From: Geothrix sp. SG200
GTDB taxonomy: Bacteria; Acidobacteriota; Holophagae; Holophagales; Holophagaceae
Direction: 5' to 3'
DNA: 64,000 nucleotides
Assembly (NCBI RefSeq): GCF_022808935.1
Contig: NZ_JAKZFR010000006.1
Coordinates: 62,001 to 126,000 of the forward strand
Shown here: one piece after another, positions 1 through 64,000 of the stretch
Position numbering within the stretch: position 1 is the stretch's first letter
Layout of the letters: every line of letters starts with the position of its first letter
The notes under the pieces: model-generated
What the model was told of the DNA's origin: nothing
The model's database searches: none
The model's input: only the letters and a program-made list of their open reading frames with translations
Position numbers and translations under genes: made by a program

Positions 1-943
1 GGCCCTTGGATTCGGGGGCGCCGCAGGACTTGATCTGGCTGGGCGTGAAGACGCTGAAGATCACGTCCTTGCCCGCCCAGGACAGCATGGGGCCGCGGCC
101 CACAGAGCCCAGCAAGGCGCGGCCGGGCAGGGCCTCGTGGCAGGTGAAGAAGGTCTGGCCGGGCTCCTTGGGGCCCCGGGCGGGATCGAGGACCGTGAAG
201 GCCAGGCTGGCGCCCTCCGCGAGGTACACCGTCCCGTCCGTTCCCAGAGCCATGCGGTTGAGCGGGACCAGCAGCGGCTGGGCCGCGGCATCCCTCACCT
301 GGGATCGGTCGCCGTAGGACCAGAGCACCGCGCCGGTCCTCAGGTCGCGCTTCTCGAGGTAGGGCTTCAGGGTCCGGTAGAGGACGAGGATGCCCTCGCG
401 GCCCACGGCCATGTCCTCGATGGCGGCGGGAACCGCCAAGGCGTTCTCGATCTGGCCGTCCTTGTTGAGGATGACCAGGCGGCCGTCGCAGGCCATCCAG
501 GTCCGGCTGTAGGAGTCGATGACCCAGCGCTCGGGCACGGCCTCGCAGGCGGTCTCCGGGGCCGGTTGCGGGGCCGGCTTCGTGGACGCGGCGTGGGGCC
601 GCTGGCGCTGCGGAATTCCGTAGAGGAGGGCGCCGGCCGCGTCATAGTCGGTGGCGGCGCGGCCGCTCTCGACCGGCGCCGGTTTCGGCGCCGCGGCGAC
701 TTTCCTGACTTCGGGAAGGGTGACCTGGAGCGTGGACAGGAGGCCGTTCCCCTTCATCCAGGAACGCAGGGAGCGGGTGGGCGGGTCGAAGAAGACCAGC
801 GAGCCGTCGACTTCCTGGAAGGCCCATCCTCCCGTCGCGCGGGCGGGATCCCAGCCCTGGGCCGAAGCCCGGGCCTGGGCGTCCAGGGGAACGGGGCCGC
901 AGAGGGCCAGCGTGGCAAAGAGTGTCAGAAGGCGGAGTCTCAT
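1..943 (-). CDS. Secreted protein of unknown function, 3' end beyond the window
   Basis: I do not recognise this gene. At least 314 residues are visible, and the C-terminus lies past base 1. Residues 1-24 form a signal peptide (MRLRLLTLFATLALCG, cleavage near LDAQA), so it is exported. Residues 95-145 are rich in Pro and Ala. After that come short strand-like segments with repeating Asp-Gly turns (CDGRLVILNKDGQ, GTDGTVYLAEGAS) that resemble the blades of a beta-propeller; this is inference from pattern only. The ATG at 943 is preceded by AGGCAGG, and a good sigma70-type promoter sits just upstream, so it starts its own transcript. No partner gene is apparent. Confidence 0.8.
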   Translation of the reverse strand, partial: MRLRLLTLFATLALCGPVPLDAQARASAQGWDPARATGGWAFQEVDGSLVFFDPPTRSLRSWMKGNGLLSTLQVTLPEVRKVAAAPKPAPVESGRAATDYDAAGALLYGIPQRQRPHAASTKPAPQPAPETACEAVPERWVIDSYSRTWMACDGRLVILNKDGQIENALAVPAAIEDMAVGREGILVLYRTLKPYLEKRDLRTGAVLWSYGDRSQVRDAAAQPLLVPLNRMALGTDGTVYLAEGASLAFTVLDPARGPKEPGQTFFTCHEALPGRALLGSVGRGPMLSWAGKDVIFSVFTPSQIKSCGAPESKG

Positions 944-961
944 AAATTACCTGCCTATATT

Positions 962-990
962 TTATTATGCCCATTCGCGACTTCAGTCAA
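962..990 (-). promoter_or_regulatory. Sigma70-type promoter of the secreted-protein gene
   Basis: On the minus strand TTGACT (985-990) is followed after exactly 17 bases by TAATAA (962-967). The transcript would begin about 10 bases later, leaving a leader of roughly 10-15 bases before the ATG at 943. Confidence 0.65.
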
Positions 991-1112
991 ACCCATCTCC
1001 CTGTGACGGAGCGCACGATTTATTCCAAAGACCTTCAGATCTGTTGAGAGACCCAGACAGGCCCCGGTATCCCGCACTTCTTGCGATGATGGAGGTTTCC
1101 CGAGGGGCTGAC

Positions 1113-1544
1113 GTGACGCGATCCCGGCTGAAGGATGAAGTCTTCATGAACATGGCACTGGAACTGAGCCGCCTGGGAACCTGCTGCCGCCTGCAGGTGG
1201 GCGCGGTCCTGCTGCGGGGCGATGGCGGCATCGCGGCGGCGGGCTTCAACGGGGCGCTGCCCGGCATGCCGCATTGCACGCCGGACACCTGCAAGCCAGG
1301 CCAGCGATGCCTGCATACCAGCCACGCGGAGGAGAACGCCCTGGGGTTCTGCGACGGCCCCGTGGCCACGGCCTACGTCACCCACGAGCCCTGTCTCACC
1401 TGCTGCCGCGCCCTGGTGCGTCGCGGCGTGCGCCGGGTGGTGTTCCGCCATCCCTACGCGAGCATCGCCGAGCAGGAACGCGTCGAGCGCCAGCACATCC
1501 TCGAACACTTCGGCGTGAAGTGGGAACAGCACGGCCAGCCTTGA
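1113..1544 (+). CDS. Deoxycytidylate (dCMP) deaminase family protein
   Basis: A zinc-dependent cytidine/deoxycytidylate deaminase of 143 residues, the usual size for ComEB/dCMP deaminases. The family deaminates dCMP to dUMP for thymidylate synthesis in the cytoplasm. The HAEEN motif (zinc His plus proton-shuttle Glu) and the PCLTCC motif (two zinc Cys) are both intact. Extra Cys/His residues between them (PHCTPDTCKPGQRCLH) fit the second structural zinc site of dCMP deaminases. I chose the GTG at 1113 because GAGGGG lies 5 bases upstream; the tandem ATGs at 1086 and 1089 lack a ribosome site. The closest alternative is a late-competence ComE-type deaminase of the same fold. Confidence 0.85.
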   Translation: MTRSRLKDEVFMNMALELSRLGTCCRLQVGAVLLRGDGGIAAAGFNGALPGMPHCTPDTCKPGQRCLHTSHAEENALGFCDGPVATAYVTHEPCLTCCRALVRRGVRRVVFRHPYASIAEQERVERQHILEHFGVKWEQHGQP

Positions 1545-1600
1545 ACTCCAGGGCAGGCGGCGCATACTGCTGAGCGCCCCTTCCTTCAGGAGACAAGCTG

Positions 1601-4291
1601 GTGACCGGAACCCCCATCCGCCTGCGGGTGAATGGCCGCGACGTCGCGACGCAGCCGGGGACCACGCTGCTGGAGGCCTGTCGGCAACACGGCATTGAGA
1701 TCCCCACCCTCTGTTCGGACCCGCGGCTGAAGCCAGCCTCCAGCTGCCGGCTGTGCGAGGTCGAGGTGGAAGGCCGCGACCGCCCGCCCTGCGCCTGCGC
1801 CACCCTGGCCGAGGAAGGCATGGTGGTGGAGACCCACACGCCCGCCCTGGAGGATTTCCGCCGGGCCATGCTGGCGCGCCTGGCCGGGCGCATCCCCGTG
1901 GAGGACCCGGCGCGCCTGGCGGGGAAGCCCTTCCGGAAGCTGCTGGACGCCTATGGCGTGGCGCCATCGGGCGCGCGCAGGCCCGGGGCGAGGCATCCGG
2001 AGCATCCCTACCTGGACGTGGACCTGTCCTGGTGCGTGGCCTGCGGCCGATGCGTGCGAATCTGCGACGAGGTGCAGGGGCAGAACATCTGGACGTTCAC
2101 GGGGCGCGGCGGGGACCTGGCCTTGGCGCCGGAACTGTCGCCCGGCCTGCGGGAGAGCGCCTGCGTGAGCTGCGGCGCCTGCGCCGACACCTGCCCCACG
2201 GGGGCCATCGAGGATGTCTCCCGCCTGGCCGCGGGGCTTCCGGACCACTGGGTGCGCACCACCTGCCCCTACTGCGGCACCGGCTGCGAGCTGGACGTGG
2301 GCGTGGCGGAGGGACGCATCACCGAGGTCCGCCCGGTGATCGCCTCGCCGGTGAGCCGGGGGCACCTCTGCGTGAAGGGGCGCTACGGCTGGGGCTTCAA
2401 CGAGGCGCCGGACCGGATCACCGAGCCCATGCTCCGACGCCACGGCGTCTGGGAGACCGTGAGCTGGGAGGAGGCGCTGGAGGCCGCCGCCTCCGCGCTC
2501 CGGGCCGCGCAGGCCTCGGGCGGGCCGGAAGCCGTGGGCGTGCTGGCCTCCAGCCGCGCCACCAACGAGGAGAACTATCTGGCGCAGAAGTTCGCGCGCG
2601 TGGCGCTGGGCACCCACAACGTGGACTGCTGCGCCCGCGTCTGCCACGCCCCCAGCGCCGCGGGCCTGGGCCAGGCCTTCGGCACGGGGGCGGCCACCAA
2701 CAGCTATGCCGACATCGAGCGGGCCGGCCTGCTGATGGTGGTGGGCGCCAATCCCACGGAGAACCACCCCATCGTCGGCGCCCGCATCCGCCAGCGCGCG
2801 CGGACGGACGTGCCGCTCATCGTGATCGATCCCCGCCGCACCGAGCTGGCCGCGATGGCCACGCACCATCTGGCCCCGCGGCCCGGCACGAACCTGCCCC
2901 TCCTGCAGGCCATGGCGAACGTGATCCTTCTCGAGGGCCTCGCGGACATGGCCTTCCTGGGGGCCCGCACCCGCAACCTGGAGGCCTACGCCGATTCGCT
3001 TCGTGCGTGGACTCCGGAGCGGGCGGGCGCTCTGTGCGGGATCGAGCCGGAGGCCATCCGGCGCGCGGCCAGGCTGTACGCCACTGCCAGACCCGCCATG
3101 ATCTTCCACGGCCTGGGCGTCACCGAGCACCGGCAGGGCACGGATGGGGTGGCGGCCCTAGCCCACCTCGCGCTGCTCACGGGGAACGTGGGCATTCCAG
3201 GTGGCGGGGTCAACCCCCTGCGGGGCCAGAACAACGTCCAGGGCAGCGCCCAGATGGGCTGCGAGCCCTCCCGCCTGACGGGCTACCAGAAGCTGGAGCA
3301 GGCGAAGGAAGTCCACGCGCAGGTCTGGGGCGCCGACCTGCCGCAGGCGCCGGGTCTCAACGCCCTGCAGATGATCGACGCAGCGGGGGAGGGTCGGCTG
3401 AGGGCCCTGCTGGTGATCGGCTATGACCCGCTGCTGAGCCATCCCGGGGCGCGGGAGACCGCCGAGAACCTGAATGGGCTGGAGGCCCTCATCGTGGTGG
3501 ACCTCTTCCTCACGGAGACGGCCAAGGCCTTCGGCACGGTCTTCCTGCCCGCCGCCAGCCCCTTCGAGAAGGAGGGCACCTTCATGAACGGGGAACGGCG
3601 CGTCCAGCGGGTCCGCCGGGTACTGCCGCCGAAGGGGAACAGCCGCACGGACCAGGCGATCCTGGCCGCCCTGGCGGAACGGCTGGGCGCCGCTCCGCAG
3701 TTCGCGCATCCAGATGCGGCGGCCGTGTGGGAGGAGGCGCGCCAGGTCTGGCCGGCCATCACGGGGATCAGCCATGCGCGGCTGGACCGTGAAGGAGGTC
3801 TCCAGTGGCCCTGCCCGGCCGAGGACCACCCCGGCACGCCGGTGCTTCACGCGGGGTCCTTCCCCGAAGGCCGCGCCTCCTTCCGCCCCCTGGCATGGAC
3901 CCCTTCGCCGGAGGCTCCGGACCGCGAGTTCCCCTTCCTGCTGAACACGGGCCGCAGCCTGTTCCACTTCAATGCCGCCACCATGACGGGGCGGACCCGG
4001 AACCACGAGCTTCGGGCGGACGATGAGCTGGAACTCCACCCCGACGACGCCGCGGAGCTGGGGCTTTCGGCGGGGGATCCGGTGCAGGTGCGGAGCCGCC
4101 ATGGGGCCTTCACCCTTCGCGTCCGCCCCACGGACCGGGTGCGGCGGGGCGAGCCCTTCGCCACCTTCCACGCAGTGGCCGCCTACGTGAACCTGGCCAC
4201 GGGCCCGGGCCGAGACGCGGTCACGGGGACGCCGGAATACAAGGTCACGGCGGTGAGTCTGCACCCTACCGCCGACTCGAAGGTCCGGTAA
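1601..4291 (+). CDS. fdhF: Formate dehydrogenase alpha (catalytic) subunit
   Basis: 896-residue molybdopterin oxidoreductase that would oxidise formate to CO2. Order of domains: N-terminal 2Fe-2S ferredoxin (C38, C49, C52, C64), a two-cluster 4Fe-4S region (CVACGRCVRIC and CVSCGACADTCP), the 4Fe-4S site of the Mo domain (CPYCGTGC), then the bis-MGD body and the C-terminal dinucleotide-binding domain. The active-site position in DCCARVCHAPS is Cys348, codon TGC at 2642-2644, so this is a cysteine and not a selenocysteine enzyme. The GTG start has AGGAG 8 bases upstream. No beta or gamma subunit, FdhD or hydrogenase gene is adjacent, so its electron partner must be encoded elsewhere. NuoG-like proteins share the N-terminal layout but lack the RVCHAPS active site. 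Confidence 0.9.
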   Translation: MTGTPIRLRVNGRDVATQPGTTLLEACRQHGIEIPTLCSDPRLKPASSCRLCEVEVEGRDRPPCACATLAEEGMVVETHTPALEDFRRAMLARLAGRIPVEDPARLAGKPFRKLLDAYGVAPSGARRPGARHPEHPYLDVDLSWCVACGRCVRICDEVQGQNIWTFTGRGGDLALAPELSPGLRESACVSCGACADTCPTGAIEDVSRLAAGLPDHWVRTTCPYCGTGCELDVGVAEGRITEVRPVIASPVSRGHLCVKGRYGWGFNEAPDRITEPMLRRHGVWETVSWEEALEAAASALRAAQASGGPEAVGVLASSRATNEENYLAQKFARVALGTHNVDCCARVCHAPSAAGLGQAFGTGAATNSYADIERAGLLMVVGANPTENHPIVGARIRQRARTDVPLIVIDPRRTELAAMATHHLAPRPGTNLPLLQAMANVILLEGLADMAFLGARTRNLEAYADSLRAWTPERAGALCGIEPEAIRRAARLYATARPAMIFHGLGVTEHRQGTDGVAALAHLALLTGNVGIPGGGVNPLRGQNNVQGSAQMGCEPSRLTGYQKLEQAKEVHAQVWGADLPQAPGLNALQMIDAAGEGRLRALLVIGYDPLLSHPGARETAENLNGLEALIVVDLFLTETAKAFGTVFLPAASPFEKEGTFMNGERRVQRVRRVLPPKGNSRTDQAILAALAERLGAAPQFAHPDAAAVWEEARQVWPAITGISHARLDREGGLQWPCPAEDHPGTPVLHAGSFPEGRASFRPLAWTPSPEAPDREFPFLLNTGRSLFHFNAATMTGRTRNHELRADDELELHPDDAAELGLSAGDPVQVRSRHGAFTLRVRPTDRVRRGEPFATFHAVAAYVNLATGPGRDAVTGTPEYKVTAVSLHPTADSKVR

Positions 4292-4299
4292 CCTGGGGC

Positions 4300-4962
4300 A
4301 TGCTCAGCCATGCCGCCCAGCCGAACCCGCGCCCCTTCCGCGAGAACCGGGTCCTCCAGGTCCTCTGCCTGCTCTACGCCCTCGTCTGGATCGTGACGGC
4401 CATCCGGCCCCTCTATCCCAGCGACTGGCGGATGGAGAACCTGCTGGTGGTCATCGCGGTGATCGGGCTTGCTGGCACCTGCCGTCGTTTCCCCCTGTCG
4501 GACCTCAGCTACCTGCTGATCACCGTGTTCCTGGCCCTGCATGCGGTCGGGGCCCACTACACCTACGCCAACGTTCCCCTCGGCTTCTGGATGAAGGCCC
4601 ACTGGGGCCTGGCGCGGAATCCCTTCGACCGCATCGTCCACTTCAGCTTCGGCCTGCTGATGGCCTACCCCGTCCGCGAGGTGTTCATGCGGGTGGCCCG
4701 AACCCGGGGCTTCTGGAACTACTACCTGCCGCTGGATGTGGTGCTGGCGGCCTCCGCCGTCTACGAGATCATCGAGAGCCTCACGGCCCGGCTCGCCGCC
4801 CCGGAGCTGGGCGACGCCTTCCTCGGCACCCAGGGGGACATCTGGGACGCCCAGAAGGACATGTCGGCCGCCGCCCTCGGGGCCATCCTCACCATGCTGG
4901 TGGTCGCGCTGGTGCGGTGGATGCGCCGGATGCCGGAACCCTCACCCGAACCCGGCGCCTGA
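4300..4962 (+). CDS. DUF2238 (YjdF-like) inner membrane protein
   Basis: 220-residue polytopic membrane protein with about six hydrophobic segments (for example LCLLYALVWIVTAI, LLVVIAVIGLAGTC, LLITVFLALHAVGAHYTY and LGAILTMLVVALV). The central signature (HAVGAHYTYANVP, then FDRIVHFSFGLLMAYP, then EIIES and GDIWDAQKD) is that of the DUF2238/YjdF family, whose function is not established. It starts 8 bases after the formate dehydrogenase gene on the same strand, so the two are probably cotranscribed. A role as membrane partner of that enzyme cannot be claimed from sequence. Confidence 0.85.
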   Translation: MLSHAAQPNPRPFRENRVLQVLCLLYALVWIVTAIRPLYPSDWRMENLLVVIAVIGLAGTCRRFPLSDLSYLLITVFLALHAVGAHYTYANVPLGFWMKAHWGLARNPFDRIVHFSFGLLMAYPVREVFMRVARTRGFWNYYLPLDVVLAASAVYEIIESLTARLAAPELGDAFLGTQGDIWDAQKDMSAAALGAILTMLVVALVRWMRRMPEPSPEPGA

Positions 4963-4991
4963 GCTGGGGTTCCCGGCGCCCTCTGCGGAGC

Positions 4992-5945
4992 TCAGATTCC
5001 GCCGTGCTCCCAGGAGGGCAGGGGCTTGTTCTCCAGGGCCACTTCGGTGCCGTCGTCCAGGATGAGCACAGGGGGATCCCCCAGCCGGAGGTCGACGATG
5101 GTGCGGCCGAGGAGGCGCTCGTGGTGGTCCCGCTGCCAGGGGATGCCCACGGGATAGGTGCGGCGGTAGGCGTCCAGGGGGCCTTCGAGCTGGTGGCAGA
5201 GGCGGTGGAGGGCGGCGTCGAAGGCGGCCTCGAAGCCCTTGGGCGGCTCGGGGTCCAGGCCGGCGGCCCGGAGGAAGGCCTCCATGGGCGGGATGTCTCC
5301 GGAACCTCCGGCCACCCAGCGCCGGAGGCCGCGCCCATAGGGAGCGGGTCCATCCAGCGCCACGGCCCGGTCCCGGTGGATCCCCAGCCAGAGGGAGACC
5401 CGCCCGCAGGCGCCGGCGCCCTCGAAGTCCAGGGGAAGCTGGGCATCGTCATGGAAGACGACAGCACGGAGGGGCAGCCATTCGAAGGTCTCGGCCACCT
5501 TGGCGCCCACGGGACCAAGGCTGTCCCGGCGGAGGTCGGCGACGGCTTCCGCGAAGGTCTGGCGCAGGCTGGCCAGGCTGAGGACGCCCTCCGGAAGGCC
5601 CTGGGCGTCGAGGGCCAGGGGCGATTCGTGCCAATCCGCGGCGAGGGCCGGCAGCACCTGCTGGAAGAGGATCAGGGCCGGATCCCAGTCCCAGTGGCGG
5701 GCGGGCTCGTAGCCCAGCTCGCGGCAGAGGTCGAACCAGGCGCGGTCCGGCGCCGCGGCCCCGGGCAGATAGATGGACCGGCCGTCCAGGAAGATCTCGC
5801 AGGCCGGGAGGCCGAGGGCGGACCGCCGGCGGCTCAGGCCCAGCTCATGACGCCCCAGGGTGGCCAGGGTGGTCTCCCGGTACGGATGGTCCTCCTGCCG
5901 CAGCACTTTCAGCGGCGCGCCGAGGATCCAGGCGTCCATGGACAT
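4992..5945 (-). CDS. Hypothetical protein, 317 residues
   Basis: I do not recognise this gene. It encodes a soluble protein with no signal peptide or membrane segment, rich in Trp, Asp and Leu. An acidic stretch near the middle (VVFHDDAQLPLDFEGAGACG) and a His-rich C-terminal part (PWQRDHHERLLGRTIVDL) stand out. The ATG at 5945 is preferred because GGGAGG lies 5 bases upstream; a second ATG at 5939 is also possible. It is convergent with the DUF2238 gene and separated from the SpoIID-like gene by about 80 bases. Confidence 0.7.
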   Translation of the reverse strand: MSMDAWILGAPLKVLRQEDHPYRETTLATLGRHELGLSRRRSALGLPACEIFLDGRSIYLPGAAAPDRAWFDLCRELGYEPARHWDWDPALILFQQVLPALAADWHESPLALDAQGLPEGVLSLASLRQTFAEAVADLRRDSLGPVGAKVAETFEWLPLRAVVFHDDAQLPLDFEGAGACGRVSLWLGIHRDRAVALDGPAPYGRGLRRWVAGGSGDIPPMEAFLRAAGLDPEPPKGFEAAFDAALHRLCHQLEGPLDAYRRTYPVGIPWQRDHHERLLGRTIVDLRLGDPPVLILDDGTEVALENKPLPSWEHGGI

Positions 5946-6022
5946 CACCACCTCCCGGGGAGGCTAACCTGGGGTCACCATGGCATTCCGTCAATCCCAG
6001 AATGGGATTTCATGGTCGAAAA

Positions 6023-8128
6023 TCAATCGACCTTCCGGAGTTCGGTCCCGGGGTAGTAGTGCTGGAGGATCTGCTGGAAAGTGGCGCCCTCCAGGGCCAT
6101 GCCGTAGGCCCCGGTCTGGCACAGGCCCACGCCGTGGCCCCAGCCGCGCCCGTAGAACACCCAGCGGCGCTGCGTGCCCTGGCCGAGCGTGAGGAACCGG
6201 AAGACGTTGTCCTTGAGGCCCAGCAGGCCGCGGATGTGCATGCCCCGCACGCGATGGACCGCACCCTGGGTGTCCACCAGGGTCAGGTCCAGCACCCGGC
6301 CCTCCTGGTTGTGCTGGGCCCGGAGCTCGCGGATGCCGGGCACCTTCATGCGCTTGCGCACCAGGGCCAGCAGATCCGCCTCGGTGTACTCCACCCGCCA
6401 GTGGGCCGTGGGGCTATAGCGATCCCAGGCGGCGCCGTCGGGATCGAGGCGGCGCACCAGCACGGCGGCCGGTCCGCCGTCGGGGATCCACTTCAGGCGG
6501 TCCCCCACCTGGATGTCGGCCTTCGGGACCAGGCGCAGGCTCCCGTCCGGCGCCTCCTCCGCGAGGAGCAGCCGGGGCGAGAGGGCCAGGGGCTCGGGGC
6601 CGCCCCGCTTCCGCCGGACCTGGCGGTCCATCAGCAGGCTGCCCTCGCCCAGCGCCAGGGGCTCCAGGTCCTGCCAGATCCGGCCCAGGGCCGCGAGGGC
6701 CTGCCGCAGGGTGGGCGGCTCCGGGGCGGCCCAGGCGGCCGCGGGCACCAGGCCGCGCCGGGTGAGGAAGGTGGCCAGGAGGCGATCCGCGGCGGGGAAC
6801 TCGGAAGGCAGGAAGTAGGCCGCGTCCTGGGGGCGCTCCTGCCCCGCCACCACCTGCTCCAGGCCCAGGGCGCGCGCCAGGGCGAGCATGAGGGGGCGCT
6901 GACGGGACAGGGGCGCGGGCTCGAGGCCCAGGCGCCGCTGGAGGGCCAGGACGGGAGCCGCCAGATCGTCCGCGGTGGCGGGGCGGGCCAGGCGCTCGCC
7001 GCTCAGCCAGTCCACCGGCACGATGTCCGCGGCCAGCCTCAGCAGGTCCCAGGTGAGCCAGGGCTGCTGGGCCTCCGTCGTCACGGACACGCCGGAGGCA
7101 AAGGGCAGGGTGAGGGGTTTGGCGGGATAGCAGGTGGCGGCCTTGAGGTAGGGGGCGTCGCCGCCGAAGACCTCGGACACGTCCACGGTGTGGCCGCCGC
7201 AGTTGGCCATGAAGAGGGCCAGGATGGGCTTGCCGCCATAGGTGGCGAAGAGGCCTTCGGTCTCCTGGATGGCCCGGTCCGTGAGGGCCTGCTCGCCGTC
7301 GCGTCCGCCGTAGACCTGGTCGGCCACGGTATCGCCCATGTCGAAGCCGTCCGCCGCGCGCTTGCCGCGGTTGGCCACGGCATAGGTGCGGGCAGCCACG
7401 GCCTGGGCCTTCAGCGCTTCCAGGCTGGGGAATTCCCAGGCGCCCATCTCCTTGGGCACCACGCCGCGCAGGTAGGTCTCCAGGTCCAGCGTGTTCACGA
7501 CGGTCAGGCGGCCCTGCGCGTTGGGGAAGATCTCCACCTTGCCGCGGTAGCGGCCCTTGCCGTTGAGGCTGGTGAGCTCGCCCGCGGGTTTCAGCCACAC
7601 GCCGCCCAGGGGCAGGGCTCGCCGCTCGTAGCGCTCGGTGACGGCGTAGAGGGCGCGACCCTTGCGCGGCTGGGCGCTCCGGGATTCCGTGGCCACCCAC
7701 AGCTCCTCGAAGCCCAGGTCCTGGAGCTTCTGGAGCAGGGGCTCGGCCTTGACGGCCTCGGGGAAGTGCCCCACCAGCACACGCCAGGTGTCGGCGTCCG
7801 GCACCTTCACGCGATCCGACGGCTCCCCCAGCTTCCGGAGGTGGGCCATCAGGGCCGCGGCGTCGTCAGCACCGAGAGGCCGGCCCACCTGGATGCGGTA
7901 CTCGCTGGTGGGGTCCGAGACCCCCCGGCTGTCCCACCAGATACGGACCTTCTCGTCCGGCGCCAGCCGCAGGACCGGCTTCCCCGCGCGGTCGCAGATC
8001 TGGCCGCCGCCCTCCAGGGACACGATCCATTCCGTGGCCTGGGTGTCGAGCCCGATCTTCAGCGGGGGCTGGGCGGCGGGGGCGGAGACGAGCGGCAGGA
8101 CCAGGGCGGGGACGAGGAAGGGCTTCAT
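6023..8128 (-). CDS. SpoIID/LytB-domain secreted protein with SPOR-like region
   Basis: 701 residues with an N-terminal signal peptide (MKPFLVPALVLPLVSAPAAQ). Residues 75-130 resemble a SPOR peptidoglycan-binding repeat (DTWRVLVGHFPEAVKAEP through FEELWVATES). The SpoIID core follows: YLRGVVPKEMGAWEF, LKAQAVAARTYAV, then at the C-terminus WGHGVGLCQTGAYGMA. The Bacillus SpoIID family contains lytic transglycosylases and amidase enhancers, so the likely place of action is the periplasmic peptidoglycan. A roughly 200-residue insertion lies between the two SpoIID halves. The start at 8128 overlaps the stop of the upstream serine hydrolase gene as ATGA, implying translational coupling; an ATG at 8137 is possible. 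Confidence 0.85.
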   Translation of the reverse strand: MKPFLVPALVLPLVSAPAAQPPLKIGLDTQATEWIVSLEGGGQICDRAGKPVLRLAPDEKVRIWWDSRGVSDPTSEYRIQVGRPLGADDAAALMAHLRKLGEPSDRVKVPDADTWRVLVGHFPEAVKAEPLLQKLQDLGFEELWVATESRSAQPRKGRALYAVTERYERRALPLGGVWLKPAGELTSLNGKGRYRGKVEIFPNAQGRLTVVNTLDLETYLRGVVPKEMGAWEFPSLEALKAQAVAARTYAVANRGKRAADGFDMGDTVADQVYGGRDGEQALTDRAIQETEGLFATYGGKPILALFMANCGGHTVDVSEVFGGDAPYLKAATCYPAKPLTLPFASGVSVTTEAQQPWLTWDLLRLAADIVPVDWLSGERLARPATADDLAAPVLALQRRLGLEPAPLSRQRPLMLALARALGLEQVVAGQERPQDAAYFLPSEFPAADRLLATFLTRRGLVPAAAWAAPEPPTLRQALAALGRIWQDLEPLALGEGSLLMDRQVRRKRGGPEPLALSPRLLLAEEAPDGSLRLVPKADIQVGDRLKWIPDGGPAAVLVRRLDPDGAAWDRYSPTAHWRVEYTEADLLALVRKRMKVPGIRELRAQHNQEGRVLDLTLVDTQGAVHRVRGMHIRGLLGLKDNVFRFLTLGQGTQRRWVFYGRGWGHGVGLCQTGAYGMALEGATFQQILQHYYPGTELRKVD

Positions 8129-9081
8129 CCGCCGCATTGTCCCACGAAACGGGAGAGGGCCTGCCAGCGCCTGGCCCGCAGCGCCTCCATGTCGAGCATC
8201 GTTCCGGCCGGCCCGCCGCGGTGGAGCAGGAGGGCGAGGCAGGTCCGGTCCGCGGGCCGGTAGAAGAGGGCGGGGCCCGTGTAGCCCAGGTGGAACCACC
8301 AGCCTGAGGGAGGGCCCGGCTCGGGTTCGAGGGGCGGCGCCGGGGTCGGCATGTCCAGCGCCGGATCCTCGATCACATGGAGGCCCACATCAGCGGGAAT
8401 TCTGGACAGCAACTGTCCGAACCGGCCTCCGCCCGAGAAGAGCGCCTGGAGGCCCAGGCTCCAGCGGGATCCGTTCTCTCCATTGGTGGTCCCGACCGCC
8501 ATGCGTTCGGGCCAGCCCGCGGCCACCCAGCGCGCCAGGGCCGCTTCCAACTGTGGCGCGGTGGCGCCGAACCCAGCGTGGCCGGGCATGCCCGCCCGGG
8601 CGTTGGCGTCCTGGGGCAGGCACGGATCCCGCGGGGGCAGGGGATGATCCGTGGCCAGCCGCCAGGCCTCGGCGTCGGGGGCGTCCGGCAGCTCGATGGG
8701 CGCGTCACGCCAGGGGGCGGGTGACAGGCCCGACGTCGCGCCGAGCCTCCGGAAGGAAACGCGAGTCTCGGCCTCCACCAGCTCCGCCAGCAGGCGGTAG
8801 TTCAGGTCCGAGTAGGTGGCCAGTCCCGGCGTGGCGGGGCGGAGCAGGGGATGGTCCGGCACGGGGCGCCGCAGCTGGGCGGCCAGGGGCTCGCCCGTGA
8901 AGGGCCGCCAGGGCGGCAGGCCGGAGCTGTGTGACAGCAGCTGCCGCGCCGTGAGCGGCGTGTCGCGGTCCTGGAAGCCCAGGGCCCAGCGCCGGTCCGC
9001 GTCCAGATCCAGGAAGGCCAGCGCCAGCGGTGCCGTCACCAGGGGCTTGGCGAGGGAGGCGAGGTCGTAGAACCCGCTCAC
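8125..9081 (-). CDS. Serine hydrolase of the beta-lactamase/PBP fold
   Basis: 318 residues with the SxxK nucleophile motif S9-L-A-K12 and the second motif starting at Tyr90 (YSDLNY), which mark the class C beta-lactamase/esterase family. A C-terminal GWWFHLGYTGPALFY segment resembles the HxGxTG third motif. The first possible start is a GTG at 9081 overlapping the upstream stop as GTGA. That places the catalytic serine only 9 residues from the N-terminus, whereas relatives usually have 40-60 residues before it, so the protein is N-terminally short. No signal peptide is seen. Its overlap with the SpoIID-like gene suggests a cell-wall or beta-lactam-like substrate, but this is inference. Confidence 0.8.
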   Translation of the reverse strand: MSGFYDLASLAKPLVTAPLALAFLDLDADRRWALGFQDRDTPLTARQLLSHSSGLPPWRPFTGEPLAAQLRRPVPDHPLLRPATPGLATYSDLNYRLLAELVEAETRVSFRRLGATSGLSPAPWRDAPIELPDAPDAEAWRLATDHPLPPRDPCLPQDANARAGMPGHAGFGATAPQLEAALARWVAAGWPERMAVGTTNGENGSRWSLGLQALFSGGGRFGQLLSRIPADVGLHVIEDPALDMPTPAPPLEPEPGPPSGWWFHLGYTGPALFYRPADRTCLALLLHRGGPAGTMLDMEALRARRWQALSRFVGQCGG

Positions 9082-10043
9082 GCTTGCCGGATCTCCGCCA
9101 GGCTCTTGGCCACGGCCTTCTGCACCTGGTCGGCCACGCGCATGGCCTCCTGGCCTTCCTCCCAGGTGACGCCCTCCTGGCCCCGGCCCAGGCAGGCGGC
9201 GTGGAAGGCTTCGATCTCCAGGCGGAGGGGCTCGCCCTCCTCGATGCTGGCGGTCTCCGGCCGCACCTCGGGGCCGTCCGGGCCCATGACCAGGCGCAGC
9301 AGCTCCAGCTTCTGGGCGGCGAAGTCGAGGCTGGCGTACTCCTTGTCGCCGAAGGCGCGGAGGGTGCGCTCCTTCTTGCGGGCCACGCGGCTGGCGGTGA
9401 CGGTGGCGAAGGCGCCGCCCTCGAACTTCAGGCGGGCGTTCACCAGGTCGGCGTAGGGCGTCAGCACCGGCACGCCCACGGCCACCACATCCACCACAGG
9501 ACGCCCCACCAGGGCGCGCAGCAGGTCGAGGTCATGGATCATCACGTCCATGATCACGTCCACCTCCAGGCTGCGGGCCGGGAAGGGCGAGACGCGCACG
9601 GCCTCCAGAAAGCGGGGCTTGAAGCCTCGGTCGCGCAGGGCCGCCACGGCGGGATTGAATCGCTCCAGGTGTCCCACCTGGGCCACGAGGCCGGGCCGGG
9701 CGGTCCGGGCCTCGGCCAGGGTCGTCAGCAGGGCCGCGCCCTCCTCCAGAGAGGCGGCCAGGGGCTTCTCCATCAGGACGTGCTTGCCGGCCTTGAGGGC
9801 CTGGGCGCCGAGGGCATGGTGGAAGCCCGTGGGCGCGGCGATCTGGACGGCGTCCACCTCCGCGAGCACCTGATCCAGCGAGGCGGCCCAGGGCGCGCCG
9901 AATTTTCCCGCAATCTCCGGGCCCCGGACCGGATCAGGATCCACCACGGCGGTCAGCACGGCGTCCGGCGCGGCCGCGGCGATCCTCGCATGGTGCTGGC
10001 CCAGGTGTCCCACACCGACGACGGCGACGCGCAGCTTGGACAT
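9078..10043 (-). CDS. Gfo/Idh/MocA family NAD(P)-dependent oxidoreductase
   Basis: 321-residue cytoplasmic oxidoreductase. The N-terminal Rossmann domain carries GVGHLGQHHA (dinucleotide loop) and the family EKP motif (GKHVLMEKPLA), whose Lys is catalytic. The C-terminal alpha/beta domain contains DVMIHDLDLL, matching the family's HDxD substrate-binding signature. Substrates of this family are sugars, sugar nucleotides or cyclitols; the actual one cannot be told here. The ATG at 10043 has a perfect AGGAGG 5 bases upstream. It is the first gene of a three-gene overlapping run with the serine hydrolase and SpoIID-like protein, which hints at envelope-sugar metabolism. Confidence 0.9.
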   Translation of the reverse strand: MSKLRVAVVGVGHLGQHHARIAAAAPDAVLTAVVDPDPVRGPEIAGKFGAPWAASLDQVLAEVDAVQIAAPTGFHHALGAQALKAGKHVLMEKPLAASLEEGAALLTTLAEARTARPGLVAQVGHLERFNPAVAALRDRGFKPRFLEAVRVSPFPARSLEVDVIMDVMIHDLDLLRALVGRPVVDVVAVGVPVLTPYADLVNARLKFEGGAFATVTASRVARKKERTLRAFGDKEYASLDFAAQKLELLRLVMGPDGPEVRPETASIEEGEPLRLEIEAFHAACLGRGQEGVTWEEGQEAMRVADQVQKAVAKSLAEIRQA

Positions 10044-10110
10044 GACAGCCTCCTGACCAATCGAGCCTAGCAGGGCTGCTACCCTGGGGGTCTTCTTCGC
10101 GAGGGTGACC

Positions 10111-10581
10111 ATGAACCTGAAGCTCGAGGCCGTGAATCTTGTCCGCTGGCTGCACTTCGTGACTCTGGCCGTGGGTGGCGGAGCGGCCGTGGTGGCGCTG
10201 CTCCTCTCCGGATTCGAGGAGGGCCGCGAGGAGATCCGGGGCCTGGCCGCGACGATCTGGGCGAAGGTGGTGGCCTGGTCCTTCCGGCTGGCGCTGGTCG
10301 CCGGCATCGGGCTCCTGGTCCTGATGATCCAGGGCGGCCAGAATCCCCTGAAGCACGGTCACTACTTCCACATCAAGCTCCTGCTGGTGCTCGTCCTGGT
10401 GGGCCTGTCCGAGATGACGCCCAAGGCCCTGGCGGCCGGCAAGCGGGGGTCCGCCTTGCTGGTCTTGATGTTCTTCCTGGCCTCGAGCTTCATCGTCTAC
10501 AACAAGGGCCTCTTCGGGGGTTCCCCGGCCCCGGCCACGGTGATTCCCGCCACGGCGGACACCACCTTCACGGCCCGCTGA
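10111..10581 (+). CDS. Small integral membrane protein, unknown function
   Basis: 156 residues with four hydrophobic segments: WLHFVTLAVGGGAAVVALLL, SFRLALVAGIGLLVLMI, IKLLLVLVLVGLSEM and LLVLMFFLASSFIVYNKG. It has no recognised domain motif, although the arrangement (His in the first helix and in GHYFHIK) is like small CopD/YtpI-type or haem-binding membrane proteins; this is only a resemblance. The ATG at 10111 is preceded by GAGG. A GTG six bases earlier is possible. It is followed after 3 bases by the M14 peptidase gene on the same strand. Confidence 0.75.
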   Translation: MNLKLEAVNLVRWLHFVTLAVGGGAAVVALLLSGFEEGREEIRGLAATIWAKVVAWSFRLALVAGIGLLVLMIQGGQNPLKHGHYFHIKLLLVLVLVGLSEMTPKALAAGKRGSALLVLMFFLASSFIVYNKGLFGGSPAPATVIPATADTTFTAR

Positions 10582-10584
10582 TCC

Positions 10585-12234
10585 ATGCGGCGCCTGGTCT
10601 GGATCCTGGCGGGGACGAGCCTCCTCGCCGGGTGGCCGGAGACTGTCCCTGAACGCACGCAGCTCCGGCGAACCTCCACGGTGGCAGAGGTCCAGGCCTT
10701 CATGGAGGCGTTGCGGAAGCAGGCCCCGGCCCTGGAGTCCTACCTGCCCAAGGGCGCGCCGCGGGCCACCGAGACCGGCCAGCCCCTGCTGGCCTGGCGC
10801 CTGAGGGGCACGGGAAAGGATCCGCTCCGCGTCTACGTGAACGCCAACATCCACGCCGGCGAGGTGGAGGGCAAGGAGGCCATCCAGCAAATCGTCCGCG
10901 AGCTGCTCCAGGGCAAGCATCCAGAGCTGCGGCGTGACCTCGACCTGGTGGTCATGCCCGCCTACAATGCCGATGGCACGGACGCGCTGGATCCCGCCAT
11001 CCGGCCCTGGCAGCCCAACCCCACGGAGAGCGGCGTGGGCCGGCGCGAGAACGCCCAGGGCCTGGACCTGAACCGCGACCTCATGAAGGCGGCCGCGCCG
11101 AACACCCGCTGGCTCCTGGCCATGCTCCGCGACTTCGACCCGGCGGCGGTGCTGGACCTCCACACCACCAACGGCAGCACCCACGGCTTCCACCTCACGC
11201 ACGGCCCCGCCTGCACCCTGGGTGCGGACGAGGGCCTGCTGGCCTTCAACCGGAAGATGCTGGTGGAAGTGCGTGAGCGCCTGAAGGCCGAGGGCATGCC
11301 CACCTACGACTACGGCAACTTCGTGCCCTACAAGCCCACGCCGAAGAAGCCCCCCACGGCCTGGGAGACCTACGATGCCCACCCCCGGCTGCTGACCAAC
11401 TACCCGGCCCTGCGCAACCGCCTGGCGGTGCTCTCGGAGAGCTACGTCTACCGGGCCTGGCCGGACCGCATCTCCGACACGCGACGCTTCGTGCTGGCCT
11501 GCCTGGCCTGGATGGCGGAGCATCGCGGCGAGGTCCGGGGCGAGATCCGGATGGCCCAGGCCCGCTGGACCGAGGCCTGGACGAAGGAATCTGTGTCCCT
11601 CCCGCTTTCCGCGAAGCTGAAAGAGGTCGAGCGCGCGCCGTTCGACTGGGTGGATCCCATCCGGGACGCGAAGGGCCGCCTGGTGGGCGAAAAGTCGCGC
11701 ACCCACCTGGTGCTGCCCAGCTTCGTGGGCTTCGAGGGGCGGGACTTCGTGCCCGTGCCGGCCGGCTACCTGGTGGACCCGGCCTTCGCCGCCGCGATCC
11801 GCCCCCTTCTCGAGGCCCACGGCCTGAGGGTGCTGGAAGGCCGCGCCCGGCCACGGACCCTGCCCGTCCTCAGATTCGAGGAGACAGGTCGCAAGCTCTC
11901 CCCGTCGGCCTACCAAGGCGTCTTCACGCTGGAACTCCAGGGCGCCTGGAAGGCGGGGACGGTACCAAAGCCCATGGAGTTGCCCTGGACGCCCACGGAC
12001 CTGGACCGGGCGCTCTACGTGCCCATGGACCAGCCCCTCGGTCGCCTGGCCTTCTACCTGCTGGACCCCCGCAGCACCGACAGCCTGGTGTTCTGGGGCC
12101 TCTTCCACACGGTCCTGCTCCGGGGCAACGGCATGTGGGGCGAGCCGCCCAGGTTCCCGATCCTGGCGGTGGGACGTGGAGATGCCGGCCTCGTGACAGC
12201 CCAGCATTCTCCTGCGCCACAAGCGCAGGAATGA
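10585..12234 (+). CDS. M14 family zinc carboxypeptidase, secreted
   Basis: 549 residues with a short N-terminal hydrophobic signal. The zinc ligands of the M14 family are visible as H90-x-x-E93 (NIHAGEVEGKE) and H193 (VLDLHTTNG). The NR motif for substrate carboxylate binding is at LDLNRDL, and SESYVY is a plausible general-base Glu region. The family removes C-terminal residues from peptides or cell-wall peptides. About 250 residues after the catalytic domain have no recognisable motif. It lies 3 bases after the small membrane protein gene and ends at a strong hairpin. Confidence 0.85.
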   Translation: MRRLVWILAGTSLLAGWPETVPERTQLRRTSTVAEVQAFMEALRKQAPALESYLPKGAPRATETGQPLLAWRLRGTGKDPLRVYVNANIHAGEVEGKEAIQQIVRELLQGKHPELRRDLDLVVMPAYNADGTDALDPAIRPWQPNPTESGVGRRENAQGLDLNRDLMKAAAPNTRWLLAMLRDFDPAAVLDLHTTNGSTHGFHLTHGPACTLGADEGLLAFNRKMLVEVRERLKAEGMPTYDYGNFVPYKPTPKKPPTAWETYDAHPRLLTNYPALRNRLAVLSESYVYRAWPDRISDTRRFVLACLAWMAEHRGEVRGEIRMAQARWTEAWTKESVSLPLSAKLKEVERAPFDWVDPIRDAKGRLVGEKSRTHLVLPSFVGFEGRDFVPVPAGYLVDPAFAAAIRPLLEAHGLRVLEGRARPRTLPVLRFEETGRKLSPSAYQGVFTLELQGAWKAGTVPKPMELPWTPTDLDRALYVPMDQPLGRLAFYLLDPRSTDSLVFWGLFHTVLLRGNGMWGEPPRFPILAVGRGDAGLVTAQHSPAPQAQE

Positions 12235-12260
12235 CTCGGGGCGCCGAAAAGCGCCCCGAG
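12235..12260. terminator. Bidirectional hairpin terminator between convergent genes
   Basis: A perfect 10-bp stem (CTCGGGGCGC at 12235-12244 and GCGCCCCGAG at 12251-12260) with loop CGAAAA. It lies just after the peptidase stop and 25 bases beyond the stop of the convergent yebC-like gene. There is no U-run, so termination may depend on Rho or on hairpin strength. Confidence 0.6.
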
Positions 12261-12285
12261 CCTGCACGCAGCTTCGGTTGGGACC

Positions 12286-13017
12286 TCAGTCCTCGGGTTC
12301 CTCGTAGTCGCCGTTGTGCCACACGTTCTGCACGTCGTCGTTGTCCTCGAGCAGGTCCACGAGCTTGAGGAAGCTGGTGAGCTTGGAGCCTTCGAGGGCG
12401 GTGCTGGTGCTGGGGGCCATGATGATCTTGGCCTCGATGACGGGGAGCTTGGCGGCGTCCACGGCATCCTTCACGGCCTGGTAGGACTCGGGGCTGGTCT
12501 TGATGACCCAGGCATCGCCCTCGTTGGCCACGTCGTCGGCGCCGGCTTCCAGGGCCACTTCCATGACCTTGTCCTCGGAGACTTCCGGCTCCACGACGAT
12601 CTGGCCCTCTTTGGTGAACAGGTAGGCCACGGAGCCCTGCGCGCCCAGCTCTCCCCCGAACTTGGTGAAGTAGCTGCGGACCTCCGGGGTTGTGCGGTTC
12701 TTGTTGTCGGTCATCGCCTCCACGAGGATCGCCACGCCACCGGGACCGTAGGCCTCGTAGACCACTTCCTCGTAGGTCACACCTTCCAGCTCGCCGGTGC
12801 CCTTCTTGATGGCGCGCTCCCAGTTGTCCTTGGGCATGTTGCTGCCCTTGGCCTGGTCCACCGCCAGGCGAAGGCGGGGGTTGCTGTTCACGTCACCGCC
12901 ACCGAGGCGGGCCGCCACGGTGATCTCCTTGAGGATCTTCGTGAAGAGCTTGCCGCGCTTGGCGTCCGCGGCGCCCTTCTTGTGCTTGATGGTGGACCAT
13001 TTGTTGTGGCCGGACAT
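12286..13017 (-). CDS. yebC: YebC/PmpR family DNA-binding transcriptional regulator
   Basis: 243 residues, the normal family length. The hallmark N-terminus [20 protein letters not shown] is present, then [23 protein letters not shown] and the [19 protein letters not shown] signature. YebC family members act as transcription regulators, and recent work on the family also links them to translation at poly-proline stretches. The ATG at 13017 is preceded by AGGAG within 12 bases. The gene is monocistronic and convergent with the peptidase gene. Confidence 0.95.
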
Positions 13018-13136
13018 GGGGGTGGCTCCTTCAGTCGTTCGTTCCGTGCAGCAACCGCTTCGCGTTTGCCGAAGAGTGAAAAGATTCTTTTCAATACGTT
13101 GAAATCGACGCGCAGCGGCGATTCCAACGTCAGGCT

Positions 13137-13856
13137 TCAGCCTCGCAGCGCCCGGCGCGAGACACGGGCAAAGGCCGGTGCCTCCTGGCGGATCATGGGG
13201 CGCTCGAGCATGAACTGGTACCACTGCTCGCCATAGACCTTCATCTTGAGGGCCTTGCCGTTCTGCAGCAGGTTCCGGTTGGTGATGAGGCGCTCGTCGC
13301 CTTTGCAGACGCCGAGGCCCTGGTTGAGGATCTCGATGGCCTTGTCGCGCTCGCCCATCTCCACCAGCACGTAAGCGAAGACGGCGTAGAGCAGGCTCTC
13401 CTTCTTGCCGGTCTTGAGGGCCAGGGCGAAGGTCTCCTTGGCCTTCTTCTTCTCGCCGCGCTTCCACTGGAGGATGCCCAGCATGGCCTTGGCGATGTAG
13501 TGCTGCATGGAGGCCGACGCCAGCAGGGGTTCGGCCTCCTCGTTCTTCTTGCGGAGGTACTGCACCACGCCGATCTGGCCGTCGATGCTGCCCTTCACGA
13601 GGAACTGCTTGGAGGAGAACCGGTAGCCCTCCTTCATGATCTCGATGGCCTTCTCGAACTGCTGCTTCTTCAGCTGGTCGCCGGCCCGGGTGAAGATCTT
13701 TTCGAGCTCCTGCTGGACCTTGCGGCCCTGCCAGATGAAGAGGCCGGCACCCGCGAGGATGCCGATGGGCACGCTGATCCACAGCTTGATGCTGAGCAAG
13801 GTGGACAGCAGGATCACGGCGAGGGCGGCGCCCAGGCCGAGCAGGAGGTTGATCAC
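13137..13856 (-). CDS. Membrane-anchored TPR-repeat protein
   Basis: 239 residues. Two hydrophobic segments at the N-terminus ([20 protein letters not shown] and [18 protein letters not shown]) anchor a cytoplasmic domain of TPR-like helix pairs ([62 protein letters not shown]). Such domains mediate protein-protein contacts; the partner is unknown. GTG at 13856 is chosen because CGGAG lies 5 bases upstream and the hydrophobic segment then starts immediately. A TTG at 13889 would add 11 residues. Confidence 0.75.
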
Positions 13857-13941
13857 AGGGGCTCCGATGGGGGCCCGGAACCGGGCCAAAGGGCCATTTT
13901 ATCGGCCCTGAAGCCCATTTTCCATGCAGAGGTTTGGGACG

Positions 13942-14670
13942 CTACGCGATGACGCCGCTCCGGGAAGGGCTTGGCCGGCGACGGCGGAGCACGCGCTTCG
14001 CGGGAACCGCCGGGGCCTCCTTGCGGGGCCGGCCGGGGCCGCGCTTTGCGATGGCCTCTTTCGGCTTGGCCACCTTGCGCACCTTGACCTTCTTTTCCTT
14101 CTTCACCCGCTCGCGGCGGACGAGGGCCGCGGCAGCCCGGCCCGTCACCACCACCCGAGTGCCGTCCTTGAGCTTCTTGACCTTGCTGCCCGGCTTGCGG
14201 CCGCGCTTGAGGCTCATGGACAGGGGCTCGGTTTCGAGCAGGTCGCGCTCAAGCTGGGCCTGGAGCGCCATCATCTCGCCCTGGTCTTTTTCGTGGTCGT
14301 GACCGCAGAGATGAAGGAAGCCATGGATCACCAGCGTCTCGACTTCACGGCGCCGGCTGACACCGAACTTCTTGGCCATTTTCTCGGCAGTGGGAAGGCT
14401 GATCACGATGTCGCCAAGGTGCGGGAACGCCCCCTTTTCAGCGCTTGAGGGGAAACTCAGCACATCCGTCGTCATGTTTTTCCCGCGATGTTCTCGGTTG
14501 AGTTTTCTCATGCCGCGATCATCGACATAAGTCAGCGATACGCCCTGAGCATTTGGGGCAAGCCGATCCCGAAGGCTATGAAGCAGCTTCCCGAGGGACT
14601 GCTCGCCAGGCCCACGCATTTTGCTCCGGCTCGACCAATCGATCTGGAAGGGCAGCTTGGTATCAGTCAT
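13942..14670 (-). CDS. ybeY: Endoribonuclease YbeY with long basic AT-hook-like tail
   Basis: 242 residues. Residues 1-150 are YbeY, the metal-dependent RNase needed for 16S rRNA 3' maturation and ribosome quality control. The zinc motif is intact: H116, H120, H126 in HGFLHLCGHDH, with the preceding GDIVISLPTA strand. Residues 151-242 are an extra Lys/Arg-rich tail not found in the usual ~150-residue family member. The tail contains KRGRKPGSK and KRGPGRPRKE, which look like AT-hook minor-groove binding motifs, and could bind RNA or DNA. The ATG at 14670 has AGGAG 7 bases upstream. Confidence 0.9.
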   Translation of the reverse strand: MTDTKLPFQIDWSSRSKMRGPGEQSLGKLLHSLRDRLAPNAQGVSLTYVDDRGMRKLNREHRGKNMTTDVLSFPSSAEKGAFPHLGDIVISLPTAEKMAKKFGVSRRREVETLVIHGFLHLCGHDHEKDQGEMMALQAQLERDLLETEPLSMSLKRGRKPGSKVKKLKDGTRVVVTGRAAAALVRRERVKKEKKVKVRKVAKPKEAIAKRGPGRPRKEAPAVPAKRVLRRRRPSPSRSGVIA

Positions 14671-14849
14671 GGCCGGCTCCTGTGGAAGATCAGTCAAAGG
14701 GAATACATCATGGGGGCTATTGAGCCATTCGTCAATGTTTTCATTCTAGAGGCATGAAATGCATCAATGTTCCCCATTCAGATGATAGACCGGGGTGTTG
14801 GCCAAGCTGAACCAAAATGTCTTAAAAATATTGAATATAAAAGAGAAGT

Positions 14850-14886
14850 GATCGGCCCAGCAAGGATTCAATCCCCTGGGCCGATC
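14850..14886. promoter_or_regulatory. 11-bp inverted repeat in the rsmG leader
   Basis: GATCGGCCCAG (14850-14860) and CTGGGCCGATC (14876-14886) are perfect inverted repeats separated by 15 bases. They end 17 bases before the rsmG ATG, within an A/T-rich gap of about 230 bases between divergent ybeY and rsmG. It may be an operator or an attenuating hairpin that would hide the rsmG ribosome site. Confidence 0.4.
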
Positions 14887-14903
14887 CCTGGCATCCTTGA
14901 GGC

Positions 14904-15488
14904 ATGGAGCCTCACCTGCCCGCCTCCCTGTCCGCGCCCCTGGGCCGCTACCTGGAACTGCTCGAGCGGTGGAACCGCACGCACGCCCTGACCTCCCTCG
15001 CCCCATCCGAGCGGCGGGAAGAGCTGCTGCTGGATGCGTCGGCGCTCCTTCCCTTCCTCGAAGCCCTCCCCCCGGGAGGCCGGGTGGCGGATCTGGGAAC
15101 CGGCATGGGCTGCCCTGCGGTGGTGCTGGCCCTGGCCCGCCCCGACCTGGAGGTGCTCGCGGTGGATGCCTCCGCCAAGAAGCTGGCTTTCGTCCGCCAG
15201 GTGGCCCTGGAGCTGCCGTTGCCCAACCTCCGGCCTGTGCATGGCCGCCTGGAGGACCTGTCCCCCCTCGAGGCGGACCTCGGGACCGCCAAGGCCCTCG
15301 GATCCCTGGGGCAGCTGACGGCCTGGTGGGACCGGCACGGAAAACCAGACGCTCCGTTTCTGGCGCTCAAGGGGTCGGACTGGTCCGGGGAGGTCCTCCC
15401 CCCCGGTTGGGAGGCCACCCCCCATCCCTATGCCTTGCCCACCCGGGGGCGGCGTGTGGTGCTGGAACTGAAGCGCCGGAACGACTGA
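14904..15488 (+). CDS. rsmG: 16S rRNA (guanine-527 N7)-methyltransferase RsmG
   Basis: 194 residues, close to the family's ~200. It would methylate N7 of G527 in 16S rRNA using S-adenosylmethionine. The cofactor loop VADLGTGMGCPAVVLAL and the acidic strand LEVLAVDASAKKLAFVRQV match RsmG, as does the N-terminal helix LELLERWNRTHALTS. The usual RAVA(P/S) motif appears as TAKALGSLGQL, so that segment has diverged. It is separate from any parA/parB or mnmG gene. A hairpin (GGCCCC, loop CGAA, GGGGCC at 15489-15504) follows directly. Confidence 0.9.
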   Translation: MEPHLPASLSAPLGRYLELLERWNRTHALTSLAPSERREELLLDASALLPFLEALPPGGRVADLGTGMGCPAVVLALARPDLEVLAVDASAKKLAFVRQVALELPLPNLRPVHGRLEDLSPLEADLGTAKALGSLGQLTAWWDRHGKPDAPFLALKGSDWSGEVLPPGWEATPHPYALPTRGRRVVLELKRRND

Positions 15489-15504
15489 GGCCCCCGAAGG
15501 GGCC
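15489..15504 (+). terminator. Short hairpin after rsmG
   Basis: GGCCCC (15489-15494), loop CGAA, GGGGCC (15499-15504), overlapping the end of the stop region. No U-run follows. It separates rsmG from the convergent LysM gene. Confidence 0.45.
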
Positions 15505-15531
15505 CCGGTCTTCGCCAGTCTGTTCAAGGGT

Positions 15532-16692
15532 TCAACGGGTGAGGGTGTCGCCGAGGAGGATCTCCTCGGTGGTCCTGAGCAGCCGGCAGGTGGCCGTCTG
15601 GGCGTCCGTGCGGACCACCAGGGCCTGGCCGATGTAGTGGGTGGTGGTCTCCGTGGCCTTCTTCCGGTCGTCGTCCGGGCCCACGGGGAAGGTCTTGGTG
15701 CGGACGGCCAGCAGCACGTCGCCCACCTTCAGGCCGTCGTTGGTGCCCTTGTCCACGATCACCATGTCGCCGATGGCCGTGTGCTGGTGGGCATCGCGGG
15801 CGAAGACGACCACGGCCGAGTTCGGGGCCATCTTCACGGGATCGGTGGTGTCCGTCCGGAGCTGGAGGGGCAGGTTCGCCGGCTCGGTGAAGCGCACCAG
15901 ATGATCGCCCACCTCCACGCCGTCGAGGCAGCGCTCGATGATGGCGACGGATCCCTTGGGCTGGGGCGTCACCACCCGGAGCACGCCCACCTGCTGCACC
16001 ACGTCGCCCATCTTGTGCTTGGTGGTGGGGTGCTTGACCTTGCGGGCCACGGTCTTGAGGATGAGGAAGCGGTCGCCGACCTTCACGCCCTGCTCGCTGC
16101 CGCCGTTCATATAGACAGTCTCGCCCTCGGCGAGGTGCTGGCGGTCATCCCGGCGGTTCCCGGTCAGGGTGAAGGCGCCCTGGTTCTTGTAGTGCGCCTC
16201 GGCGCCGTCGGGGGCGAAGAAGGGCAGCTGGATGAAGTCCTGGAAGGCGAAGCCCAGCTCGGGCCGCCTGGCGGCCGTGTAGGAGCCGCGCCGGTCGGGC
16301 TGGAGCCCGGAGACGGATTCTGGGACGGAGGCGGCGGTCGCCACGGCGCGGGTCAGGTCGATGATCAGGGGATCCCCGGGGTAGATCCAGTGCGGATCCT
16401 TGATCCACTGGTTCAGCTCCCAGATCTGGGGCCATGCGTAAGGATTGCCCAGGTACTTCCCAGACAGATCCCAGAGGGTGTCCCCCTTCTCCACGGTGTG
16501 GGTGCGGGAGCCTTCTGGCACCTGGATTTCCTTGGGATAATCCCATTTCGAGCTGTGGGTCTCGACCTTGATCGTGCCAGCGGGCTCCTGGGCCACAAGC
16601 GCGGGAACAGCGAAGGTCAGGGCCATGAAGAGACCGGGTGCCAGCGCGAGGGCGCGCCGCCGACCGACAGGCAGACGATTGGGCTGGTGCAT
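15532..16692 (-). CDS. Secreted LysM-domain protein
   Basis: 386 residues with an N-terminal signal peptide (RRRALALAPGLFMALTFAVPALVAQ). Residues 64-110 are a LysM peptidoglycan-binding module (HTVEKGDTLWDLSGKYLGNP through WIYPGDPLII). The remaining 250 residues are beta-rich repeats with a recurring VGDxxL pattern (VKVGDRFLILKT, VEVGDHLVRF, LKVGDVLLAV), probably tandem small beta-domains. It likely sits in the periplasm on the cell wall. The function is unknown beyond wall binding. ATG 16692 follows a G-rich stretch that can serve as ribosome site. Confidence 0.85.
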   Translation of the reverse strand: MHQPNRLPVGRRRALALAPGLFMALTFAVPALVAQEPAGTIKVETHSSKWDYPKEIQVPEGSRTHTVEKGDTLWDLSGKYLGNPYAWPQIWELNQWIKDPHWIYPGDPLIIDLTRAVATAASVPESVSGLQPDRRGSYTAARRPELGFAFQDFIQLPFFAPDGAEAHYKNQGAFTLTGNRRDDRQHLAEGETVYMNGGSEQGVKVGDRFLILKTVARKVKHPTTKHKMGDVVQQVGVLRVVTPQPKGSVAIIERCLDGVEVGDHLVRFTEPANLPLQLRTDTTDPVKMAPNSAVVVFARDAHQHTAIGDMVIVDKGTNDGLKVGDVLLAVRTKTFPVGPDDDRKKATETTTHYIGQALVVRTDAQTATCRLLRTTEEILLGDTLTR

Positions 16693-16723
16693 CAGGGACC
16701 CCCAGGGGATTAGGTGGTGCTGA

Positions 16724-17635
16724 TTATAGGTCTTCGACGCGGATCATATCTGAAAATAATGCCAAGCGGTTGCGAACTTCATCCTGGGATATCTGCTCGA
16801 GGCGTTCCGTGGAGAACTGTTCCACTGTGAAACTGGCCATGACCGAGCCCACCAGGGTGGCGTGCTTGAGGGCGGTCACATCTGCCCGTTCGATCCAGGC
16901 CAGGTAGCCCAGGAAGCCGCCGGCGAAGGTGTCCCCGGCCCCGGTGGGGTCGAACACGTTCTCGAGGGGGTAGGCCGGAGCGGCGAAGATCCCCTCGGGC
17001 GTGAAGAGGGCCACACCGTACTCCCCGCGCTTGACCACCAGGGTGCTGGGGCCGAGGGCCCGGACCTTCTTGTAGGCCTTGATGAGGCTGTATTCCTGGG
17101 TGAGTTCCCGCACCTCGGCGTCGTTCACCAGGAGGATGTCCACTTCCTTCAGGACCGCGTCCAGGGCCGGACGGGCGCCCCGGATCCAGTAGTTCATGGT
17201 GTCCAGCGCGATCCACTTGGGCCGCTTCGCCATCTGGCGCACCACGTCCAGCTGCAGGACGGGATCGATGTTCCCGAGGAACAGGTACTCGCACTCCCGG
17301 TAGCCGCCGGGCAGGACCGGCTTGAAGTCGGCGAAGACATTGAGGTCCGTGGCCAGGGTCTGGGCCTCGTTCAGGTCATAGCCGTAGGCCCCCTTCCAGC
17401 GGAAGCTCAGGCCCTTGACCTTCGACAGGCCCGCCAGGTCGATGGGGCGTCCTTCGAAGACACGCATCTGGTCCGGGCCGAAGTCCTCCCCCACCACGGC
17501 GACGATGCGGACGGGATGGAAGCGGCTGGCGCTCAGGGAGAAGTAGGTCGCGGAGCCGCCCAGGGCGTGCTCGCGGCTGCCGAAGGGTGTTTCCAGGTCA
17601 TCAAAGGCCACACTGCCAACCACCAACAGACTCAT
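16724..17635 (-). CDS. PfkB family sugar/nucleoside kinase
   Basis: 303 residues. The C-terminal PfkB signature DPTGAGDTFAGGFLGYLA holds the catalytic Asp and anion hole. The N-terminus MSLLVVGSVAFDDLETPFG followed by GGSATYFSLSASRF is the substrate-binding region of the ribokinase/adenosine kinase group. It would phosphorylate a sugar or nucleoside with ATP; the acceptor is not determinable here. The ATG at 17635 has GGAG 8 bases upstream. The Smr-like gene ends 37 bases upstream of the start and the LysM gene begins 31 bases beyond the stop, so the three minus-strand genes may form one operon. Confidence 0.9.
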   Translation of the reverse strand: MSLLVVGSVAFDDLETPFGSREHALGGSATYFSLSASRFHPVRIVAVVGEDFGPDQMRVFEGRPIDLAGLSKVKGLSFRWKGAYGYDLNEAQTLATDLNVFADFKPVLPGGYRECEYLFLGNIDPVLQLDVVRQMAKRPKWIALDTMNYWIRGARPALDAVLKEVDILLVNDAEVRELTQEYSLIKAYKKVRALGPSTLVVKRGEYGVALFTPEGIFAAPAYPLENVFDPTGAGDTFAGGFLGYLAWIERADVTALKHATLVGSVMASFTVEQFSTERLEQISQDEVRNRLALFSDMIRVEDL

Positions 17636-17672
17636 CGGGGGAACTCCATGTGATTCGAACCAGGCAACCGGA

Positions 17673-18449
17673 TCAGGACTGGGGCTGGGATGGGGTGAAA
17701 TAGAGCAGCCAGGCCTGGCTGCCGCCCATGGGCACCGGCGCCTGGGCGAACCGCGCCACCATGGGCGTCTTGCCGGAGGCCAACAGGGCCAGCAGGCCCT
17801 CATGGAGCGCCGGCTCCGGACCCAGGATGACCTGGAGGCTGCGCCAGCCCAGCACGAGGCCGTCCTCCAGGCGGTCCTTCAGTCGGTCCATGGCGTCCTG
17901 GAGCGTGTGGCCGCGGAGGTCCAGCACGCCGTCCACATCGATGGCCATCCCCGCCGCCAGCTGGAACCGCATCGGAGAGGGCGGGGGCACCTCCGGCGTG
18001 CCGGCGGGAGTGGCCGCTTCGATGGCTGTGGGGGGCTCCGGGGGAAGAGCCGGGGGCGCCTTCTCCGCTGGGGGGGGCGGCGGAACCTGAGTTGGCCTGA
18101 TCGCCGGGACCGTGACCGGGGCTGGGGCTGGGGAAGCCTGGGCCATGGGCCCGCGCGGAATCGGCTTCAGGCCTTTCAGGTCCTTGAGGGCTTCTTCAAA
18201 GGTCTCGGGCGGAGGCGGTGCGACGGGGGCCTCGGACGGCGCGGCCGGGGGTTCGGGGGAGGCCTTGGCCGGGCGGGGGGTCTTGGCTTTCAGGCCCATG
18301 GCCGACAGGAAGACCTCGTCTTCGTCATCCAGGCTGGTGGGGGCCGATGGCTTCGGGGCGGGTTTGGGAGCGGGTTTCGGCGCAGGGGCAGGGACCCCTT
18401 CCGCTCCCAGCTGCTGCTTCAACTTCGCCAGATCCTGCTTCCACGCCAT
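17673..18449 (-). CDS. Pro/Ala-rich protein with C-terminal Smr-like domain
   Basis: 258 residues. Residues 1-20 are a basic helix (MAWKQDLAKLKQQLGAEG), residues 20-165 are low-complexity Pro/Ala with APKP repeats, and residues 175-258 resemble an Smr (MutS-related) domain: VLDLRGHTLQDAMDRLKDRL, then a strand-helix core. Smr domains act as nicking endonucleases or RNases, but here the LDLHG motif reads LDLRG and the HGKG loop reads GPEPALHEG, so catalysis is doubtful. ATG 18449 has GAGG upstream. Confidence 0.65.
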   Translation of the reverse strand: MAWKQDLAKLKQQLGAEGVPAPAPKPAPKPAPKPSAPTSLDDEDEVFLSAMGLKAKTPRPAKASPEPPAAPSEAPVAPPPPETFEEALKDLKGLKPIPRGPMAQASPAPAPVTVPAIRPTQVPPPPPAEKAPPALPPEPPTAIEAATPAGTPEVPPPSPMRFQLAAGMAIDVDGVLDLRGHTLQDAMDRLKDRLEDGLVLGWRSLQVILGPEPALHEGLLALLASGKTPMVARFAQAPVPMGGSQAWLLYFTPSQPQS

Positions 18450-18659
18450 GAACCATCCTCGTCCTGTCCAGAGTAGGCCATCGCGGTCCCGGCCCAAAGC
18501 CTGCTGTTGCAATCCGGCACGCGACCGAGGCAAAACGCCGCGATCGCGCCAGGGCCTCAACCGGAGTATTCTGCGCTGGATCCAAGGATTGACGGGGCTT
18601 GCCCTAAGCTGGCATGCCGTTCGCTCCGTAGTTTTCCAGCACCATCCATTGGAGGCCCT

Positions 18660-19310
18660 ATGCGCCGAATCTCGATGCTCCTGCTGCCCACGCTCCTCGC
18701 TTCGGGCGCAGCGCTACACGCCCAGTCCCCGCACATGGGCTTCAGCCTGAACCTCACCATCCCCACCGGGGAGTTCTCCAGCAAGACCTACCCGGCCTAC
18801 TACAGTCCTTCCGCGGGCTACGTGATCCCCCCCCAGAAGGAGACCTACGACGTGGGCCTCGGCGGCAGCTTCACGGTCAGCTTCCCCGTCGACCGCAGCC
18901 TGGCGATCCGCCTGAACGTCAGCGGATCCGCCGAGAACGGGACCAACCGCGCCCCGGGCGAGACCACCATCAACCTTCGCCATTCCATGTTCAACCTGGG
19001 TGGGGACCTGCAGATCTTCCCCGAGGGGACCGCCTACCGCCACCGCGGCTTCTACTTCGTGGCGGGGCTCTCGGCGGACTTCGAGCAGTTCGATCGCAGC
19101 TTTGGCGATCCTCTCTACGACTACACTGACACCACCCGCAAGAGCCGCATGGGCGGCTCCCTCGGCTTCGGCCACAGCTTCGGCTATGACGCGGGGTTGC
19201 GGTTCACGCTGGAGGCCACCTACCACAAGACCCTCACCTCCCACGACGTGGATGCCGGCGATCCCCCCGCCACCGACTTCGTGAAGGTCGGGTTCGGGTT
19301 CGTGTTCTAG
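18660..19310 (+). CDS. Outer-membrane beta-barrel protein
   Basis: 216 residues with a signal peptide (MRRISMLLLPTLLASGAALHAQ). The mature part has alternating hydrophobic strands (FSLNLTIPTGEF, YDVGLGGSFTVSF, LAIRLNVSGSAEN, RGFYFVAGLSADFEQF, LGFGHSFGYDAGLRFTLEATY) and ends in the terminal aromatic FGFVF expected for BAM-dependent assembly. This indicates an eight-stranded OmpW/OmpA-like barrel of unknown cargo. The ATG is preceded by GGAGG. Confidence 0.8.
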   Translation: MRRISMLLLPTLLASGAALHAQSPHMGFSLNLTIPTGEFSSKTYPAYYSPSAGYVIPPQKETYDVGLGGSFTVSFPVDRSLAIRLNVSGSAENGTNRAPGETTINLRHSMFNLGGDLQIFPEGTAYRHRGFYFVAGLSADFEQFDRSFGDPLYDYTDTTRKSRMGGSLGFGHSFGYDAGLRFTLEATYHKTLTSHDVDAGDPPATDFVKVGFGFVF

Positions 19311-19326
19311 GGTTTCTTCCACCGAC

Positions 19327-19356
19327 GAAGAAGCGGCCCTCGCGGGCCGCTTCTTC
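19327..19356. terminator. Strong hairpin terminator
   Basis: A perfect 13-bp stem: GAAGAAGCGGCCC (19327-19339) with GGGCCGCTTCTTC (19344-19356), loop TCGC. It lies between the barrel gene and the convergent coiled-coil gene and can terminate both. Confidence 0.75.
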
Positions 19357-19370
19357 ATTCAGGGCAGGGC

Positions 19371-20228
19371 TCATTTCTTGGGAGCGGCCTTCTTCTTCCG
19401 GGCCTTGGGCCTGGCCGGCTCGGCCGGCTCGTCCTTGCCCAGGAGGGTGTTCACGAGGCGGGTGGCATCCTTGTTGGCGGGATCGAGCTTCTGGAGGCGG
19501 CGGGCATAGGCCAGGCGCTCCTGCTGGGGCCGGGCATCGTCGGCCTTCACCTGCTCCACCTTCCCGGCCACGAAGCGGGCGGTGCCGCCGGCCTCGGCGA
19601 TCTCAGCCTTTTCGCGATCCAGGAACGCCTTCCAGTCCTCGGCAGCCTTGGTGGTGTTCACCTTGGTCTGGCGCAGCCGCTCAAGGATGCCGTCAATGTC
19701 CTTCAGGGCGCGCTCGCTGTGGGCGATGGCGGCCTTCTGCTCGTCCATGAAGATCCGGAGCTGCTGGCGGAGCTTCATCTGTTCCTGGGTCAGGCCGGGC
19801 GCCTCGTCCAGCTCTTTGAGCCGCGGGGCCTGCTTGTCCATGGCGTTCCGGAATTCCTGGAGCTTGGCCTCATGCTCGGCGCGAGTCTTGGCCAGCAGGG
19901 GCTCGGCAGTCGCCAGGTTCTCTTCGGCGGCGGCCTGCGCCTTCTGCAGATGGAGGACCGCCTCCTCCCAGCTGCCTTCGGCCACGCAGGCCCGGGCGGC
20001 CAGGCTGCGGAGGGCCGCGAGGGCGTGCATGTCGTTGTAGTCGGAGGGATTGACCGTGAGGCCCTCCCGGCCGAGAAGGGCCTCCACCCCGCGGCGGACG
20101 GTCGAGGCGTCACCCCGCTCCAGCTGGAGCTCCCAGGGGCCCCGGACCTCCTTGAACCGATCCGTGAGGCTCTGGGCGCCCAGGCTGGCGGCCAGGGCGC
20201 AGGCAAACAGGATTCCGAGGCGGCTCAT
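19371..20228 (-). CDS. Secreted coiled-coil protein with Lys-rich tail
   Basis: 285 residues, unrecognised family. It has a signal peptide (MSRLGILFACALAASLGAQ), then long alpha-helical coiled-coil segments (residues 80-240, such as LQKAQAAAEENLATAEPLLAK) and a basic tail (ARPKARKKKAAPKK). One TPR-like stretch is near residue 60. The last part (LAYARRLQKLDPANKDATRLVNTLLG) closely parallels the end of the neighbouring upstream gene (NRLLVLDPGNATATKALDNLKQG), so the two genes look like divergent paralogues. The pair may form a periplasmic helical complex. Confidence 0.75.
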   Translation of the reverse strand: MSRLGILFACALAASLGAQSLTDRFKEVRGPWELQLERGDASTVRRGVEALLGREGLTVNPSDYNDMHALAALRSLAARACVAEGSWEEAVLHLQKAQAAAEENLATAEPLLAKTRAEHEAKLQEFRNAMDKQAPRLKELDEAPGLTQEQMKLRQQLRIFMDEQKAAIAHSERALKDIDGILERLRQTKVNTTKAAEDWKAFLDREKAEIAEAGGTARFVAGKVEQVKADDARPQQERLAYARRLQKLDPANKDATRLVNTLLGKDEPAEPARPKARKKKAAPKK

Positions 20229-20259
20229 GGTCGCTCCCTCCAGGTCGTACGCGGCGTGC

Positions 20260-21264
20260 TCACTTCTTCTTGCCGGCCTTCTTGGTGGGCCTGGCTTCCT
20301 TGGCGAAGGGTTCCTTGCCCTGCTTCAGGTTGTCCAGGGCCTTCGTGGCCGTGGCGTTGCCGGGATCCAGCACCAGCAGGCGGTTGAGGAACGCGGCCTG
20401 GGTCTGCGTGCCGTTCAGCTTGGTGACGTTCTCGTGGTTGCGGAGCACCGCGTCCACCCAGTTCTTCTTGCCGACGATCTTGATCTTCTTCATCGCCTGC
20501 TCGGTGTTGAACTTGGTGATCTCGTCGTTCTGGCTGGCCAGAACCTCCTTGGCCTTGGCGAGGGAGGTCTCCGCGGCCTTCACCATGCCCTCGGCTTCCT
20601 TGCGGTTGTCGGCGAGCACCTTGATCACCTTGGGGGCGTTGGCGATGTTCTGCTTGTGGACCGGGAGGGCCGCGTTGATCTGGTCGAGCTCCTGCTGCTG
20701 TTCGGGGGCCTTCGCGGCCCGCGCCTTGAGGTCTTCCAGGCCCTTGGCATCCAGCTTCGTCTGCTTGGAGTTCACGGCCGCGATCTCGTCCTGCAGGGCC
20801 TTCAGGCCGGTCTGCAGCTCCTGCTGGCGGCTCGCGTGCTTGGCGATGTATTCCTGGGAATCCTTGGCGGCCTTGTCCCACTGGGCGGCGATGGGGGACT
20901 GGGCCTTCTCCAGGTCCGCCTTGATCGCCTGGGCGGTCCTGAGCCGCTTGTCCTGGATCTCCAGGGCCTTCTCCCACTGGCCGGCCTCGGAGGCGGCGTT
21001 CGCCCAGAGGCGATAGAAGGAGAGGAGACCCTGGGCATTGTCCATGCTCTGGCCGATGGTCTGGAGGTTGGCGCCGTTGAACGCGGGGCGCTCGGCGGGG
21101 ATCAGGCCCTCCACCTTCTTCATGGCCTCCTGGGCCTGGAAGGTCTTGAGCATCTGGTTGATCCCGGGCAGCTCGGCATTGAACCGCTGGGTCAGGTCGA
21201 TGGGGGCGGGGGCCTGGGCCACCAGCGCCACGGCGGGGAAGAGGATGAGAGGCATCGGGCGCAT
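20260..21264 (-). CDS. Secreted coiled-coil protein, paralogue of its downstream neighbour
   Basis: 334 residues, unrecognised family. Signal peptide MRPMPLILFPAVALVAQA, then a largely helical protein (residues 60-280) and a basic tail (KEARPTKKAGKKK) like the one in the adjacent gene. A TPR-like ending (LNRLLVLDPGNATATKALDNLKQG) is shared with it. I chose the ATG at 21264 because GGAG lies 5 bases upstream; a GTG at 21270 would add two residues. The downstream paralogue starts 31 bases after this stop, so they form an operon. Confidence 0.75.
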   Translation of the reverse strand: MRPMPLILFPAVALVAQAPAPIDLTQRFNAELPGINQMLKTFQAQEAMKKVEGLIPAERPAFNGANLQTIGQSMDNAQGLLSFYRLWANAASEAGQWEKALEIQDKRLRTAQAIKADLEKAQSPIAAQWDKAAKDSQEYIAKHASRQQELQTGLKALQDEIAAVNSKQTKLDAKGLEDLKARAAKAPEQQQELDQINAALPVHKQNIANAPKVIKVLADNRKEAEGMVKAAETSLAKAKEVLASQNDEITKFNTEQAMKKIKIVGKKNWVDAVLRNHENVTKLNGTQTQAAFLNRLLVLDPGNATATKALDNLKQGKEPFAKEARPTKKAGKKK

Positions 21265-21344
21265 GGGCACTCCGTAAAAGTCCAGGCTCCAGGGTAGCGA
21301 AAAGGCCCAAGGCCTGTCCGCCCCAAGGACAACTTGTGATGGGA

Positions 21345-23258
21345 TCAGCCTTCCTGCCGCTTTTCCTCCAGCTCCAGCCAGGCGATCTCGAGATCCTCCA
21401 ATTCCGCGCGGGCCGCGTCCCGGTCCTTCAGGGCCTGATGGCCCGGGCTGTCGGCCCGAAGGAAGGCCGATGGGTCGGCCAGGGCCGCATCCAGCTCGGA
21501 CAGGCGGGCATGGAGGGTGTCCATCGCCTGTTCCACCTCGGCGAGACGCCGCAGCTCCTTCTGGGAGAGCCCCGGCTTGCGGGCCCGCGGCACCGCGGCT
21601 TTCACCGCGGCGCGGGCCGCCTCCAGGGAGGCCGCCCGGGCCTCCCGCAGGCTGCGCACGGTGGAAGGCGCGCCCTCATAGAGTTCCCAGCGGGGTGAAC
21701 CCTCGCCGTTCCAGGCCAGCGTGTGGGTCACCACCTGATCCAGGAAGAAGCGGTCGTGGCTCACCAGCAGCAGGGTGCCCTGGAAGCCCAGCAGGGCCTC
21801 CTCCAGGTTCTGGAGGGTGGGGATGTCCAGGTCGTTGGTGGGCTCGTCCAGCACCAGCAGGTCGGCCGGACTGAGCATGGCCTTGGCGAGCAGGAGGCGG
21901 TTGCGCTCGCCGCCGCTGAGGGTGGCCGCGCTCCGGTTCTGCTGGTCCACCGGGAAGCCGAAGCGGGTGAGGTAGACGTGGGCCAGCAGGGTGCCGCTGC
22001 CGGTGTCCACCACCGCGGCGCGGTCCGCCAGGTTGTCCAGGATGCTGCGGGCGCCGTCGAGCTCACCCCGCCCTTGGGAGATGGTGGTGGTGGCGAGCTT
22101 CGGATGGCGGTACACCTCGCCCTCGAGGGGCTCCAGGTCTCCCAGCAGCACCTTCAGCAGGGTGGACTTCCCGCAGCCGTTGGGGCCCAGCAGGGCCACC
22201 CGCATCCCGCGCTGGAGGCTCAGGTCGAGGCCATCCAGCAGCTCGGGTCCGCCGGGGTAGGCGAAGCGCAGGCCCTCGGCGCGGATCAGGGCGTCGCTGC
22301 GGTTGCCGCCGGCGGCGAAGGCGAGCCCCTGGCGCGCCTCCAGGCGGGTGCGGTCCTCCACCGTGTCCTTGAGGTCGAGCACTTCCTGGATGCGCAGCTT
22401 GGACTTGCGGGTGCGGGCCTTCGCGCCGCGCCTCAGCCAGGCCATCTCGCGCCGCAGGCGGTTTTGCATGTGCTCCGTGAGGCGGGCCTCGCGGAACTCC
22501 CGGTCCGATTTCTCCAGCAGGTAGTCGCTGTAGCCGCCCTCGTAGCTGCGGAGCCCGCCGTCCTCCAGCTCCAGCATCCGGGATACCACGGCGTCCAGCA
22601 GGTGGCGGTCGTGGGTGATGAGGAGGAGGGCGCCCCCGAAGGCCTGGAGCCAGGCTTCCAGCTTCTCCACCTGGTCAGGGTCCAGGTGGTTGGTGGGCTC
22701 ATCCAGCACCAGCACGTCCGGCTCCTTGAGCCAGGCCTGGGCCAGGGCCACGCGCTTGCGCCAGCCTCCGGAAAGCGATTCCACCTCGGCGTCCAGGTCC
22801 TCCAGGCCCCAGGTGGTGGCCGCCGCCTTGAGGCGCGGCTCGAGATCCCAGCCCCAGTGCTCGATCTGATGTTCCACGCTTTGCAGTTCGTCAAGCAGCC
22901 TTGCTTCCTCGAGGCCAGTTGCGCCATGGAGCGTCTCGTGGATCCGCTGGTGGCGGGCCAGCAGGGCCGCATGGTCCGCCAGGGCGGCTTCCAGGGCCTG
23001 CCGGATGCTGGCGCCCGGGGCGAAATGAGGCTCCTGGCTCAAGCGCGCGACGCGGAGTCCCTGGGTGATCACCACCTCGCCGGAATCGGGTGTCTCGTCC
23101 CCGGTCAGCAGCCGGAAGAGCGTGCTCTTCCCCGCGCCGTTGCGCCCGATGAGACCGACCTTCTCCCCCTGGAAGAGACCGAGGCTCAGTCCGTCCAGAA
23201 TGGCTGTCGCGCCATAGCGTTTCGTGACATTGATCAAACTCAGGGCGATAGAAGGCAA
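21345..23258 (-). CDS. ABC-F family ATPase (Uup-like)
   Basis: 637 residues with two ABC domains and no membrane part. Domain 1: Walker A GRNGAGKST, signature LSGGWRKRVALAQAW, Walker B LDEPTNHLD. Domain 2: GPNGCGKST, LSGGERNRLLLAKAML, LDEPTNDLD. A linker with basic residues (MAWLRRGAKARTRKSKLRI) joins them, and the C-terminal 90 residues form a coiled coil as in Uup. ABC-F proteins act on ribosomes; Uup-type members also influence DNA structure stability. The start is TTG at 23258 with AGGAG 6 bases upstream. Confidence 0.9.
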   Translation of the reverse strand: MPSIALSLINVTKRYGATAILDGLSLGLFQGEKVGLIGRNGAGKSTLFRLLTGDETPDSGEVVITQGLRVARLSQEPHFAPGASIRQALEAALADHAALLARHQRIHETLHGATGLEEARLLDELQSVEHQIEHWGWDLEPRLKAAATTWGLEDLDAEVESLSGGWRKRVALAQAWLKEPDVLVLDEPTNHLDPDQVEKLEAWLQAFGGALLLITHDRHLLDAVVSRMLELEDGGLRSYEGGYSDYLLEKSDREFREARLTEHMQNRLRREMAWLRRGAKARTRKSKLRIQEVLDLKDTVEDRTRLEARQGLAFAAGGNRSDALIRAEGLRFAYPGGPELLDGLDLSLQRGMRVALLGPNGCGKSTLLKVLLGDLEPLEGEVYRHPKLATTTISQGRGELDGARSILDNLADRAAVVDTGSGTLLAHVYLTRFGFPVDQQNRSAATLSGGERNRLLLAKAMLSPADLLVLDEPTNDLDIPTLQNLEEALLGFQGTLLLVSHDRFFLDQVVTHTLAWNGEGSPRWELYEGAPSTVRSLREARAASLEAARAAVKAAVPRARKPGLSQKELRRLAEVEQAMDTLHARLSELDAALADPSAFLRADSPGHQALKDRDAARAELEDLEIAWLELEEKRQEG

Positions 23259-23332
23259 GAAGGGCTCCTAAGACCTTCCAGAATCCCATGGATGGGGAGA
23301 TCCTTGCCCGCAAAGAATTCCGTGAGGTCGCC

Positions 23333-23839
23333 ATGTCCCTTCAGGAAGAACTCCAGATGTCGAAGCTCCCGTCCCCGGGGGTCCAGCTCGTGCTGCAGCT
23401 GATGCTGACGCGGGAGGCCGTCGTCCGGGTCCAGGAACGCCTCTTCGAGGCCCATGGCCTCACCATCCAGCAGTACAACGTCCTGCGCATCGCCCGGGGC
23501 GGCCCGGCCAAGGGACACCCCATCTACGAGATCGAGCGGCGCATGATTTACCGCTTCGCGAACGTGACGCGCCTGGTGGATCGCCTGGAGGCGCAGGGGC
23601 TGCTCAAGCGGGTGGCGGACCCCAAGGACCGGCGCGTCAGCCGCGTGGTCATCACGCCCAAGGGACGGCGGCTCATGGAGCGCCTCGACGAGCCCGTGCG
23701 CAGCATGGCCGCCCAGATGACCAGCTGCTGCGACGAGCAGGAGTGCCTGAACATGTCGGTCTGGCTGGAGCGCCTGCGGGAGCACTGCCTCCACCAGGAG
23801 GAGACGGTTCAGGAAGACCTGGTGGGCGCCATCAACTGA
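23333..23839 (+). CDS. MarR family transcriptional regulator
   Basis: 168 residues. The winged helix covers roughly residues 35-120: LTIQQYNVLRIARGG, the recognition segment IYRFANVTRLVDRLEAQGLLKRV, and the wing DPKDRRVSRVVITPKGRRLM, which holds the MarR DxRxxxxxxT signature. Cys residues in CCDEQEC near position 140 could sense oxidants or metals. ATG 23333 is preceded by GAGG with 6 bases spacing. Its 3' end overlaps the convergent transglutaminase gene by 31 bases. Confidence 0.9.
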   Translation: MSLQEELQMSKLPSPGVQLVLQLMLTREAVVRVQERLFEAHGLTIQQYNVLRIARGGPAKGHPIYEIERRMIYRFANVTRLVDRLEAQGLLKRVADPKDRRVSRVVITPKGRRLMERLDEPVRSMAAQMTSCCDEQECLNMSVWLERLREHCLHQEETVQEDLVGAIN

Positions 23840-25569
23840 TCCAGCAGCTGATAGGCGGCCGGTTCGGTCACGCCGTCCAGGCGCAGCCAGCGGCCCTGTC
23901 CGAGGTCCATCCACAGGAGGCGCGAGGCGGGATCCCACCAGCCCTGGCGGAAGGTGCGGGCGCCCGCCAGCCGCCGGTTCCCCTTGAGCTGGGCCTGCCC
24001 GGGGCGGGGGACGGCCTCCACCTTCCAGGTTCCGTTCAAACTGAGGGTGCCCTGCCGCAGGTCCCACCGCCCGCCTGGCAGCCGGAGGACGCTTCCGTCG
24101 GAGGTCGCCACCTGATCGCCTTCGATTCGGATGCCCTTGCCCCAGGGGGCTGAGCCTTCACGCTCAGGGATCCAGCGGACGCCTGAGAAGGCCTGGGCCG
24201 CGCCCTCCCAGCCCACGCTGCCGAGGTCGGAGAGATCCGTGTCCCCGAGCTTGATGCGGAGGGCCGAGGCCGGGGCCTGGTCGAAGGTGGGGTCCACGGG
24301 CACCCAGCGGTCCTTCAGCTTCACCTCGACCCAGAAGTGCAGGCCAAGGGTCTCGCCCAGGCCCACCCAGCCGGTGACGCCGCGGGCGGGGACGCCCAGG
24401 CGGCGCAGCAGGGCCACAGCCAGCACTCCATGTTCGGTGCAGTCGCCCCGCGGGTTGCGGCAGACCTCCAGGGCCGAGGCGAAGCCCACGGTGAAGTCCT
24501 TGTCGGAGATCCAGTCGAAGACGAAGGCGGTCACGCGCTTCGCCACCTCCCAGCGCGGCAGGCCTGGAGGCAGGGCCATGCGCCGAAGGAGGCCGTCGAA
24601 GGCGGGATCACGGAAGGGCACCAGGGGGCTGGGGGCCAGGTAGCGGGCCTCTTCCGGCACCGGAGTGCCCGTCACGGGGGACTGGGCCGCTTCCGCGGGG
24701 CTGGGCGGCACCGCCTGGGAGAGGCGCCACCGGCCATCGGGGAGCCGCGTCTGCTGGGCGTCCTCGGGCAGGGACGGCGGGGATCCCTCGGCCCGCAGCG
24801 TCAGGCTCTGCAGCCAGGGCTGGAAGGGGTGGGGCGGCAGGGTCTGGAGGGTGCGCTCGAAGAATCCCGTGGCATCGCCGGCGCGGGCCTCGGGCGGGGG
24901 AAGCTCCGCACGCTGCATCAGGATGGCGAGGCCGCCCAGGTCGGTCTTCTGGCGCAGCTCGCCCGCCGTGGGCGAGATCCAGACTTCCACCGGCGCCGAC
25001 GACGCGCCCTGGGTCTCCTGGCCGGTGAAGCGCACGGCGTCGGGAAAGCCGGGAAGCGGCACCGCCCCCGCCGGTTCGAGGCTGAGGGTGCTCCACTGCT
25101 GGACCGGGAAGGAGTAGGTGATCGCCTTCACGGGACGGCGCAGCCGCGCGGCCTCCATGAGGCGGGCATCGAGATCCTCGGGCCAGAGCAGCGCGCCGTC
25201 GGGCACCTGGGTGCGCAGGGCCGCCCCGTTCAGGGGATGCAGGTTCAAGGCACGTGGATCCGACGGCGACCACTCCGCCCGGCCCTCGAAGGGCTCCTTG
25301 GAGAGCTGGAGCCGCCAGGTGAAGGTCATGGCGCCGTCCGTGCCGCGGCGGGCGGTCTGGTCCACTTCCTGGCGGATCTCCTGGCCGAGGCGCGAGATGG
25401 ACAGCCACTCGCGGTTCCGCACCTCGCGGACGCCGCCTCGGGTCTTCGTCTCCTGGGATGCTCCGCCCACTTCCTGTCCGCCCACCCATTGGCGGTAGGT
25501 CCGGACCGGGCAGTCCTGGGCGAGGAGGACCCCGCCGAGGGCGGCTGCGAAAAGGAGGGAGGCGCGCAT
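23809..25569 (-). CDS. Secreted transglutaminase-like domain protein
   Basis: 586 residues with a signal peptide (MRASLLFAAALGGVLLAQ). The transglutaminase-like cysteine protease fold lies at about residues 340-430. The triad is visible as C377 (RGDCTEHGV), H411 (LHFWVEV) and D426 (WVPVDPTFD). The N-terminal 320 residues are beta-rich and unassigned. Such proteins act in the periplasm as peptidases or cross-linkers; the substrate is unknown. It starts 40 bases from the divergent recO gene. Confidence 0.85.
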   Translation of the reverse strand: MRASLLFAAALGGVLLAQDCPVRTYRQWVGGQEVGGASQETKTRGGVREVRNREWLSISRLGQEIRQEVDQTARRGTDGAMTFTWRLQLSKEPFEGRAEWSPSDPRALNLHPLNGAALRTQVPDGALLWPEDLDARLMEAARLRRPVKAITYSFPVQQWSTLSLEPAGAVPLPGFPDAVRFTGQETQGASSAPVEVWISPTAGELRQKTDLGGLAILMQRAELPPPEARAGDATGFFERTLQTLPPHPFQPWLQSLTLRAEGSPPSLPEDAQQTRLPDGRWRLSQAVPPSPAEAAQSPVTGTPVPEEARYLAPSPLVPFRDPAFDGLLRRMALPPGLPRWEVAKRVTAFVFDWISDKDFTVGFASALEVCRNPRGDCTEHGVLAVALLRRLGVPARGVTGWVGLGETLGLHFWVEVKLKDRWVPVDPTFDQAPASALRIKLGDTDLSDLGSVGWEGAAQAFSGVRWIPEREGSAPWGKGIRIEGDQVATSDGSVLRLPGGRWDLRQGTLSLNGTWKVEAVPRPGQAQLKGNRRLAGARTFRQGWWDPASRLLWMDLGQGRWLRLDGVTEPAAYQLLDQLMAPTRSS

Positions 25570-25608
25570 CTCCCCAGTCTACCGGTTGAATCCGGGCAGA
25601 CTGGAAGG

Positions 25609-26346
25609 GTGATCCGGACCTTTGCCGCCATCGTGCTCAAGGCCGTGCCCTTCGCCGAGGGCGGGGCCGTGGTGTCCTTCCTGTCCGAGCACGGGGAGCG
25701 GCTGTCGGGCCTGGCCAAGGGAGTGAAGAAGCCCACGGCCAAGTGGGTGGCGGCCTTCGAACCCCTGGGCATGGTGAAGGTGAGCTTCTTCGGCAAGGAG
25801 CAGACCGAGCTGAAGCGGGTCACCCGCTGCGAGCTGGCCTTCAGCCCGCTGACCCTCGGCCACCTGGAGTGCAGCCTCGTCATGGCCTGCCTGGCGGACC
25901 TCTTCGACCGGGTGGCCAAGGAGGGCGTGGAGGACGACCGCCTCTACCGGCTGCTGAGCGCCTGCGGGCGGGCCCTCAAGGCCGACCCGGACAACGCCCT
26001 CGGCATCCTGGCCTACGCCGAGCACTGGCTGCTGCACTGCCTGGGGCTGCTGCCCCACCCGCGGGTCTGCGGGCGCTGCGGGAACGAGGTGGCGCCGCTG
26101 GTCCTCCTGAGCCCCGAGCATGGCTGGTCCTGTGCGGAGTGCACGCCGGTGGATCCCGCCGAGGCCCTGCCTCCCGGGACGCGCGAATACCTGCGGCGCC
26201 TCCGCACCGGCAGCGCCGACGCGGCCCCGCGGCTGGATCCCGCGAACGAGGCCCAGGTGGCGGTCACGGCTCTGCTGCGCTCCCGCCTGATCCAGGAGCT
26301 GGGGGGCGGCCTCCGGAGCTATGAGGTGCTCTGGCGGACGATTTGA
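25609..26346 (+). CDS. recO: DNA repair protein RecO
   Basis: 245 residues. The N-terminal OB fold starts MIRTFAAIVLKAVPFAEGGAVVSF, typical of RecO, and the middle is helical. The zinc finger is formed by C154, C157, C175 and C178 (VCGRCG and SCAEC). RecO anneals single strands and helps load RecA with RecR in recombinational repair. The GTG start at 25609 follows GGAAG closely. Confidence 0.92.
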   Translation: MIRTFAAIVLKAVPFAEGGAVVSFLSEHGERLSGLAKGVKKPTAKWVAAFEPLGMVKVSFFGKEQTELKRVTRCELAFSPLTLGHLECSLVMACLADLFDRVAKEGVEDDRLYRLLSACGRALKADPDNALGILAYAEHWLLHCLGLLPHPRVCGRCGNEVAPLVLLSPEHGWSCAECTPVDPAEALPPGTREYLRRLRTGSADAAPRLDPANEAQVAVTALLRSRLIQELGGGLRSYEVLWRTI

Positions 26347-26422
26347 GGCCGCGGTTCCTGTTGGCCCAAATTTGCCTTGGCGGGGCCGCCGGCCGATGGG
26401 AACTCATGGCTTGAGGATGGGC

Positions 26423-28990
26423 ATGAGGTTGGGGAGCGTCTTCGTGGGATTGGGCGGCATCCGCTCCTGGCTGGCGGACCTCGCGGTGTTGCCCCTCCTG
26501 GGCGCCGCGGCCTACCTCCTCTTCACGGCCTCGGCGTCGCTACGGCCGGCGGAGGCCGCGGTTCTGATGATGGCGGCCGCGGGGCTGGTGCTGCTGGGAC
26601 GCCGGTGGCTGGCCTGGCAGCGGAGCCTGGCGCCGGAGAGTCTGCTGGCGGACTGGGCCGGCCGCATCCTCCGGGGCGATCGCGCGCCGCTCGCTCCTCC
26701 CGCGGGCATGGAGCCGGGGGACCTTGAGGTGACGAAGGCGCTCAACCTCCTCCTGGAGGAAGGCCGCCTGATGGACGGGCGCCTGGAGTCCCTCCACCGG
26801 GCCGTCCTCCGCGAGTGGGCAGACCTGGATGGGCTGATGGGGCAAGTCCAGCAGCGGTCCGGCGAGGATCGGGCGGCGCAGGTCGCGGTCCGGAAACGGC
26901 TGGTGACCTTCGGCCGCGACCTCCGGGACGTGGTGGAGCGCTCCGTGAAGGTCGACCGGATCGAACTGGAGCTGCGGCTCAGGGCGGACCAGCACCGCAT
27001 CCAGGGACAGGCTTTCAGGGCCGCCATGGAACAGGCCCAGGGGCGGCTCGAAAAGGTCGAAGGGCTGATGGACGACCTGAAGGAGACCTTCCCCCGCCTG
27101 CGGGAAGGCGAGGAATCCCTGGGGCGGCTGGCGGACGCCGGGGTGCGTCAGGGCGCGCGTCTCGACCTGGCGGTCAAGGGCCTGGCGACCCACACGCCGA
27201 GGCTCGTGGAGGAGACCCGGATCCGGGCGGAGCAGCTCCGGCGCTTCCGGACCTCGGCGGATGACCTGCGGGACCAGGCGGAGGCCCTGGCCCGCCGCAT
27301 CGAAGGCTTCAGAGTCGAATCGCAGCGGCGGATCGAATCCTTCGGCGGCGCGCAGGGAGCCATCCACGTCATCGATCAGGCGGCCCAGCAGGCCGGCCTG
27401 CTGGCGGTGAACACTGCGATCCTCGCCCAGCAGGGCGGTGGCGGGCCCCGCCTGCAGACCATCGGCGGGCGCCTCCGCGGCCTGGCCGACCAGACTTCGC
27501 AGGGGGCGGCGGACCTGGGGCGGGTCCTCGATGAGCACCAGCAGGGCATGGAGCGGGAGAGCGCGGGACTGTGGGACCTCCAGGAGGTGACGCAGCGCCT
27601 CGGTTCGGGCATTCAGGAGCTCCTCCATGTGGCAAGCCATCTGGATCAGCAGGGACAGGACCTGGAGCGGACCTTGGAGGCCCAGGTGGCCCTGGTGGGG
27701 CAGGTGCAGGAGGCCTCGGATCGCGCGGAACAGTCCCTTCTCCAAATCGGCGAGTGTTCGGCGGCCCTCCAATCGGCCCTGAGCCGCCAGTGGGGCGTGG
27801 AGGCCAAGGCGGCGGCCGAGATGGATCAGCTGGTCAGGACCGGCAGGCACATGGCCGAAGCGGGCCGCGACCTCTCCCGGATCGCCCAGAAGAACATGGA
27901 GGAGATCTGGGGGATCCTCGAAGGCCACCAGGCCCTCCGCCAGAGCGAGGCCTACCGCCAGATTGCCCACGGCGACCTGGCCAGCCTCCTGGGACCCGAA
28001 GACCGGACGGATCCCGCGTGGAACCGGGTCGCCTGGGCCAGGGCCCAGCGTCGCCCGCGCCTGCTGGAATGCATGGGGCGCGCACGCCCCTTCGGCCGTC
28101 CGGACCCGACCGGGGGGATCCGGATGCTCGTCCTGGGGCTGGATGCCCTCGGACGTCCCGAACCCTCCGCCGTGGCGGATTGGTCCTGCGACGACGATGG
28201 CCAGGCCTGGCGGCTCGTCCTCGCCGAAGGCCTCGGCGCCGAGGACCATCGACATGCCTTGCAGGAGACGCTCAGGGAGAGCCCCCTGCGAGCCTGCCTT
28301 CCGGGCACGGAAGTCCATGTCTCCGCAGAGGGGGTCGATGTCCGGCTGCCCTTCCCCTACTCGGGATTTCCCCGCTTCCTGGCAGGCCTCGGGCTCGACA
28401 TGACCGTGGACCCCGCGGCCTGGCGAGCCCCGCTCCGCGAGATGGGTCCGCGGATGGCCCCCGTGCAGCGGTTCTTCTGGTGCGGTCCGGGCATGGAGCC
28501 CGTCCGGCGGAGCAGCCTCATGCGCCTGGTCCATGCCTGGGTCCGGGATGATCCGCAACATGAGACCTTCCTGCTGGGGTTGCCCTATGAGGGGCACCGG
28601 CCACCCTGCCCCTGGCTCGCGGGGAGCGACCCGGGTGAGCGCCTCGAGGCCCAGCCGAAGGTTCGATGCCTGGGCCTGGGGGCTGACGCCACAAGCCTCC
28701 GCCCGTTCCTGAACCGCCTGCTTCAGGCCGGGGCGCAGGAAGGAGAGGGGGAAGCGGTCCTCTGCGCGGCGGCCCTGGGCCACGACCATCCGGAGGCTCT
28801 GCTCCTGCGGCTCTTCCAGGCTGGCGCGGGCATGGCCGGCGCGCCCCATCCGGATCTGGCCCCGCTCCGCGCCCGCCTTCAATCGGAGGTGCTTGGCGGG
28901 CAGAGCCCCGATCCGTACCGCGCGGCCTGGCAGCTGTTGGAGGATCTCCAGCGCAAGGGGTGGGTGCTGCCACTGCCTTCCGCGGAGTGA
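26423..28990 (+). CDS. Membrane-anchored receptor-like coiled-coil protein
   Basis: 855 residues. Two hydrophobic segments near the N-terminus (LADLAVLPLLGAAAYLLF and AAVLMMAAAGLVLLG) are followed by an approximately 480-residue helical coiled coil. Within it, IDQAAQQAGLLAVNTAILAQQ and GRLRGLADQTSQGAADLGRVL align with the signalling hairpin of methyl-accepting chemotaxis proteins, but the canonical tip (EAARAGE..G) is altered to LAQQGGGGPR. The C-terminal 300 residues are a separate unrecognised domain. It may be a chemoreceptor-derived structural or signalling protein. ATG 26423 has GAGG 6 bases upstream. Confidence 0.7.
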   Translation: MRLGSVFVGLGGIRSWLADLAVLPLLGAAAYLLFTASASLRPAEAAVLMMAAAGLVLLGRRWLAWQRSLAPESLLADWAGRILRGDRAPLAPPAGMEPGDLEVTKALNLLLEEGRLMDGRLESLHRAVLREWADLDGLMGQVQQRSGEDRAAQVAVRKRLVTFGRDLRDVVERSVKVDRIELELRLRADQHRIQGQAFRAAMEQAQGRLEKVEGLMDDLKETFPRLREGEESLGRLADAGVRQGARLDLAVKGLATHTPRLVEETRIRAEQLRRFRTSADDLRDQAEALARRIEGFRVESQRRIESFGGAQGAIHVIDQAAQQAGLLAVNTAILAQQGGGGPRLQTIGGRLRGLADQTSQGAADLGRVLDEHQQGMERESAGLWDLQEVTQRLGSGIQELLHVASHLDQQGQDLERTLEAQVALVGQVQEASDRAEQSLLQIGECSAALQSALSRQWGVEAKAAAEMDQLVRTGRHMAEAGRDLSRIAQKNMEEIWGILEGHQALRQSEAYRQIAHGDLASLLGPEDRTDPAWNRVAWARAQRRPRLLECMGRARPFGRPDPTGGIRMLVLGLDALGRPEPSAVADWSCDDDGQAWRLVLAEGLGAEDHRHALQETLRESPLRACLPGTEVHVSAEGVDVRLPFPYSGFPRFLAGLGLDMTVDPAAWRAPLREMGPRMAPVQRFFWCGPGMEPVRRSSLMRLVHAWVRDDPQHETFLLGLPYEGHRPPCPWLAGSDPGERLEAQPKVRCLGLGADATSLRPFLNRLLQAGAQEGEGEAVLCAAALGHDHPEALLLRLFQAGAGMAGAPHPDLAPLRARLQSEVLGGQSPDPYRAAWQLLEDLQRKGWVLPLPSAE

Positions 28991-29026
28991 TCTGGAAGAT
29001 CCCCGACCCTAATCCAGGTAGGTGCC

Positions 29027-29056
29027 TTGACAGCGGTGCTTCACCGCCGATACCTG
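29027..29056 (+). promoter_or_regulatory. Possible promoter before the tonB-exbD pair
   Basis: TTGACA (29027-29032) and TACCTG (29051-29056), 18 bases apart. The spacer contains a GCGGTG..CACCGC hairpin. The -10 match is weak. Confidence 0.3.
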
Positions 29057-29189
29057 ATGCAAGCGATCTTTGGACCTCCTCCAGACGGTGTGTGATCCAG
29101 GGCCCGGGATTGCCACCAACCTGATGTCCGCCGCCTTCGGTGGGCGTGGGTTCTGCGGAAGGCCACAGTCGCCACCCACAGGAGATCCC

Positions 29190-29942
29190 ATGTCCATCCT
29201 CGCGCTCCGGCGCGGCCGGGGGCCTGCCTTCCCGGACCTTCCGCCCACCCTGCAGCCCCACGCCATCCTCGCTTCGGCGCCGCCTTCGGACACCTTCCGC
29301 GCGGCCTCGCTGTCCGCCTTGACCTACCTCCTGCTCGCCGGCGGGGCCGTGGCCATCGCGTCCTTCGGGCCGAAGGTCGTCCTGGCGCCGGCGCTTCCGC
29401 CCGCCCCTCCCTGGAGACCGATTGAGCTCGACGGGCCTCCGCGCCCGCGTCCCGTCGAACGTCAGGCGCCCACAGCCACCGGGAGCGTGGGAGGCGGCAG
29501 CGCCGCCGTCACCACCGGGGCGCCCACGCGGGCGGATCCGGTGGAGCCCGCCGCGGGGCTTCCCACCTTGGATCGCCACCTGGAGGTCCCCGGGGCAGGG
29601 CCCGCGCTTCCGGGCCCCGCCATCCCGGCCACCGGCCCCGCAGGTCCCGCAGCGGGCCCGGCGATCCACGACTTCACCACCACCGCTCCGGCGATCCTCC
29701 ATCGCGTGGATCCCATCTACCCGGATCTGGCTCGCCGGGCCCATGTCCAGGGCACGGTGGTTCTGATGATGGTGGTGGATGAACGTGGCGTGCCCATGCA
29801 GGTGCGGGTCCTGGACGGCCACCCGGCCTTGCAGGATGCCGCGCTGCAGGCCGCCCGCCAGTGGCGCTTCGAACCCGCCCTGATGGATGGCCACCCGGCG
29901 GCGGCGAGCTTCCGGCTCACCCTGAACTTCCGGTTGAGGTGA
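29190..29942 (+). CDS. TonB family energy-transducer protein
   Basis: 250 residues. A single membrane segment (LSALTYLLLAGGAVAIASFG, residues 40-60) is followed by a Pro/Ala-rich periplasm-spanning stretch and a C-terminal TonB domain: PIYPDLARRAHVQGTVVLMM, VRVLDGHPALQDAALQAARQW, FEP. TonB links the inner-membrane proton-motive complex to outer-membrane receptors. The ATG has AGGAG 5 bases upstream. ExbD follows after 7 bases, but no ExbB is seen. Confidence 0.88.
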   Translation: MSILALRRGRGPAFPDLPPTLQPHAILASAPPSDTFRAASLSALTYLLLAGGAVAIASFGPKVVLAPALPPAPPWRPIELDGPPRPRPVERQAPTATGSVGGGSAAVTTGAPTRADPVEPAAGLPTLDRHLEVPGAGPALPGPAIPATGPAGPAAGPAIHDFTTTAPAILHRVDPIYPDLARRAHVQGTVVLMMVVDERGVPMQVRVLDGHPALQDAALQAARQWRFEPALMDGHPAAASFRLTLNFRLR

Positions 29943-29949
29943 GGATGCC

Positions 29950-30324
29950 ATGGTCACGAAGATCCGTAGCGACATCAACATCACGCCCCTGGTGGACATC
30001 GTCCTGGTGCTCCTGATCGTCTTCATCACCCTCGTTCCGGTCCTGCCCCGGGCCCTCGACGCCTCCCTCCCCGGGGGCGCCGGGGCCGGGGTCCCGGGAC
30101 CGATCCTCCGCCTCACCCTCGGGGCGGACGGTTCGCTCGACCTGGATGGCGTGAAGGTCACGCTGGCTGAGCTGCCCGCGCGGATCCACGCGACGACCGG
30201 GAAGGTGGTGCTCCGGGTCCACCCTTCGCTGCCCCTCCACCGGGCCACGGGCGTCCTCGACGCCGTCAAGGCGGGCCGGCCGGAAGCCTTGCCGGCCCTG
30301 ATCGCCACGCCGGAGGGCAGCTAG
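29950..30324 (+). CDS. ExbD/TolR family protein
   Basis: 124 residues. One N-terminal membrane helix carries the proton-channel Asp in NITPLVDIVLVLLIVFITLV, which is the family hallmark, and the rest is a small periplasmic domain. It works with TonB and an ExbB-type partner to harness the proton gradient. It sits 7 bases after tonB, so the two are cotranscribed. The missing ExbB/TolQ must be elsewhere. Confidence 0.9.
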   Translation: MVTKIRSDINITPLVDIVLVLLIVFITLVPVLPRALDASLPGGAGAGVPGPILRLTLGADGSLDLDGVKVTLAELPARIHATTGKVVLRVHPSLPLHRATGVLDAVKAGRPEALPALIATPEGS

Positions 30325-30370
30325 CCGCGGGTCTTTGGTACGACCTCCTGGATCGTGCTAGCCTCGACCC

Positions 30371-30728
30371 TTGTGGATCAGGGCGTCGCTGCTCGCAAGG
30401 GCAGAGGAAAGTCCGGGCTCCACAGGGTGCTGGGCCTGGTAACACCAGGGCGGGGCGACCCGACGGACAGTGCAACAGAGAGCAGACCGCCGATGGATCT
30501 TCGGATCACAGGCAAGGGTGAAACGGTGGGGTAAGAGCCCACCGCCGGACTGGCAACAGGACGGGCACGGTAAACCCCCCAGGGAGCAAGACCAAATAGG
30601 CCGGCGCACCGCGCAAGCGGCGAGGGTTGACCCGACCGAGCCGGCGGGTAGGTCGCTTGAGTTGGATGGCGACATCCATCCCAGAGGAATGACGTCCCAC
30701 GACAGAACCCGGCTTACCGATCCACCGG
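30371..30728 (+). ncRNA. rnpB: RNase P RNA component (class A)
   Basis: Catalytic RNA that cleaves 5' leaders from pre-tRNAs. The universal GAGGAAAGTCCGGGCTCC block is at 30404-30421. Helix P1 pairs GTGGATC (30373-30379) with GATCCAC (30719-30725). The 3' conserved ACAGAACCCGGCTTA is present, as is the AGGGTGAAACGGTG core near 30516. The length of about 355 bases is typical of class A. A candidate promoter has TTGGTA (30335-30340) and TAGCCT (30359-30364). Confidence 0.95.
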
Positions 30729-30746
30729 AGCCCCCGCAAGGGGGCT
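30729..30746 (+). terminator. Hairpin directly after the RNase P RNA
   Basis: AGCCCCC (30729-30735), loop GCAA, GGGGGCT (30740-30746), then TTCGCC. A second imperfect hairpin occurs at 30800-30829 within a repeated element. The rest of the gap to 31020 shows no gene. Confidence 0.5.
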
Positions 30747-31020
30747 TCGCCGGTTCAAACCGGGGGTCCCGTGCTCGCGCGCACACCCCCGGACCCCCGA
30801 GCAGAGGCTCGGCGGAGCCGTGCCCCTGCTTGACGATTTCCTCGAAGGTTCGGCTACCCTGGTGACTTCTCTGGATAGGCCTCTGACCCGCTGCCGACAT
30901 CGCTCCTGTTCCGCGCCTGGACTTGGCGCCGGGAGCCCGCGCCTGGGCTGACGCAAGGGCGCGACCCTGTGTCTTTCGCCGCGCCTCCGGGCGGGCGGAC
31001 CCCCCTTTTCGGAGATTCCC

Positions 31021-31779
31021 ATGTTCCACGACTTGACTTGCCTGGCGCGCCGTCTCGAGCGCGCCCAGGCCCTCCAGAACGAACGATTCAACCAGGCGGC
31101 CGGAGGCCGCAGCCTGTCAGTGGGCGGCGGCTTCGCGCACCTTCGCGGCGAGGCCCACCCCCTCAATCAGGCGCTGGGGCTGATCGAGCCGATCACCGAA
31201 CCAGAGCTGGAGGCCCTCGAGGCCTTCCTCGGCGTGCCCACCGTGCTGGAACTCAGTCCCGGCGCCGATCCATCGCTCTGGACGCTGCTGGCGCGCCGGG
31301 GGTACCGCCTCCACGCCTTCCAGCAGCTGTGGGCGCGATCCCTGGAGGGCCCACCTGCGGCAGGTTCGGAAGGCCTGGTCCGGCAAGCCCGGCTCGACGA
31401 GGCCGGGATCTTCAACCGCGTGGTCGCGGCAGGGTTTCTCGAGCGCGATGACTGGCGGGACCTGACGCCGCCTTTCGAGGTGTCCCTGGAGGTGCCGGAT
31501 GCTTGGGGCTTCCTGGCCTTCGTGGACGGAGAGCTGGCCGGAGGCGGCCTGCTGGGCGTCGTGGAGGGCGTGGCCCTGCTCTCGGGCGATGCGGTGCTGC
31601 CGCGCTTCCGGGCCCGCGGATTGCAGAAGGCCCTCATCGCTGCGCGGCTGGCCTTCGCGCGGGTCCGCGCCTGTGACCTGGCCTGCGCCTCCACGGCCCC
31701 GGGCACCGCCAGCCAGCGGTCCTACGAGGCCTGCGGCTTCCGGGCCGCCTACCCCAAGGTTGAGATGGCGCGGGGCTGA
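31021..31779 (+). CDS. GNAT family N-acetyltransferase
   Basis: 252 residues. The acetyl-CoA binding region is in the C-terminal half: GFLAFVDGELAGGGLLGVVEGVALLSGDAVLPRFRARGLQKALIAARL, with the R/Q-x-x-G-x-G/A loop as RFRARGLQ, and a final SYEACGFRAAYP strand typical of GNATs. The N-terminal half (residues 1-110) resembles a degenerate second GNAT domain. The acceptor is unknown. CGGAG precedes the ATG by 6 bases. Confidence 0.85.
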   Translation: MFHDLTCLARRLERAQALQNERFNQAAGGRSLSVGGGFAHLRGEAHPLNQALGLIEPITEPELEALEAFLGVPTVLELSPGADPSLWTLLARRGYRLHAFQQLWARSLEGPPAAGSEGLVRQARLDEAGIFNRVVAAGFLERDDWRDLTPPFEVSLEVPDAWGFLAFVDGELAGGGLLGVVEGVALLSGDAVLPRFRARGLQKALIAARLAFARVRACDLACASTAPGTASQRSYEACGFRAAYPKVEMARG

Positions 31780-31802
31780 GAGCCCGATGCGATAGTGGGG
31801 GG

Positions 31803-32957
31803 ATGCGCCGTCCCGCTCCCCCCACCGCCGCGCTCCTCGTGACGGCCCTGGCCTTCCACGTGGACATGCTCCTCTACTACCTGCTGGTGCCCCTGCTGCC
31901 CCGGTATGCGCGGGACCTCCATCTGAACCAGATGGAGGTGGGGATCCTCTTCGGCAGCTACGCCGTGGCCCTGCTGGCGGCCACCTTCCCCGTGGCCCGC
32001 CTCACGGACCGCTTCGGCCGCCGTGCGCCCATGCTCTGGGGCCTGGCGGGGCTGGGGATCACCACGCTGGTCTTCGCCGTGTCGAAGCAGTACTGGCTGC
32101 TGGTGCTGGCCCGCTTCCTCCAGGGCGTGGCGGGGGCGGCCACCTGGCTTCCGGGCATGGCGTTGCTGGCGGACATCTTTCCGAGCGAATCCCGGGGTAA
32201 GGCCATGGGCACGGCGTTCGCCGCCGCGAACCTCGGCGTGCTGATCGGGCCCCCGCTCTCAGGGTTCCTCGATCAGCACGCGGGCCCCACCGCACCCTTC
32301 GTCCTGGGGGCGGTCCTGGTGGCCCTGGATGCGGCGGGTCGCGCCTTCCTTCTGCCGGAGACCGAATCCGGCCAGGGGCTGCAGCTGCCTTTCCGCCAGC
32401 TGCTGTCCAATCCGACCATCCGGGTCTTCGCTGGCGCCATGGCCCTGGGTTCCTGCCTGTGGGCCCTGCTGGAATCCACCCTGCCGCTGCACCTGGACCG
32501 GCGCCTGGGCCAGTCGCCGACCCAGATCGGTCTCTGTTTCGCGGCGGCGGCCCTGGCCCACACCTTCACCTCGCCATTGATGGGTGCCCTCTCGGACCGC
32601 ATCGGGCGGGTGCGGGTGCTCCGCATGGGGCTGGTGCTGGCGGTGGTCTTCATCCCCCTGCCGGTGCTGCTGCCCCGGTCCTGGATGGTGGTACTGGCGA
32701 TGATGGGGCTGGGCAGCACGGCCAGCTTCATCATGAGCCCCTGCAGCCCCGCGGTGGCCGACCAGGTGGAGCGGCAGGGCAGCCAGAGTTTCGCCTCCGC
32801 CTTCTCCATCCTGAACCTGGCGTACTCCGTGGGCCTGATGGTGGGCCCCCTGGTGGGCGGCGCCCTGGTGCAGGGACTGGGCCTGCCTCTGGCCATGGGG
32901 CTCTCGGGGCTCGGCTTCGGCGCCTACCTGCTGGTCACGAGGAGCCTCAGCGCCTGA
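31803..32957 (+). CDS. MFS transporter
   Basis: 384 residues with 12 hydrophobic segments. The MFS motif between helices 2 and 3 appears as VARLTDRFGRRAPML and again between helices 8 and 9 as MGALSDRIGRVRVLRMG. It resembles the multidrug-efflux branch of the superfamily (proton antiport), but the substrate is not determinable. It starts 23 bases after the acetyltransferase gene, suggesting cotranscription. Its 3' end overlaps the convergent methyltransferase gene by 11 bases. Confidence 0.9.
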   Translation: MRRPAPPTAALLVTALAFHVDMLLYYLLVPLLPRYARDLHLNQMEVGILFGSYAVALLAATFPVARLTDRFGRRAPMLWGLAGLGITTLVFAVSKQYWLLVLARFLQGVAGAATWLPGMALLADIFPSESRGKAMGTAFAAANLGVLIGPPLSGFLDQHAGPTAPFVLGAVLVALDAAGRAFLLPETESGQGLQLPFRQLLSNPTIRVFAGAMALGSCLWALLESTLPLHLDRRLGQSPTQIGLCFAAAALAHTFTSPLMGALSDRIGRVRVLRMGLVLAVVFIPLPVLLPRSWMVVLAMMGLGSTASFIMSPCSPAVADQVERQGSQSFASAFSILNLAYSVGLMVGPLVGGALVQGLGLPLAMGLSGLGFGAYLLVTRSLSA

Positions 32958-33663
32958 CCCCACGGTAGATCCAGCGTTCCGCATCTTCCGACCAGGACCG
33001 GCCGTCCAGGCCGCCATAGGCTGCCACGACTTCGAAGCCCGCCGCCGCGAGGCTGGTCCGGACCTCGGTGTCCGTGGGAATCCAGATGTCGTGGCGGAAG
33101 GCCTCGCCCTGGCAGCGGCGCTCCGTGCGGATGCGGCGGCCGTCGGGACTCCAGGTGGCGCGTTCCTCGTAGCCTTCATCGGGAAATTCCAGCCACTGCC
33201 CCTCGACTTCCGCGATGGTGCGCCGAAGGGAGGAGCGGCCGGCCAGGTCCAGGAGCAGGGCGCCGCCGGGCCGGAGCACGCGGGCGAACTCGGCCAGCTG
33301 GCGGAGGTTCTCCGCGTCCGTGGCGAAATAGCCCCAGCTGGTGTAGGCGCAGAAGACGCCATCCGCGCAGCCCGCCCGGAAGGGGAGGGCGCGGAGGTCG
33401 AGGCGGGCCAGGGTCGCGGGGTGATCCTTCCGGTGGCGATCCAGGTTCATCCGGCTGAGGTCGCCCCCCACAGTTTCCCAGCCCCGGGCCACCAGGTGAG
33501 GCTGGAGGCGGCCCCAGCCGCAAGGCAGGTCCAGGACCCGGCTGCCCGGAGGCAGGTCCAGCAAGGCCGCGAGCGCCGGCCCTTCGGCGGCGGCCTCCGC
33601 GTCCTTGTCCGCGTAGATCTGGAAATAGGCGGGGTGGTCGAAGTCCCAGGCGAACCAGTCCAT
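32947..33663 (-). CDS. Class I SAM-dependent methyltransferase
   Basis: 238 residues. Motif I is VLDLPCGWGRLQPHLVARG, motif II is TVGGDLSRMNL, the post-II acidic region LARLDLRALPFRAGCADGVFC, and FARVLRPGGALLLDLAG is motif III. This is a small-molecule-type methyltransferase (Methyltransf_25/11 type). No neighbouring gene indicates the substrate. The ATG at 33663 lacks a clear ribosome site. Confidence 0.88.
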   Translation of the reverse strand: MDWFAWDFDHPAYFQIYADKDAEAAAEGPALAALLDLPPGSRVLDLPCGWGRLQPHLVARGWETVGGDLSRMNLDRHRKDHPATLARLDLRALPFRAGCADGVFCAYTSWGYFATDAENLRQLAEFARVLRPGGALLLDLAGRSSLRRTIAEVEGQWLEFPDEGYEERATWSPDGRRIRTERRCQGEAFRHDIWIPTDTEVRTSLAAAGFEVVAAYGGLDGRSWSEDAERWIYRGVRR

Positions 33664-33773
33664 GCCCGAGTGTGGCAGGGCTCGGGCGCAAAAGCAGAGG
33701 CCCGGGGGTGTGCGCGCAGCGGCCCCATGGATCCGTGCCACGCAGGCGTTGCGCGGAGACCCCCCGGAGAACA

Positions 33774-34325
33774 TCACGCTTCGTCGGTGTCCGCCTTCAC
33801 GAGCTTCACGATGGGCGTGGACTGGGGCGTGTTGACGATGCCCTTCCAGACATAGCGGGTCCCGCGCTTCTGGCCACTCTTGGTGATCAGCTTGGCCTCC
33901 TCCAGCTCGGTGAAGAGGCGGCGGAGCGTGGCCGGGGCCCAGTCGCAATCCTTGAGGTCCAGGGCCACCTGGGCCTCGAAGCTGCTGAGGGACCCCCTGT
34001 CCTGGAGGGCGCGCATCAGGTCCCCCTTCAGGTCTTCCAGTTCGGGCTTGGATCGGCGGGCCTTGGTCTTGAAGGCCGGCGGAGCGGCCACGGACGCGGG
34101 GGCAGCGGGCTTGGGCGCCGGCGGGGCCGCGGCCTGGACGGGCGCGGACGCCTGGGCCTGCACCAGCAGGCCATCGAGGTAGATGTCGCCGCGCTCGGGG
34201 CGGAAGAGCACCACCACGGAGCCGGGCGGCAGGCCTTCCTGCTGGAGCGCCGTGATGACCCGCTCCCCGATGCGAGATTTCTGGTCCGACGACAGATTGG
34301 GCGATTGGATAATAACGATGGCCAT
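33774..34325 (-). CDS. Two-domain protein: tautomerase-like N-terminus, winged-helix-like C-terminus
   Basis: 183 residues, not a recognised family. Residues 1-55 (MAIVIIQSPNLSSDQKSRIG, then ITALQQEGLPPGSVVVLFRP) resemble the beta-alpha-beta unit of 4-oxalocrotonate tautomerases, though the N-terminal catalytic Pro is absent. Residues 60-90 are a Pro/Ala linker. Residues 95-165 look like a winged helix (ELEDLKGDLMRALQDRGSLS, TLRRLFTELEEAKLITKSGQ). It might be a small regulator or adaptor. It is divergent from fur and has a strong promoter, with GGAG 5 bases before the ATG. Confidence 0.65.
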   Translation of the reverse strand: MAIVIIQSPNLSSDQKSRIGERVITALQQEGLPPGSVVVLFRPERGDIYLDGLLVQAQASAPVQAAAPPAPKPAAPASVAAPPAFKTKARRSKPELEDLKGDLMRALQDRGSLSSFEAQVALDLKDCDWAPATLRRLFTELEEAKLITKSGQKRGTRYVWKGIVNTPQSTPIVKLVKADTDEA

Positions 34326-34354
34326 AGGGGCTCCAGTATGCATACGGTTGATAC

Positions 34355-34383
34355 ATAATACGCTTTGGGTTTTCATCTGTAAA
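34355..34383 (-). promoter_or_regulatory. Sigma70-type promoter between the two-domain gene and fur
   Basis: On the minus strand TTTACA (34378-34383) and TATTAT (34355-34360) are 17 bases apart. The gap to fur is A/T-rich, so Fur or the other product could regulate from here, but no clear Fur box is visible. Confidence 0.6.
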
Positions 34384-34429
34384 ATACGATCTGTCGACTG
34401 GACCGGTTAGACTTGCCACCGAGGATTCC

Positions 34430-34930
34430 ATGCGCAAACCCAAGATCGAACGCCCCGAGGAACAGCAGCGCTTCGAAACCTTCCTGCGATCGCGGCAGCT
34501 CAAGCTGACCGGTGAGCGCCTCGAGCTGGTGGAGGAGGTCTTCGGCCAGGTCCACCACTTCGACGCAGACCAGCTGCACATGGCGCTCAAGCAGAAGGGC
34601 AAGGCCATCAGCCGGGCCACGGTGTACCGCACCCTGGATCTGCTGGTGCAGTGCGGTCTGGTGCGGAAGAGCAGCTTCGGCGACCAGCACGCGCACTACG
34701 AGGCCGTGCGCAGCAACGAGCACCACGACCACCTGATCTGCCTGAACTGCGACGCCATCATCGAATTCTTCCGCCCTGACCTGGAAGCCCTCCAGGAGGC
34801 CATCTGCCACGAGTACGGCTTCCGGCCCATGCACCACAGCCACCAGATCTTCGGCCTGTGCAAGGAGTGCCAGAGCCGCGAGACGGACGCGCCGACGCTG
34901 GCGCATCGGATGAGCCAGCTGAACGTATGA
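34430..34930 (+). CDS. fur: Fur family metal-responsive repressor
   Basis: 166 residues. The N-terminal winged helix ends in the recognition helix ISRATVYRTLDLLVQCGLV. The metal-binding dimerisation domain carries the family motif HHDHLICLNCDAIIEF (His-rich plus first CxxC Cys pair) and LCKECQ for the structural zinc. It likely senses ferrous iron and represses uptake genes, for which feoA-feoB at 42.6 kb is an obvious candidate target. The zinc-sensing Zur and peroxide-sensing PerR subfamilies cannot be excluded by sequence. Confidence 0.88.
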   Translation: MRKPKIERPEEQQRFETFLRSRQLKLTGERLELVEEVFGQVHHFDADQLHMALKQKGKAISRATVYRTLDLLVQCGLVRKSSFGDQHAHYEAVRSNEHHDHLICLNCDAIIEFFRPDLEALQEAICHEYGFRPMHHSHQIFGLCKECQSRETDAPTLAHRMSQLNV

Positions 34931-34946
34931 CGCTTTCCGGGGTTCC

Positions 34947-35102
34947 CCGCGCAACGCATGCGTTGCGCGGATCTAAGGGCGAGCGGCGCCCCTCCATCTG
35001 ATGCGGCGCGGGGCGCCGCTCCCATTCGCCCTTCCAGGGCTCATGGAGATGGAGCCTCCCCCCGGACCCCCGCGCAGAAGCCCGGCGAAGCCGGGCTTCT
35101 GC
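34947..35102. repeat. Cluster of three perfect inverted repeats between fur and add
   Basis: First a 24-bp perfect palindrome (34947-34970, centre CATG). Then GGGCGAGCGGCGCCCC pairing with GGGGCGCCGC...TCGCCC (34977-35031). Last a 13-bp stem GCAGAAGCCCGGC (35074-35086) and GCCGGGCTTCTGC (35090-35102) followed by TTATTCC, a plausible fur terminator. The 228-base gap holds no gene. Confidence 0.6.
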
Positions 35103-35158
35103 TTATTCCAACGTCCTCATCGGATGGTCGCCCGCCCCGCGAAGCGCTAGGCTAGGCC

Positions 35159-36226
35159 ATGCCGAAACTCACGATCCAGGATCTCCAGCGCCTCCCGAAG
35201 ACGGATCTGCATGTCCATCTGGACGGCAGCCTCCGGACCACCACCATCCTCGAGTTGGCGGAGCAGCAGAAGGTGAAGCTGCCCGCGGACACGCCTGAAG
35301 GCCTGCGGCCTTTCGTCCAGGTGGGCGAGGAGTGCAAGTCCCTCGTCGAGTATCTCAAGGCCTTCGACGTCACCCTCTCGGTGATGCAGACCTATGAGAG
35401 CCTCGTGCGCACGGCCTTCGAGCTGGCGGAGGACGCGGCCAAGGAGAACGTCCGCTACATGGAGGTGCGCTACAGCCCCATCCTCCACCAGCAGAAGGGG
35501 CTCACGCTGCATGGCATCGTCCAGGCCGTGCTGGAGGGCCTGGCCCAGGCCGAACGGCAGTACAACATCAAGACCGGCGTCATCCTCTGCGGCATGCGCC
35601 ACATCTCGCCCGACATCTCGCTGCGCCTGGCGGACCTCACCGTGGCCTTCAAGAACAAGGGCGTGGTGGGCTTCGACCTGGCGGGCGCCGAGGAGAACTT
35701 CCCCGCCAAGCGCCACAAAGACGCGTTCGGCCGCGTGCTCCAGAACAACATCAACTGCACCCTGCACGCGGGCGAGGCCTACGGCCCGGAGAGCATCCAC
35801 CAGGCCATCCACCTCTGCGGCGCCCACCGCATCGGCCACGGCGTGCGGCTCATCGAGGACGGCGACCTGCTGAACTACGTGAACGACCACCGCATCCCGC
35901 TGGAGTGCTGCCCGTCGAGCAACGTGCAGACCAAGGCCGTGAAGAAGATGGCGGACCACCCCATCCGCCTGTTCTACGACCTGGGCCTGCGCGTCACCGT
36001 GAACACGGACAACCGCATGGTCACCAACACCACCGTGAGCCGCGAGTTCCAGGTCATCCACGAGGACCTGGGCTTCAGCCTTGAGGAGATCAAGGACCTG
36101 ATCATCATGGGCTTCAAGAGCGCCTTCCTGCCCTATGCCCTCAAGCGGGCCCTGCTGGCGGAGGTGGTCCACGAGCTGAAGGCCTTCAAGCCGGGCAGCC
36201 TGGAGAGCAAAAAGGAGCACCTGTAA
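35159..36226 (+). CDS. add: Adenosine deaminase
   Basis: 355 residues, normal family length. It would convert adenosine to inosine with a zinc ion in purine salvage. Ligand and catalytic motifs are intact: H18 and H20 in KTDLHVHLDGS, GFDLAGAE, TLHAGEAYGP (zinc His and catalytic Glu), HRIGHGVRL, and NTDNRMV (zinc Asp pair). Adenine deaminase and aminofutalosine deaminase are relatives, but the SLRxxTxxELA and GEAYGPESI segments fit adenosine deaminase best. Confidence 0.93.
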   Translation: MPKLTIQDLQRLPKTDLHVHLDGSLRTTTILELAEQQKVKLPADTPEGLRPFVQVGEECKSLVEYLKAFDVTLSVMQTYESLVRTAFELAEDAAKENVRYMEVRYSPILHQQKGLTLHGIVQAVLEGLAQAERQYNIKTGVILCGMRHISPDISLRLADLTVAFKNKGVVGFDLAGAEENFPAKRHKDAFGRVLQNNINCTLHAGEAYGPESIHQAIHLCGAHRIGHGVRLIEDGDLLNYVNDHRIPLECCPSSNVQTKAVKKMADHPIRLFYDLGLRVTVNTDNRMVTNTTVSREFQVIHEDLGFSLEEIKDLIIMGFKSAFLPYALKRALLAEVVHELKAFKPGSLESKKEHL

Positions 36227-36627
36227 GGCCCCGATGAGTCGGCGCGGTCTCGCGTATCGGCGAAGCCGATACCGAGAAGAAGACGTAGCTGTGAGGCCTC
36301 GATGGGTCGGCGCGGTCTCGCGTATCGGCAAAGCCGATACCGAGAAGAAGAAGCAGCAGCTGTAAGGCCTCGATGGGTCGGCGCGGTCTCGCGTATCGGC
36401 GAAGCCGATACCGAGAAGAAGACGTAGCTGTGAGGCCTCAATGGGTCGGCGTGGTCTCGCGTATCGGCAAAGCCGATACCGAGAAGAAGACGTAGCTGTG
36501 AGGCCTCAATGGGTCGGCGTGGTCTCGCGTATCGGCAAAGCCGATACCGAGAAGAAGACGTAGCTGTGAGGCCTCAATGGGTCGGCGCGGTCTCGCGTAT
36601 CGGCGAAGCCGATACCGAGAAGAAGAA
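36226..36627. repeat. Six tandem 68-bp repeats, each with a hairpin
   Basis: Unit starts are at 36226, 36294, 36365, 36433, 36501 and 36569, a period of 68 (71 once, from a 3-base insertion). Each unit begins AGGCCYC and contains GTATCGGC-(GAA or AAA)-GCCGATAC, a perfect 8-bp stem with a 3-base loop, extended by flanking TCTCG and CGAGA. The array fills the gap between add and the DHH gene. The period is not a multiple of three and no reading frame runs through it with a conserved product. Confidence 0.85.
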
Positions 36628-36663
36628 TGAGCTCTGATATCCTGACTACCGAGGTCAGGATTC

Positions 36664-37659
36664 ATGCTCGATCGCTTTGCCGACTTTCTCGATGGCCACG
36701 CCAAGGTCCTTCTCACCACCCACGAGAACCCGGACGGGGATGGCGTGGGGGCCGCGGTGGCCCTGGCGGGCCACCTGAAAGGGCAGGGCAAGGAGGCGCG
36801 CATCGTCGTGGCGCCCGTCCTGCCGGAGAACCTGCGGTTCCTGGATCCTGAGGGTTGGATCGAGGCCTACGATCCCGCGGGCGTCCACGCGGACCTCGCC
36901 GCCTGGCCGGACGCCTGGCTCCTCATCGATGCGTCCGAGCCCCACCGCATGGGGGCGCTCTTCGCCGCCTTCGAGGGCACGAAGGCCGAACGGGCCTGCC
37001 TGGACCATCACCTGAAGGACGCGCCCCACGGCTTCGACGATGAGTTCACGGATCCCACCGCCAGCGCCAGCACGGAGCTGGTCTACGACCTGGTGCGGCC
37101 CCGCATCGGCGGGGACCTGCCGCCGGTGATGGCCCAGGCCCTCTACGCGGGCATGGTGAGCGACACGGGCAACTTCCGCCATTCCAACACCACCCCCAAG
37201 ATCCACCAGGCGGCGGCCGACCTCATCGCCCAGGGCGTCCACCCGGCGCGCACCTACAACGCCCTCTACCAGACCGCCACGCCCGCCAAGCTCAAGCTCT
37301 TCGGCCGGGCCATGGGCGGGCTCCAGATGAGGGATGGCGGTCGTTTCGCCTACGTGGCCGTGACCAGGGCCGACCTGGCCGCCTGCGGCGCCACCCACGA
37401 GGACCTGGACGAGCTGGTGGAGGAACCGCGGAAGCTGAAGGGCGTCGAGGTGGCCGCCCTGTTCTCGGAGGCGGCGGACGGCCGGGCCAAGGTCAGCCTC
37501 CGCTCCCGCGAGAAGGTGGACGTGAACGCCGTCTGCCGCCTGTTCGGGGGCGGGGGCCACCGTCTCGCGTCCGGCGCCAAGGCCTCCTTGCCGCTGGAGG
37601 CCTTCATCACCCAGGTGGAGACGGCGGTGCTGGCCCAGATGGAACGCGATATGGTCTAG
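36664..37659 (+). CDS. nrnA: DHH family phosphoesterase (NrnA-like oligoribonuclease/pAp phosphatase)
   Basis: 331 residues. The DHH motifs are clear: HENPDGDGVGAAVAL (variant of DADG), LLIDASEPHRMG, CLDHHLKDAPHG (DHH) and SDTGNFRHSNT, followed by the C-terminal DHHA1 domain with GGGGHRLASG. The layout matches NrnA, which degrades 2-5-mer RNA and dephosphorylates 3'-phosphoadenosine 5'-phosphate using Mn. It begins 37 bases after the 68-bp repeat array. Confidence 0.88.
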   Translation: MLDRFADFLDGHAKVLLTTHENPDGDGVGAAVALAGHLKGQGKEARIVVAPVLPENLRFLDPEGWIEAYDPAGVHADLAAWPDAWLLIDASEPHRMGALFAAFEGTKAERACLDHHLKDAPHGFDDEFTDPTASASTELVYDLVRPRIGGDLPPVMAQALYAGMVSDTGNFRHSNTTPKIHQAAADLIAQGVHPARTYNALYQTATPAKLKLFGRAMGGLQMRDGGRFAYVAVTRADLAACGATHEDLDELVEEPRKLKGVEVAALFSEAADGRAKVSLRSREKVDVNAVCRLFGGGGHRLASGAKASLPLEAFITQVETAVLAQMERDMV

Positions 37660-37766
37660 TGCAGGACGGGCCGGGAACCGGTTGCCCCGAAAAGATCCAG
37701 GTCCCAGACTTCATTTTCCTCCCGGGCGGCATCCAATGGATCAGCCGCACTTTCTCCCGGACCCCC

Positions 37767-38426
37767 ATGTCGCCCAAAGAACCCAGCAGCGCCCCGAAAC
37801 TCGAACTGTTCTGCAAGCTCCAGGCGGAGAAGGTGCCCTTCATCGCCAAGGCCAACGTGCCGTCGATCTTCGGCAAGTTCACGGTCTACGGCTTCCTGGA
37901 GCACGCCACGGGCAAGGAGCACCTGGCCATCGTGGCAGGCGAGATCGATGCCCGCCGCCGCATTCCGGTGCGCATCCACTCCGAGTGCTGGACGGGCGAC
38001 GTGCTGGGCAGCCTCCGGTGCGACTGCCGCCAGCAGCTGGAGGAGGGTCTCCGCCACGTGGCCGAGCACGGCGGCATCGTCCTCTACCTCCGCCAGGAGG
38101 GCCGCGGCATCGGACTCCTGAACAAGCTCAAGGCCTACGCCCTCCAGGAGCAGGGGCTCGATACCGTGGAGGCCAACCACTCCTTGGGCTTCCCGGACGA
38201 TCTGCGCACCTACGACTGTGCCGTGGAGATGCTCAACTTCTTCGGCATCACCAAGGTCAAGCTGCTGACCAACAATCCCCGCAAGATCGGGGCTCTGGAA
38301 TCCGCCGGCATTGAGGTCGAGCGGGAGCGCCACCAGCTGGCCTCCAACCCCCACAACCTGCGCTACCTCAAGACCAAGGCCCGCAAGAGCGGGCACATGC
38401 TGGATTTCGAGGAAGAGGCGCTGTAG
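37767..38426 (+). CDS. ribA: GTP cyclohydrolase II
   Basis: 219 residues. It catalyses the first step of riboflavin synthesis from GTP. The zinc Cys motif is CWTGDVLGSLRCDC, followed by LYLRQEGRGIGLLNKLKAYALQEQG (catalytic Arg and phosphate loop), VEANHSLGFPDD and KLLTNNPRK, all diagnostic. It is the stand-alone form without RibB. ATG 37767 aligns with family starts but has no clear ribosome site. An upstream GTG at 37659 that overlaps the nrnA stop would add 36 residues. No FMN riboswitch is seen. Confidence 0.92.
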   Translation: MSPKEPSSAPKLELFCKLQAEKVPFIAKANVPSIFGKFTVYGFLEHATGKEHLAIVAGEIDARRRIPVRIHSECWTGDVLGSLRCDCRQQLEEGLRHVAEHGGIVLYLRQEGRGIGLLNKLKAYALQEQGLDTVEANHSLGFPDDLRTYDCAVEMLNFFGITKVKLLTNNPRKIGALESAGIEVERERHQLASNPHNLRYLKTKARKSGHMLDFEEEAL

Positions 38427-38519
38427 GAGCTGTCAGCTGTCGGCTGTCGGCTCTCAGCTTTCAGCTCAAGGGGGGCACGGCATTTTTTTACTGACAGCCG
38501 ACAGCTGAGAGCTGATAGC
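38427..38519. repeat. Inverted and direct AGCTGTC-type repeat between ribA and the DUF2721 gene
   Basis: CAGCTGTCGGCTGTC (38434-38448) pairs perfectly with GACAGCCGACAGCTG (38493-38507). The left arm also repeats GTCGGCT in tandem. Between the arms is a T7 run (38483-38489). It could terminate ribA or be a remnant of a short repeated element. Confidence 0.6.
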
Positions 38520-38528
38520 AATAAAGCC

Positions 38529-38981
38529 ATGCCCGCCCCCGCGCCCCCCGTTTCCGCCCAGACCATCACTGACATCTCCCACGTCATCCAGCTGTCGGTG
38601 GCGCCGGTCTTCCTGCTCACTTCCATCGGGACGATCCTCGGCGTGCTGTCCACCCGGCTGGCGCGCATTGTGGACCGGGCCCGGGCGCTGAAGGACCTCC
38701 TGGAGGAGGTACCGGAACGTCGGCACTCCGCCATCCACGACGAGATGCAGACGTTGGCCCGGCGGCGGCGCTTCATCAACTTCGCCATCACCTCCGGCAC
38801 CACCGCGGCACTGCTGGTCTGCGTCAGCATCGCCACCGTGTTCCTGGGGGCCGTGCTGAAGGCCAGCGTGGCGGTGCCCGTGGCCCTGCTCTTCATCCTG
38901 GCCATGGCGGCCTTCGTGGCGGCCCTGGTGTTCTTCCTGCGGGAGATCCTGCTGGCAGTGCGGAGCCTGCACCTGGCCTGA
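38529..38981 (+). CDS. DUF2721 membrane protein
   Basis: 150 residues. Three hydrophobic segments (IQLSVAPVFLLTSIGTILGVLS, FAITSGTTAALLVCVSIATVFLG, VAVPVALLFILAMAAFVAALVFF). The central RLARIVDRARALKDLLEEVPE plus the first helix are typical of DUF2721 (COG2814-unrelated small membrane proteins of unknown function). No partner gene is evident. Confidence 0.8.
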   Translation: MPAPAPPVSAQTITDISHVIQLSVAPVFLLTSIGTILGVLSTRLARIVDRARALKDLLEEVPERRHSAIHDEMQTLARRRRFINFAITSGTTAALLVCVSIATVFLGAVLKASVAVPVALLFILAMAAFVAALVFFLREILLAVRSLHLA

Positions 38982-39036
38982 TTCGCTGACCTTTCCCCGG
39001 CTCCCGGATGCCACAATGCCCCGCAGGAGGGCACCC

Positions 39037-39828
39037 ATGGGGCAGGAACTGGAAGGCAAGGTGGCGCTCGTGACGGCGGCCAGCAGGGGCCTGGGCCGGG
39101 CCTCGGCCGAGGCCCTGGCGCGGGCTGGCTGCGACCTGGCCATCTGCGGTCGGGATCAGGCAGCCGTGGAGAAGGCGGCGGAGGAGATCCGTCGGGCCAC
39201 CGGGCGCGCGGTGTTGCCGGTGGTGGCGGACCTGGGTCGCGCCGAGGACATCCAGCGGCTGGTGGAGGCCACCCTGGCCGCCTACGCCCACGTGGACGTG
39301 CTGGTCTCCAACACAGGTGGACCGCAGCCGGGGCCTTTCATGGCCTTCGACGACGCCGCCTGGCAGGGGGCCTTCGACAGCCTGCTCATGCCCGCCGTGC
39401 GCCTGGCGCGGGCGGTCGTGCCTGGCATGAAGGAACGGAGCTGGGGCCGCATCCTCTTCGTCACCTCCAGCGCGGTCAAGCAGCCCATTCCCGCGCTGGT
39501 GCTCTCCAACTCGCTGCGGGCCGCGGTGACGGCCATGGCCAAGACCCTCGCCGGGCAGGTGGCGAAGGATGGCATCACTGTGAACTGCGTGGCTCCGGGG
39601 CGCATCTTCACGGACCGGGTCCGTTTCCTCGACGGCGAAGCCGCGAAGGCCAGCGGGCAGACCATGGAGGACATCCGGGCGGAGCAGGGCGCCCGCATCC
39701 CTGTGGGACGCTACGGCGAGCCGAGGGAATTCGGCGAGGCCGTGGCCTTCCTGGCGGGACCCGGGGCCTCCTACATCACCGGCAGCACCCTGGCCGTGGA
39801 TGGCGGGGCGATCTCCTCGCTGCTGTAG
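39037..39828 (+). CDS. SDR family oxidoreductase lacking the YxxxK motif
   Basis: 263 residues. Cofactor loop TAASRGLGRASAEAL, the NTG (SNTGGP) motif and VTSSAVKQP catalytic Ser region are present. The Tyr-x-x-x-Lys positions are replaced by LSNSLRAAV, as happens in a subgroup annotated as 3-oxoacyl-ACP reductase-like. The C-terminus (YITGSTLAVDGG) is normal. A dehydrogenase role is therefore uncertain. AGGAGG lies 6 bases before ATG 39037, which is preferred over the upstream ATG at 39016. Confidence 0.85.
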   Translation: MGQELEGKVALVTAASRGLGRASAEALARAGCDLAICGRDQAAVEKAAEEIRRATGRAVLPVVADLGRAEDIQRLVEATLAAYAHVDVLVSNTGGPQPGPFMAFDDAAWQGAFDSLLMPAVRLARAVVPGMKERSWGRILFVTSSAVKQPIPALVLSNSLRAAVTAMAKTLAGQVAKDGITVNCVAPGRIFTDRVRFLDGEAAKASGQTMEDIRAEQGARIPVGRYGEPREFGEAVAFLAGPGASYITGSTLAVDGGAISSLL

Positions 39829-39835
39829 AGCGGGC

Positions 39836-40822
39836 CTACAGGCTCTTGATCGCCGCGATCTCCTGCGGGTTCAGGAAGCGCCAGGCGCCGGGCTTCAGCA
39901 GCGGGTCCGCCAGGGGACCGAACTGCACCCGGCGCAGCTTGCTCACGGGATGGCCCACGGCGGCGAACATGCGGCGGATCTGCTGGTTCTTGCCCTCGGT
40001 GAGGGTCACCTTCAGCCAGGGGTTGTCCCCCTTCTCGGCGATCTCGATGTGACAGGGCTTCAGGCGGCGCCCGCTGAGCAGGAAGCCGGCCTCGAATTCC
40101 TTCAGCAGCTCGGGCTTCGGGGTGCGGTGGACCTTGACCAGATAGACCTTGGGGATCTCGTGCTCGGGGCCCATGAGCACCTGGGCGAGGGCGCCATCGT
40201 TGGTCATGAGCAGCAGGCCCTCGGAGTTGAAGTCCAGGCGGCCCACCGGGTAGAGGCGGCCCGGCACGCCCTTGAGGAGCGCCATCACCGTGGGCCGGCC
40301 CTGGTCGTCCTTCACAGTGGTGACGTAGCCCTTGGGCTTGTTCATGAGGATGTAGACCGGGGCCTCCTTGTGGATGGGGATGAGGTCCACGGTGATCTCG
40401 TCCCGGCGCGGATCGGCGCGGGCGCCCAGCTCAGCGACGGTCTTCCCGTTCACCTGCACGCGGCCGTCGAGGATGATCTGCTCGCAGGCCCGGCGGCTGT
40501 CGATGCCGGCGGCGGCGAGGATCTTCTGGAGCCGCTCCTGGCCGGCCTGCGGAGGGCGGCGTGAAGCGCCGCCGGCGCGGGGCGCCACGGCCTTGCGCGG
40601 GGCCTGCTTGGCCGCGGGCCGGGATTTGTCGTTGGCCGGCCTGCGCGTGGGAGCGCCGGAAGCGGAACGGCCGGCAGGGCCCGAGGCGGACCGAACGGTC
40701 GACGAAGACCGGCTGGGACCTGCGGCCGGCCGGGCTGGCGCTGAGGGCCGGGCTGGCCGGCCAGCGGCGGGCTTGCGGGTGGCGGGCGCGGTGCGGGGCC
40801 CCTTCGGGGCGGGCTTTCTCAT
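39836..40822 (-). CDS. rluB: RluB/RsuA family pseudouridine synthase
   Basis: 328 residues. Residues 1-93 are a Pro/Ala/Arg/Ser low-complexity basic extension. Then an S4 RNA-binding domain (ERLQKILAAAGIDSRRACEQII, VQVNGKT) and the catalytic domain with GRLDFNSEGLLLMTNDG, whose Asp is the nucleophile, and GKNQQIRRMFAAVGHPV. The RluB branch modifies 23S rRNA (U2605); RsuA on 16S is the alternative. It is convergent with the SDR gene, which ends 7 bases before this stop. GGAG lies 5 bases before the ATG. Confidence 0.88.
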   Translation of the reverse strand: MRKPAPKGPRTAPATRKPAAGRPARPSAPARPAAGPSRSSSTVRSASGPAGRSASGAPTRRPANDKSRPAAKQAPRKAVAPRAGGASRRPPQAGQERLQKILAAAGIDSRRACEQIILDGRVQVNGKTVAELGARADPRRDEITVDLIPIHKEAPVYILMNKPKGYVTTVKDDQGRPTVMALLKGVPGRLYPVGRLDFNSEGLLLMTNDGALAQVLMGPEHEIPKVYLVKVHRTPKPELLKEFEAGFLLSGRRLKPCHIEIAEKGDNPWLKVTLTEGKNQQIRRMFAAVGHPVSKLRRVQFGPLADPLLKPGAWRFLNPQEIAAIKSL

Positions 40823-40864
40823 GGCGGCTCCTTCGGCGTCTCCCGACGCGGAAGGCCCAGTCTA

Positions 40865-41899
40865 TCAGGCTTCCTCGCCGAACCAGGGATGGGCCCGGTA
40901 GTCCGCCAGCAGCTCCTCGGCCGCCACCTTCAGCACCACCGCCAGGGGCACCGCGAAGATGAGCCCCAGCACACCGAACCAGAAGCCAAAGGCCGTGAGG
41001 GCCAGCAGCACCTCCAGGGGATGCAGGCGGCTGGCGCGCCCCACCCAGACGGGCGTGAAGTAGAAGGCCTCGGCCTTCTGCACGGCGATGAACACGAGGG
41101 CCAGGGTCACGAGATGCCCCGTGCGCCCTCCGTCCAGGTAGGCCAGCACCAGGGCCGGCGGCAGGGCGGTCAGGTAGGGTGAGTAGGGCACGACGTTGGA
41201 CACGCCGGCCACCAGGCCCAGCAGCCAGGCGTAGGGCACGCCGAGCAGGGCGAAGGCGGTTCCCTGGAGGAGAGCCATGGCCGCGGCCACGGCGGCCTGG
41301 CCGCGGATGTAGCCGCCCAGGCGCTGGTGGATGGCTCCGGCCATACGGTCCATGCGCTCCCGGTGCCGCGGGGGCGCCAGGCCCCGGAGGTTGGCGACGA
41401 GCCGGGGACCCTCCAGCAGCAGGTAGTAGAGGATCAGGGGGACGAGGATGAGGGCCAGCAGGTCGAGGAAACACCCCAGGAGGCCGCCGCCCGTAGCGCG
41501 GAGGCCGCGGAGCAGCAGTCCCGGATCCAGGCCCTCCAGGCCGCGCTCCAGGCGGGCCTGCCAGGCCGGGTGGGCCTGGAACCAGGGCAGCAGCCTTGCC
41601 TCCAGGGCCTGTTTCCAGCCCGGCAGGGAGGTGGCGAGGCGCTCGCCCTGGTCCGCCAGCCAGGGCAACAGGATCATCAACAGGCCACCGACCACGACCA
41701 CGAAGCCGCTGAGCACCGCCACCACGCTCCAGGGTCGGCCCAGGCGCCCGGCCAGGCGGTCCACCAGGGGGCCCAGCAGGTAGGCCAGAACCATGGCGAA
41801 GAAGAAGGGGGCCAGGGCCCGCCGCAGCAGCCAGAGGGCCAGCAGGGCCGTTGCCGCGGCCAGGGCGAAGCGGAGGGGAATCCGGCCCCGGTCCGTCAT
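40865..41899 (-). CDS. AI-2E family transporter (PerM-like)
   Basis: 344 residues with about eight hydrophobic segments. The C-terminal region (GVSNVVPYSPYLTALPPALVLA, then VWVGRASRLHPLEVLLALTAFG, FGVLGLIFAVPLAVVLKVAAEE) is the conserved signature of the AI-2E/PerM family. Members export varied small solutes or act in Na+ efflux; true AI-2 transport is shown for few. ATG overlaps the pgsA stop as ATGA, so the two genes are translationally coupled. Confidence 0.88.
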   Translation of the reverse strand: MTDRGRIPLRFALAAATALLALWLLRRALAPFFFAMVLAYLLGPLVDRLAGRLGRPWSVVAVLSGFVVVVGGLLMILLPWLADQGERLATSLPGWKQALEARLLPWFQAHPAWQARLERGLEGLDPGLLLRGLRATGGGLLGCFLDLLALILVPLILYYLLLEGPRLVANLRGLAPPRHRERMDRMAGAIHQRLGGYIRGQAAVAAAMALLQGTAFALLGVPYAWLLGLVAGVSNVVPYSPYLTALPPALVLAYLDGGRTGHLVTLALVFIAVQKAEAFYFTPVWVGRASRLHPLEVLLALTAFGFWFGVLGLIFAVPLAVVLKVAAEELLADYRAHPWFGEEA

Positions 41900-42468
41900 C
41901 CCGCGGCGGCGGTCCGGGTGGCCCGCACGAAGTAGTGGATGCCCGAGGCCAGCACCAGGCCCGCCACCACCCAGTACATCTCCGGCAGAAAGGGGTCCAT
42001 CCAGGGCCGGTAGCCCAGGGCATTGAACAGCAGGCCCAGGGACACGGCCACGAGCTGGGCCGCCGTGCTCACCTTGCCCAGGAGGCTGGGGTGGAACTTG
42101 CTGTCACTGAGACGGTCCACGGAGGCGAAGGCGTAGAAGGAGATCACCAGGTCCCGCGTGATGGCCAGCATCGCCACCCACACGGGGATGGGCGCGGCCA
42201 TGCCCTGGGTGCGCCAGGCCAGAAGCACGAAGGCCGTGGTCATGAGCAGCTTGTCGGCGGCCGGATCCAGCACGGCGCCCAGGTCCGACCCCTGGTCGAA
42301 GACCCGGGCGATGAGCCCGTCCAGCAGGTCCGTGAGCCCCGCCGCCCCGAAGATGATGAAGGCCTGCCAGTGGTGTCCGTACCAGACCGCGATGGCGAAA
42401 AAGGGGATGGCCAGGATCCGCAGCAGGGTCAGTGCATTGGGCAGGGTCAGGGGGCTGGTCGTGGGCAT
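41896..42468 (-). CDS. pgsA: CDP-diacylglycerol-glycerol-3-phosphate 3-phosphatidyltransferase
   Basis: 190 residues with four or more membrane helices. The CDP-alcohol phosphatidyltransferase motif D-G-x2-A-R-x8-G-x3-D-x3-D is intact from residue 49 on (LLDGLIARVFDQGSDLGAVLDPAADK). It makes phosphatidylglycerophosphate for phosphatidylglycerol in the inner membrane. Small-headgroup relatives such as PssA are less likely because of its length and N-terminal LPNALTLLRI. Confidence 0.88.
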   Translation of the reverse strand: MPTTSPLTLPNALTLLRILAIPFFAIAVWYGHHWQAFIIFGAAGLTDLLDGLIARVFDQGSDLGAVLDPAADKLLMTTAFVLLAWRTQGMAAPIPVWVAMLAITRDLVISFYAFASVDRLSDSKFHPSLLGKVSTAAQLVAVSLGLLFNALGYRPWMDPFLPEMYWVVAGLVLASGIHYFVRATRTAAAG

Positions 42469-42498
42469 CGGATCCAGTTTAGACGGAGATCACATCCT

Positions 42499-42527
42499 TT
42501 GACTTAGACCTTGTAGCACCCTAATGG
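42499..42527 (+). promoter_or_regulatory. Promoter of the feo operon
   Basis: TTGACT (42499-42504) and TAATGG (42522-42527) with a 17-base spacer, ending 30 bases before feoA. A dyad AGAC-TATG-GTCT lies between it and the start and could be an operator. Confidence 0.5.
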
Positions 42528-42557
42528 GGAGTTAGACTATGGTCTGGAGTTGAGATT

Positions 42558-42803
42558 ATGACTCAGAATCTATCAATCCCGCTGAGCGACCTCCAACCGG
42601 GGGACCAGGGGGAGGTGATCCAGGTCAAGGCGCAGGGTCAGATCCGTCAGCGCCTGCTGGAGATGGGCTTCATCCGGGGCGCGCGCCTGAGGGTGGAGAA
42701 GCTGGCCCCCCTGGGCGATCCCATGGAACTCGTGATCAAGGGCTACCACCTGTCGCTGCGACGGGACGAGAGCGCCTGCATCCTCGTGCACCGGGTGGCC
42801 TGA
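42558..42803 (+). CDS. feoA: Ferrous iron transport protein A
   Basis: 81-residue SH3-like cytoplasmic accessory protein of the Feo system (LSDLQPGDQGEVIQVKAQGQ, RQRLLEMGFIRGARLRVEKLAPLGDPMEL), matching FeoA along its full length. It supports Fe2+ uptake by FeoB. Its stop overlaps the feoB ATG by one base (TGATG), so translation is coupled. Confidence 0.93.
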   Translation: MTQNLSIPLSDLQPGDQGEVIQVKAQGQIRQRLLEMGFIRGARLRVEKLAPLGDPMELVIKGYHLSLRRDESACILVHRVA

Positions 42804-44974
42804 TGTCCCTCACCATCGCCCTGGCGGGCAATCCCAACTGCGGGAAGACCACGCTCTTCAATGCCCTCACCGGGTCCCGCCATCACGTGGGCAACTGGCC
42901 CGGCGTCACGGTGGAACGGCGCAGCGGCGCCTTCGAGCAGGACGGCCTGACCCTGGAGGTGGTGGACCTTCCCGGGACCTACTCCCTGGCGGCTCGCAGC
43001 GAGGATGAGCGGGTTGCCGCCCAGTTCCTGGCCTCCCCGGAGGTGGACCTGGTCCTGAACGTGCTGGACGCCTCGAACCTGGAGCGCAACCTCTACCTCA
43101 GCACTCAGCTCCTGGAGCTGGGCAAGCCCGTGGCCTTCGTCCTCAACATGGTGGATGACGCTGAAAGCCGGGGCGTCCACATCGACGTGGCGGCCCTGGA
43201 GACCCTGCTGGGCGGCCCGGTCATCCCCACCGTGGGCAACCGGGCCCAGGGCATCCCCGAGCTCAAGGCCCTCCTGGCGGTGCTGGCCCGCGGCGAGTCC
43301 ACCCGCTGCCGCCGCATCACTGTGGACTATGGCCACGATATCGAGGGCGAGCTGGCCAAGCTCGAGACCGAGATCTGCCGCGATGAGAAGCTCGAGGAAG
43401 CCATGCCGCCCCGCTGGCTGGCCCTGCAGCTGCTGGAGAACAATGCCGAGGCCAAGCGGCGGGTGGCGGAGAGCCACGCCAGCGAAGCCATCAGCCAGCA
43501 GCTCACGAAGAGCTTCGCCTTCCTGGAGCCCCACCTGGGCGCCGATGGCGCGACGCTGATCGCCGAGCGCCGCTACGGCTTCGCCCACGGCCTGGTGAAG
43601 GAGGTGGCCACGGCGCCGGACGAGGGCAGGACTCCCACCGCGAGGCTCGACGCGGTGCTCACCCACCGCTGGCTGGGCATCCCCATCTTCGTGGGCATCC
43701 TGGCCCTGGTCTACTCGGTGTCCTTCATCCTCGGGAAGATCCCCCAGGACTGGATCGCCGAGGGCTTCAAGGCCCTGTCCGACTTCGCCGGGGCCCACCT
43801 GCCCGCCGGCGAGCTGACCAGCCTGCTGGTGGATGGCGTGATCCCCGGCGTGAGCGCGGTGATCGTCTTCGTGCCCGTGATCATGATCCTCATGGGCTGC
43901 ATCGCCTTCCTGGAGGACACGGGCTACATGGCCCGGGCGGCCTTCATCATGGACCGCCTCATGCATGTCATGGGCCTCCACGGGAAGAGCTTCATCCCCC
44001 TCATCATGGGCAGCGGCTGCAACGTGCCGGCCATCCAGGCCGCCCGCACCATCGAGAGCCGGCAGGACCGTCTCATCACCATCCTCGTCACGCCCCTGGT
44101 GAGCTGCTCCGCGCGCCTCCAGGTCTACATCGTCATCGCGGGGACCTTCTTCACGCCCTTCAAGGCGGCCCTGGCCATCATCGCCATGCACTTCCTGGGC
44201 CTGGGCCTGGCTGTCCTCATGGGCCGCATCCTGCGCAGCGCATTGTTCGCCGGCCCGAGTTCACCCTTCGTGATGGAGCTGCCGCCCTACCGGCTGCCGG
44301 TCCTGAAGGCCACGCTCATCCACATGTGGGAGAAGGGCTCGGTCTTCCTCACCCGCGCCGGCACGACCATCTTCGCGGGCGCCACGCTGATCTGGTTCCT
44401 CTCGCGCTATCCCGGCATCGCCAACCAGGAGTGGACCGCCCAGTACCAGGAGCAGCGGCAGGCCGTGGCCGCCCTGAAGCTGCCCGGGGCCGAGGAGGAG
44501 GACCGCCTCCGGGCCCTCCAGCTGGCCCACGAGAGCCGCATCGTGAACACGAGCCTGGCCGCGCGGCTGGGCCAGAAGGCCTCCCCCCTCCTTCGGCCCA
44601 TCCTCGATCCGGAGCACAAGCGCGCCGAGGCCTGGAAGGATGTCATCGCCCTCACCGCCGGTTTCGTCGCCAAGGAGATCGTGGTCTCCACCATGGCGGT
44701 CATCCACCAGGCCAGCGACGAGCCCAAGGCGGGCGAGCGCCTCAGCCCGCTCCAGGTGTCCCTGCGCGACAACTCGGGCCTGAGCCCCCTCACGGCCCTG
44801 GCTTTCATGGTGTTCACGCTCATCTACACGCCCTGCCTGGGCACCGTCGCCATGATCCGCCGCGAGGCGGGCAGCTGGGGCTGGGCGGGCTTCACCATCG
44901 CCTATGGCCTGGTCCTGGGCTGGGGCCTGGCCTGGGTCACCGTGGTCGCCGGCCGCGCCCTCGGCTTCGCGTGA
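42803..44974 (+). CDS. feoB: Ferrous iron transporter B
   Basis: 723 residues. The N-terminal G domain has P-loop GNPNCGKTTLF (G1, with Cys for the more usual Ser), G3 DLPG and G4 NMVD. A helical guanine-release insert follows. The membrane domain contains the two Gate motifs with conserved Cys (SGCNVPAIQAART and CSARLQVYIV) and TPLVSC. It imports Fe2+ across the inner membrane. The operon position and nearby Fur support iron control. Confidence 0.95.
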   Translation: MSLTIALAGNPNCGKTTLFNALTGSRHHVGNWPGVTVERRSGAFEQDGLTLEVVDLPGTYSLAARSEDERVAAQFLASPEVDLVLNVLDASNLERNLYLSTQLLELGKPVAFVLNMVDDAESRGVHIDVAALETLLGGPVIPTVGNRAQGIPELKALLAVLARGESTRCRRITVDYGHDIEGELAKLETEICRDEKLEEAMPPRWLALQLLENNAEAKRRVAESHASEAISQQLTKSFAFLEPHLGADGATLIAERRYGFAHGLVKEVATAPDEGRTPTARLDAVLTHRWLGIPIFVGILALVYSVSFILGKIPQDWIAEGFKALSDFAGAHLPAGELTSLLVDGVIPGVSAVIVFVPVIMILMGCIAFLEDTGYMARAAFIMDRLMHVMGLHGKSFIPLIMGSGCNVPAIQAARTIESRQDRLITILVTPLVSCSARLQVYIVIAGTFFTPFKAALAIIAMHFLGLGLAVLMGRILRSALFAGPSSPFVMELPPYRLPVLKATLIHMWEKGSVFLTRAGTTIFAGATLIWFLSRYPGIANQEWTAQYQEQRQAVAALKLPGAEEEDRLRALQLAHESRIVNTSLAARLGQKASPLLRPILDPEHKRAEAWKDVIALTAGFVAKEIVVSTMAVIHQASDEPKAGERLSPLQVSLRDNSGLSPLTALAFMVFTLIYTPCLGTVAMIRREAGSWGWAGFTIAYGLVLGWGLAWVTVVAGRALGFA

Positions 44975-44981
44975 GGTGCCC

Positions 44982-45125
44982 ATGAACCTCCAGCTCGTCC
45001 TCGTCGCCTCCGCCGTCAGCTGGTCGGCCTTCTACTTCCTGCGCGGCGCCTACCGGGACCTGAAGGCGGGAAACGCGTGCTCCCACTGCAGCTCCGGCGG
45101 CTGTCCCGCCGCCCGGCGGCACTGA
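44982..45125 (+). CDS. FeoB-associated Cys-rich small membrane protein
   Basis: 47 residues. One membrane helix (LQLVLVASAVSWSAFYFLRGAY) followed by a Cys-rich tail (CSHCSSGGCP). It starts 7 bases after feoB and is an end-of-operon companion of a known type, possibly helping iron loading or sensing. It is distinct from the winged-helix FeoC. Confidence 0.8.
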   Translation: MNLQLVLVASAVSWSAFYFLRGAYRDLKAGNACSHCSSGGCPAARRH

Positions 45126-45129
45126 GGGG

Positions 45130-46002
45130 CTAGAGTCCTCGCGCCCATTCGGGCCGGAGCGGAATGTGGCCTTCGAGCGCGGCGTCGACGGCGGCCAGCA
45201 TGGCCTCCCGGTCCCGGGGCAGGCGGCCGCCGATGGGCAGGTGGTTCGAGGCGTGGTTGGACCGGAAGATGGCGTTGCCGGGGCGGGCCTCCTCCAGGAA
45301 CCAGCGCAGTTCCCTCAGGAGCCCCGGCAGGTCCGGGAGTTCGAAGCGTCCCTGGTCCTCCAGCGCGGCGAGGGGGGTGTGGGGGACCACGGCCAGGGTC
45401 AGCGTGGAGAGGAAGCGGGGGTCCATGGCCGTCGCCAGGCGGCCCGAGGCGCGGGCGTGCGCCTCGCTGCGTTCGCGTCCACCCGCGCCCAGGAGGAACA
45501 TCAGGGATTGGTCCATTCCCGCCTCCCGGGCCTTGCGGGCGGCCTCGGCGTGCTCCTCTGCCGTGGCCCCCTTGGCGATGCGGCGGAGGGTCTCGTCATC
45601 GCCGGACTCCGGGCCGAGGTAGAGGAGGGACAGGCCCAGTTCCCGGAGCCGCGTCAGTTCACCGGGCGACTTCTCCAGCAGGTTACGCGCCGTGGCGTAG
45701 GTGCTCACGCGCCGCAGGCGGGGGAAGGCCGCGGCGAGGGCCCGGAGGATGGGCTCCCAGTAGTCCATGTCCATGGCCAGGGGATCTCCGTCGGCCACGA
45801 AGACATGCCGGACGTCCTCCGCGAAGCGGGCCCCGGCCTCAGAGATGTCGGCCAGTACATCCTCCAGGGGCCGCTCCCGGTACCGCTTGCCGCGGTACAT
45901 TGCGCAGTAGGTGCAGGCGTTCCAGGAGCAGCCCAGGGTGGCCTGGAGAATGAACGACTCGGCTTCGCTGGGCGGGCGGAAGAGGGGCTCGTCGTAGCGC
46001 AC
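45130..46002 (-). CDS. Radical SAM protein
   Basis: 290 residues. The cluster motif is spaced as Cx4Cx2C (TLGCSWNACTYCAMYRGKRY), a known variant of radical SAM proteins with the CSWN(R)C(T/N)(F/Y)C sequence. Downstream GDPLAMDMDYWEPIL and STYATARNLLEKS support the TIM barrel, and YLGPESGDDETLRRI is the GGE/SAM-binding equivalent. The substrate is unknown. GTG start is directly adjacent to the upstream gene's stop (TGAGTG), so the two are coupled. Confidence 0.85.
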   Translation of the reverse strand: MRYDEPLFRPPSEAESFILQATLGCSWNACTYCAMYRGKRYRERPLEDVLADISEAGARFAEDVRHVFVADGDPLAMDMDYWEPILRALAAAFPRLRRVSTYATARNLLEKSPGELTRLRELGLSLLYLGPESGDDETLRRIAKGATAEEHAEAARKAREAGMDQSLMFLLGAGGRERSEAHARASGRLATAMDPRFLSTLTLAVVPHTPLAALEDQGRFELPDLPGLLRELRWFLEEARPGNAIFRSNHASNHLPIGGRLPRDREAMLAAVDAALEGHIPLRPEWARGL

Positions 46003-46749
46003 TCAGCAGCCCCTCCGCCGGGCCTCGGACACCAGGTCCAGGGCCAGGTCCACCGGGTCCACGGGAAGGTGGGGCAGGCCGGCCACGAAGCCCGGGCGGC
46101 CCACGCGGTCATCGAGGGGCGCCTGCGGGCAGAGGGCCTGGAACCGGGCGGAGAGCAGGGCGAGGTTGGCCAGGGTCGCGGGGCGCATGTCCGCGCCGAG
46201 GCAGCGGTAGTCCATGCCGTGTTCGTAGACCATCAGGTCCGGGTGGCCATCCCCGCGCTGGACCAGGAGGAAGGGTTCCTTGGCGTGGGTGGTGCGCTCC
46301 TCCACCTTCTCGACCTTCTTGGTCAGCAGGAGCCCTCCGCTGAGGACGGCCTTGCCCAGGTCGAAGCGCCTCTCCTTGGTCTTGAGGACCTCGGTGGTGC
46401 TCTGGGTCCGGGCTCCCCGCTGCAGGAGGCGGACCGCGTCCAGGGGGCAGGGGTGGGTCTGGCCTTTCGCATCCACGGCCCGGAAGCCGCCCGGCTCCCA
46501 GTCCAGGCTCCGCACCACCAGGCGGGTTCCGTCCGTGGGAACGGCGGAGGGTTCGGCCGCCCAGGCAAGGAAGCCCTCCGCCACGAGGGCCGCCGCCAGG
46601 CCTTCGCCGTCCGGCGTGGCCCGAGCGAGGATCCGGGGCAGGGTGCCCGCCAGCATCCGCGCCGCGTCCGGCAGGGCGAGGCCTGCCAGGCGCGCCGCCC
46701 GGGCCACGGCCTCGGGAGTTCCAGGAATCCGACCCACCGCCACGAACAT
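46003..46749 (-). CDS. Hypothetical protein coupled to the radical SAM gene
   Basis: 248 residues, unrecognised. The protein appears soluble, starting MFVAVGRIPGTPEAVARAAR. It has a central helical basic stretch (LKTKERRFDLGKAVLSGGLL, TKKVEKVEERTTHAKEPF) and a Cys in YRCLGADM. Its coupling with the radical SAM gene suggests that they cooperate, perhaps as maturase and substrate-binding partner. Confidence 0.6.
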   Translation of the reverse strand: MFVAVGRIPGTPEAVARAARLAGLALPDAARMLAGTLPRILARATPDGEGLAAALVAEGFLAWAAEPSAVPTDGTRLVVRSLDWEPGGFRAVDAKGQTHPCPLDAVRLLQRGARTQSTTEVLKTKERRFDLGKAVLSGGLLLTKKVEKVEERTTHAKEPFLLVQRGDGHPDLMVYEHGMDYRCLGADMRPATLANLALLSARFQALCPQAPLDDRVGRPGFVAGLPHLPVDPVDLALDLVSEARRRGC

Positions 46750-46811
46750 GGGACGAGTATGAGGCCGGCTGGACCCGGTTGATAAACTGGATGCGTTCCC
46801 GCGAGGTCGCT

Positions 46812-48161
46812 GTGCGAACTGGTCGCGGAAGGGTGAGATCCCCGGCGTGCCTGGCGGCCCGGCTCCGTCGGGTGGCCGCCTCGGCGCTCGTCGCCCTGAC
46901 CGCATCGATGCTGTGGGCTCCCGGTGCGCCGGAGCGGCGTGTCTGCGTAGCCCGGATCCAGGGCACCATCGGGCCGGCCACGGCGACCTACGTCGCGCGG
47001 GCCATCGGTGAGGCTGCGGGCCAGGAGGCCCAGTGCCTGGTCCTCCAGCTCGACACGCCCGGCGGGCTCCTGGACTCCACGAAGGAGATCATCCAGAGCT
47101 TCCTGCGATCCCCGGTGCCCACCGTCGTCTATGTCTCCCCCCAGGGAGCCTGGGCCGGCAGCGCGGGCTGCTTCATCACCATGGCCGCCGACGTGGCGGT
47201 CATGGCGCCCTCCACCAGCATCGGCGCGGCCCATCCCGTGGGGATCGGCGGGGGCGAGAAGCAGGACGAGGTGATGAAGCAGAAGCTGGAGAACTTCGCC
47301 GCCAGCTACCTGGAGGCCATCGCCGGCAAGCGGCACCGCAACATGGAATGGGCCCGGGCCTCGGTGCGCGAGAGCGCCGCCATCCCCGCCGACAAGGCCC
47401 TGGAGCTGAATGTGGTCGATCTGATCGCCGAGGACCTGCCTGACCTGCTGCGGCGGCTGGATGGCCGGGAGGTCGGGGCCCGGCGGCTGGAGACGGCCGG
47501 GGCGACCGTCGTCGAGATCCCCCTCTCGCTGCGGGAGAGGGCCTTCCAGGGCCTCGCGCATCCCCAGGTGATGCTGATCCTGATGCTGGTCGTGGTGTAC
47601 GGCATCATCGGGGAGCTGACCAGCCCCGGCGCGATCCTGCCCGGCGTGGTGGGCGTGATCGCCCTGCTCCTGCTGCTGTACTTGTCCTCGGTGCTGCCGC
47701 TGAACATCACGGGCCTGGCGCTTGTCGCCGTGGCCCTTGTGCTGTTCACCATCGACGCCTTCGCGCCGACCCATGGGGTGCTCACGGGGGGCGGGGTGAT
47801 CGCGTTCTTCCTCGGGCTGTTCATGCTGTTCGACCGGAGCGAGCCCTTCCTGCGGCTCTCGCTGATGTGGCTGGTGCCGGCCACCGTCGTGACGGCCCTG
47901 TTCTTCATCTTCGTGGCTGGCGCGGGCATCCGCGCCCAGCGGCTGCCCGCCAGGGCCGGCGCCCAGGCGATGCTGGGCCGGACCGTCCCGGCCGTGGAAC
48001 CGATCGACGCCTCCCGAGGGAAGGTGTTCCTCGAAGGCGAATACTGGGATGCCGTCAGCGCCGTGCCCATCGCGGCGGGGCAAGTCGTGGAGATCGTGGC
48101 GCTGAACGGCCTGACTCTGACGGTGAAACCCGTGGGGACTTCCGAGGAGGAGCGGCCATGA
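46812..48161 (+). CDS. NfeD family membrane serine protease
   Basis: 449 residues. A signal-like N-terminus is followed by a ClpP/SppA-type protease domain (LQLDTPGGLLDSTKEIIQSF, WAGSAGCFITMAADVAVMAP with nucleophile Ser, and a later Lys region), four or more membrane helices at residues 250-370 and a C-terminal NfeD OB fold (VFLEGEYWDAVSAVPIAAGQ). The long NfeD type is commonly paired with slipins, as here. GTG 46812 has GAGG 5 bases upstream; ATG 46791 is an alternative start. Its stop overlaps the slipin ATG. Confidence 0.85.
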   Translation: MRTGRGRVRSPACLAARLRRVAASALVALTASMLWAPGAPERRVCVARIQGTIGPATATYVARAIGEAAGQEAQCLVLQLDTPGGLLDSTKEIIQSFLRSPVPTVVYVSPQGAWAGSAGCFITMAADVAVMAPSTSIGAAHPVGIGGGEKQDEVMKQKLENFAASYLEAIAGKRHRNMEWARASVRESAAIPADKALELNVVDLIAEDLPDLLRRLDGREVGARRLETAGATVVEIPLSLRERAFQGLAHPQVMLILMLVVVYGIIGELTSPGAILPGVVGVIALLLLLYLSSVLPLNITGLALVAVALVLFTIDAFAPTHGVLTGGGVIAFFLGLFMLFDRSEPFLRLSLMWLVPATVVTALFFIFVAGAGIRAQRLPARAGAQAMLGRTVPAVEPIDASRGKVFLEGEYWDAVSAVPIAAGQVVEIVALNGLTLTVKPVGTSEEERP

Positions 48162-48922
48162 ACACCTATGTGATGTACCTGGGACCCTGGATCGTCGTGC
48201 TCGTGGCGCTGGGATTGATCGTCCTGCCGCAGGCGGCCCGCATTCTGCGCGAGTACGAGCGCGGCGTGATCTTCCGCTGGGGCAAGCTCAAGGGCTCCAA
48301 GGGACCGGGCCTGATCTTCCTGATTCCCTTCATCGACCGCATGGTGCGGATGGACCTGCGCGTGGTGACCATCGACGTGCCCAAGCAGGAGGTGATGACC
48401 CGCGACAATGTCCCGGCGACCGTCGATGCGGTGGTCTACTTCCGCGTGGTGGACCCACAGGCGGCCGTGGTCAAGGTGGAGAACTTCCTCAAGGCCTCCT
48501 CCCTGATCGCCCAGACCACGCTGCGCAGCGTGCTGGGCCAGTCGGAACTGGACGAGCTGCTGTCGCACCGGGAGATGATCAACCTCAAGCTCCAGGAGAT
48601 CATCGACCGCCAGACCGAACCCTGGGGCGTGAAGGTGAGCACCGTGGAGGTGCGCGACGTGGTGCTGCCCGACGGGATGAAGCGCGCCATGGCCAAGCAG
48701 GCCGAAGCCGAGCGGGAGCGGCGCGCCAAGGTCGTCAATGCCGAGGGCGAGTTCCAGGCCGCGGAGAAGATGGTGCAGGCCGCCGCCATGATGGCGGAGC
48801 AGCCCATCTCGCTCCAGCTGCGCTTCCTCCAGACCATGGTGGAGATCTCCAGCGAGCACAACACCACCAGCTTCATTCCGCTGCCCAGCGAGCTGTTCCG
48901 CCCCTTCATCCAGAAGAGCTAG
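48158..48922 (+). CDS. Slipin family SPFH-domain protein
   Basis: 254 residues. An N-terminal membrane helix precedes an SPFH/stomatin domain (EYERGVIFRWGKLKGSKGPG, VTIDVPKQEVMTRDNVPATVDAVVYFRV) and a coiled-coil C-terminus. The family forms membrane rings; the NfeD partner gives a probable membrane quality-control complex. ATG overlaps the NfeD stop (ATGA). The end overlaps the convergent SpoIIE gene by 17 bases. Confidence 0.9.
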   Translation: MNTYVMYLGPWIVVLVALGLIVLPQAARILREYERGVIFRWGKLKGSKGPGLIFLIPFIDRMVRMDLRVVTIDVPKQEVMTRDNVPATVDAVVYFRVVDPQAAVVKVENFLKASSLIAQTTLRSVLGQSELDELLSHREMINLKLQEIIDRQTEPWGVKVSTVEVRDVVLPDGMKRAMAKQAEAERERRAKVVNAEGEFQAAEKMVQAAAMMAEQPISLQLRFLQTMVEISSEHNTTSFIPLPSELFRPFIQKS

Positions 48923-50543
48923 CGGTCCGCCGGAGCAGAAGAATGGTGCGGTCGTCCGTGAAGGGGGCGCCCTTCGCGTGGGCCTCCAGGTCGGCCATGA
49001 GGCCGGCGTCGATGGCATCGAGCCCCAGGGCCAGGCTCGTCCGCAGGAAGGCCTGGAGGCGATCCTCGCCGTACTCCTCGCCGTTCGGGGCCGCGACTTC
49101 CGTGACGCCGTCGGTGTAGAGCGCCAGAAGGTCGCCGGGCTCCAAGCGGAAGGAGCCGGAGCCGTATGGCTGTCCCGGCAGCATGGCCAGGGGAAGCCCC
49201 TGCGATTCCAGGGCCCGGAAGGTCCCGTCGGCACTCACCAGGTAGCCTGGGTTGTGGCCCGCGTTCGTGTAGGTCACCTCGCCGGTGGCGGGCTCGAAGA
49301 GGAGCAGGAAGGCCGTCACGAACCGCTTCCCGTCCGTGTGCCGGGCCAGGGACCGGGAGAGGTGGAAGGCCAGATCATCCGGCGCGATGTCCCGCTCGCC
49401 GAAGGCTTCGAGGAAAGCCGAGAGGCTCGCCATGAGGAGCCCCGGCCCCAGGCCCTTCCCGCTGACGTCGGCCAGGGCGAGGAGCCAGCGGCCATCCTCC
49501 CGCAGCCACCATCCGAAGAGGTCGCCGCTCACCTGGCGGCTGGGCAGGTTGTTGCCATGGAGCTCGTAGCCTGGGATCTCCGGGGGCAGGCCGGGAAGGA
49601 GGCCTTGCTGGATGTGCCTGGCCAGGTCCAGCTCCTGGTCCAGGGAGCGCCGTCTCTGGGCTTCTTCCTGCATGCGGACCTGCTCCAGCTTCGCCGAGGC
49701 CAGATGGGCGAAGGTGCTGGCGAGGCCCAGGTCCTGCTCGGTGAAGGGGGGACGCGGGGCCTTGGCGTCGAGGTAGAGCAGGCCGAGGATGGCGCCTTCG
49801 AACTCCAGGGGCGCCACGATGGCCGTGGTGATGCCACTGAGAAGCAGGGAAGGGCTCGCGGTGCCCGCTTCGACATCACGGAACAGCACGGCCTGGCGCC
49901 GCGCCAGGGCGGATTCCACCAGATGCGTGGAGAGGCTGATGGGGGCGTGCCCTTCGCTGGCGCGGGAGGCCACGGACTTCAGGTTCCCGTCGGGGCCCGA
50001 CAGGAGGATCGCCGCCCGCCAGGGATGGAGCTGGTTCCAGAGGTGATCCAGCACGTGGTCGAGGAGCGTCCCGGGCGGCACGTCCTTGATGAGCTCCAGG
50101 CTGAGGTCCTGGAGGTCCCGGATCACTGCCCCCATGCGGTCCGGCGCGCCCGTGGGCAGCCAGGTTCGCCAGGCCTCGTCGATGGGAAGGACCACGCTCG
50201 ACTGGGGCGAGGATCCGCTCTCGTCGCGGAACCGGACCTCGGGACCGAGGGTTCCGCCCGTCACCCGGATGTGGATGGACCCGAGGTGCACCTCGTCCCC
50301 GCCGCGCAGGGGACGGGGGGCATGGACCCGCTCGCCATTGATGAAGGTGCCGTTGCGGCTGTCGAGGTCCTCCAGGAAGGGAACGCCCCGATGCATCACG
50401 ATCCGGGCGTGCCGGCGGCTCAGGGCCCCATCGGCGATCACCACCTCGTTCTGGTGCGAGCGACCGAAATGCCAGGCCCGGCCGTCCTCCCCCTCCAGCA
50501 AGAGCGGGTCGAGCCCCGGAACATGCAAGGTCATGGCAGCCAT
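48906..50543 (-). CDS. FHA-GAF-SpoIIE-type protein phosphatase
   Basis: 545 residues. FHA phosphothreonine-binding domain at residues 5-95 (GRSHQNEVVIADGALSRRHARI, DLDSRNGTFINGERV), a GAF sensor at about 140-300, then a PP2C-type SpoIIE phosphatase (VSGDLFGWW, LADVSGKGLGPGLLMAS, NAGHNPGYLV, LYTDGVTEV, DDRTILLL). It likely dephosphorylates an anti-sigma antagonist in response to a ligand. Start ATG 50543 is uncertain; 50534 is close and neither has a strong ribosome site. Confidence 0.88.
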   Translation of the reverse strand: MAAMTLHVPGLDPLLLEGEDGRAWHFGRSHQNEVVIADGALSRRHARIVMHRGVPFLEDLDSRNGTFINGERVHAPRPLRGGDEVHLGSIHIRVTGGTLGPEVRFRDESGSSPQSSVVLPIDEAWRTWLPTGAPDRMGAVIRDLQDLSLELIKDVPPGTLLDHVLDHLWNQLHPWRAAILLSGPDGNLKSVASRASEGHAPISLSTHLVESALARRQAVLFRDVEAGTASPSLLLSGITTAIVAPLEFEGAILGLLYLDAKAPRPPFTEQDLGLASTFAHLASAKLEQVRMQEEAQRRRSLDQELDLARHIQQGLLPGLPPEIPGYELHGNNLPSRQVSGDLFGWWLREDGRWLLALADVSGKGLGPGLLMASLSAFLEAFGERDIAPDDLAFHLSRSLARHTDGKRFVTAFLLLFEPATGEVTYTNAGHNPGYLVSADGTFRALESQGLPLAMLPGQPYGSGSFRLEPGDLLALYTDGVTEVAAPNGEEYGEDRLQAFLRTSLALGLDAIDAGLMADLEAHAKGAPFTDDRTILLLRRTASSSG

Positions 50544-50672
50544 GGCGGCAAGGATTGTGTCCGAGTCATCCGGCGTACGCCACGGTGAGTTTCGAGAAGG
50601 TCCACTTTTTTTTGCAGCCACCCTCGTGGTGGTCTGGCAAAAACCGGTGCGGATAATTTTATACGGATGTTA

Positions 50673-50701
50673 TTGTGGAAATATTTTAATACGGGTAATA
50701 A
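50673..50701 (+). promoter_or_regulatory. Promoter of the DUF2239 gene with repeated ATACGG boxes
   Basis: TTGTGG (50673-50678) and TAATAA (50696-50701) with a 17-base spacer. Direct repeats ATACGG at 50661 and 50689, 28 bases apart, flank and overlap it, a possible operator. Confidence 0.55.
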
Positions 50702-50726
50702 TAGACAATCAGGAAAGGCTACCCTC

Positions 50727-51323
50727 ATGCCCGACCGCACGCTGACGCTCTGCACCGCCTTCGACGGCCCGCGCCGCATCGCCTCCGGTCTGCTGGGACA
50801 GGTGGCCGTGGCCGTGAAGGCCTGCGTGGATGGCGGCCAAGCGGAGGATGTGGCGCCAAGCGTGCTGGTGTTCGACGATGAAACGGGCCGCGTCATCGAC
50901 CTCGACCTGCGCGGAACGCCCGAGGATGTGGTCGCCCGCCTCGGCGGCCCGCCGGAACAGCCGGAGAAGCCGCGAGGAAGGGGCCGGCCCAGGCTCGGCG
51001 TCGTGCCAAGGGAGGTGACCCTCCTCCCGCGGCACTGGGAGTGGCTCGGCGCCCAGCCCGGCGGGGCTTCGGTGGCCCTGCGCAAGCTCGTGGAAGAGGC
51101 CCGCCGGGCGGAGACGGCCGGCGAGCGCCGGCGCCTGGCCCAGGAGCGCGCCTACCGCTTCATGGCGGCCATGGCCGGTGACGCCCCCGGGTACGAGGAG
51201 GCCCTGCGGGCGATGTACGCCGAGAACTCGGAGGCCTTCGAGACGCACATCCAGCCCTGGCCGGAGGACATCCGGGAGCATGCGCGGAAGCTCGCACAGG
51301 CGGCATTCGTGTCCGAACCCTGA
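50727..51323 (+). CDS. DUF2239 family protein
   Basis: 198 residues. The N-terminal half (LCTAFDGPRRIASGLLGQVAV, SVLVFDDETGRVIDLDLRG) is the DUF2239 signature, followed by a basic PRGRGRPRLGVVPREVTLLP segment and a helical C-terminus (GASVALRKLVEEAR, RAYRFMAAMAGD). The function is unknown. ATG has AGGAAAGG upstream. The GIY-YIG gene begins 32 bases after its stop, so the two are likely an operon. Confidence 0.85.
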   Translation: MPDRTLTLCTAFDGPRRIASGLLGQVAVAVKACVDGGQAEDVAPSVLVFDDETGRVIDLDLRGTPEDVVARLGGPPEQPEKPRGRGRPRLGVVPREVTLLPRHWEWLGAQPGGASVALRKLVEEARRAETAGERRRLAQERAYRFMAAMAGDAPGYEEALRAMYAENSEAFETHIQPWPEDIREHARKLAQAAFVSEP

Positions 51324-51355
51324 CGGCGCGGACCTGGGACACGGGAGGAAAGTAC

Positions 51356-51709
51356 ATGGACGAATCCTTCGATCGGAAAGCGGCGCTTCGGGCCTACAAA
51401 GAGCGGAAGCCGCGCCCCGGCATCTATGCGGTGCGCCACCTGGCGTCGGGCCGCGCGTGGGCCGGCGCGAATCCGAACCTCGACACCACCCGGAACGGCC
51501 TGTGGCATCAACTGAACCAGGGCCGCCACCTGGACCGCGGGTTGCAGGCGGCCTGGAACCAGCACGGCGAGGCGGCCTTCGAATACGTCATCCTTGAAGT
51601 CCTCGAAGAAGAGATGAGCCCCCTGGTCCTCAAGGAGACGCTGAAGGCCAAGAAGGCCGAGTGGACGGCCCTCCTCGCCGAAAACGAAGGGGCCCCTGGA
51701 AACGCCTGA
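51356..51709 (+). CDS. GIY-YIG nuclease family protein
   Basis: 117 residues. GIY motif at residues 22-24 (PGIYAVRHLASGRAWAGANPN); the YIG position is replaced by WAG. The NGLWHQLNQGRHLDRGLQAA region and AFEYVILEVLEEE match the C-terminal core, with the catalytic Glu region retained. Whether it still cuts DNA is unclear. It pairs with the preceding DUF2239 gene. GGAGGAAAG precedes the ATG by 4 bases. Confidence 0.8.
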   Translation: MDESFDRKAALRAYKERKPRPGIYAVRHLASGRAWAGANPNLDTTRNGLWHQLNQGRHLDRGLQAAWNQHGEAAFEYVILEVLEEEMSPLVLKETLKAKKAEWTALLAENEGAPGNA

Positions 51710-52207
51710 CAGCCAGGCGGCTGAAGCTCTGAGCTGTCCCTCCGCTCGCTGCGTCCGCAGCACGATGCGAACTGAAGCGCTTCGTGGGGTGGAGGCCCGC
51801 CCCACCACACGTCCCCTTTTCGTGACCGGACCCCCAGGGTGCTTCCGGGTCTCCGACTCAACCCGCCCTGTCATCAGAATCCAACCACCCCATTCCCATC
51901 AAACCCAAACAGCGCACGGGATTTCTCGCTGGATTTCCACGGAACTTCAGTCAGGAAGTCGTGCGAAGACCCACGAGCGTCTCGGGCACAGCCATTGAGG
52001 ATCCTGAAAATCAACCTCAACGGTCGTTGATGCAGGATCTACGGCTAAGGCTCAATTATTAATTTGAGATCGTTTTGGGTACAGCTGCATGAAAAAAACT
52101 TCGGGTGTATGGATTCTTTCCATGATCGATAAATCATTAATTTCATTAACATTCCTTGACGAGGACCCGGTCAGAATTCACTGTATTCAACAAACCAGGA
52201 GCCGGTC
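51710..52207. other. 498-base gap before the Ig/FGE gene, partly A/T-rich
   Basis: The first part is GC-rich, with a GACAGC...GCTGTC dyad (51708-51738) and GTGGGG...CCCCAC (51784-51805). From about 51840 the DNA is A/T-rich, probably the regulatory region of the next gene. I see no credible coding frame and no clear -35/-10 pair, though TTGACG occurs at 52157. Confidence 0.5.
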
Positions 52208-55200
52208 ATGTCTATGGCAGCGCAGCGGCCACCACGATCCATCAAGGGTGGGTCATCATCCTTCTCCCGGCGTTCCGTGGGGCTGTTTCTGGCCCAGGCG
52301 GTACTAGCCCTGGCCATGGCCTGCGGAGGTGGTGGCGGAACGCCCCCCCCAAACACGGCCCCCCTGATCACCACCCAACCAGCCAGCCAGACCGTGAACG
52401 CCGGCAGTGCAGCCACCTTCACGGCCGCGGCCAGCGGCACGCCTGCACCCACCTTTACCTGGCAACGCAGCAACGACGGTGGCACCAGCTGGACAGCGAT
52501 CCCCGGCGCGACCAGCGCGACCTATACCACCGCCGCCACTGTCAAGGCGGACAATGCCGCCCAGTTCCGCGCCGTGGCCACCAACAACGTTAGCCCGGAT
52601 GCCACCAGCACCGCGGCCACGCTGACCGTACGGTGGCTCGCCATCACCACCCAACCCGCCAACGCGAGTGTGACGGCCGGTGCCACGGCCACCTTCACCG
52701 TGGTGCCGGATGCCAGCCCGGTCGCTACCTATCAGTGGCAATCCAGCACGAACGGAACCACCTGGGCGAACGTGTCCAGCGGCACGGGCGCCACGAGCGC
52801 CAGTTACACGACAGCCGCCACCTCCTTGAGTGACACGGGCACACAGTATCGTTGCGCCTTGACCAACGCCGCTGGGACGCTCAACAGCAGTGGGGCCACG
52901 CTCACGGTGATCGCGGCTCCGGTCATCACCAGCTTCGTCGCAGCCAAGAGTCCCGTGACCACGGGAACCGGCACGACATTGACCGCAGTGTTCACGGGGG
53001 GAACGGGCACTGTGGACCACGGCATCGGCACCGTGACCAGCGGTGTTGCCGTGCCCACGGGCAATGTGGCGACCACAACGGTTTTCACCCTGACTGTGAC
53101 CAACGCAACGGGCACCGCCGTCACTCTGCCAGTGACCGTGACCGCGGTGGCCGCACCGACGACTCCCGTGGTCACGGCCCCGGCCAATGTGACCGCCAAC
53201 CAGGCGGGTTACACCGCGTCGGTCCCGGCTCAGGCCGGCAGCACCTATGCCTGGACCCTCACGAATGGAAGCATCACGGCCGGCGCCAGCACGACCAGCA
53301 TCACGTTCACGGCGGGGGCATCCGGGACCGCCACGCCCTCCTGTATCGTCACCAATGCCGCCGGGACGGCCTCCACGGCCGGAACCGCCACGTGCACCAT
53401 CGTGGCCGCACCGACGACCCCCGTGATCACGGCCCCGGCCAATGTGACCGCCAGCCAGACGGGCTACACCGCGTCGGTCCCGGCTCAGGCGGGCAGCACC
53501 TATGCCTGGACCCTCACGAATGGAAGCATCACGGCCGGCGCCAGCACGACCAGCATCACGTTCACGGCGGGAGCCTCAGGCAACACCATCCCGTCCTGCA
53601 TCGTCACCAATGCCGCCGGCACGGCCTCCACGGCCGGAACCGCCACGTGCGCCATCGTGGCCGCACCGACGACTCCCGTGATCACGGCCCCGGCCAATGT
53701 GACCGCCAGCCAGGCGGGCTACACCGCGTCGGTCCCGGCTCAGGCGGGCAGCACCTATGCCTGGACCATCACGAATGGAAGCATCACGGCCGGCGCCAGC
53801 ACGACCAGCATCACGTTCACGGCGGGGGCATCCGGGACCGCCACGCCCTCCTGCATCGTCACCAATGCCGCCGGGACGGCCTCCACGGCCGGAACCGCCG
53901 CCTGCACCATCGTGGCCGCACCAACGACTCCGGTGGTCACGGCCCCGGCCAATGTGACCGCCAGCCAGGCGGGTTACACCGCGTCGGTCCCGGCTCAGCC
54001 GGGCAGCACCTATGCCTGGACCATCACGAATGGAAGCATCACGGCCGGCGCCAGCACGACCAGCATCACGTTCACGGCGGGCGCATCCGGCAGCACCATC
54101 CTGTCCTGCATCGTCACCAATGCCGCCGGCACGGCCTCCATGGCCGGAACCGCCACCTGCACCATCGTGGCCGCTCCGGCCATCACCAGCTTCACCGCAA
54201 GTGGCGGCCTCAGCACCATCACCATCACCAACGGCCTTAGCACCACCCTGTCGTTCACCTTCAGTGGAGGCACGGGTTCCATCGATCAGGGCGTGGGCTC
54301 CGTCACCAGCCTCGGAACAAAGAATGTGAGCCCGACAGTCACCACGACCTATACCCTGACCGTGGACAATGGCGTGAGTACCCCCGCGACAGCCCAGGTG
54401 ACCGTGAATGTGGTGGACCCGCCCGTGATAACCAGCTTCACGGCCGCGGACTCGCTCATCGCTCCGGGCACGAGCACGACCCTGACCGGAGCTTTCACCG
54501 GTGGATCAGGCTCTGTTGACCATGGCGTCGGTGCCGTGACGACCGCGGTTGCCGAGACCACCGGCAACCTGACGACCACCACCACCTTCACCTTGACTGT
54601 GACCAACACGGCGACCACTCCCGCCACGGCCACGGCTACGGCCACCGTGACCGTGGGTAACACCCTCACCGTGAACATCACGGGGCTGGGCAGCCTGCCA
54701 GGCAATGTGGTTGTCACTGGACCCAACGGCTACACCAGCGCGGTGCTAACCGCTGCCACGCAAACGCTCTCGGGCCTGGCGGACGGCGACTACACCATCA
54801 CCCCCGCTGTGGTCACGGACCCGAGCCAACCTGGCCAGGGGCGAGGCGTCGATGGCACCGGCACGCCTGGGACCTTGGGACCCGCCAACCTGCAGCGCTA
54901 CCCTGCCGTGCTTTCGCTGACCCAGACCCTCGCCCTCGCGGGCACCAATACCGCGACCGTAGGCGTGGATTACCCCGCCCCGTACCTGACCGTCACGGTG
55001 CCTGCGGACCCGATGGTGCCGATCCTCAGCACCTCGATCGACCTGGTCCTGGTCCCGGCGGGAACCTTCACCATGGGCGAAACGGAGTCTGTTGTCGGGT
55101 CAGATCCCTCGACGCAGCCTTCACATGGCGTGACCTTGGGCAAGGCGTTCTACATCTCGAAGGCGCCCTGCACCCAGGCCCAGTGGGTGGCCATCATGAA

Positions 55201-55873
55201 CAACAACCCCGCGCATTTCACAACGGGCAATGGATTCCCGGATCCGGAGGAGCTGACTCGGCCTGTGGAAACGGTGGACTTCGACGCCATTACCACCCCC
55301 AGTACGGGCTTCCTGGACATGCTGAATTCGGCCGCGGCGTCGGTTCTGACGGGCCCGCTAGCAGGCAGTTCCTTCCGTCTGCCCACGGAAGCTGAGTACG
55401 AATACGCCTGCCGGGCCGGGAGTGGATCCACGGTGCTGAACGTCCCCGATCCCTTGAACAATAACTATTATTTCGGTTCCTATGATCCAGGTGGCGGAGA
55501 CCCGGCCGTCATCCTGCTCGTCCAGCAGTACATGTGGCATTCCGGCAACAGCAACCTGACCACTCAGCCGGTAACCAAGAAACTCCCCAACGCCTGGGGC
55601 CTGTACGACATGATCGGCAACGTGTGGGAGCTCTGCCGGGATGATTGGCATGCCGATTATTCCGTCACTGGAGCGGGCATCCCCCCGCTCCCGGTTGATG
55701 GCAGTGCCTGGCTGGATGCCACGCCGAACATCCAGCACTCGTACAAGGGCGGTTCCTGGGCTGGCACCGCGAGCGATGGCCAGTCCAAGCGACGTGGGGC
55801 CTATCCCATCAATCCAGTTCCCACTCCCGCCAATGAATACGCAGGTTTCCGCCTGGTCCTCCCGCTGCCTTGA
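52208..55873 (+). CDS. Large Ig-like repeat surface protein with C-terminal FGE-sulfatase domain
   Basis: 1221 residues. The N-terminus is a lipoprotein-like signal (VLALAMACGGGGG, weak lipobox). Ig-like modules fill residues 50-920. They include four tandem 85-residue repeats at about 318-657 (each starts APTTPVxTAPANVTAxQ) that are almost identical in DNA. The C-terminus (about 945-1221) is an FGE-sulfatase/SUMF1 domain (VPAGTFTMGE, RLPTEAEYEYACRAG, GNVWELCRDDW, YAGFRLV). It is likely an outer-surface protein, with the FGE domain as an enzyme or binding module. CAGGAG precedes the ATG by 6 bases. Confidence 0.85.
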   Translation: MSMAAQRPPRSIKGGSSSFSRRSVGLFLAQAVLALAMACGGGGGTPPPNTAPLITTQPASQTVNAGSAATFTAAASGTPAPTFTWQRSNDGGTSWTAIPGATSATYTTAATVKADNAAQFRAVATNNVSPDATSTAATLTVRWLAITTQPANASVTAGATATFTVVPDASPVATYQWQSSTNGTTWANVSSGTGATSASYTTAATSLSDTGTQYRCALTNAAGTLNSSGATLTVIAAPVITSFVAAKSPVTTGTGTTLTAVFTGGTGTVDHGIGTVTSGVAVPTGNVATTTVFTLTVTNATGTAVTLPVTVTAVAAPTTPVVTAPANVTANQAGYTASVPAQAGSTYAWTLTNGSITAGASTTSITFTAGASGTATPSCIVTNAAGTASTAGTATCTIVAAPTTPVITAPANVTASQTGYTASVPAQAGSTYAWTLTNGSITAGASTTSITFTAGASGNTIPSCIVTNAAGTASTAGTATCAIVAAPTTPVITAPANVTASQAGYTASVPAQAGSTYAWTITNGSITAGASTTSITFTAGASGTATPSCIVTNAAGTASTAGTAACTIVAAPTTPVVTAPANVTASQAGYTASVPAQPGSTYAWTITNGSITAGASTTSITFTAGASGSTILSCIVTNAAGTASMAGTATCTIVAAPAITSFTASGGLSTITITNGLSTTLSFTFSGGTGSIDQGVGSVTSLGTKNVSPTVTTTYTLTVDNGVSTPATAQVTVNVVDPPVITSFTAADSLIAPGTSTTLTGAFTGGSGSVDHGVGAVTTAVAETTGNLTTTTTFTLTVTNTATTPATATATATVTVGNTLTVNITGLGSLPGNVVVTGPNGYTSAVLTAATQTLSGLADGDYTITPAVVTDPSQPGQGRGVDGTGTPGTLGPANLQRYPAVLSLTQTLALAGTNTATVGVDYPAPYLTVTVPADPMVPILSTSIDLVLVPAGTFTMGETESVVGSDPSTQPSHGVTLGKAFYISKAPCTQAQWVAIMNNNPAHFTTGNGFPDPEELTRPVETVDFDAITTPSTGFLDMLNSAAASVLTGPLAGSSFRLPTEAEYEYACRAGSGSTVLNVPDPLNNNYYFGSYDPGGGDPAVILLVQQYMWHSGNSNLTTQPVTKKLPNAWGLYDMIGNVWELCRDDWHADYSVTGAGIPPLPVDGSAWLDATPNIQHSYKGGSWAGTASDGQSKRRGAYPINPVPTPANEYAGFRLVLPLP
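53158..54177 (+). repeat. Four tandem 255-bp repeats inside the Ig/FGE gene
   Basis: Copies of exactly 255 bases (85 codons) begin near 53158, 53413, 53668 and 53923. Only a few substitutions distinguish them (for example TLTN/TITN, QAG/QTG). Such near-identity implies recent duplication or gene conversion. Confidence 0.85.
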
Positions 55874-55886
55874 TGCCTGCCCCTCT

Positions 55887-55912
55887 GGCCCCGGCGCACT
55901 TGCGCCGGGGCC
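55887..55912 (+). terminator. Hairpin after the Ig/FGE gene
   Basis: GGCCCCGGCGC (55887-55897), loop ACTT, GCGCCGGGGCC (55902-55912): an 11-bp stem 13 bases after the stop. Confidence 0.7.
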
Positions 55913-55988
55913 GGCACAGGTCTGAGGCCTTCCTGAATGTCCGATCCCCGTTGGTTCCCGGCCTCAGTCCCTGGCCGGGGCGAGCGGG

Positions 55989-56192
55989 GATCAGGACTTT
56001 CGACTGATGTTGCGGTTCCCACCAAAGGCCGCCCACCAACTCGGGCATGTTGGGCAGCGCACCGCCACGCTCGGCCCATTCCGCCATCTGCATCCACATC
56101 TGGGCTCGGCTGTTCTTGAACCTGGGATCAATGGCGGGGCCGTGGAAGTGGATGCAGAAGGAGTTGAATCCAGCCGCCCTTATGTTCACCAC
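55989..56192 (-). pseudogene. Phage terminase large-subunit-like gene remnant
   Basis: About 68 residues on the minus strand (IRAAGFNSFCIHFHGPAIDP, then RFKNSRAQMWMQMAEWAERG and ALPNMPELVGGLWWEPQ) resemble the nuclease-domain end of phage terminase large subunits, where the RFxNxRAxMW block and the GG-x-LPxxPEL segment are characteristic. The frame then runs into unrelated sequence and no upstream part is present, so it is a decayed fragment. The family match is by pattern memory and needs a profile search. Confidence 0.5.
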
Positions 56193-56295
56193 CAGAAGCG
56201 CCTGAATGGAGGTTCCTAGCGCATCGCCGCACCCGAGGCCTTGTGGTCATGCGGTTATAAAACAACCATGGCTCAATGGTGGCGGCGTTCTTGAT

Positions 56296-56320
56296 TGGTA
56301 GCTGGGGCAGGATTTGAACC
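56296..56320 (-). repeat. Degenerate copy of the tRNA-fMet 3' end
   Basis: TGGTAGC-GGGGCAGGATTTGAACC matches the 3' acceptor/T-arm of the tRNA at 56927 apart from one changed base. No body of a tRNA follows. Confidence 0.7.
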
Positions 56321-56398
56321 GTTGCCGCCAATGAATCGCGCCTGTATCCGCTGCGACAGCTCCCGGGCTGCCTTCGCGTGGCGCTCATCGGGCGACTG

Positions 56399-56680
56399 CC
56401 ACTCGCAGGTCCAAATCCGGCCTGTCTCCGCCTTTGGCGCCGACCCATGCGATCCGGATTTGAACTGGTCCCGCTGCGCGGTCCCCGGTCCTGCTCCGGC
56501 AGGACATCTGGTCCTGCCTCCGCAATCCCACTCGCAGGCCCAAATCCTGCCCGTCTCCGCCTTTGGCGCCGACTCATGCGATCTGGATTTGAACTGGTCC
56601 CGCTGCGCAGACCCCGGTCTTGCTCCGGCAGGACATCTAGTCCTGCCTCCGCAATCCCACTCGCAGGCCCAAATCCTGCC
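56399..56680. repeat. 129-bp direct repeats (two full plus partial copies)
   Basis: CCACTCGCAGG starts copies at 56399, 56528 and 56657, each 129 bases apart; a fourth occurrence is at 56846. The units share TGGCGCCGACxCATGCGATCx, GGATTTGAACTGGTCCCGC and GGTCCTGCTCCGGCAGGACA-type segments. Each begins with CGCAGGxCCAAATCC, the T-arm of the tRNA in the opposite sense. Confidence 0.7.
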
Positions 56681-56763
56681 CTTCCGTTATAGGCGCACGC
56701 AAAGACCGGAGCACTCGGCTCCGGTCATCTGTTTGGTTGGTAGCGGGGGCAGGATTTGAACCT
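56657..56763. repeat. Upstream copy of the 106-bp tRNA-end and terminator repeat
   Basis: This segment recurs at 56846-56952, 189 bases further on, almost unchanged. It holds CCGTTATAGGCG, the GACCGGAG/CTCCGGTC hairpin (56704-56726) and a 26-base copy of the tRNA 3' end (56738-56763). Confidence 0.75.
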
Positions 56764-56892
56764 CAGTTGCCGGCGACCACTTGCGCGTGTGTCCGCTGCG
56801 ACAGCGCCGGTGCGCTGTCTTCGCGGCGCGCTCGCGGGCCGGCTGCCACTCGCAGGCCCAAATCCTGCCCTTCCGTTATAGGCGTACGCAAA

Positions 56893-56915
56893 GACCGGAG
56901 CACTCGGCTCCGGTC
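56893..56915 (-). terminator. Terminator of the tRNA-fMet gene
   Basis: Stem GACCGGAG (56893-56900) with CTCCGGTC (56908-56915), loop of 7. On the minus strand it is followed by TTTGCG. A duplicate lies at 56704-56726. Confidence 0.6.
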
Positions 56916-56926
56916 ATCTGTTCGGT

Positions 56927-57003
<77 letters not shown>

Positions 57004-57149
57004 GTAGGAACTTAGACCTACTGTTCATGCGGGTTCAGGAGGGTCATGGATTGCCGCCCTCCGATATGGTGGCCGGGAGTTGTGTCCATGTTGTGCCTTG
57101 AGGCTCTGAGTAGGGAGTGAAGGAACCCCGTCCACTGACGGAGTTCCAC

Positions 57150-58184
57150 ATGGCATCGATCCCAGGACTGAAGAAAGTTGGCCCCTATTGGCACTTCACC
57201 CTGAAGGTCAATGGGCAGCGGGCCCACGGGTCTACACGGGCAACAGACCTAGCAACAGCCAGGAAGATCCTAGAAGAGAAGAGAAGAGAGCTACTTGAAG
57301 GTCAGCATCGCATCGTTAGCAGAATGCCAACCCTTCAAGAGTTGTTTGACTCCTGGTTGATCGGCCACAAATCAGCCTTCAGTCGTGGGCATTTGGTTTC
57401 CGTTGAGTGCATTTATCGCCGCTGGATTGCCCCGCGCTTCGGCTCACGCCATCTGGATCAGATCACTTCCACTGAGGTGCTGAAACTCCGTGAGTCCCAA
57501 CTTGCAAATGGGTGCTCGCAGCGATACGCCAACAACACCATTCAGGTTCTTACAACCCTCCTGAATTACGGGATCAGGCTTCAATGCATCAAATTGCTAC
57601 CATTCAAGGTCAGCCCGCTGAGGATTCAGAGAAGACCAAGGATCACCATCCCTGCGTCACGACTGACAGAGTTCTTTGATACGGTTGATGCTCAGACTGC
57701 CAACCCGCATATTCGCGCATTGCTAAGGGTCATGGTCGGGCTAGGCCTCAGAGAGAGCGAAGCGCTTGGGATGAGGTGGGAATGGATTGACATAGAAGCG
57801 AGGGTATATACACCTGGAAAAGCTAAGGGTAAGGAGGCGCGACAGCTGCCAATTCCGAATTGGTTATTGAGCGAGCTTCAAAGACTACCCATCACAATCA
57901 GTCCTTGGATATTCCCTGCCGCTGACGGCAAGCCACACCGGCCACAATTCTGCAAAAAGGTGCTACAGCGTGTCTGTAAGGCGATGGGATTCTCTCGAAT
58001 TACAAACCATCGCCTTCGTGCCACCTTTGCAACACTTCATGCTGAGGCTGGCACGCCAATTACAGCGATTCAAGACATGTTGGGCCACAAGAATGTCTCG
58101 ACGACGATGATCTATGTAGAGACCAACCTCCTTGCGAAACGAAAAGCACAGGAAGTTCTAGAGCAAAGGCTCGGACTTGCGTGA
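57150..58184 (+). CDS. Tyrosine-type site-specific integrase
   Basis: 344 residues. The N-terminal AP2-like arm-binding domain (MASIPGLKKVGPYWHFTLKV) is followed by a SAM-like core-binding domain and the catalytic domain with R201 (LRESEALGMRW), K228 region (KGKEARQLPIP), H287-x-x-R290 (HRLRATFATLH), H313 (LGHKNVSTT) and nucleophile Y322. All catalytic positions are intact, so it may be active. Base composition is clearly lower in GC than the genes to the left. It begins 147 bases from the tRNA-fMet 5' end. GGAG lies 6 bases before the ATG; a GTG at 57117 is an alternative. Confidence 0.92.
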   Translation: MASIPGLKKVGPYWHFTLKVNGQRAHGSTRATDLATARKILEEKRRELLEGQHRIVSRMPTLQELFDSWLIGHKSAFSRGHLVSVECIYRRWIAPRFGSRHLDQITSTEVLKLRESQLANGCSQRYANNTIQVLTTLLNYGIRLQCIKLLPFKVSPLRIQRRPRITIPASRLTEFFDTVDAQTANPHIRALLRVMVGLGLRESEALGMRWEWIDIEARVYTPGKAKGKEARQLPIPNWLLSELQRLPITISPWIFPAADGKPHRPQFCKKVLQRVCKAMGFSRITNHRLRATFATLHAEAGTPITAIQDMLGHKNVSTTMIYVETNLLAKRKAQEVLEQRLGLA

Positions 58185-58461
58185 ACAAGCCCCTTCGGGT
58201 CCTCGAATATTGATATTTGGCAAACCAATGACGGGAATAACAGAACCTCGCCGGGCGTTGGGCAGTGATGTTCAGCGAGGTGGTTGTGGGGGCCTATTTT
58301 TCGCTTTTTTTCTGGTTCTTATGGTGATGACACTACCGTTGGGGGTGCATTCTTCCACCGTTCAGCCTTAGTTGCACTGATGTCCCTGAAATTATGTATA
58401 TTTCAATACTCGAAGGTGATTTATGGATGTCATCAGTTGATTCGTCAATAAGGAGCCAGGC
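58185..58461. other. 277-base gap with possible short ORF
   Basis: A 64-codon frame (58177-58371) with one hydrophobic stretch (GGLFFAFFLVLMVMTLPL) overlaps the integrase end. It lacks a ribosome site and I do not call it a gene. The rest holds the promoter of the next gene. Confidence 0.4.
58372..58400 (+). promoter_or_regulatory. Promoter of the beta-family gene
   Basis: TTGCAC (58372-58377) and TGTATA (58395-58400) with a 17-base spacer, about 60 bases before the ATG. Confidence 0.45.
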
Positions 58462-59499
58462 ATGTCTACCTTTCCATACTTCCCGATCCTTCGTTGGAAA
58501 TTGGGTGAGCAAGGCGCAGTTAAAAACCTTGTGCCTGGAGACCGAACAAGCATGTTGCCTTTGGCAGAGGTCCAGTTGCTAGAGCCAGGGGCCGCCCAAC
58601 CCAAATTGAAAGCCAGTTTAGAAAAAGCTCAGGCCGCCAGCGCGCCAATCGGCATCGATCTTTCGGCGGCGTATGATGGCCCAGTTCCCCTAGCAGAATT
58701 AGCAAAACTCACCACCGCATTTCAAAGCGAGGGATTACAGGTATGGCCAGTCGTCCAGGCCGCTGATGCTTTGCTTGGGATCACCGGATTGAGTGTATTC
58801 AATAAGCAACCGGGGTTTGTGCTTCGGATCTTTCCGAATGAAACGAATCTCCCCACCGCCCTTTCGATCTTGCAAGCCATCCGGAAGGCTTGTGGCCGGA
58901 ATACTCTGTTGTATGCAGTCATCGATCTTGACGCTATTGGCGATATTGACCTCACTGCTCTAGCGGGCATGGCCCATCCTTTCGTTAGGGACATCCAGGC
59001 AAGTGGTCTAGTGCATCAAGTCGCTGTCGCAGGAGGCTCCTTCCCTTACTCACTTGCGGGTATCCCTGTCGGCGCGGCGAATAACCTGCTCAGAAAGGAA
59101 CTGGAAGTTTGGAAACTGGTTCGGGCTCTTCCGGGCTGTTCGGGTGTGGCCTTTGGTGACTATTGCGTTACAAGCCCGAAGCCATTAGAAGATCTGAATC
59201 CTTGGGAAATGAATCCAGCTGCAGCAATCCGCTACACCTTGAAAAATCATTGGTGGTTACTACGAGGCTCTGGCATCAAGACGAAGGGAGCCGGTGGAAT
59301 GGGTCAATACAACAGCCTTTGTAAGCTCCTGGTAGCGCACGCCAACTATGGGGGAACCACCTTCAGTTTCGGAGATGGTCGATACGATCATCACGCGAAG
59401 CCTGGCAGCACTTCAGGCAATCTGATGACTTGGAGGCGGGATGCCACCAGCCATCACCTTGTCTACACTGTCCGCCAATTGCTAAGTGGCCATGTGTGA
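58462..59499 (+). CDS. Beta-family protein (sce7725-like partner of the sce7726-like nuclease)
   Basis: 345 residues. The N-terminus FPYFPILRWKLGEQGAVKNL plus later alternating strand-helix units (APIGIDLSAAY, GFVLRIFPNE, LLYAVIDLDAIGDID, HQVAVAGGSFPYS, CSGVAFGDYCVT) resemble the 'beta protein' family, a TIM-barrel-like group of unknown function found near mobile elements. Conserved-looking RYTLKNHWWLLRGSGIK and FSFGDGRYDHHAKPGS blocks at the end may form an active site. It ends convergently with the nuclease gene, overlapping by 18 bases. AGGAG lies 6 bases before the ATG. Family assignment is by recall of pattern. Confidence 0.65.
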   Translation: MSTFPYFPILRWKLGEQGAVKNLVPGDRTSMLPLAEVQLLEPGAAQPKLKASLEKAQAASAPIGIDLSAAYDGPVPLAELAKLTTAFQSEGLQVWPVVQAADALLGITGLSVFNKQPGFVLRIFPNETNLPTALSILQAIRKACGRNTLLYAVIDLDAIGDIDLTALAGMAHPFVRDIQASGLVHQVAVAGGSFPYSLAGIPVGAANNLLRKELEVWKLVRALPGCSGVAFGDYCVTSPKPLEDLNPWEMNPAAAIRYTLKNHWWLLRGSGIKTKGAGGMGQYNSLCKLLVAHANYGGTTFSFGDGRYDHHAKPGSTSGNLMTWRRDATSHHLVYTVRQLLSGHV

Positions 59500-60081
59500 T
59501 CGTGAGCGGAGTGACATTCTCGATTGAAGGGTCGCGATGACCTCGGCTCGAATCCGTTCCAGCGGGATGGCCTTGGCAATAGCCTCATAAATTGTGTGCC
59601 GGGGTGCCTTGGCCTTCACTGCTGCTCCACCCTCAGCAACCAAAAATCCGTAGGCCTCATCGCGCCAAAGCAACCCGGCCAAACTCGCCGGATCCTGTCG
59701 GTTGTGTATCATCGCGGGTCTTTGTTCAATTAGGACCACCATCCCATCCTCGCTCGGGACGGCCAAAAATATTCCCCACCATCTAGGGAGCAATGCCTCG
59801 ACCTGTGCAATGTATGCCATGGTCGTCACAATCGTGAGCGAGTCGAAAATTCTGTGGTAGGTGTGCATCTGGCGTGCGAGACGATCTAGGTTGTCGAAAT
59901 CACTTTTGATTTCGAAACCCACCAGGTGATTCGACACTAGGGCTACATCGATTCGAGCAGCCCCGTGTTCAACTCCTAGCTCCTCGACCAAGACCTCTCC
60001 ACCCTGTAGGCGAGAACGCAACTTCAGCACGAGTGCCGTTCGGATGGCCGACTCACTCAGGAGGGTAGGGGCTTGTGCCAT
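59482..60081 (-). CDS. sce7726-like PD-(D/E)XK nuclease
   Basis: 199 residues. D45, E57 and K59 (ARIDVALVSNHLVGFEIKSD) form a PD-(D/E)XK nuclease signature; an upstream Glu (E33 or E34) completes it. The following DFDNLDRLARQMHTYHRIFD is a family-type extension seen in sce7726 proteins. It would be a cytoplasmic metal-dependent DNA nuclease. It is convergent with the beta-family gene and divergent from the HTH gene, with only 29 bases between start codons. Weak ribosome site. Confidence 0.75.
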   Translation of the reverse strand: MAQAPTLLSESAIRTALVLKLRSRLQGGEVLVEELGVEHGAARIDVALVSNHLVGFEIKSDFDNLDRLARQMHTYHRIFDSLTIVTTMAYIAQVEALLPRWWGIFLAVPSEDGMVVLIEQRPAMIHNRQDPASLAGLLWRDEAYGFLVAEGGAAVKAKAPRHTIYEAIAKAIPLERIRAEVIATLQSRMSLRSRSHMAT

Positions 60082-60110
60082 GCCGCCAGTATGGCATAAG
60101 ATATTCAACT

Positions 60111-60515
60111 ATGCAAAATAGAAGGCACACCACAGATTCTCGCATCGAGGGCATTCGCCAGGCTCTCATGAGGAAAATGAAAAAAAATGAACACAGTCAG
60201 TTGGAGGTTTCACGCCTATCTGGAGTCCCGCAAAGCATCATAAGTCGTTTCCTCTCAGGCAAGACAAAAAGGATCTCAAAAAACATCGTCGAATTATGCA
60301 AATATGCGGATATTGATCCAGCCATGCTCCTTCCCCGAGGGCAGGAGGAGCGCCGACTCTCCCATGTGCTTCACAACGCCATTGGCGACAATCCAGCAGC
60401 TGCACTGATCCTCGCTCGGATCGTAGAATCCTTAACTCCACTCCTCCGCAACTGCACCCTCGATCCTTCCGTCCAACCTTCAGGAGCTGCCCATGGCCGC
60501 ACACGCGCTCGCTGA
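60111..60515 (+). CDS. Helix-turn-helix (XRE-like) regulator
   Basis: 134 residues. HTH at about residues 28-70 (QLEVSRLSGVPQSIISRFLS then GKTKRISKNIVELCKYADI). The rest (HVLHNAIGDNPAAALILARI) is helical. It is likely the repressor of the operon and, through the shared 29-base region, of the nuclease gene. It overlaps the metallopeptidase gene by 23 bases. Confidence 0.8.
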   Translation: MQNRRHTTDSRIEGIRQALMRKMKKNEHSQLEVSRLSGVPQSIISRFLSGKTKRISKNIVELCKYADIDPAMLLPRGQEERRLSHVLHNAIGDNPAAALILARIVESLTPLLRNCTLDPSVQPSGAAHGRTRAR

Positions 60516-61515
60516 TGTATACCGAGGACTCAAGGAGGTCGGCCTAACTAAGGGTCAGGTCAGGGCAATCCTGCCTGATTGGTGGGATCCAGAGGTCGCC
60601 ACAACGGATTCAGGTCTCTGGGAAACGGCCATTCTCCTCGGCCGCCGACTAAGCCTTGAGGCAGAGGCATTAATCGAGGGAAGGGTTCAACCCTGCGAAA
60701 GCATCTCCCGACCTAGATTCAAACACACAGCAAGGGTTTCTCCAGATCAGCTTCGGCCTGCCGCGATGATTGCTTCGGGATTGGCGAAGGCGATTCTCGG
60801 TTCAATACCTGTAGCGGAATCTCATGGGCGGATTAGTGTGAAGTCCGTCAGGGCAGAGCTTCTAAAGACGCCAAATAGGCGCATAGATTTTGATGCAATT
60901 CTTGATTTTGCATGGAATATTGGAATCCCTGTGATTCCACTTCCTTACCTCCCCAAGGGGATTCGGAAGATGGATGCCGCTGCGATCAAGGTGGGTAGTC
61001 GACCCGCAATTATCTTGGCTCTCCGCACCAATTCAAAGGCTTGGATAAGCTTCCTCCTTGCCCACGAATTAGGTCACATATGTCTTGGCCATATTCCTGA
61101 AAACGGAGCCTTGTTTGAGGGCTCATTGACGGATACTTCGGAATTTGATGCTCAGTCCCAGATGGATCAACAAGAGCGAAGCGCGAACGAGTTTGCTCTA
61201 GAGCTCCTAGGCGGGCATGAAGTCGAACGACAAATTGCTCAATGGGGCCACGCAATGCCCGCGATCGAGCTTGCGGCCAAGGCGAGTGAGTTGGCCTCCG
61301 CTCTAAAGACGGCACCAGGCCATCTCGTCCTTCGCCACGCGTTCATGACGCATGCATGGCCTGAAGCTCGAATAGCACTGAAGTTCCTTACAGACGATCT
61401 GGATGCTCAGCCAGCTCTAGTGAATCGGATGACGCGAGAGATCGACATGCAATCCATCTCTGATGACCTCCGAGACTATTTGGAACAAATCACCGGATTG
61501 GTAGCCGAGGGCTGA
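60493..61515 (+). CDS. ImmA/IrrE family metallopeptidase
   Basis: 340 residues. Zinc motif HELGH at 191-195 (LAHELGHICLGH) and the third ligand region E228 (QQERSANEFALELL) identify the COG2856/ImmA-IrrE family, whose members cleave XRE repressors in mobile elements. The N-terminal 100 residues are helical and could recognise a partner. AGGAG lies 6 bases before the ATG. With the HTH upstream, a protease/repressor switch is likely. Confidence 0.88.
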   Translation: MAAHALADVYRGLKEVGLTKGQVRAILPDWWDPEVATTDSGLWETAILLGRRLSLEAEALIEGRVQPCESISRPRFKHTARVSPDQLRPAAMIASGLAKAILGSIPVAESHGRISVKSVRAELLKTPNRRIDFDAILDFAWNIGIPVIPLPYLPKGIRKMDAAAIKVGSRPAIILALRTNSKAWISFLLAHELGHICLGHIPENGALFEGSLTDTSEFDAQSQMDQQERSANEFALELLGGHEVERQIAQWGHAMPAIELAAKASELASALKTAPGHLVLRHAFMTHAWPEARIALKFLTDDLDAQPALVNRMTREIDMQSISDDLRDYLEQITGLVAEG

Positions 61516-61523
61516 GGCTGCCC

Positions 61524-62144
61524 ATGCGAAGAGTATTTGCAGACAATGATGTATTGCTGGACGCCGCACATTGGGGGTTTTTGGATGTCATTCCCAGAAT
61601 GGTGGGGGCTCCTTGGGAGTCCATTACTGTTCTGGATAGCTTACGATTTAGGACAAAAAAATGTGATCCGAAGCTCTTCTCTAACCCCAGAGTGGCTGCG
61701 GAACTCGCCCAGCGAATTCAATTGACCGCTCCTCCCCCAGGCCTTGATTTGGCGGTTCTGAGTCGACTCGAGGAAATGCCTGGATTGGATGGTGGTGAGA
61801 TCATCCTGATTTCAGCCTTGGCCTTCTGGCTCCCTAAGGGCGAGGGTCTGCTCCTGACTGGCGATAAGAGGGCGTTGCGTGCACTTGCTCATCCAAGCAT
61901 TTCAGACATCGCGGACATGCTCAGAGGCAAAGTTCTCTGCCGCGAACATCTACTCCGACATGTGCTTGAAGTGAGCGGTCCCGTCGCTCTTGCAACCGGC
62001 GTCGATCAAGCAAGGGGACGCGACAAGGCCACAGACTGCATTGTTCCTCCCGCATGCAGCGCGTCAGCCCCTTCCATTCATGAAGGGTTGACCTCCTACC
62101 TAGGTGACCTCGCAAAAATCACCACAGTATTAGTTCATCCTTAA
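61524..62144 (+). CDS. PIN-like nuclease
   Basis: 206 residues. D7/D9 (VFADNDVLLDAA), E92 (LDGGEIILISAL) and D114 (LLTGDKRAL) fall in the order and spacing of PIN-domain active sites. PIN domains cleave RNA and are common toxins. It starts 8 bases after the metallopeptidase stop, so the three genes form one operon. The C-terminal 60 residues are unassigned. Confidence 0.75.
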   Translation: MRRVFADNDVLLDAAHWGFLDVIPRMVGAPWESITVLDSLRFRTKKCDPKLFSNPRVAAELAQRIQLTAPPPGLDLAVLSRLEEMPGLDGGEIILISALAFWLPKGEGLLLTGDKRALRALAHPSISDIADMLRGKVLCREHLLRHVLEVSGPVALATGVDQARGRDKATDCIVPPACSASAPSIHEGLTSYLGDLAKITTVLVHP

Positions 62145-62557
62145 CTGGTGATTGGCCCAGACCCCGAGGTGTGAATACCCCCAGAAGGCCATTCTATTCC
62201 CTGCGGCATTCAGTGTTCTTGGGGCCGATCCATCAACCGAGCGAAGAAGTAATTTCCGTTCTTATGAGTCCCTAGTGTGACTTCCTTCATCGGGGACCGA
62301 GATGATTGGGGCGTGTGGCTCAGTGGGCCATCCATTCATTCCATGAAGAATGAGGCCGTCATGCATTGGAGTCCTTGGAATACCACTGAGTGGTGGGCTC
62401 CTATCGTCGCTTCCAGCGCAGTGGATCCTTGAGGGGCCGAAAATGCCAATTGACTCAAGGGGAGTGACCTATCTCAATCACCCTCCTTTCAGCATGAATG
62501 CACCCGCCTACTAGAGTCAGAATCCAGGGGAGGGAACATGGTTCCCTATCAGTACCA
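62145..62557. other. 413-base gap in the island
   Basis: No credible gene on either strand. A dyad AGGGAAC-ATG-GTTCCCT at 62531-62547 lies just past the stop of the Rep-like gene and could be its terminator or an operator. TTGACT is at 62452-62457. Confidence 0.5.
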
Positions 62558-63730
62558 TTACCAGATGAGTGTGGTAGCTACTTTAATTGCGATGTCCGGA
62601 ATACGGAGGCAATCGACATCAAACCTTCTCTGAATCTGCCCATCGACAAGCATGGCGAAGCTCCCTTGGTTTGCTAAGTCGGCATAGGCTCGGACCTCTT
62701 CCACACTCCAATACTCCGGACTCATGGCGATCGTCTTGAGGATCCTGCGCGTTCTGGGTGCAAGCCTGTCCCATTTGTCAGACTCGATGACCGCAACCTC
62801 GAATTCACATTGGGTCATCGCTTCCTTACCGTGCGTGTCAAAGCATCCCCCAAGCGAGAGCCACTTTTTGCCCTGCAGGGCCATGGTGAATTCGGAATAC
62901 TCGTCTCCCGTCAGGGCCGAAGCGATTCCACCATTCTTGGCGATACCGTTAATGGTTTCGTTCGTGAGATCCCACCTCTCCGGCCCCCCTGGACGGAAGA
63001 AGCCCGATACCCCTGAGCCTTGCGGGGATACCCATCCTGACCTCCAGGAGACCTGTCTTGCTTCGCCAATGAGCTGAAGGCTGTGGCGTGAAAAGTGCGC
63101 TTTGAAGTGTTGTTCCTTCGCTTCCCACATGCGTTGATGCAACTGGGTATCCAAGCCTCTAAGGGTGTAAGTAAACTGAGTGTGAGGGTGGGCCCCATTT
63201 CCATGCAGACGACCAGTCGTGCATTCCGTGGAGCAGATCCACCCTTCAATGAGACCTTTTGCTACAGGGGACTCTCGGAAGGAGGCTTCGGCCCCTCTCT
63301 GCAATCTGATCAAACCTTCGATGCTATCTCCCTTGTGGTGTTGGCAGGTAATTGCTCCTGAGTAGGTGATGCACCCGTCAATGGCGCCGGAATTTTTAAG
63401 TCCGACGATCCTGGAATCCAGCTTCGCCAGTTCGCGTCTTACGAGGATTGGGCCGCAATACACACACTCTGGATTGAAGCAGTCAATGACTCCTGCAACT
63501 ACTCCGTAGGCTCTTCCTCGTAGGTCTATGCCGCGCCTAATCCTGACCCTCTCAGCCGCCTTACTCCCACAACCAAGGAGGAGCTGCAGGGTCGCTCCCG
63601 CCCATGGCTTTTGTGATGAATTGGAAAGCTCTGCAAGGAGGATTTCGTTTGCCAGATGGTGGTCGATCTGATTTCGTATCGCCCTTTTCTGCTGTGATTG
63701 TTGCTTGCTGCTGCTGTAGTTCGTTGACAC
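62558..63730 (-). CDS. HUH-type replication-initiator-like protein
   Basis: 390 residues. A Cys cluster C84, C89, C92 (CFNPECVYCGPILVRREL) and the HUH-like HPH motif at 181-183 (GNGAHPHTQFTYTLRG) follow the order in rolling-circle plasmid Rep proteins, which nick origin DNA through a Tyr. A central strand SGAITYSGAITCQHHKG fits the Rep fold. The nucleophilic Tyr cannot be pinned down by eye. It suggests a plasmid- or ICE-derived part of the island. GTG start at 63730. Confidence 0.6.
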   Translation of the reverse strand: MSTNYSSSKQQSQQKRAIRNQIDHHLANEILLAELSNSSQKPWAGATLQLLLGCGSKAAERVRIRRGIDLRGRAYGVVAGVIDCFNPECVYCGPILVRRELAKLDSRIVGLKNSGAIDGCITYSGAITCQHHKGDSIEGLIRLQRGAEASFRESPVAKGLIEGWICSTECTTGRLHGNGAHPHTQFTYTLRGLDTQLHQRMWEAKEQHFKAHFSRHSLQLIGEARQVSWRSGWVSPQGSGVSGFFRPGGPERWDLTNETINGIAKNGGIASALTGDEYSEFTMALQGKKWLSLGGCFDTHGKEAMTQCEFEVAVIESDKWDRLAPRTRRILKTIAMSPEYWSVEEVRAYADLANQGSFAMLVDGQIQRRFDVDCLRIPDIAIKVATTLIW

Positions 63731-64000
63731 CTGATCTTCTCAGTAGAAGAGAGACCAAGGGTCCTTATTGTTATTATTTGGTTGGTTGACTGCACATGTG
63801 ATGTGCCTATGGTTTAGTTGCTTGCTGCCGCCTATAACGATCGGTTAAGCGGCTGTGCCTAATTGCACCTCTCATCAGAAAACTGTTTCCGATCCCTTGC
63901 TTCCAACCACCGTCGAAGTGAAGCATTAGACGGTTTCTTGGAATTCCGATCCTTTGAAGCCACGGCGCAGGACATTACCTGCACCTGACCTCGCTGAGAA
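63731..64000. other. Gap at the right edge of the window
   Basis: No gene is visible in the last 270 bases. CGCCTATAACG (63829-63839) is the inverse of the CGTTATAGGCG found at 56685 and 56874 next to the tRNA copies; it is flanked by GCCGC and GCGGC. Confidence 0.4.

Follow-up and report, generated by a model that had tools for sequence, protein, structure and literature searches.

We found that a convergent pair of genes, encoding a beta-family protein and the sce7726-family protein cII, lies in the window (the whole 64,000-nucleotide stretch of Geothrix sp. SG200 DNA analyzed here) on a low-GC, integrase-bearing insertion at a tRNA-Met gene, ~7.9 kb long between its repeats. The pair adjoins and travels with an operon coding for an HTH protein, an ImmA/IrrE-type protease, and a PIN-like protein (60111-62144), which was absent from the first-pass annotation of this DNA. 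With confidence evenly divided, we propose that the five genes form a mobile, toxin-antitoxin-like anti-phage module that would be triggered by infection and is built on a beta-cII core with a repressor-protease switch. The protein families, the folds of beta and cII, the invariant residues, the co-inheritance, the convergent overlap, the recurrence of the five genes, and their common motif are direct observations. For the defence role we relied on homologues that have been tested rather than on the neighbouring integrase, and the position of the integrase as evidence in its own right was set aside in their favour.

The beta gene (58462-59499, + strand; 345 aa) matched PF14350 (Beta_protein, E 3.5e-39) and cII (59482-60081, - strand; 199 aa, with an alternative TTG start at 60108 that adds 9 residues) matched NF033832 (E 4.8e-37), so profile searches returned the beta-family and sce7726-like assignments claimed earlier. 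AlphaFold2 models built from the alignments of this work reached a pLDDT of 95.3 for beta and 94.8 for cII. The beta model matched only generic TIM barrels, the best being VIA (Z 12.9, 208 residues, 3.5 Å), and the earlier label of TIM-barrel-like therefore stands. All 71 aligned beta homologues keep residues D155, R211, D233, Y258, and H332, and D66, R122, D155, R211, and D233 sit at or just past strand ends in the model, which is where the active sites of TIM barrels are found. The cII residues D45, E57, and K59, previously read as those of a nuclease, proved invariant across 78 homologues, as did R14, E34, G55, D63, R67, and Q71, and the cII protein of satellite phage P4 likewise keeps E34, D45, E57, and K59. 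Structural matches of the cII model were restriction-endonuclease-like folds (3dnx, Z 11.8 over 136 residues at 3.4 Å; PaqCI, Z 8.6; Can2, Z 8.4). By its residues and modelled fold, cII is a PD-(D/E)XK-type protein with predicted nuclease activity. Family profiles aligned to the P4 proteins by hhalign gave a probability of 98.6 and E 4.9e-16 for beta and E 1.5e-22 for cII. Window cII also matched the PADLOC model 'cll' (E 3.3e-30), a name that we read as cII, and window beta matched PADLOC PD-Lambda-2_C (PDLC03983, E 7.7e-33), a model matched by 71/71 aligned beta homologues, while PADLOC 'beta' matched 52/71.

The coordinates and strands were confirmed as first reported, as were the 18 nt (59482-59499) over which the convergent genes overlap in antisense at their 3′ ends. 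Across 396 genomes of the phylum, beta was present in 6, cII in 10, and both in 5 (hypergeometric P 2e-8), adjacent and convergent in 5/5; the sce7726 family is thus wider than the pair, since five other genomes of the phylum have a member with no beta match. Two such genes in phylum genomes (L039 and L040) adjoin tRNA-Phe genes. When a genome collection was scanned with cII alone as seed, beta was present in 79 of the best 80 loci, the closest relatives, and the pair was convergent and overlapping in 79/79. Together with the count in the phylum, this agrees with the earlier claim that the two genes recur as neighbours. In 80 cII loci from viral contigs, beta was present in 74, all convergent and 73 overlapping, and in three of the six without it (L140, L141, and L166) the stored sequence stops at cII. 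Single-sequence scans of viral data with beta and with IrrE found nothing.

In the 79 genome loci the overlap spanned 4-162 nt (median 50) and reached at least 20 nt in 73. Its length equalled 2 modulo 3 in 71/79 loci, and in 38/43 once the loci had been thinned at 60% cII identity (P 1e-13 for an expectation of one third), a shared phase that in our reading descends from a single ancestral overlap. The 18-nt overlap of the window belongs to the minority phase, and P4 has a 27-nt gap instead. For a base rate, a small sample of 90 kb of annotated sequence held 13 convergent pairs, 3 overlapping and only 1 by at least 20 nt. Distances between beta proteins followed those between cII proteins (Mantel r 0.77; none of 999 permutations exceeded 0.14). 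A sample of 106 neighbour genes, taken with no control set, held type I restriction-modification genes and recombinases amid housekeeping genes.

Diverging from cII, the HTH gene (60111-60515, + strand) encodes an Xre/Cro-like candidate repressor that matched phrog_4 (E 1.3e-6) and, below the cut-off, HTH_3 (E 2.7e-4); its ORF can be read from a GTG at 60075, and the start at 60111 was set by comparison of cassettes. The next gene (60493-61515, + strand) encodes an ImmA/IrrE-type (M78) metallopeptidase with matches to PF06114 (E 8.7e-5; 22.8 bits against a cut-off of 22), phrog_18577 (E 6.5e-57), and capP (E 1.5e-9). The HExxH residues H191, E192, and H195, plus E228, are invariant in 12 homologues, and by profile the protein is a protease of the CapP/RmrA/PD-λ-2B kind. 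The third gene (61524-62144, + strand) matched phrog_15597 (E 2.1e-11), had no Pfam match and no PDB sequence match, and keeps D7, D9, D89, E92, and D114 invariant in 11 homologues; taken from the motif alone, its PIN identity would make it a probable RNA-cutting enzyme. Sequence searches gave no convincing solved-structure relative for beta, cII, IrrE, or the PIN-like protein.

Comparison of cassettes also delimits the 29-bp stretch between the start codons of cII and HTH (60082-60110), where TATGGCATA at 60090-60098 is the sole TATGSCATA in the 64 kb. The motif TATGC/GCATA occurred 21 times in seven non-redundant cassettes, whereas 500 letter shuffles led us to expect 2.2 and never gave more than 7. 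We regard TATGGCATA as a candidate operator, and the repressor role of the HTH protein is likewise putative. Scans for promoters and terminators gave no excess over shuffles.

The core occurs with different partners. Among the genes just upstream of beta, 31 of the 40 scanned matched PD-Lambda-2_B, an Xre-protease (best E 3.7e-155), indicating that a convergent cII is present in many PD-λ-2-type loci and that gop-β-cII and PD-λ-2 are linked through one beta-cII core of which the Xre-protease is often the partner. In 18 loci there is also a HigB-like family, its members about 95 aa long, and one genome (G151) has beta with an upstream Xre-IrrE gene and no cII match. Two loci of Flavobacteriales (L075 and L112) carry a 170-179-aa family directly upstream of beta, in the usual place of the Xre-protease. 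The window represents another partner class, in which HTH-IrrE-PIN-like genes diverge from cII. A congener carries the five genes at 86-96% identity in a different place, with only a 39-aa match to the integrase end alongside, and the set recurs in six further loci, mostly of Lysobacteraceae (L049-L054, of which L052 and L053 are near-copies). IrrE and PIN are retained in L055 and L058, and in two Gemmatimonadota loci (L065 and L069) they lie upstream of beta on its own strand. On the beta+cII tree the two classes require at least two label changes by starred branches; from this tree, IrrE-PIN is taken to have joined beta-cII at least twice. The Holophagaceae rows are nested among Pseudomonadota, which suggests horizontal transfer.

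The first-pass annotation held that the function of the pair was not described. On this point it was mistaken, as beta and cII, together with gop, make up the three-gene system gop-β-cII of P4, which is reported to give resistance to λ and P1 and whose Gop is toxic without β (Rousset 2022, PMC9122126). The order in P4 (NC_001609) is gop, beta, convergent cII, and int, and that record labels β as 'beta family protein' and cII as 'sce7726 family protein'. Both arrangements have homologous, convergent beta and cII genes with an integrase nearby, on the beta side in the window and on the cII side in P4; the island, however, has no gop (P4 Gop gave no match to its six frames at E up to 1) and adds the HTH-IrrE-PIN-like operon. 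In PD-λ-2, tested in E. coli (Vassallo 2022, PMC9519451), component C is needed for defence against λvir and not for toxin neutralisation; window beta matches this component, as given above, whereas window IrrE matches component B weakly and only over 142-261 (E 1.5e-6). PD-λ-2 has an Xre-peptidase fusion upstream of beta, whereas the HTH and IrrE of the window are two ORFs beyond cII, and its published three-gene definition does not include the cII that the window pair has. A HigB-like HMM found no match in the island, with 21 hits in the positive control. Without gop, HigB, or an upstream Xre-peptidase fusion, the set was filed under neither system, although it shares its core with both and probably works like them.

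Switches made of a repressor and a protease are known from CapP/CapH and ImmA/ImmR. As in these, an HTH gene of the island adjoins one for an HExxH protease, which also fits the capP profile; unlike them, the island has no CBASS or ICE genes, and cleavage of the repressor is putative here. In the literature within reach of our search, which did not extend to subscription papers and preprints, no description of the five-gene combination was found, and the beta and sce7726 families were named together in a single paper, where they appear just as entries of a table listing strain-specific loci.

Under the module that we propose, the HTH protein of a quiet cell would repress cII and the HTH-IrrE-PIN operon from TATGSCATA-type sites in the region where the two diverge. 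Infection would activate the IrrE-type protease, cleavage of the HTH repressor would raise both transcripts, and cII, cutting DNA as a PD-(D/E)XK protein, and the PIN-like protein, cutting RNA, would then damage the phage and perhaps its host as well. Beta may act as a sensor, or as a neutraliser that restrains an effector before infection as P4 β does with Gop. We infer every functional step of this switch and the order of its events; cII and IrrE both keep their catalytic residues. Against it count the absence of gop and HigB from the island, the weak HTH match, and the assignment of PIN by motif, and since component C of PD-λ-2 is unnecessary for toxin neutralisation, the role of beta may differ from the one proposed. 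It is conceivable, and we suggest it tentatively, that this is a distinct five-gene defence system whose one repressor, when proteolysed, frees DNA- and RNA-cutting effectors from a single bidirectional control site, and that beta-cII is a general, exchangeable core whose antisense overlap, mostly in one phase across phyla, couples the two mRNAs.

The main rival is that two independent modules adjoin: beta-cII would be self-sufficient, HTH-IrrE-PIN would be a toxin-antitoxin-like system of its own, and each would defend or persist alone. It holds this place because each half is also found by itself, which counts against the switch, as the halves may work apart. Beta-cII occurs without IrrE-PIN in prophage Rac-SA53, Gordonia phage Powerball, and Bacillota loci, and in Enterobacter soli and Klebsiella P2-type prophages carry IrrE and a gene of ~212 aa between the replication endonuclease and portal genes, with no HTH, beta, or cII alongside. 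This prophage IrrE is 27-29% identical to that of the window over 97% of its length, and the ~212-aa gene follows directly, in the same order as in the window, and is likened to the PIN-like gene by its size. The site is the P2 gpA-gpQ hotspot (PMC9122126), which holds this stand-alone pair, a position that we count in favour of the proposed module; no published functional test of the pair was found. Nevertheless, all five genes have moved together across families, IrrE-PIN and beta-cII were joined independently at least twice and in differing layouts, and cII and the HTH operon have a motif in common. These points speak against independence, and we consider two modules a rather doubtful explanation.

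An addiction module that kills cells losing the island, with no direct anti-phage role, would fit the toxin-antitoxin-like partners (HigB-like, PIN-like, and IrrE), the location on an integrase island, and the toxicity of P4 Gop when β is missing; it appears unlikely, as phage resistance was seen with each of the two homologous systems that have been tested and the congener keeps the five genes elsewhere with little of an integrase beside them (the 39-aa match). Least probable, and in our judgement very improbable, is a DNA-repair or metabolic pair, in which cII would be a structure-specific nuclease for host DNA and beta a metabolic TIM-barrel enzyme. The top structural match of cII, 3dnx, is an uncharacterised protein, others are repair or excision proteins, and the beta model does match metabolic TIM barrels, but the distribution is patchy (beta in 6/396 and cII in 10/396 genomes), the partners are toxin-antitoxin-like, and the homologues were tested in defence.

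The wider meaning of this locus is that one beta-cII core joins two defence systems that were reported separately, gop-β-cII and PD-λ-2. It points to cII as a component that many loci have and the definition of PD-λ-2 omits, and it brings in the HTH-IrrE-PIN-like operon as the third set of partners. The tail-to-tail overlap of the beta and cII coding regions, near-universal as it is, represents an unusual gene arrangement, open to direct test for a regulatory role.

The call of an integrase island was borne out by several features. An 85-bp direct repeat (56926-57010, - strand) containing the tRNA-Met gene (56927-57003, called by ARAGORN) recurs just outside the window at 64826-64910, where 84/85 positions are identical and ARAGORN again calls a tRNA, and the GC content of the island is 53% against 69% for window positions 1-56000. 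The tyrosine integrase (57117-58184, + strand) matched PF00589 (E 5.1e-27) and phrog_1 (E 6.1e-53). The site is unoccupied in a congener (G025): with no island in between, tRNA-Met is grouped there with the left-hand gene (93% identical) and the gene for the M1 peptidase (98%). Besides the integrase and the five genes, the island holds one gene with no family match, an ORF of 390 aa (62558-63730, - strand). Searches with Pfam, NCBIfam, PADLOC, and PHROGs gave it no match, none of the loci searched had a relative, and it lies outside the five-gene set of the congener.

On an Agrobacterium plasmid (L209), the pair and an Xre gene lie amid SIR2, reverse transcriptase, helicase, and recombinase genes. 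Left of tRNA-Met in the window, a direct-repeat array (56291-56960, with copies of 107 and 157 bp) includes a 27-bp piece of the tRNA end at 56737-56763; these are perhaps traces of earlier insertions. A 1221-aa ORF (52208-55873, + strand) contains several near-identical repeats, each of roughly 85-90 residues, and its C-terminal part resembles, by eye, a formylglycine-generating-enzyme-type domain.
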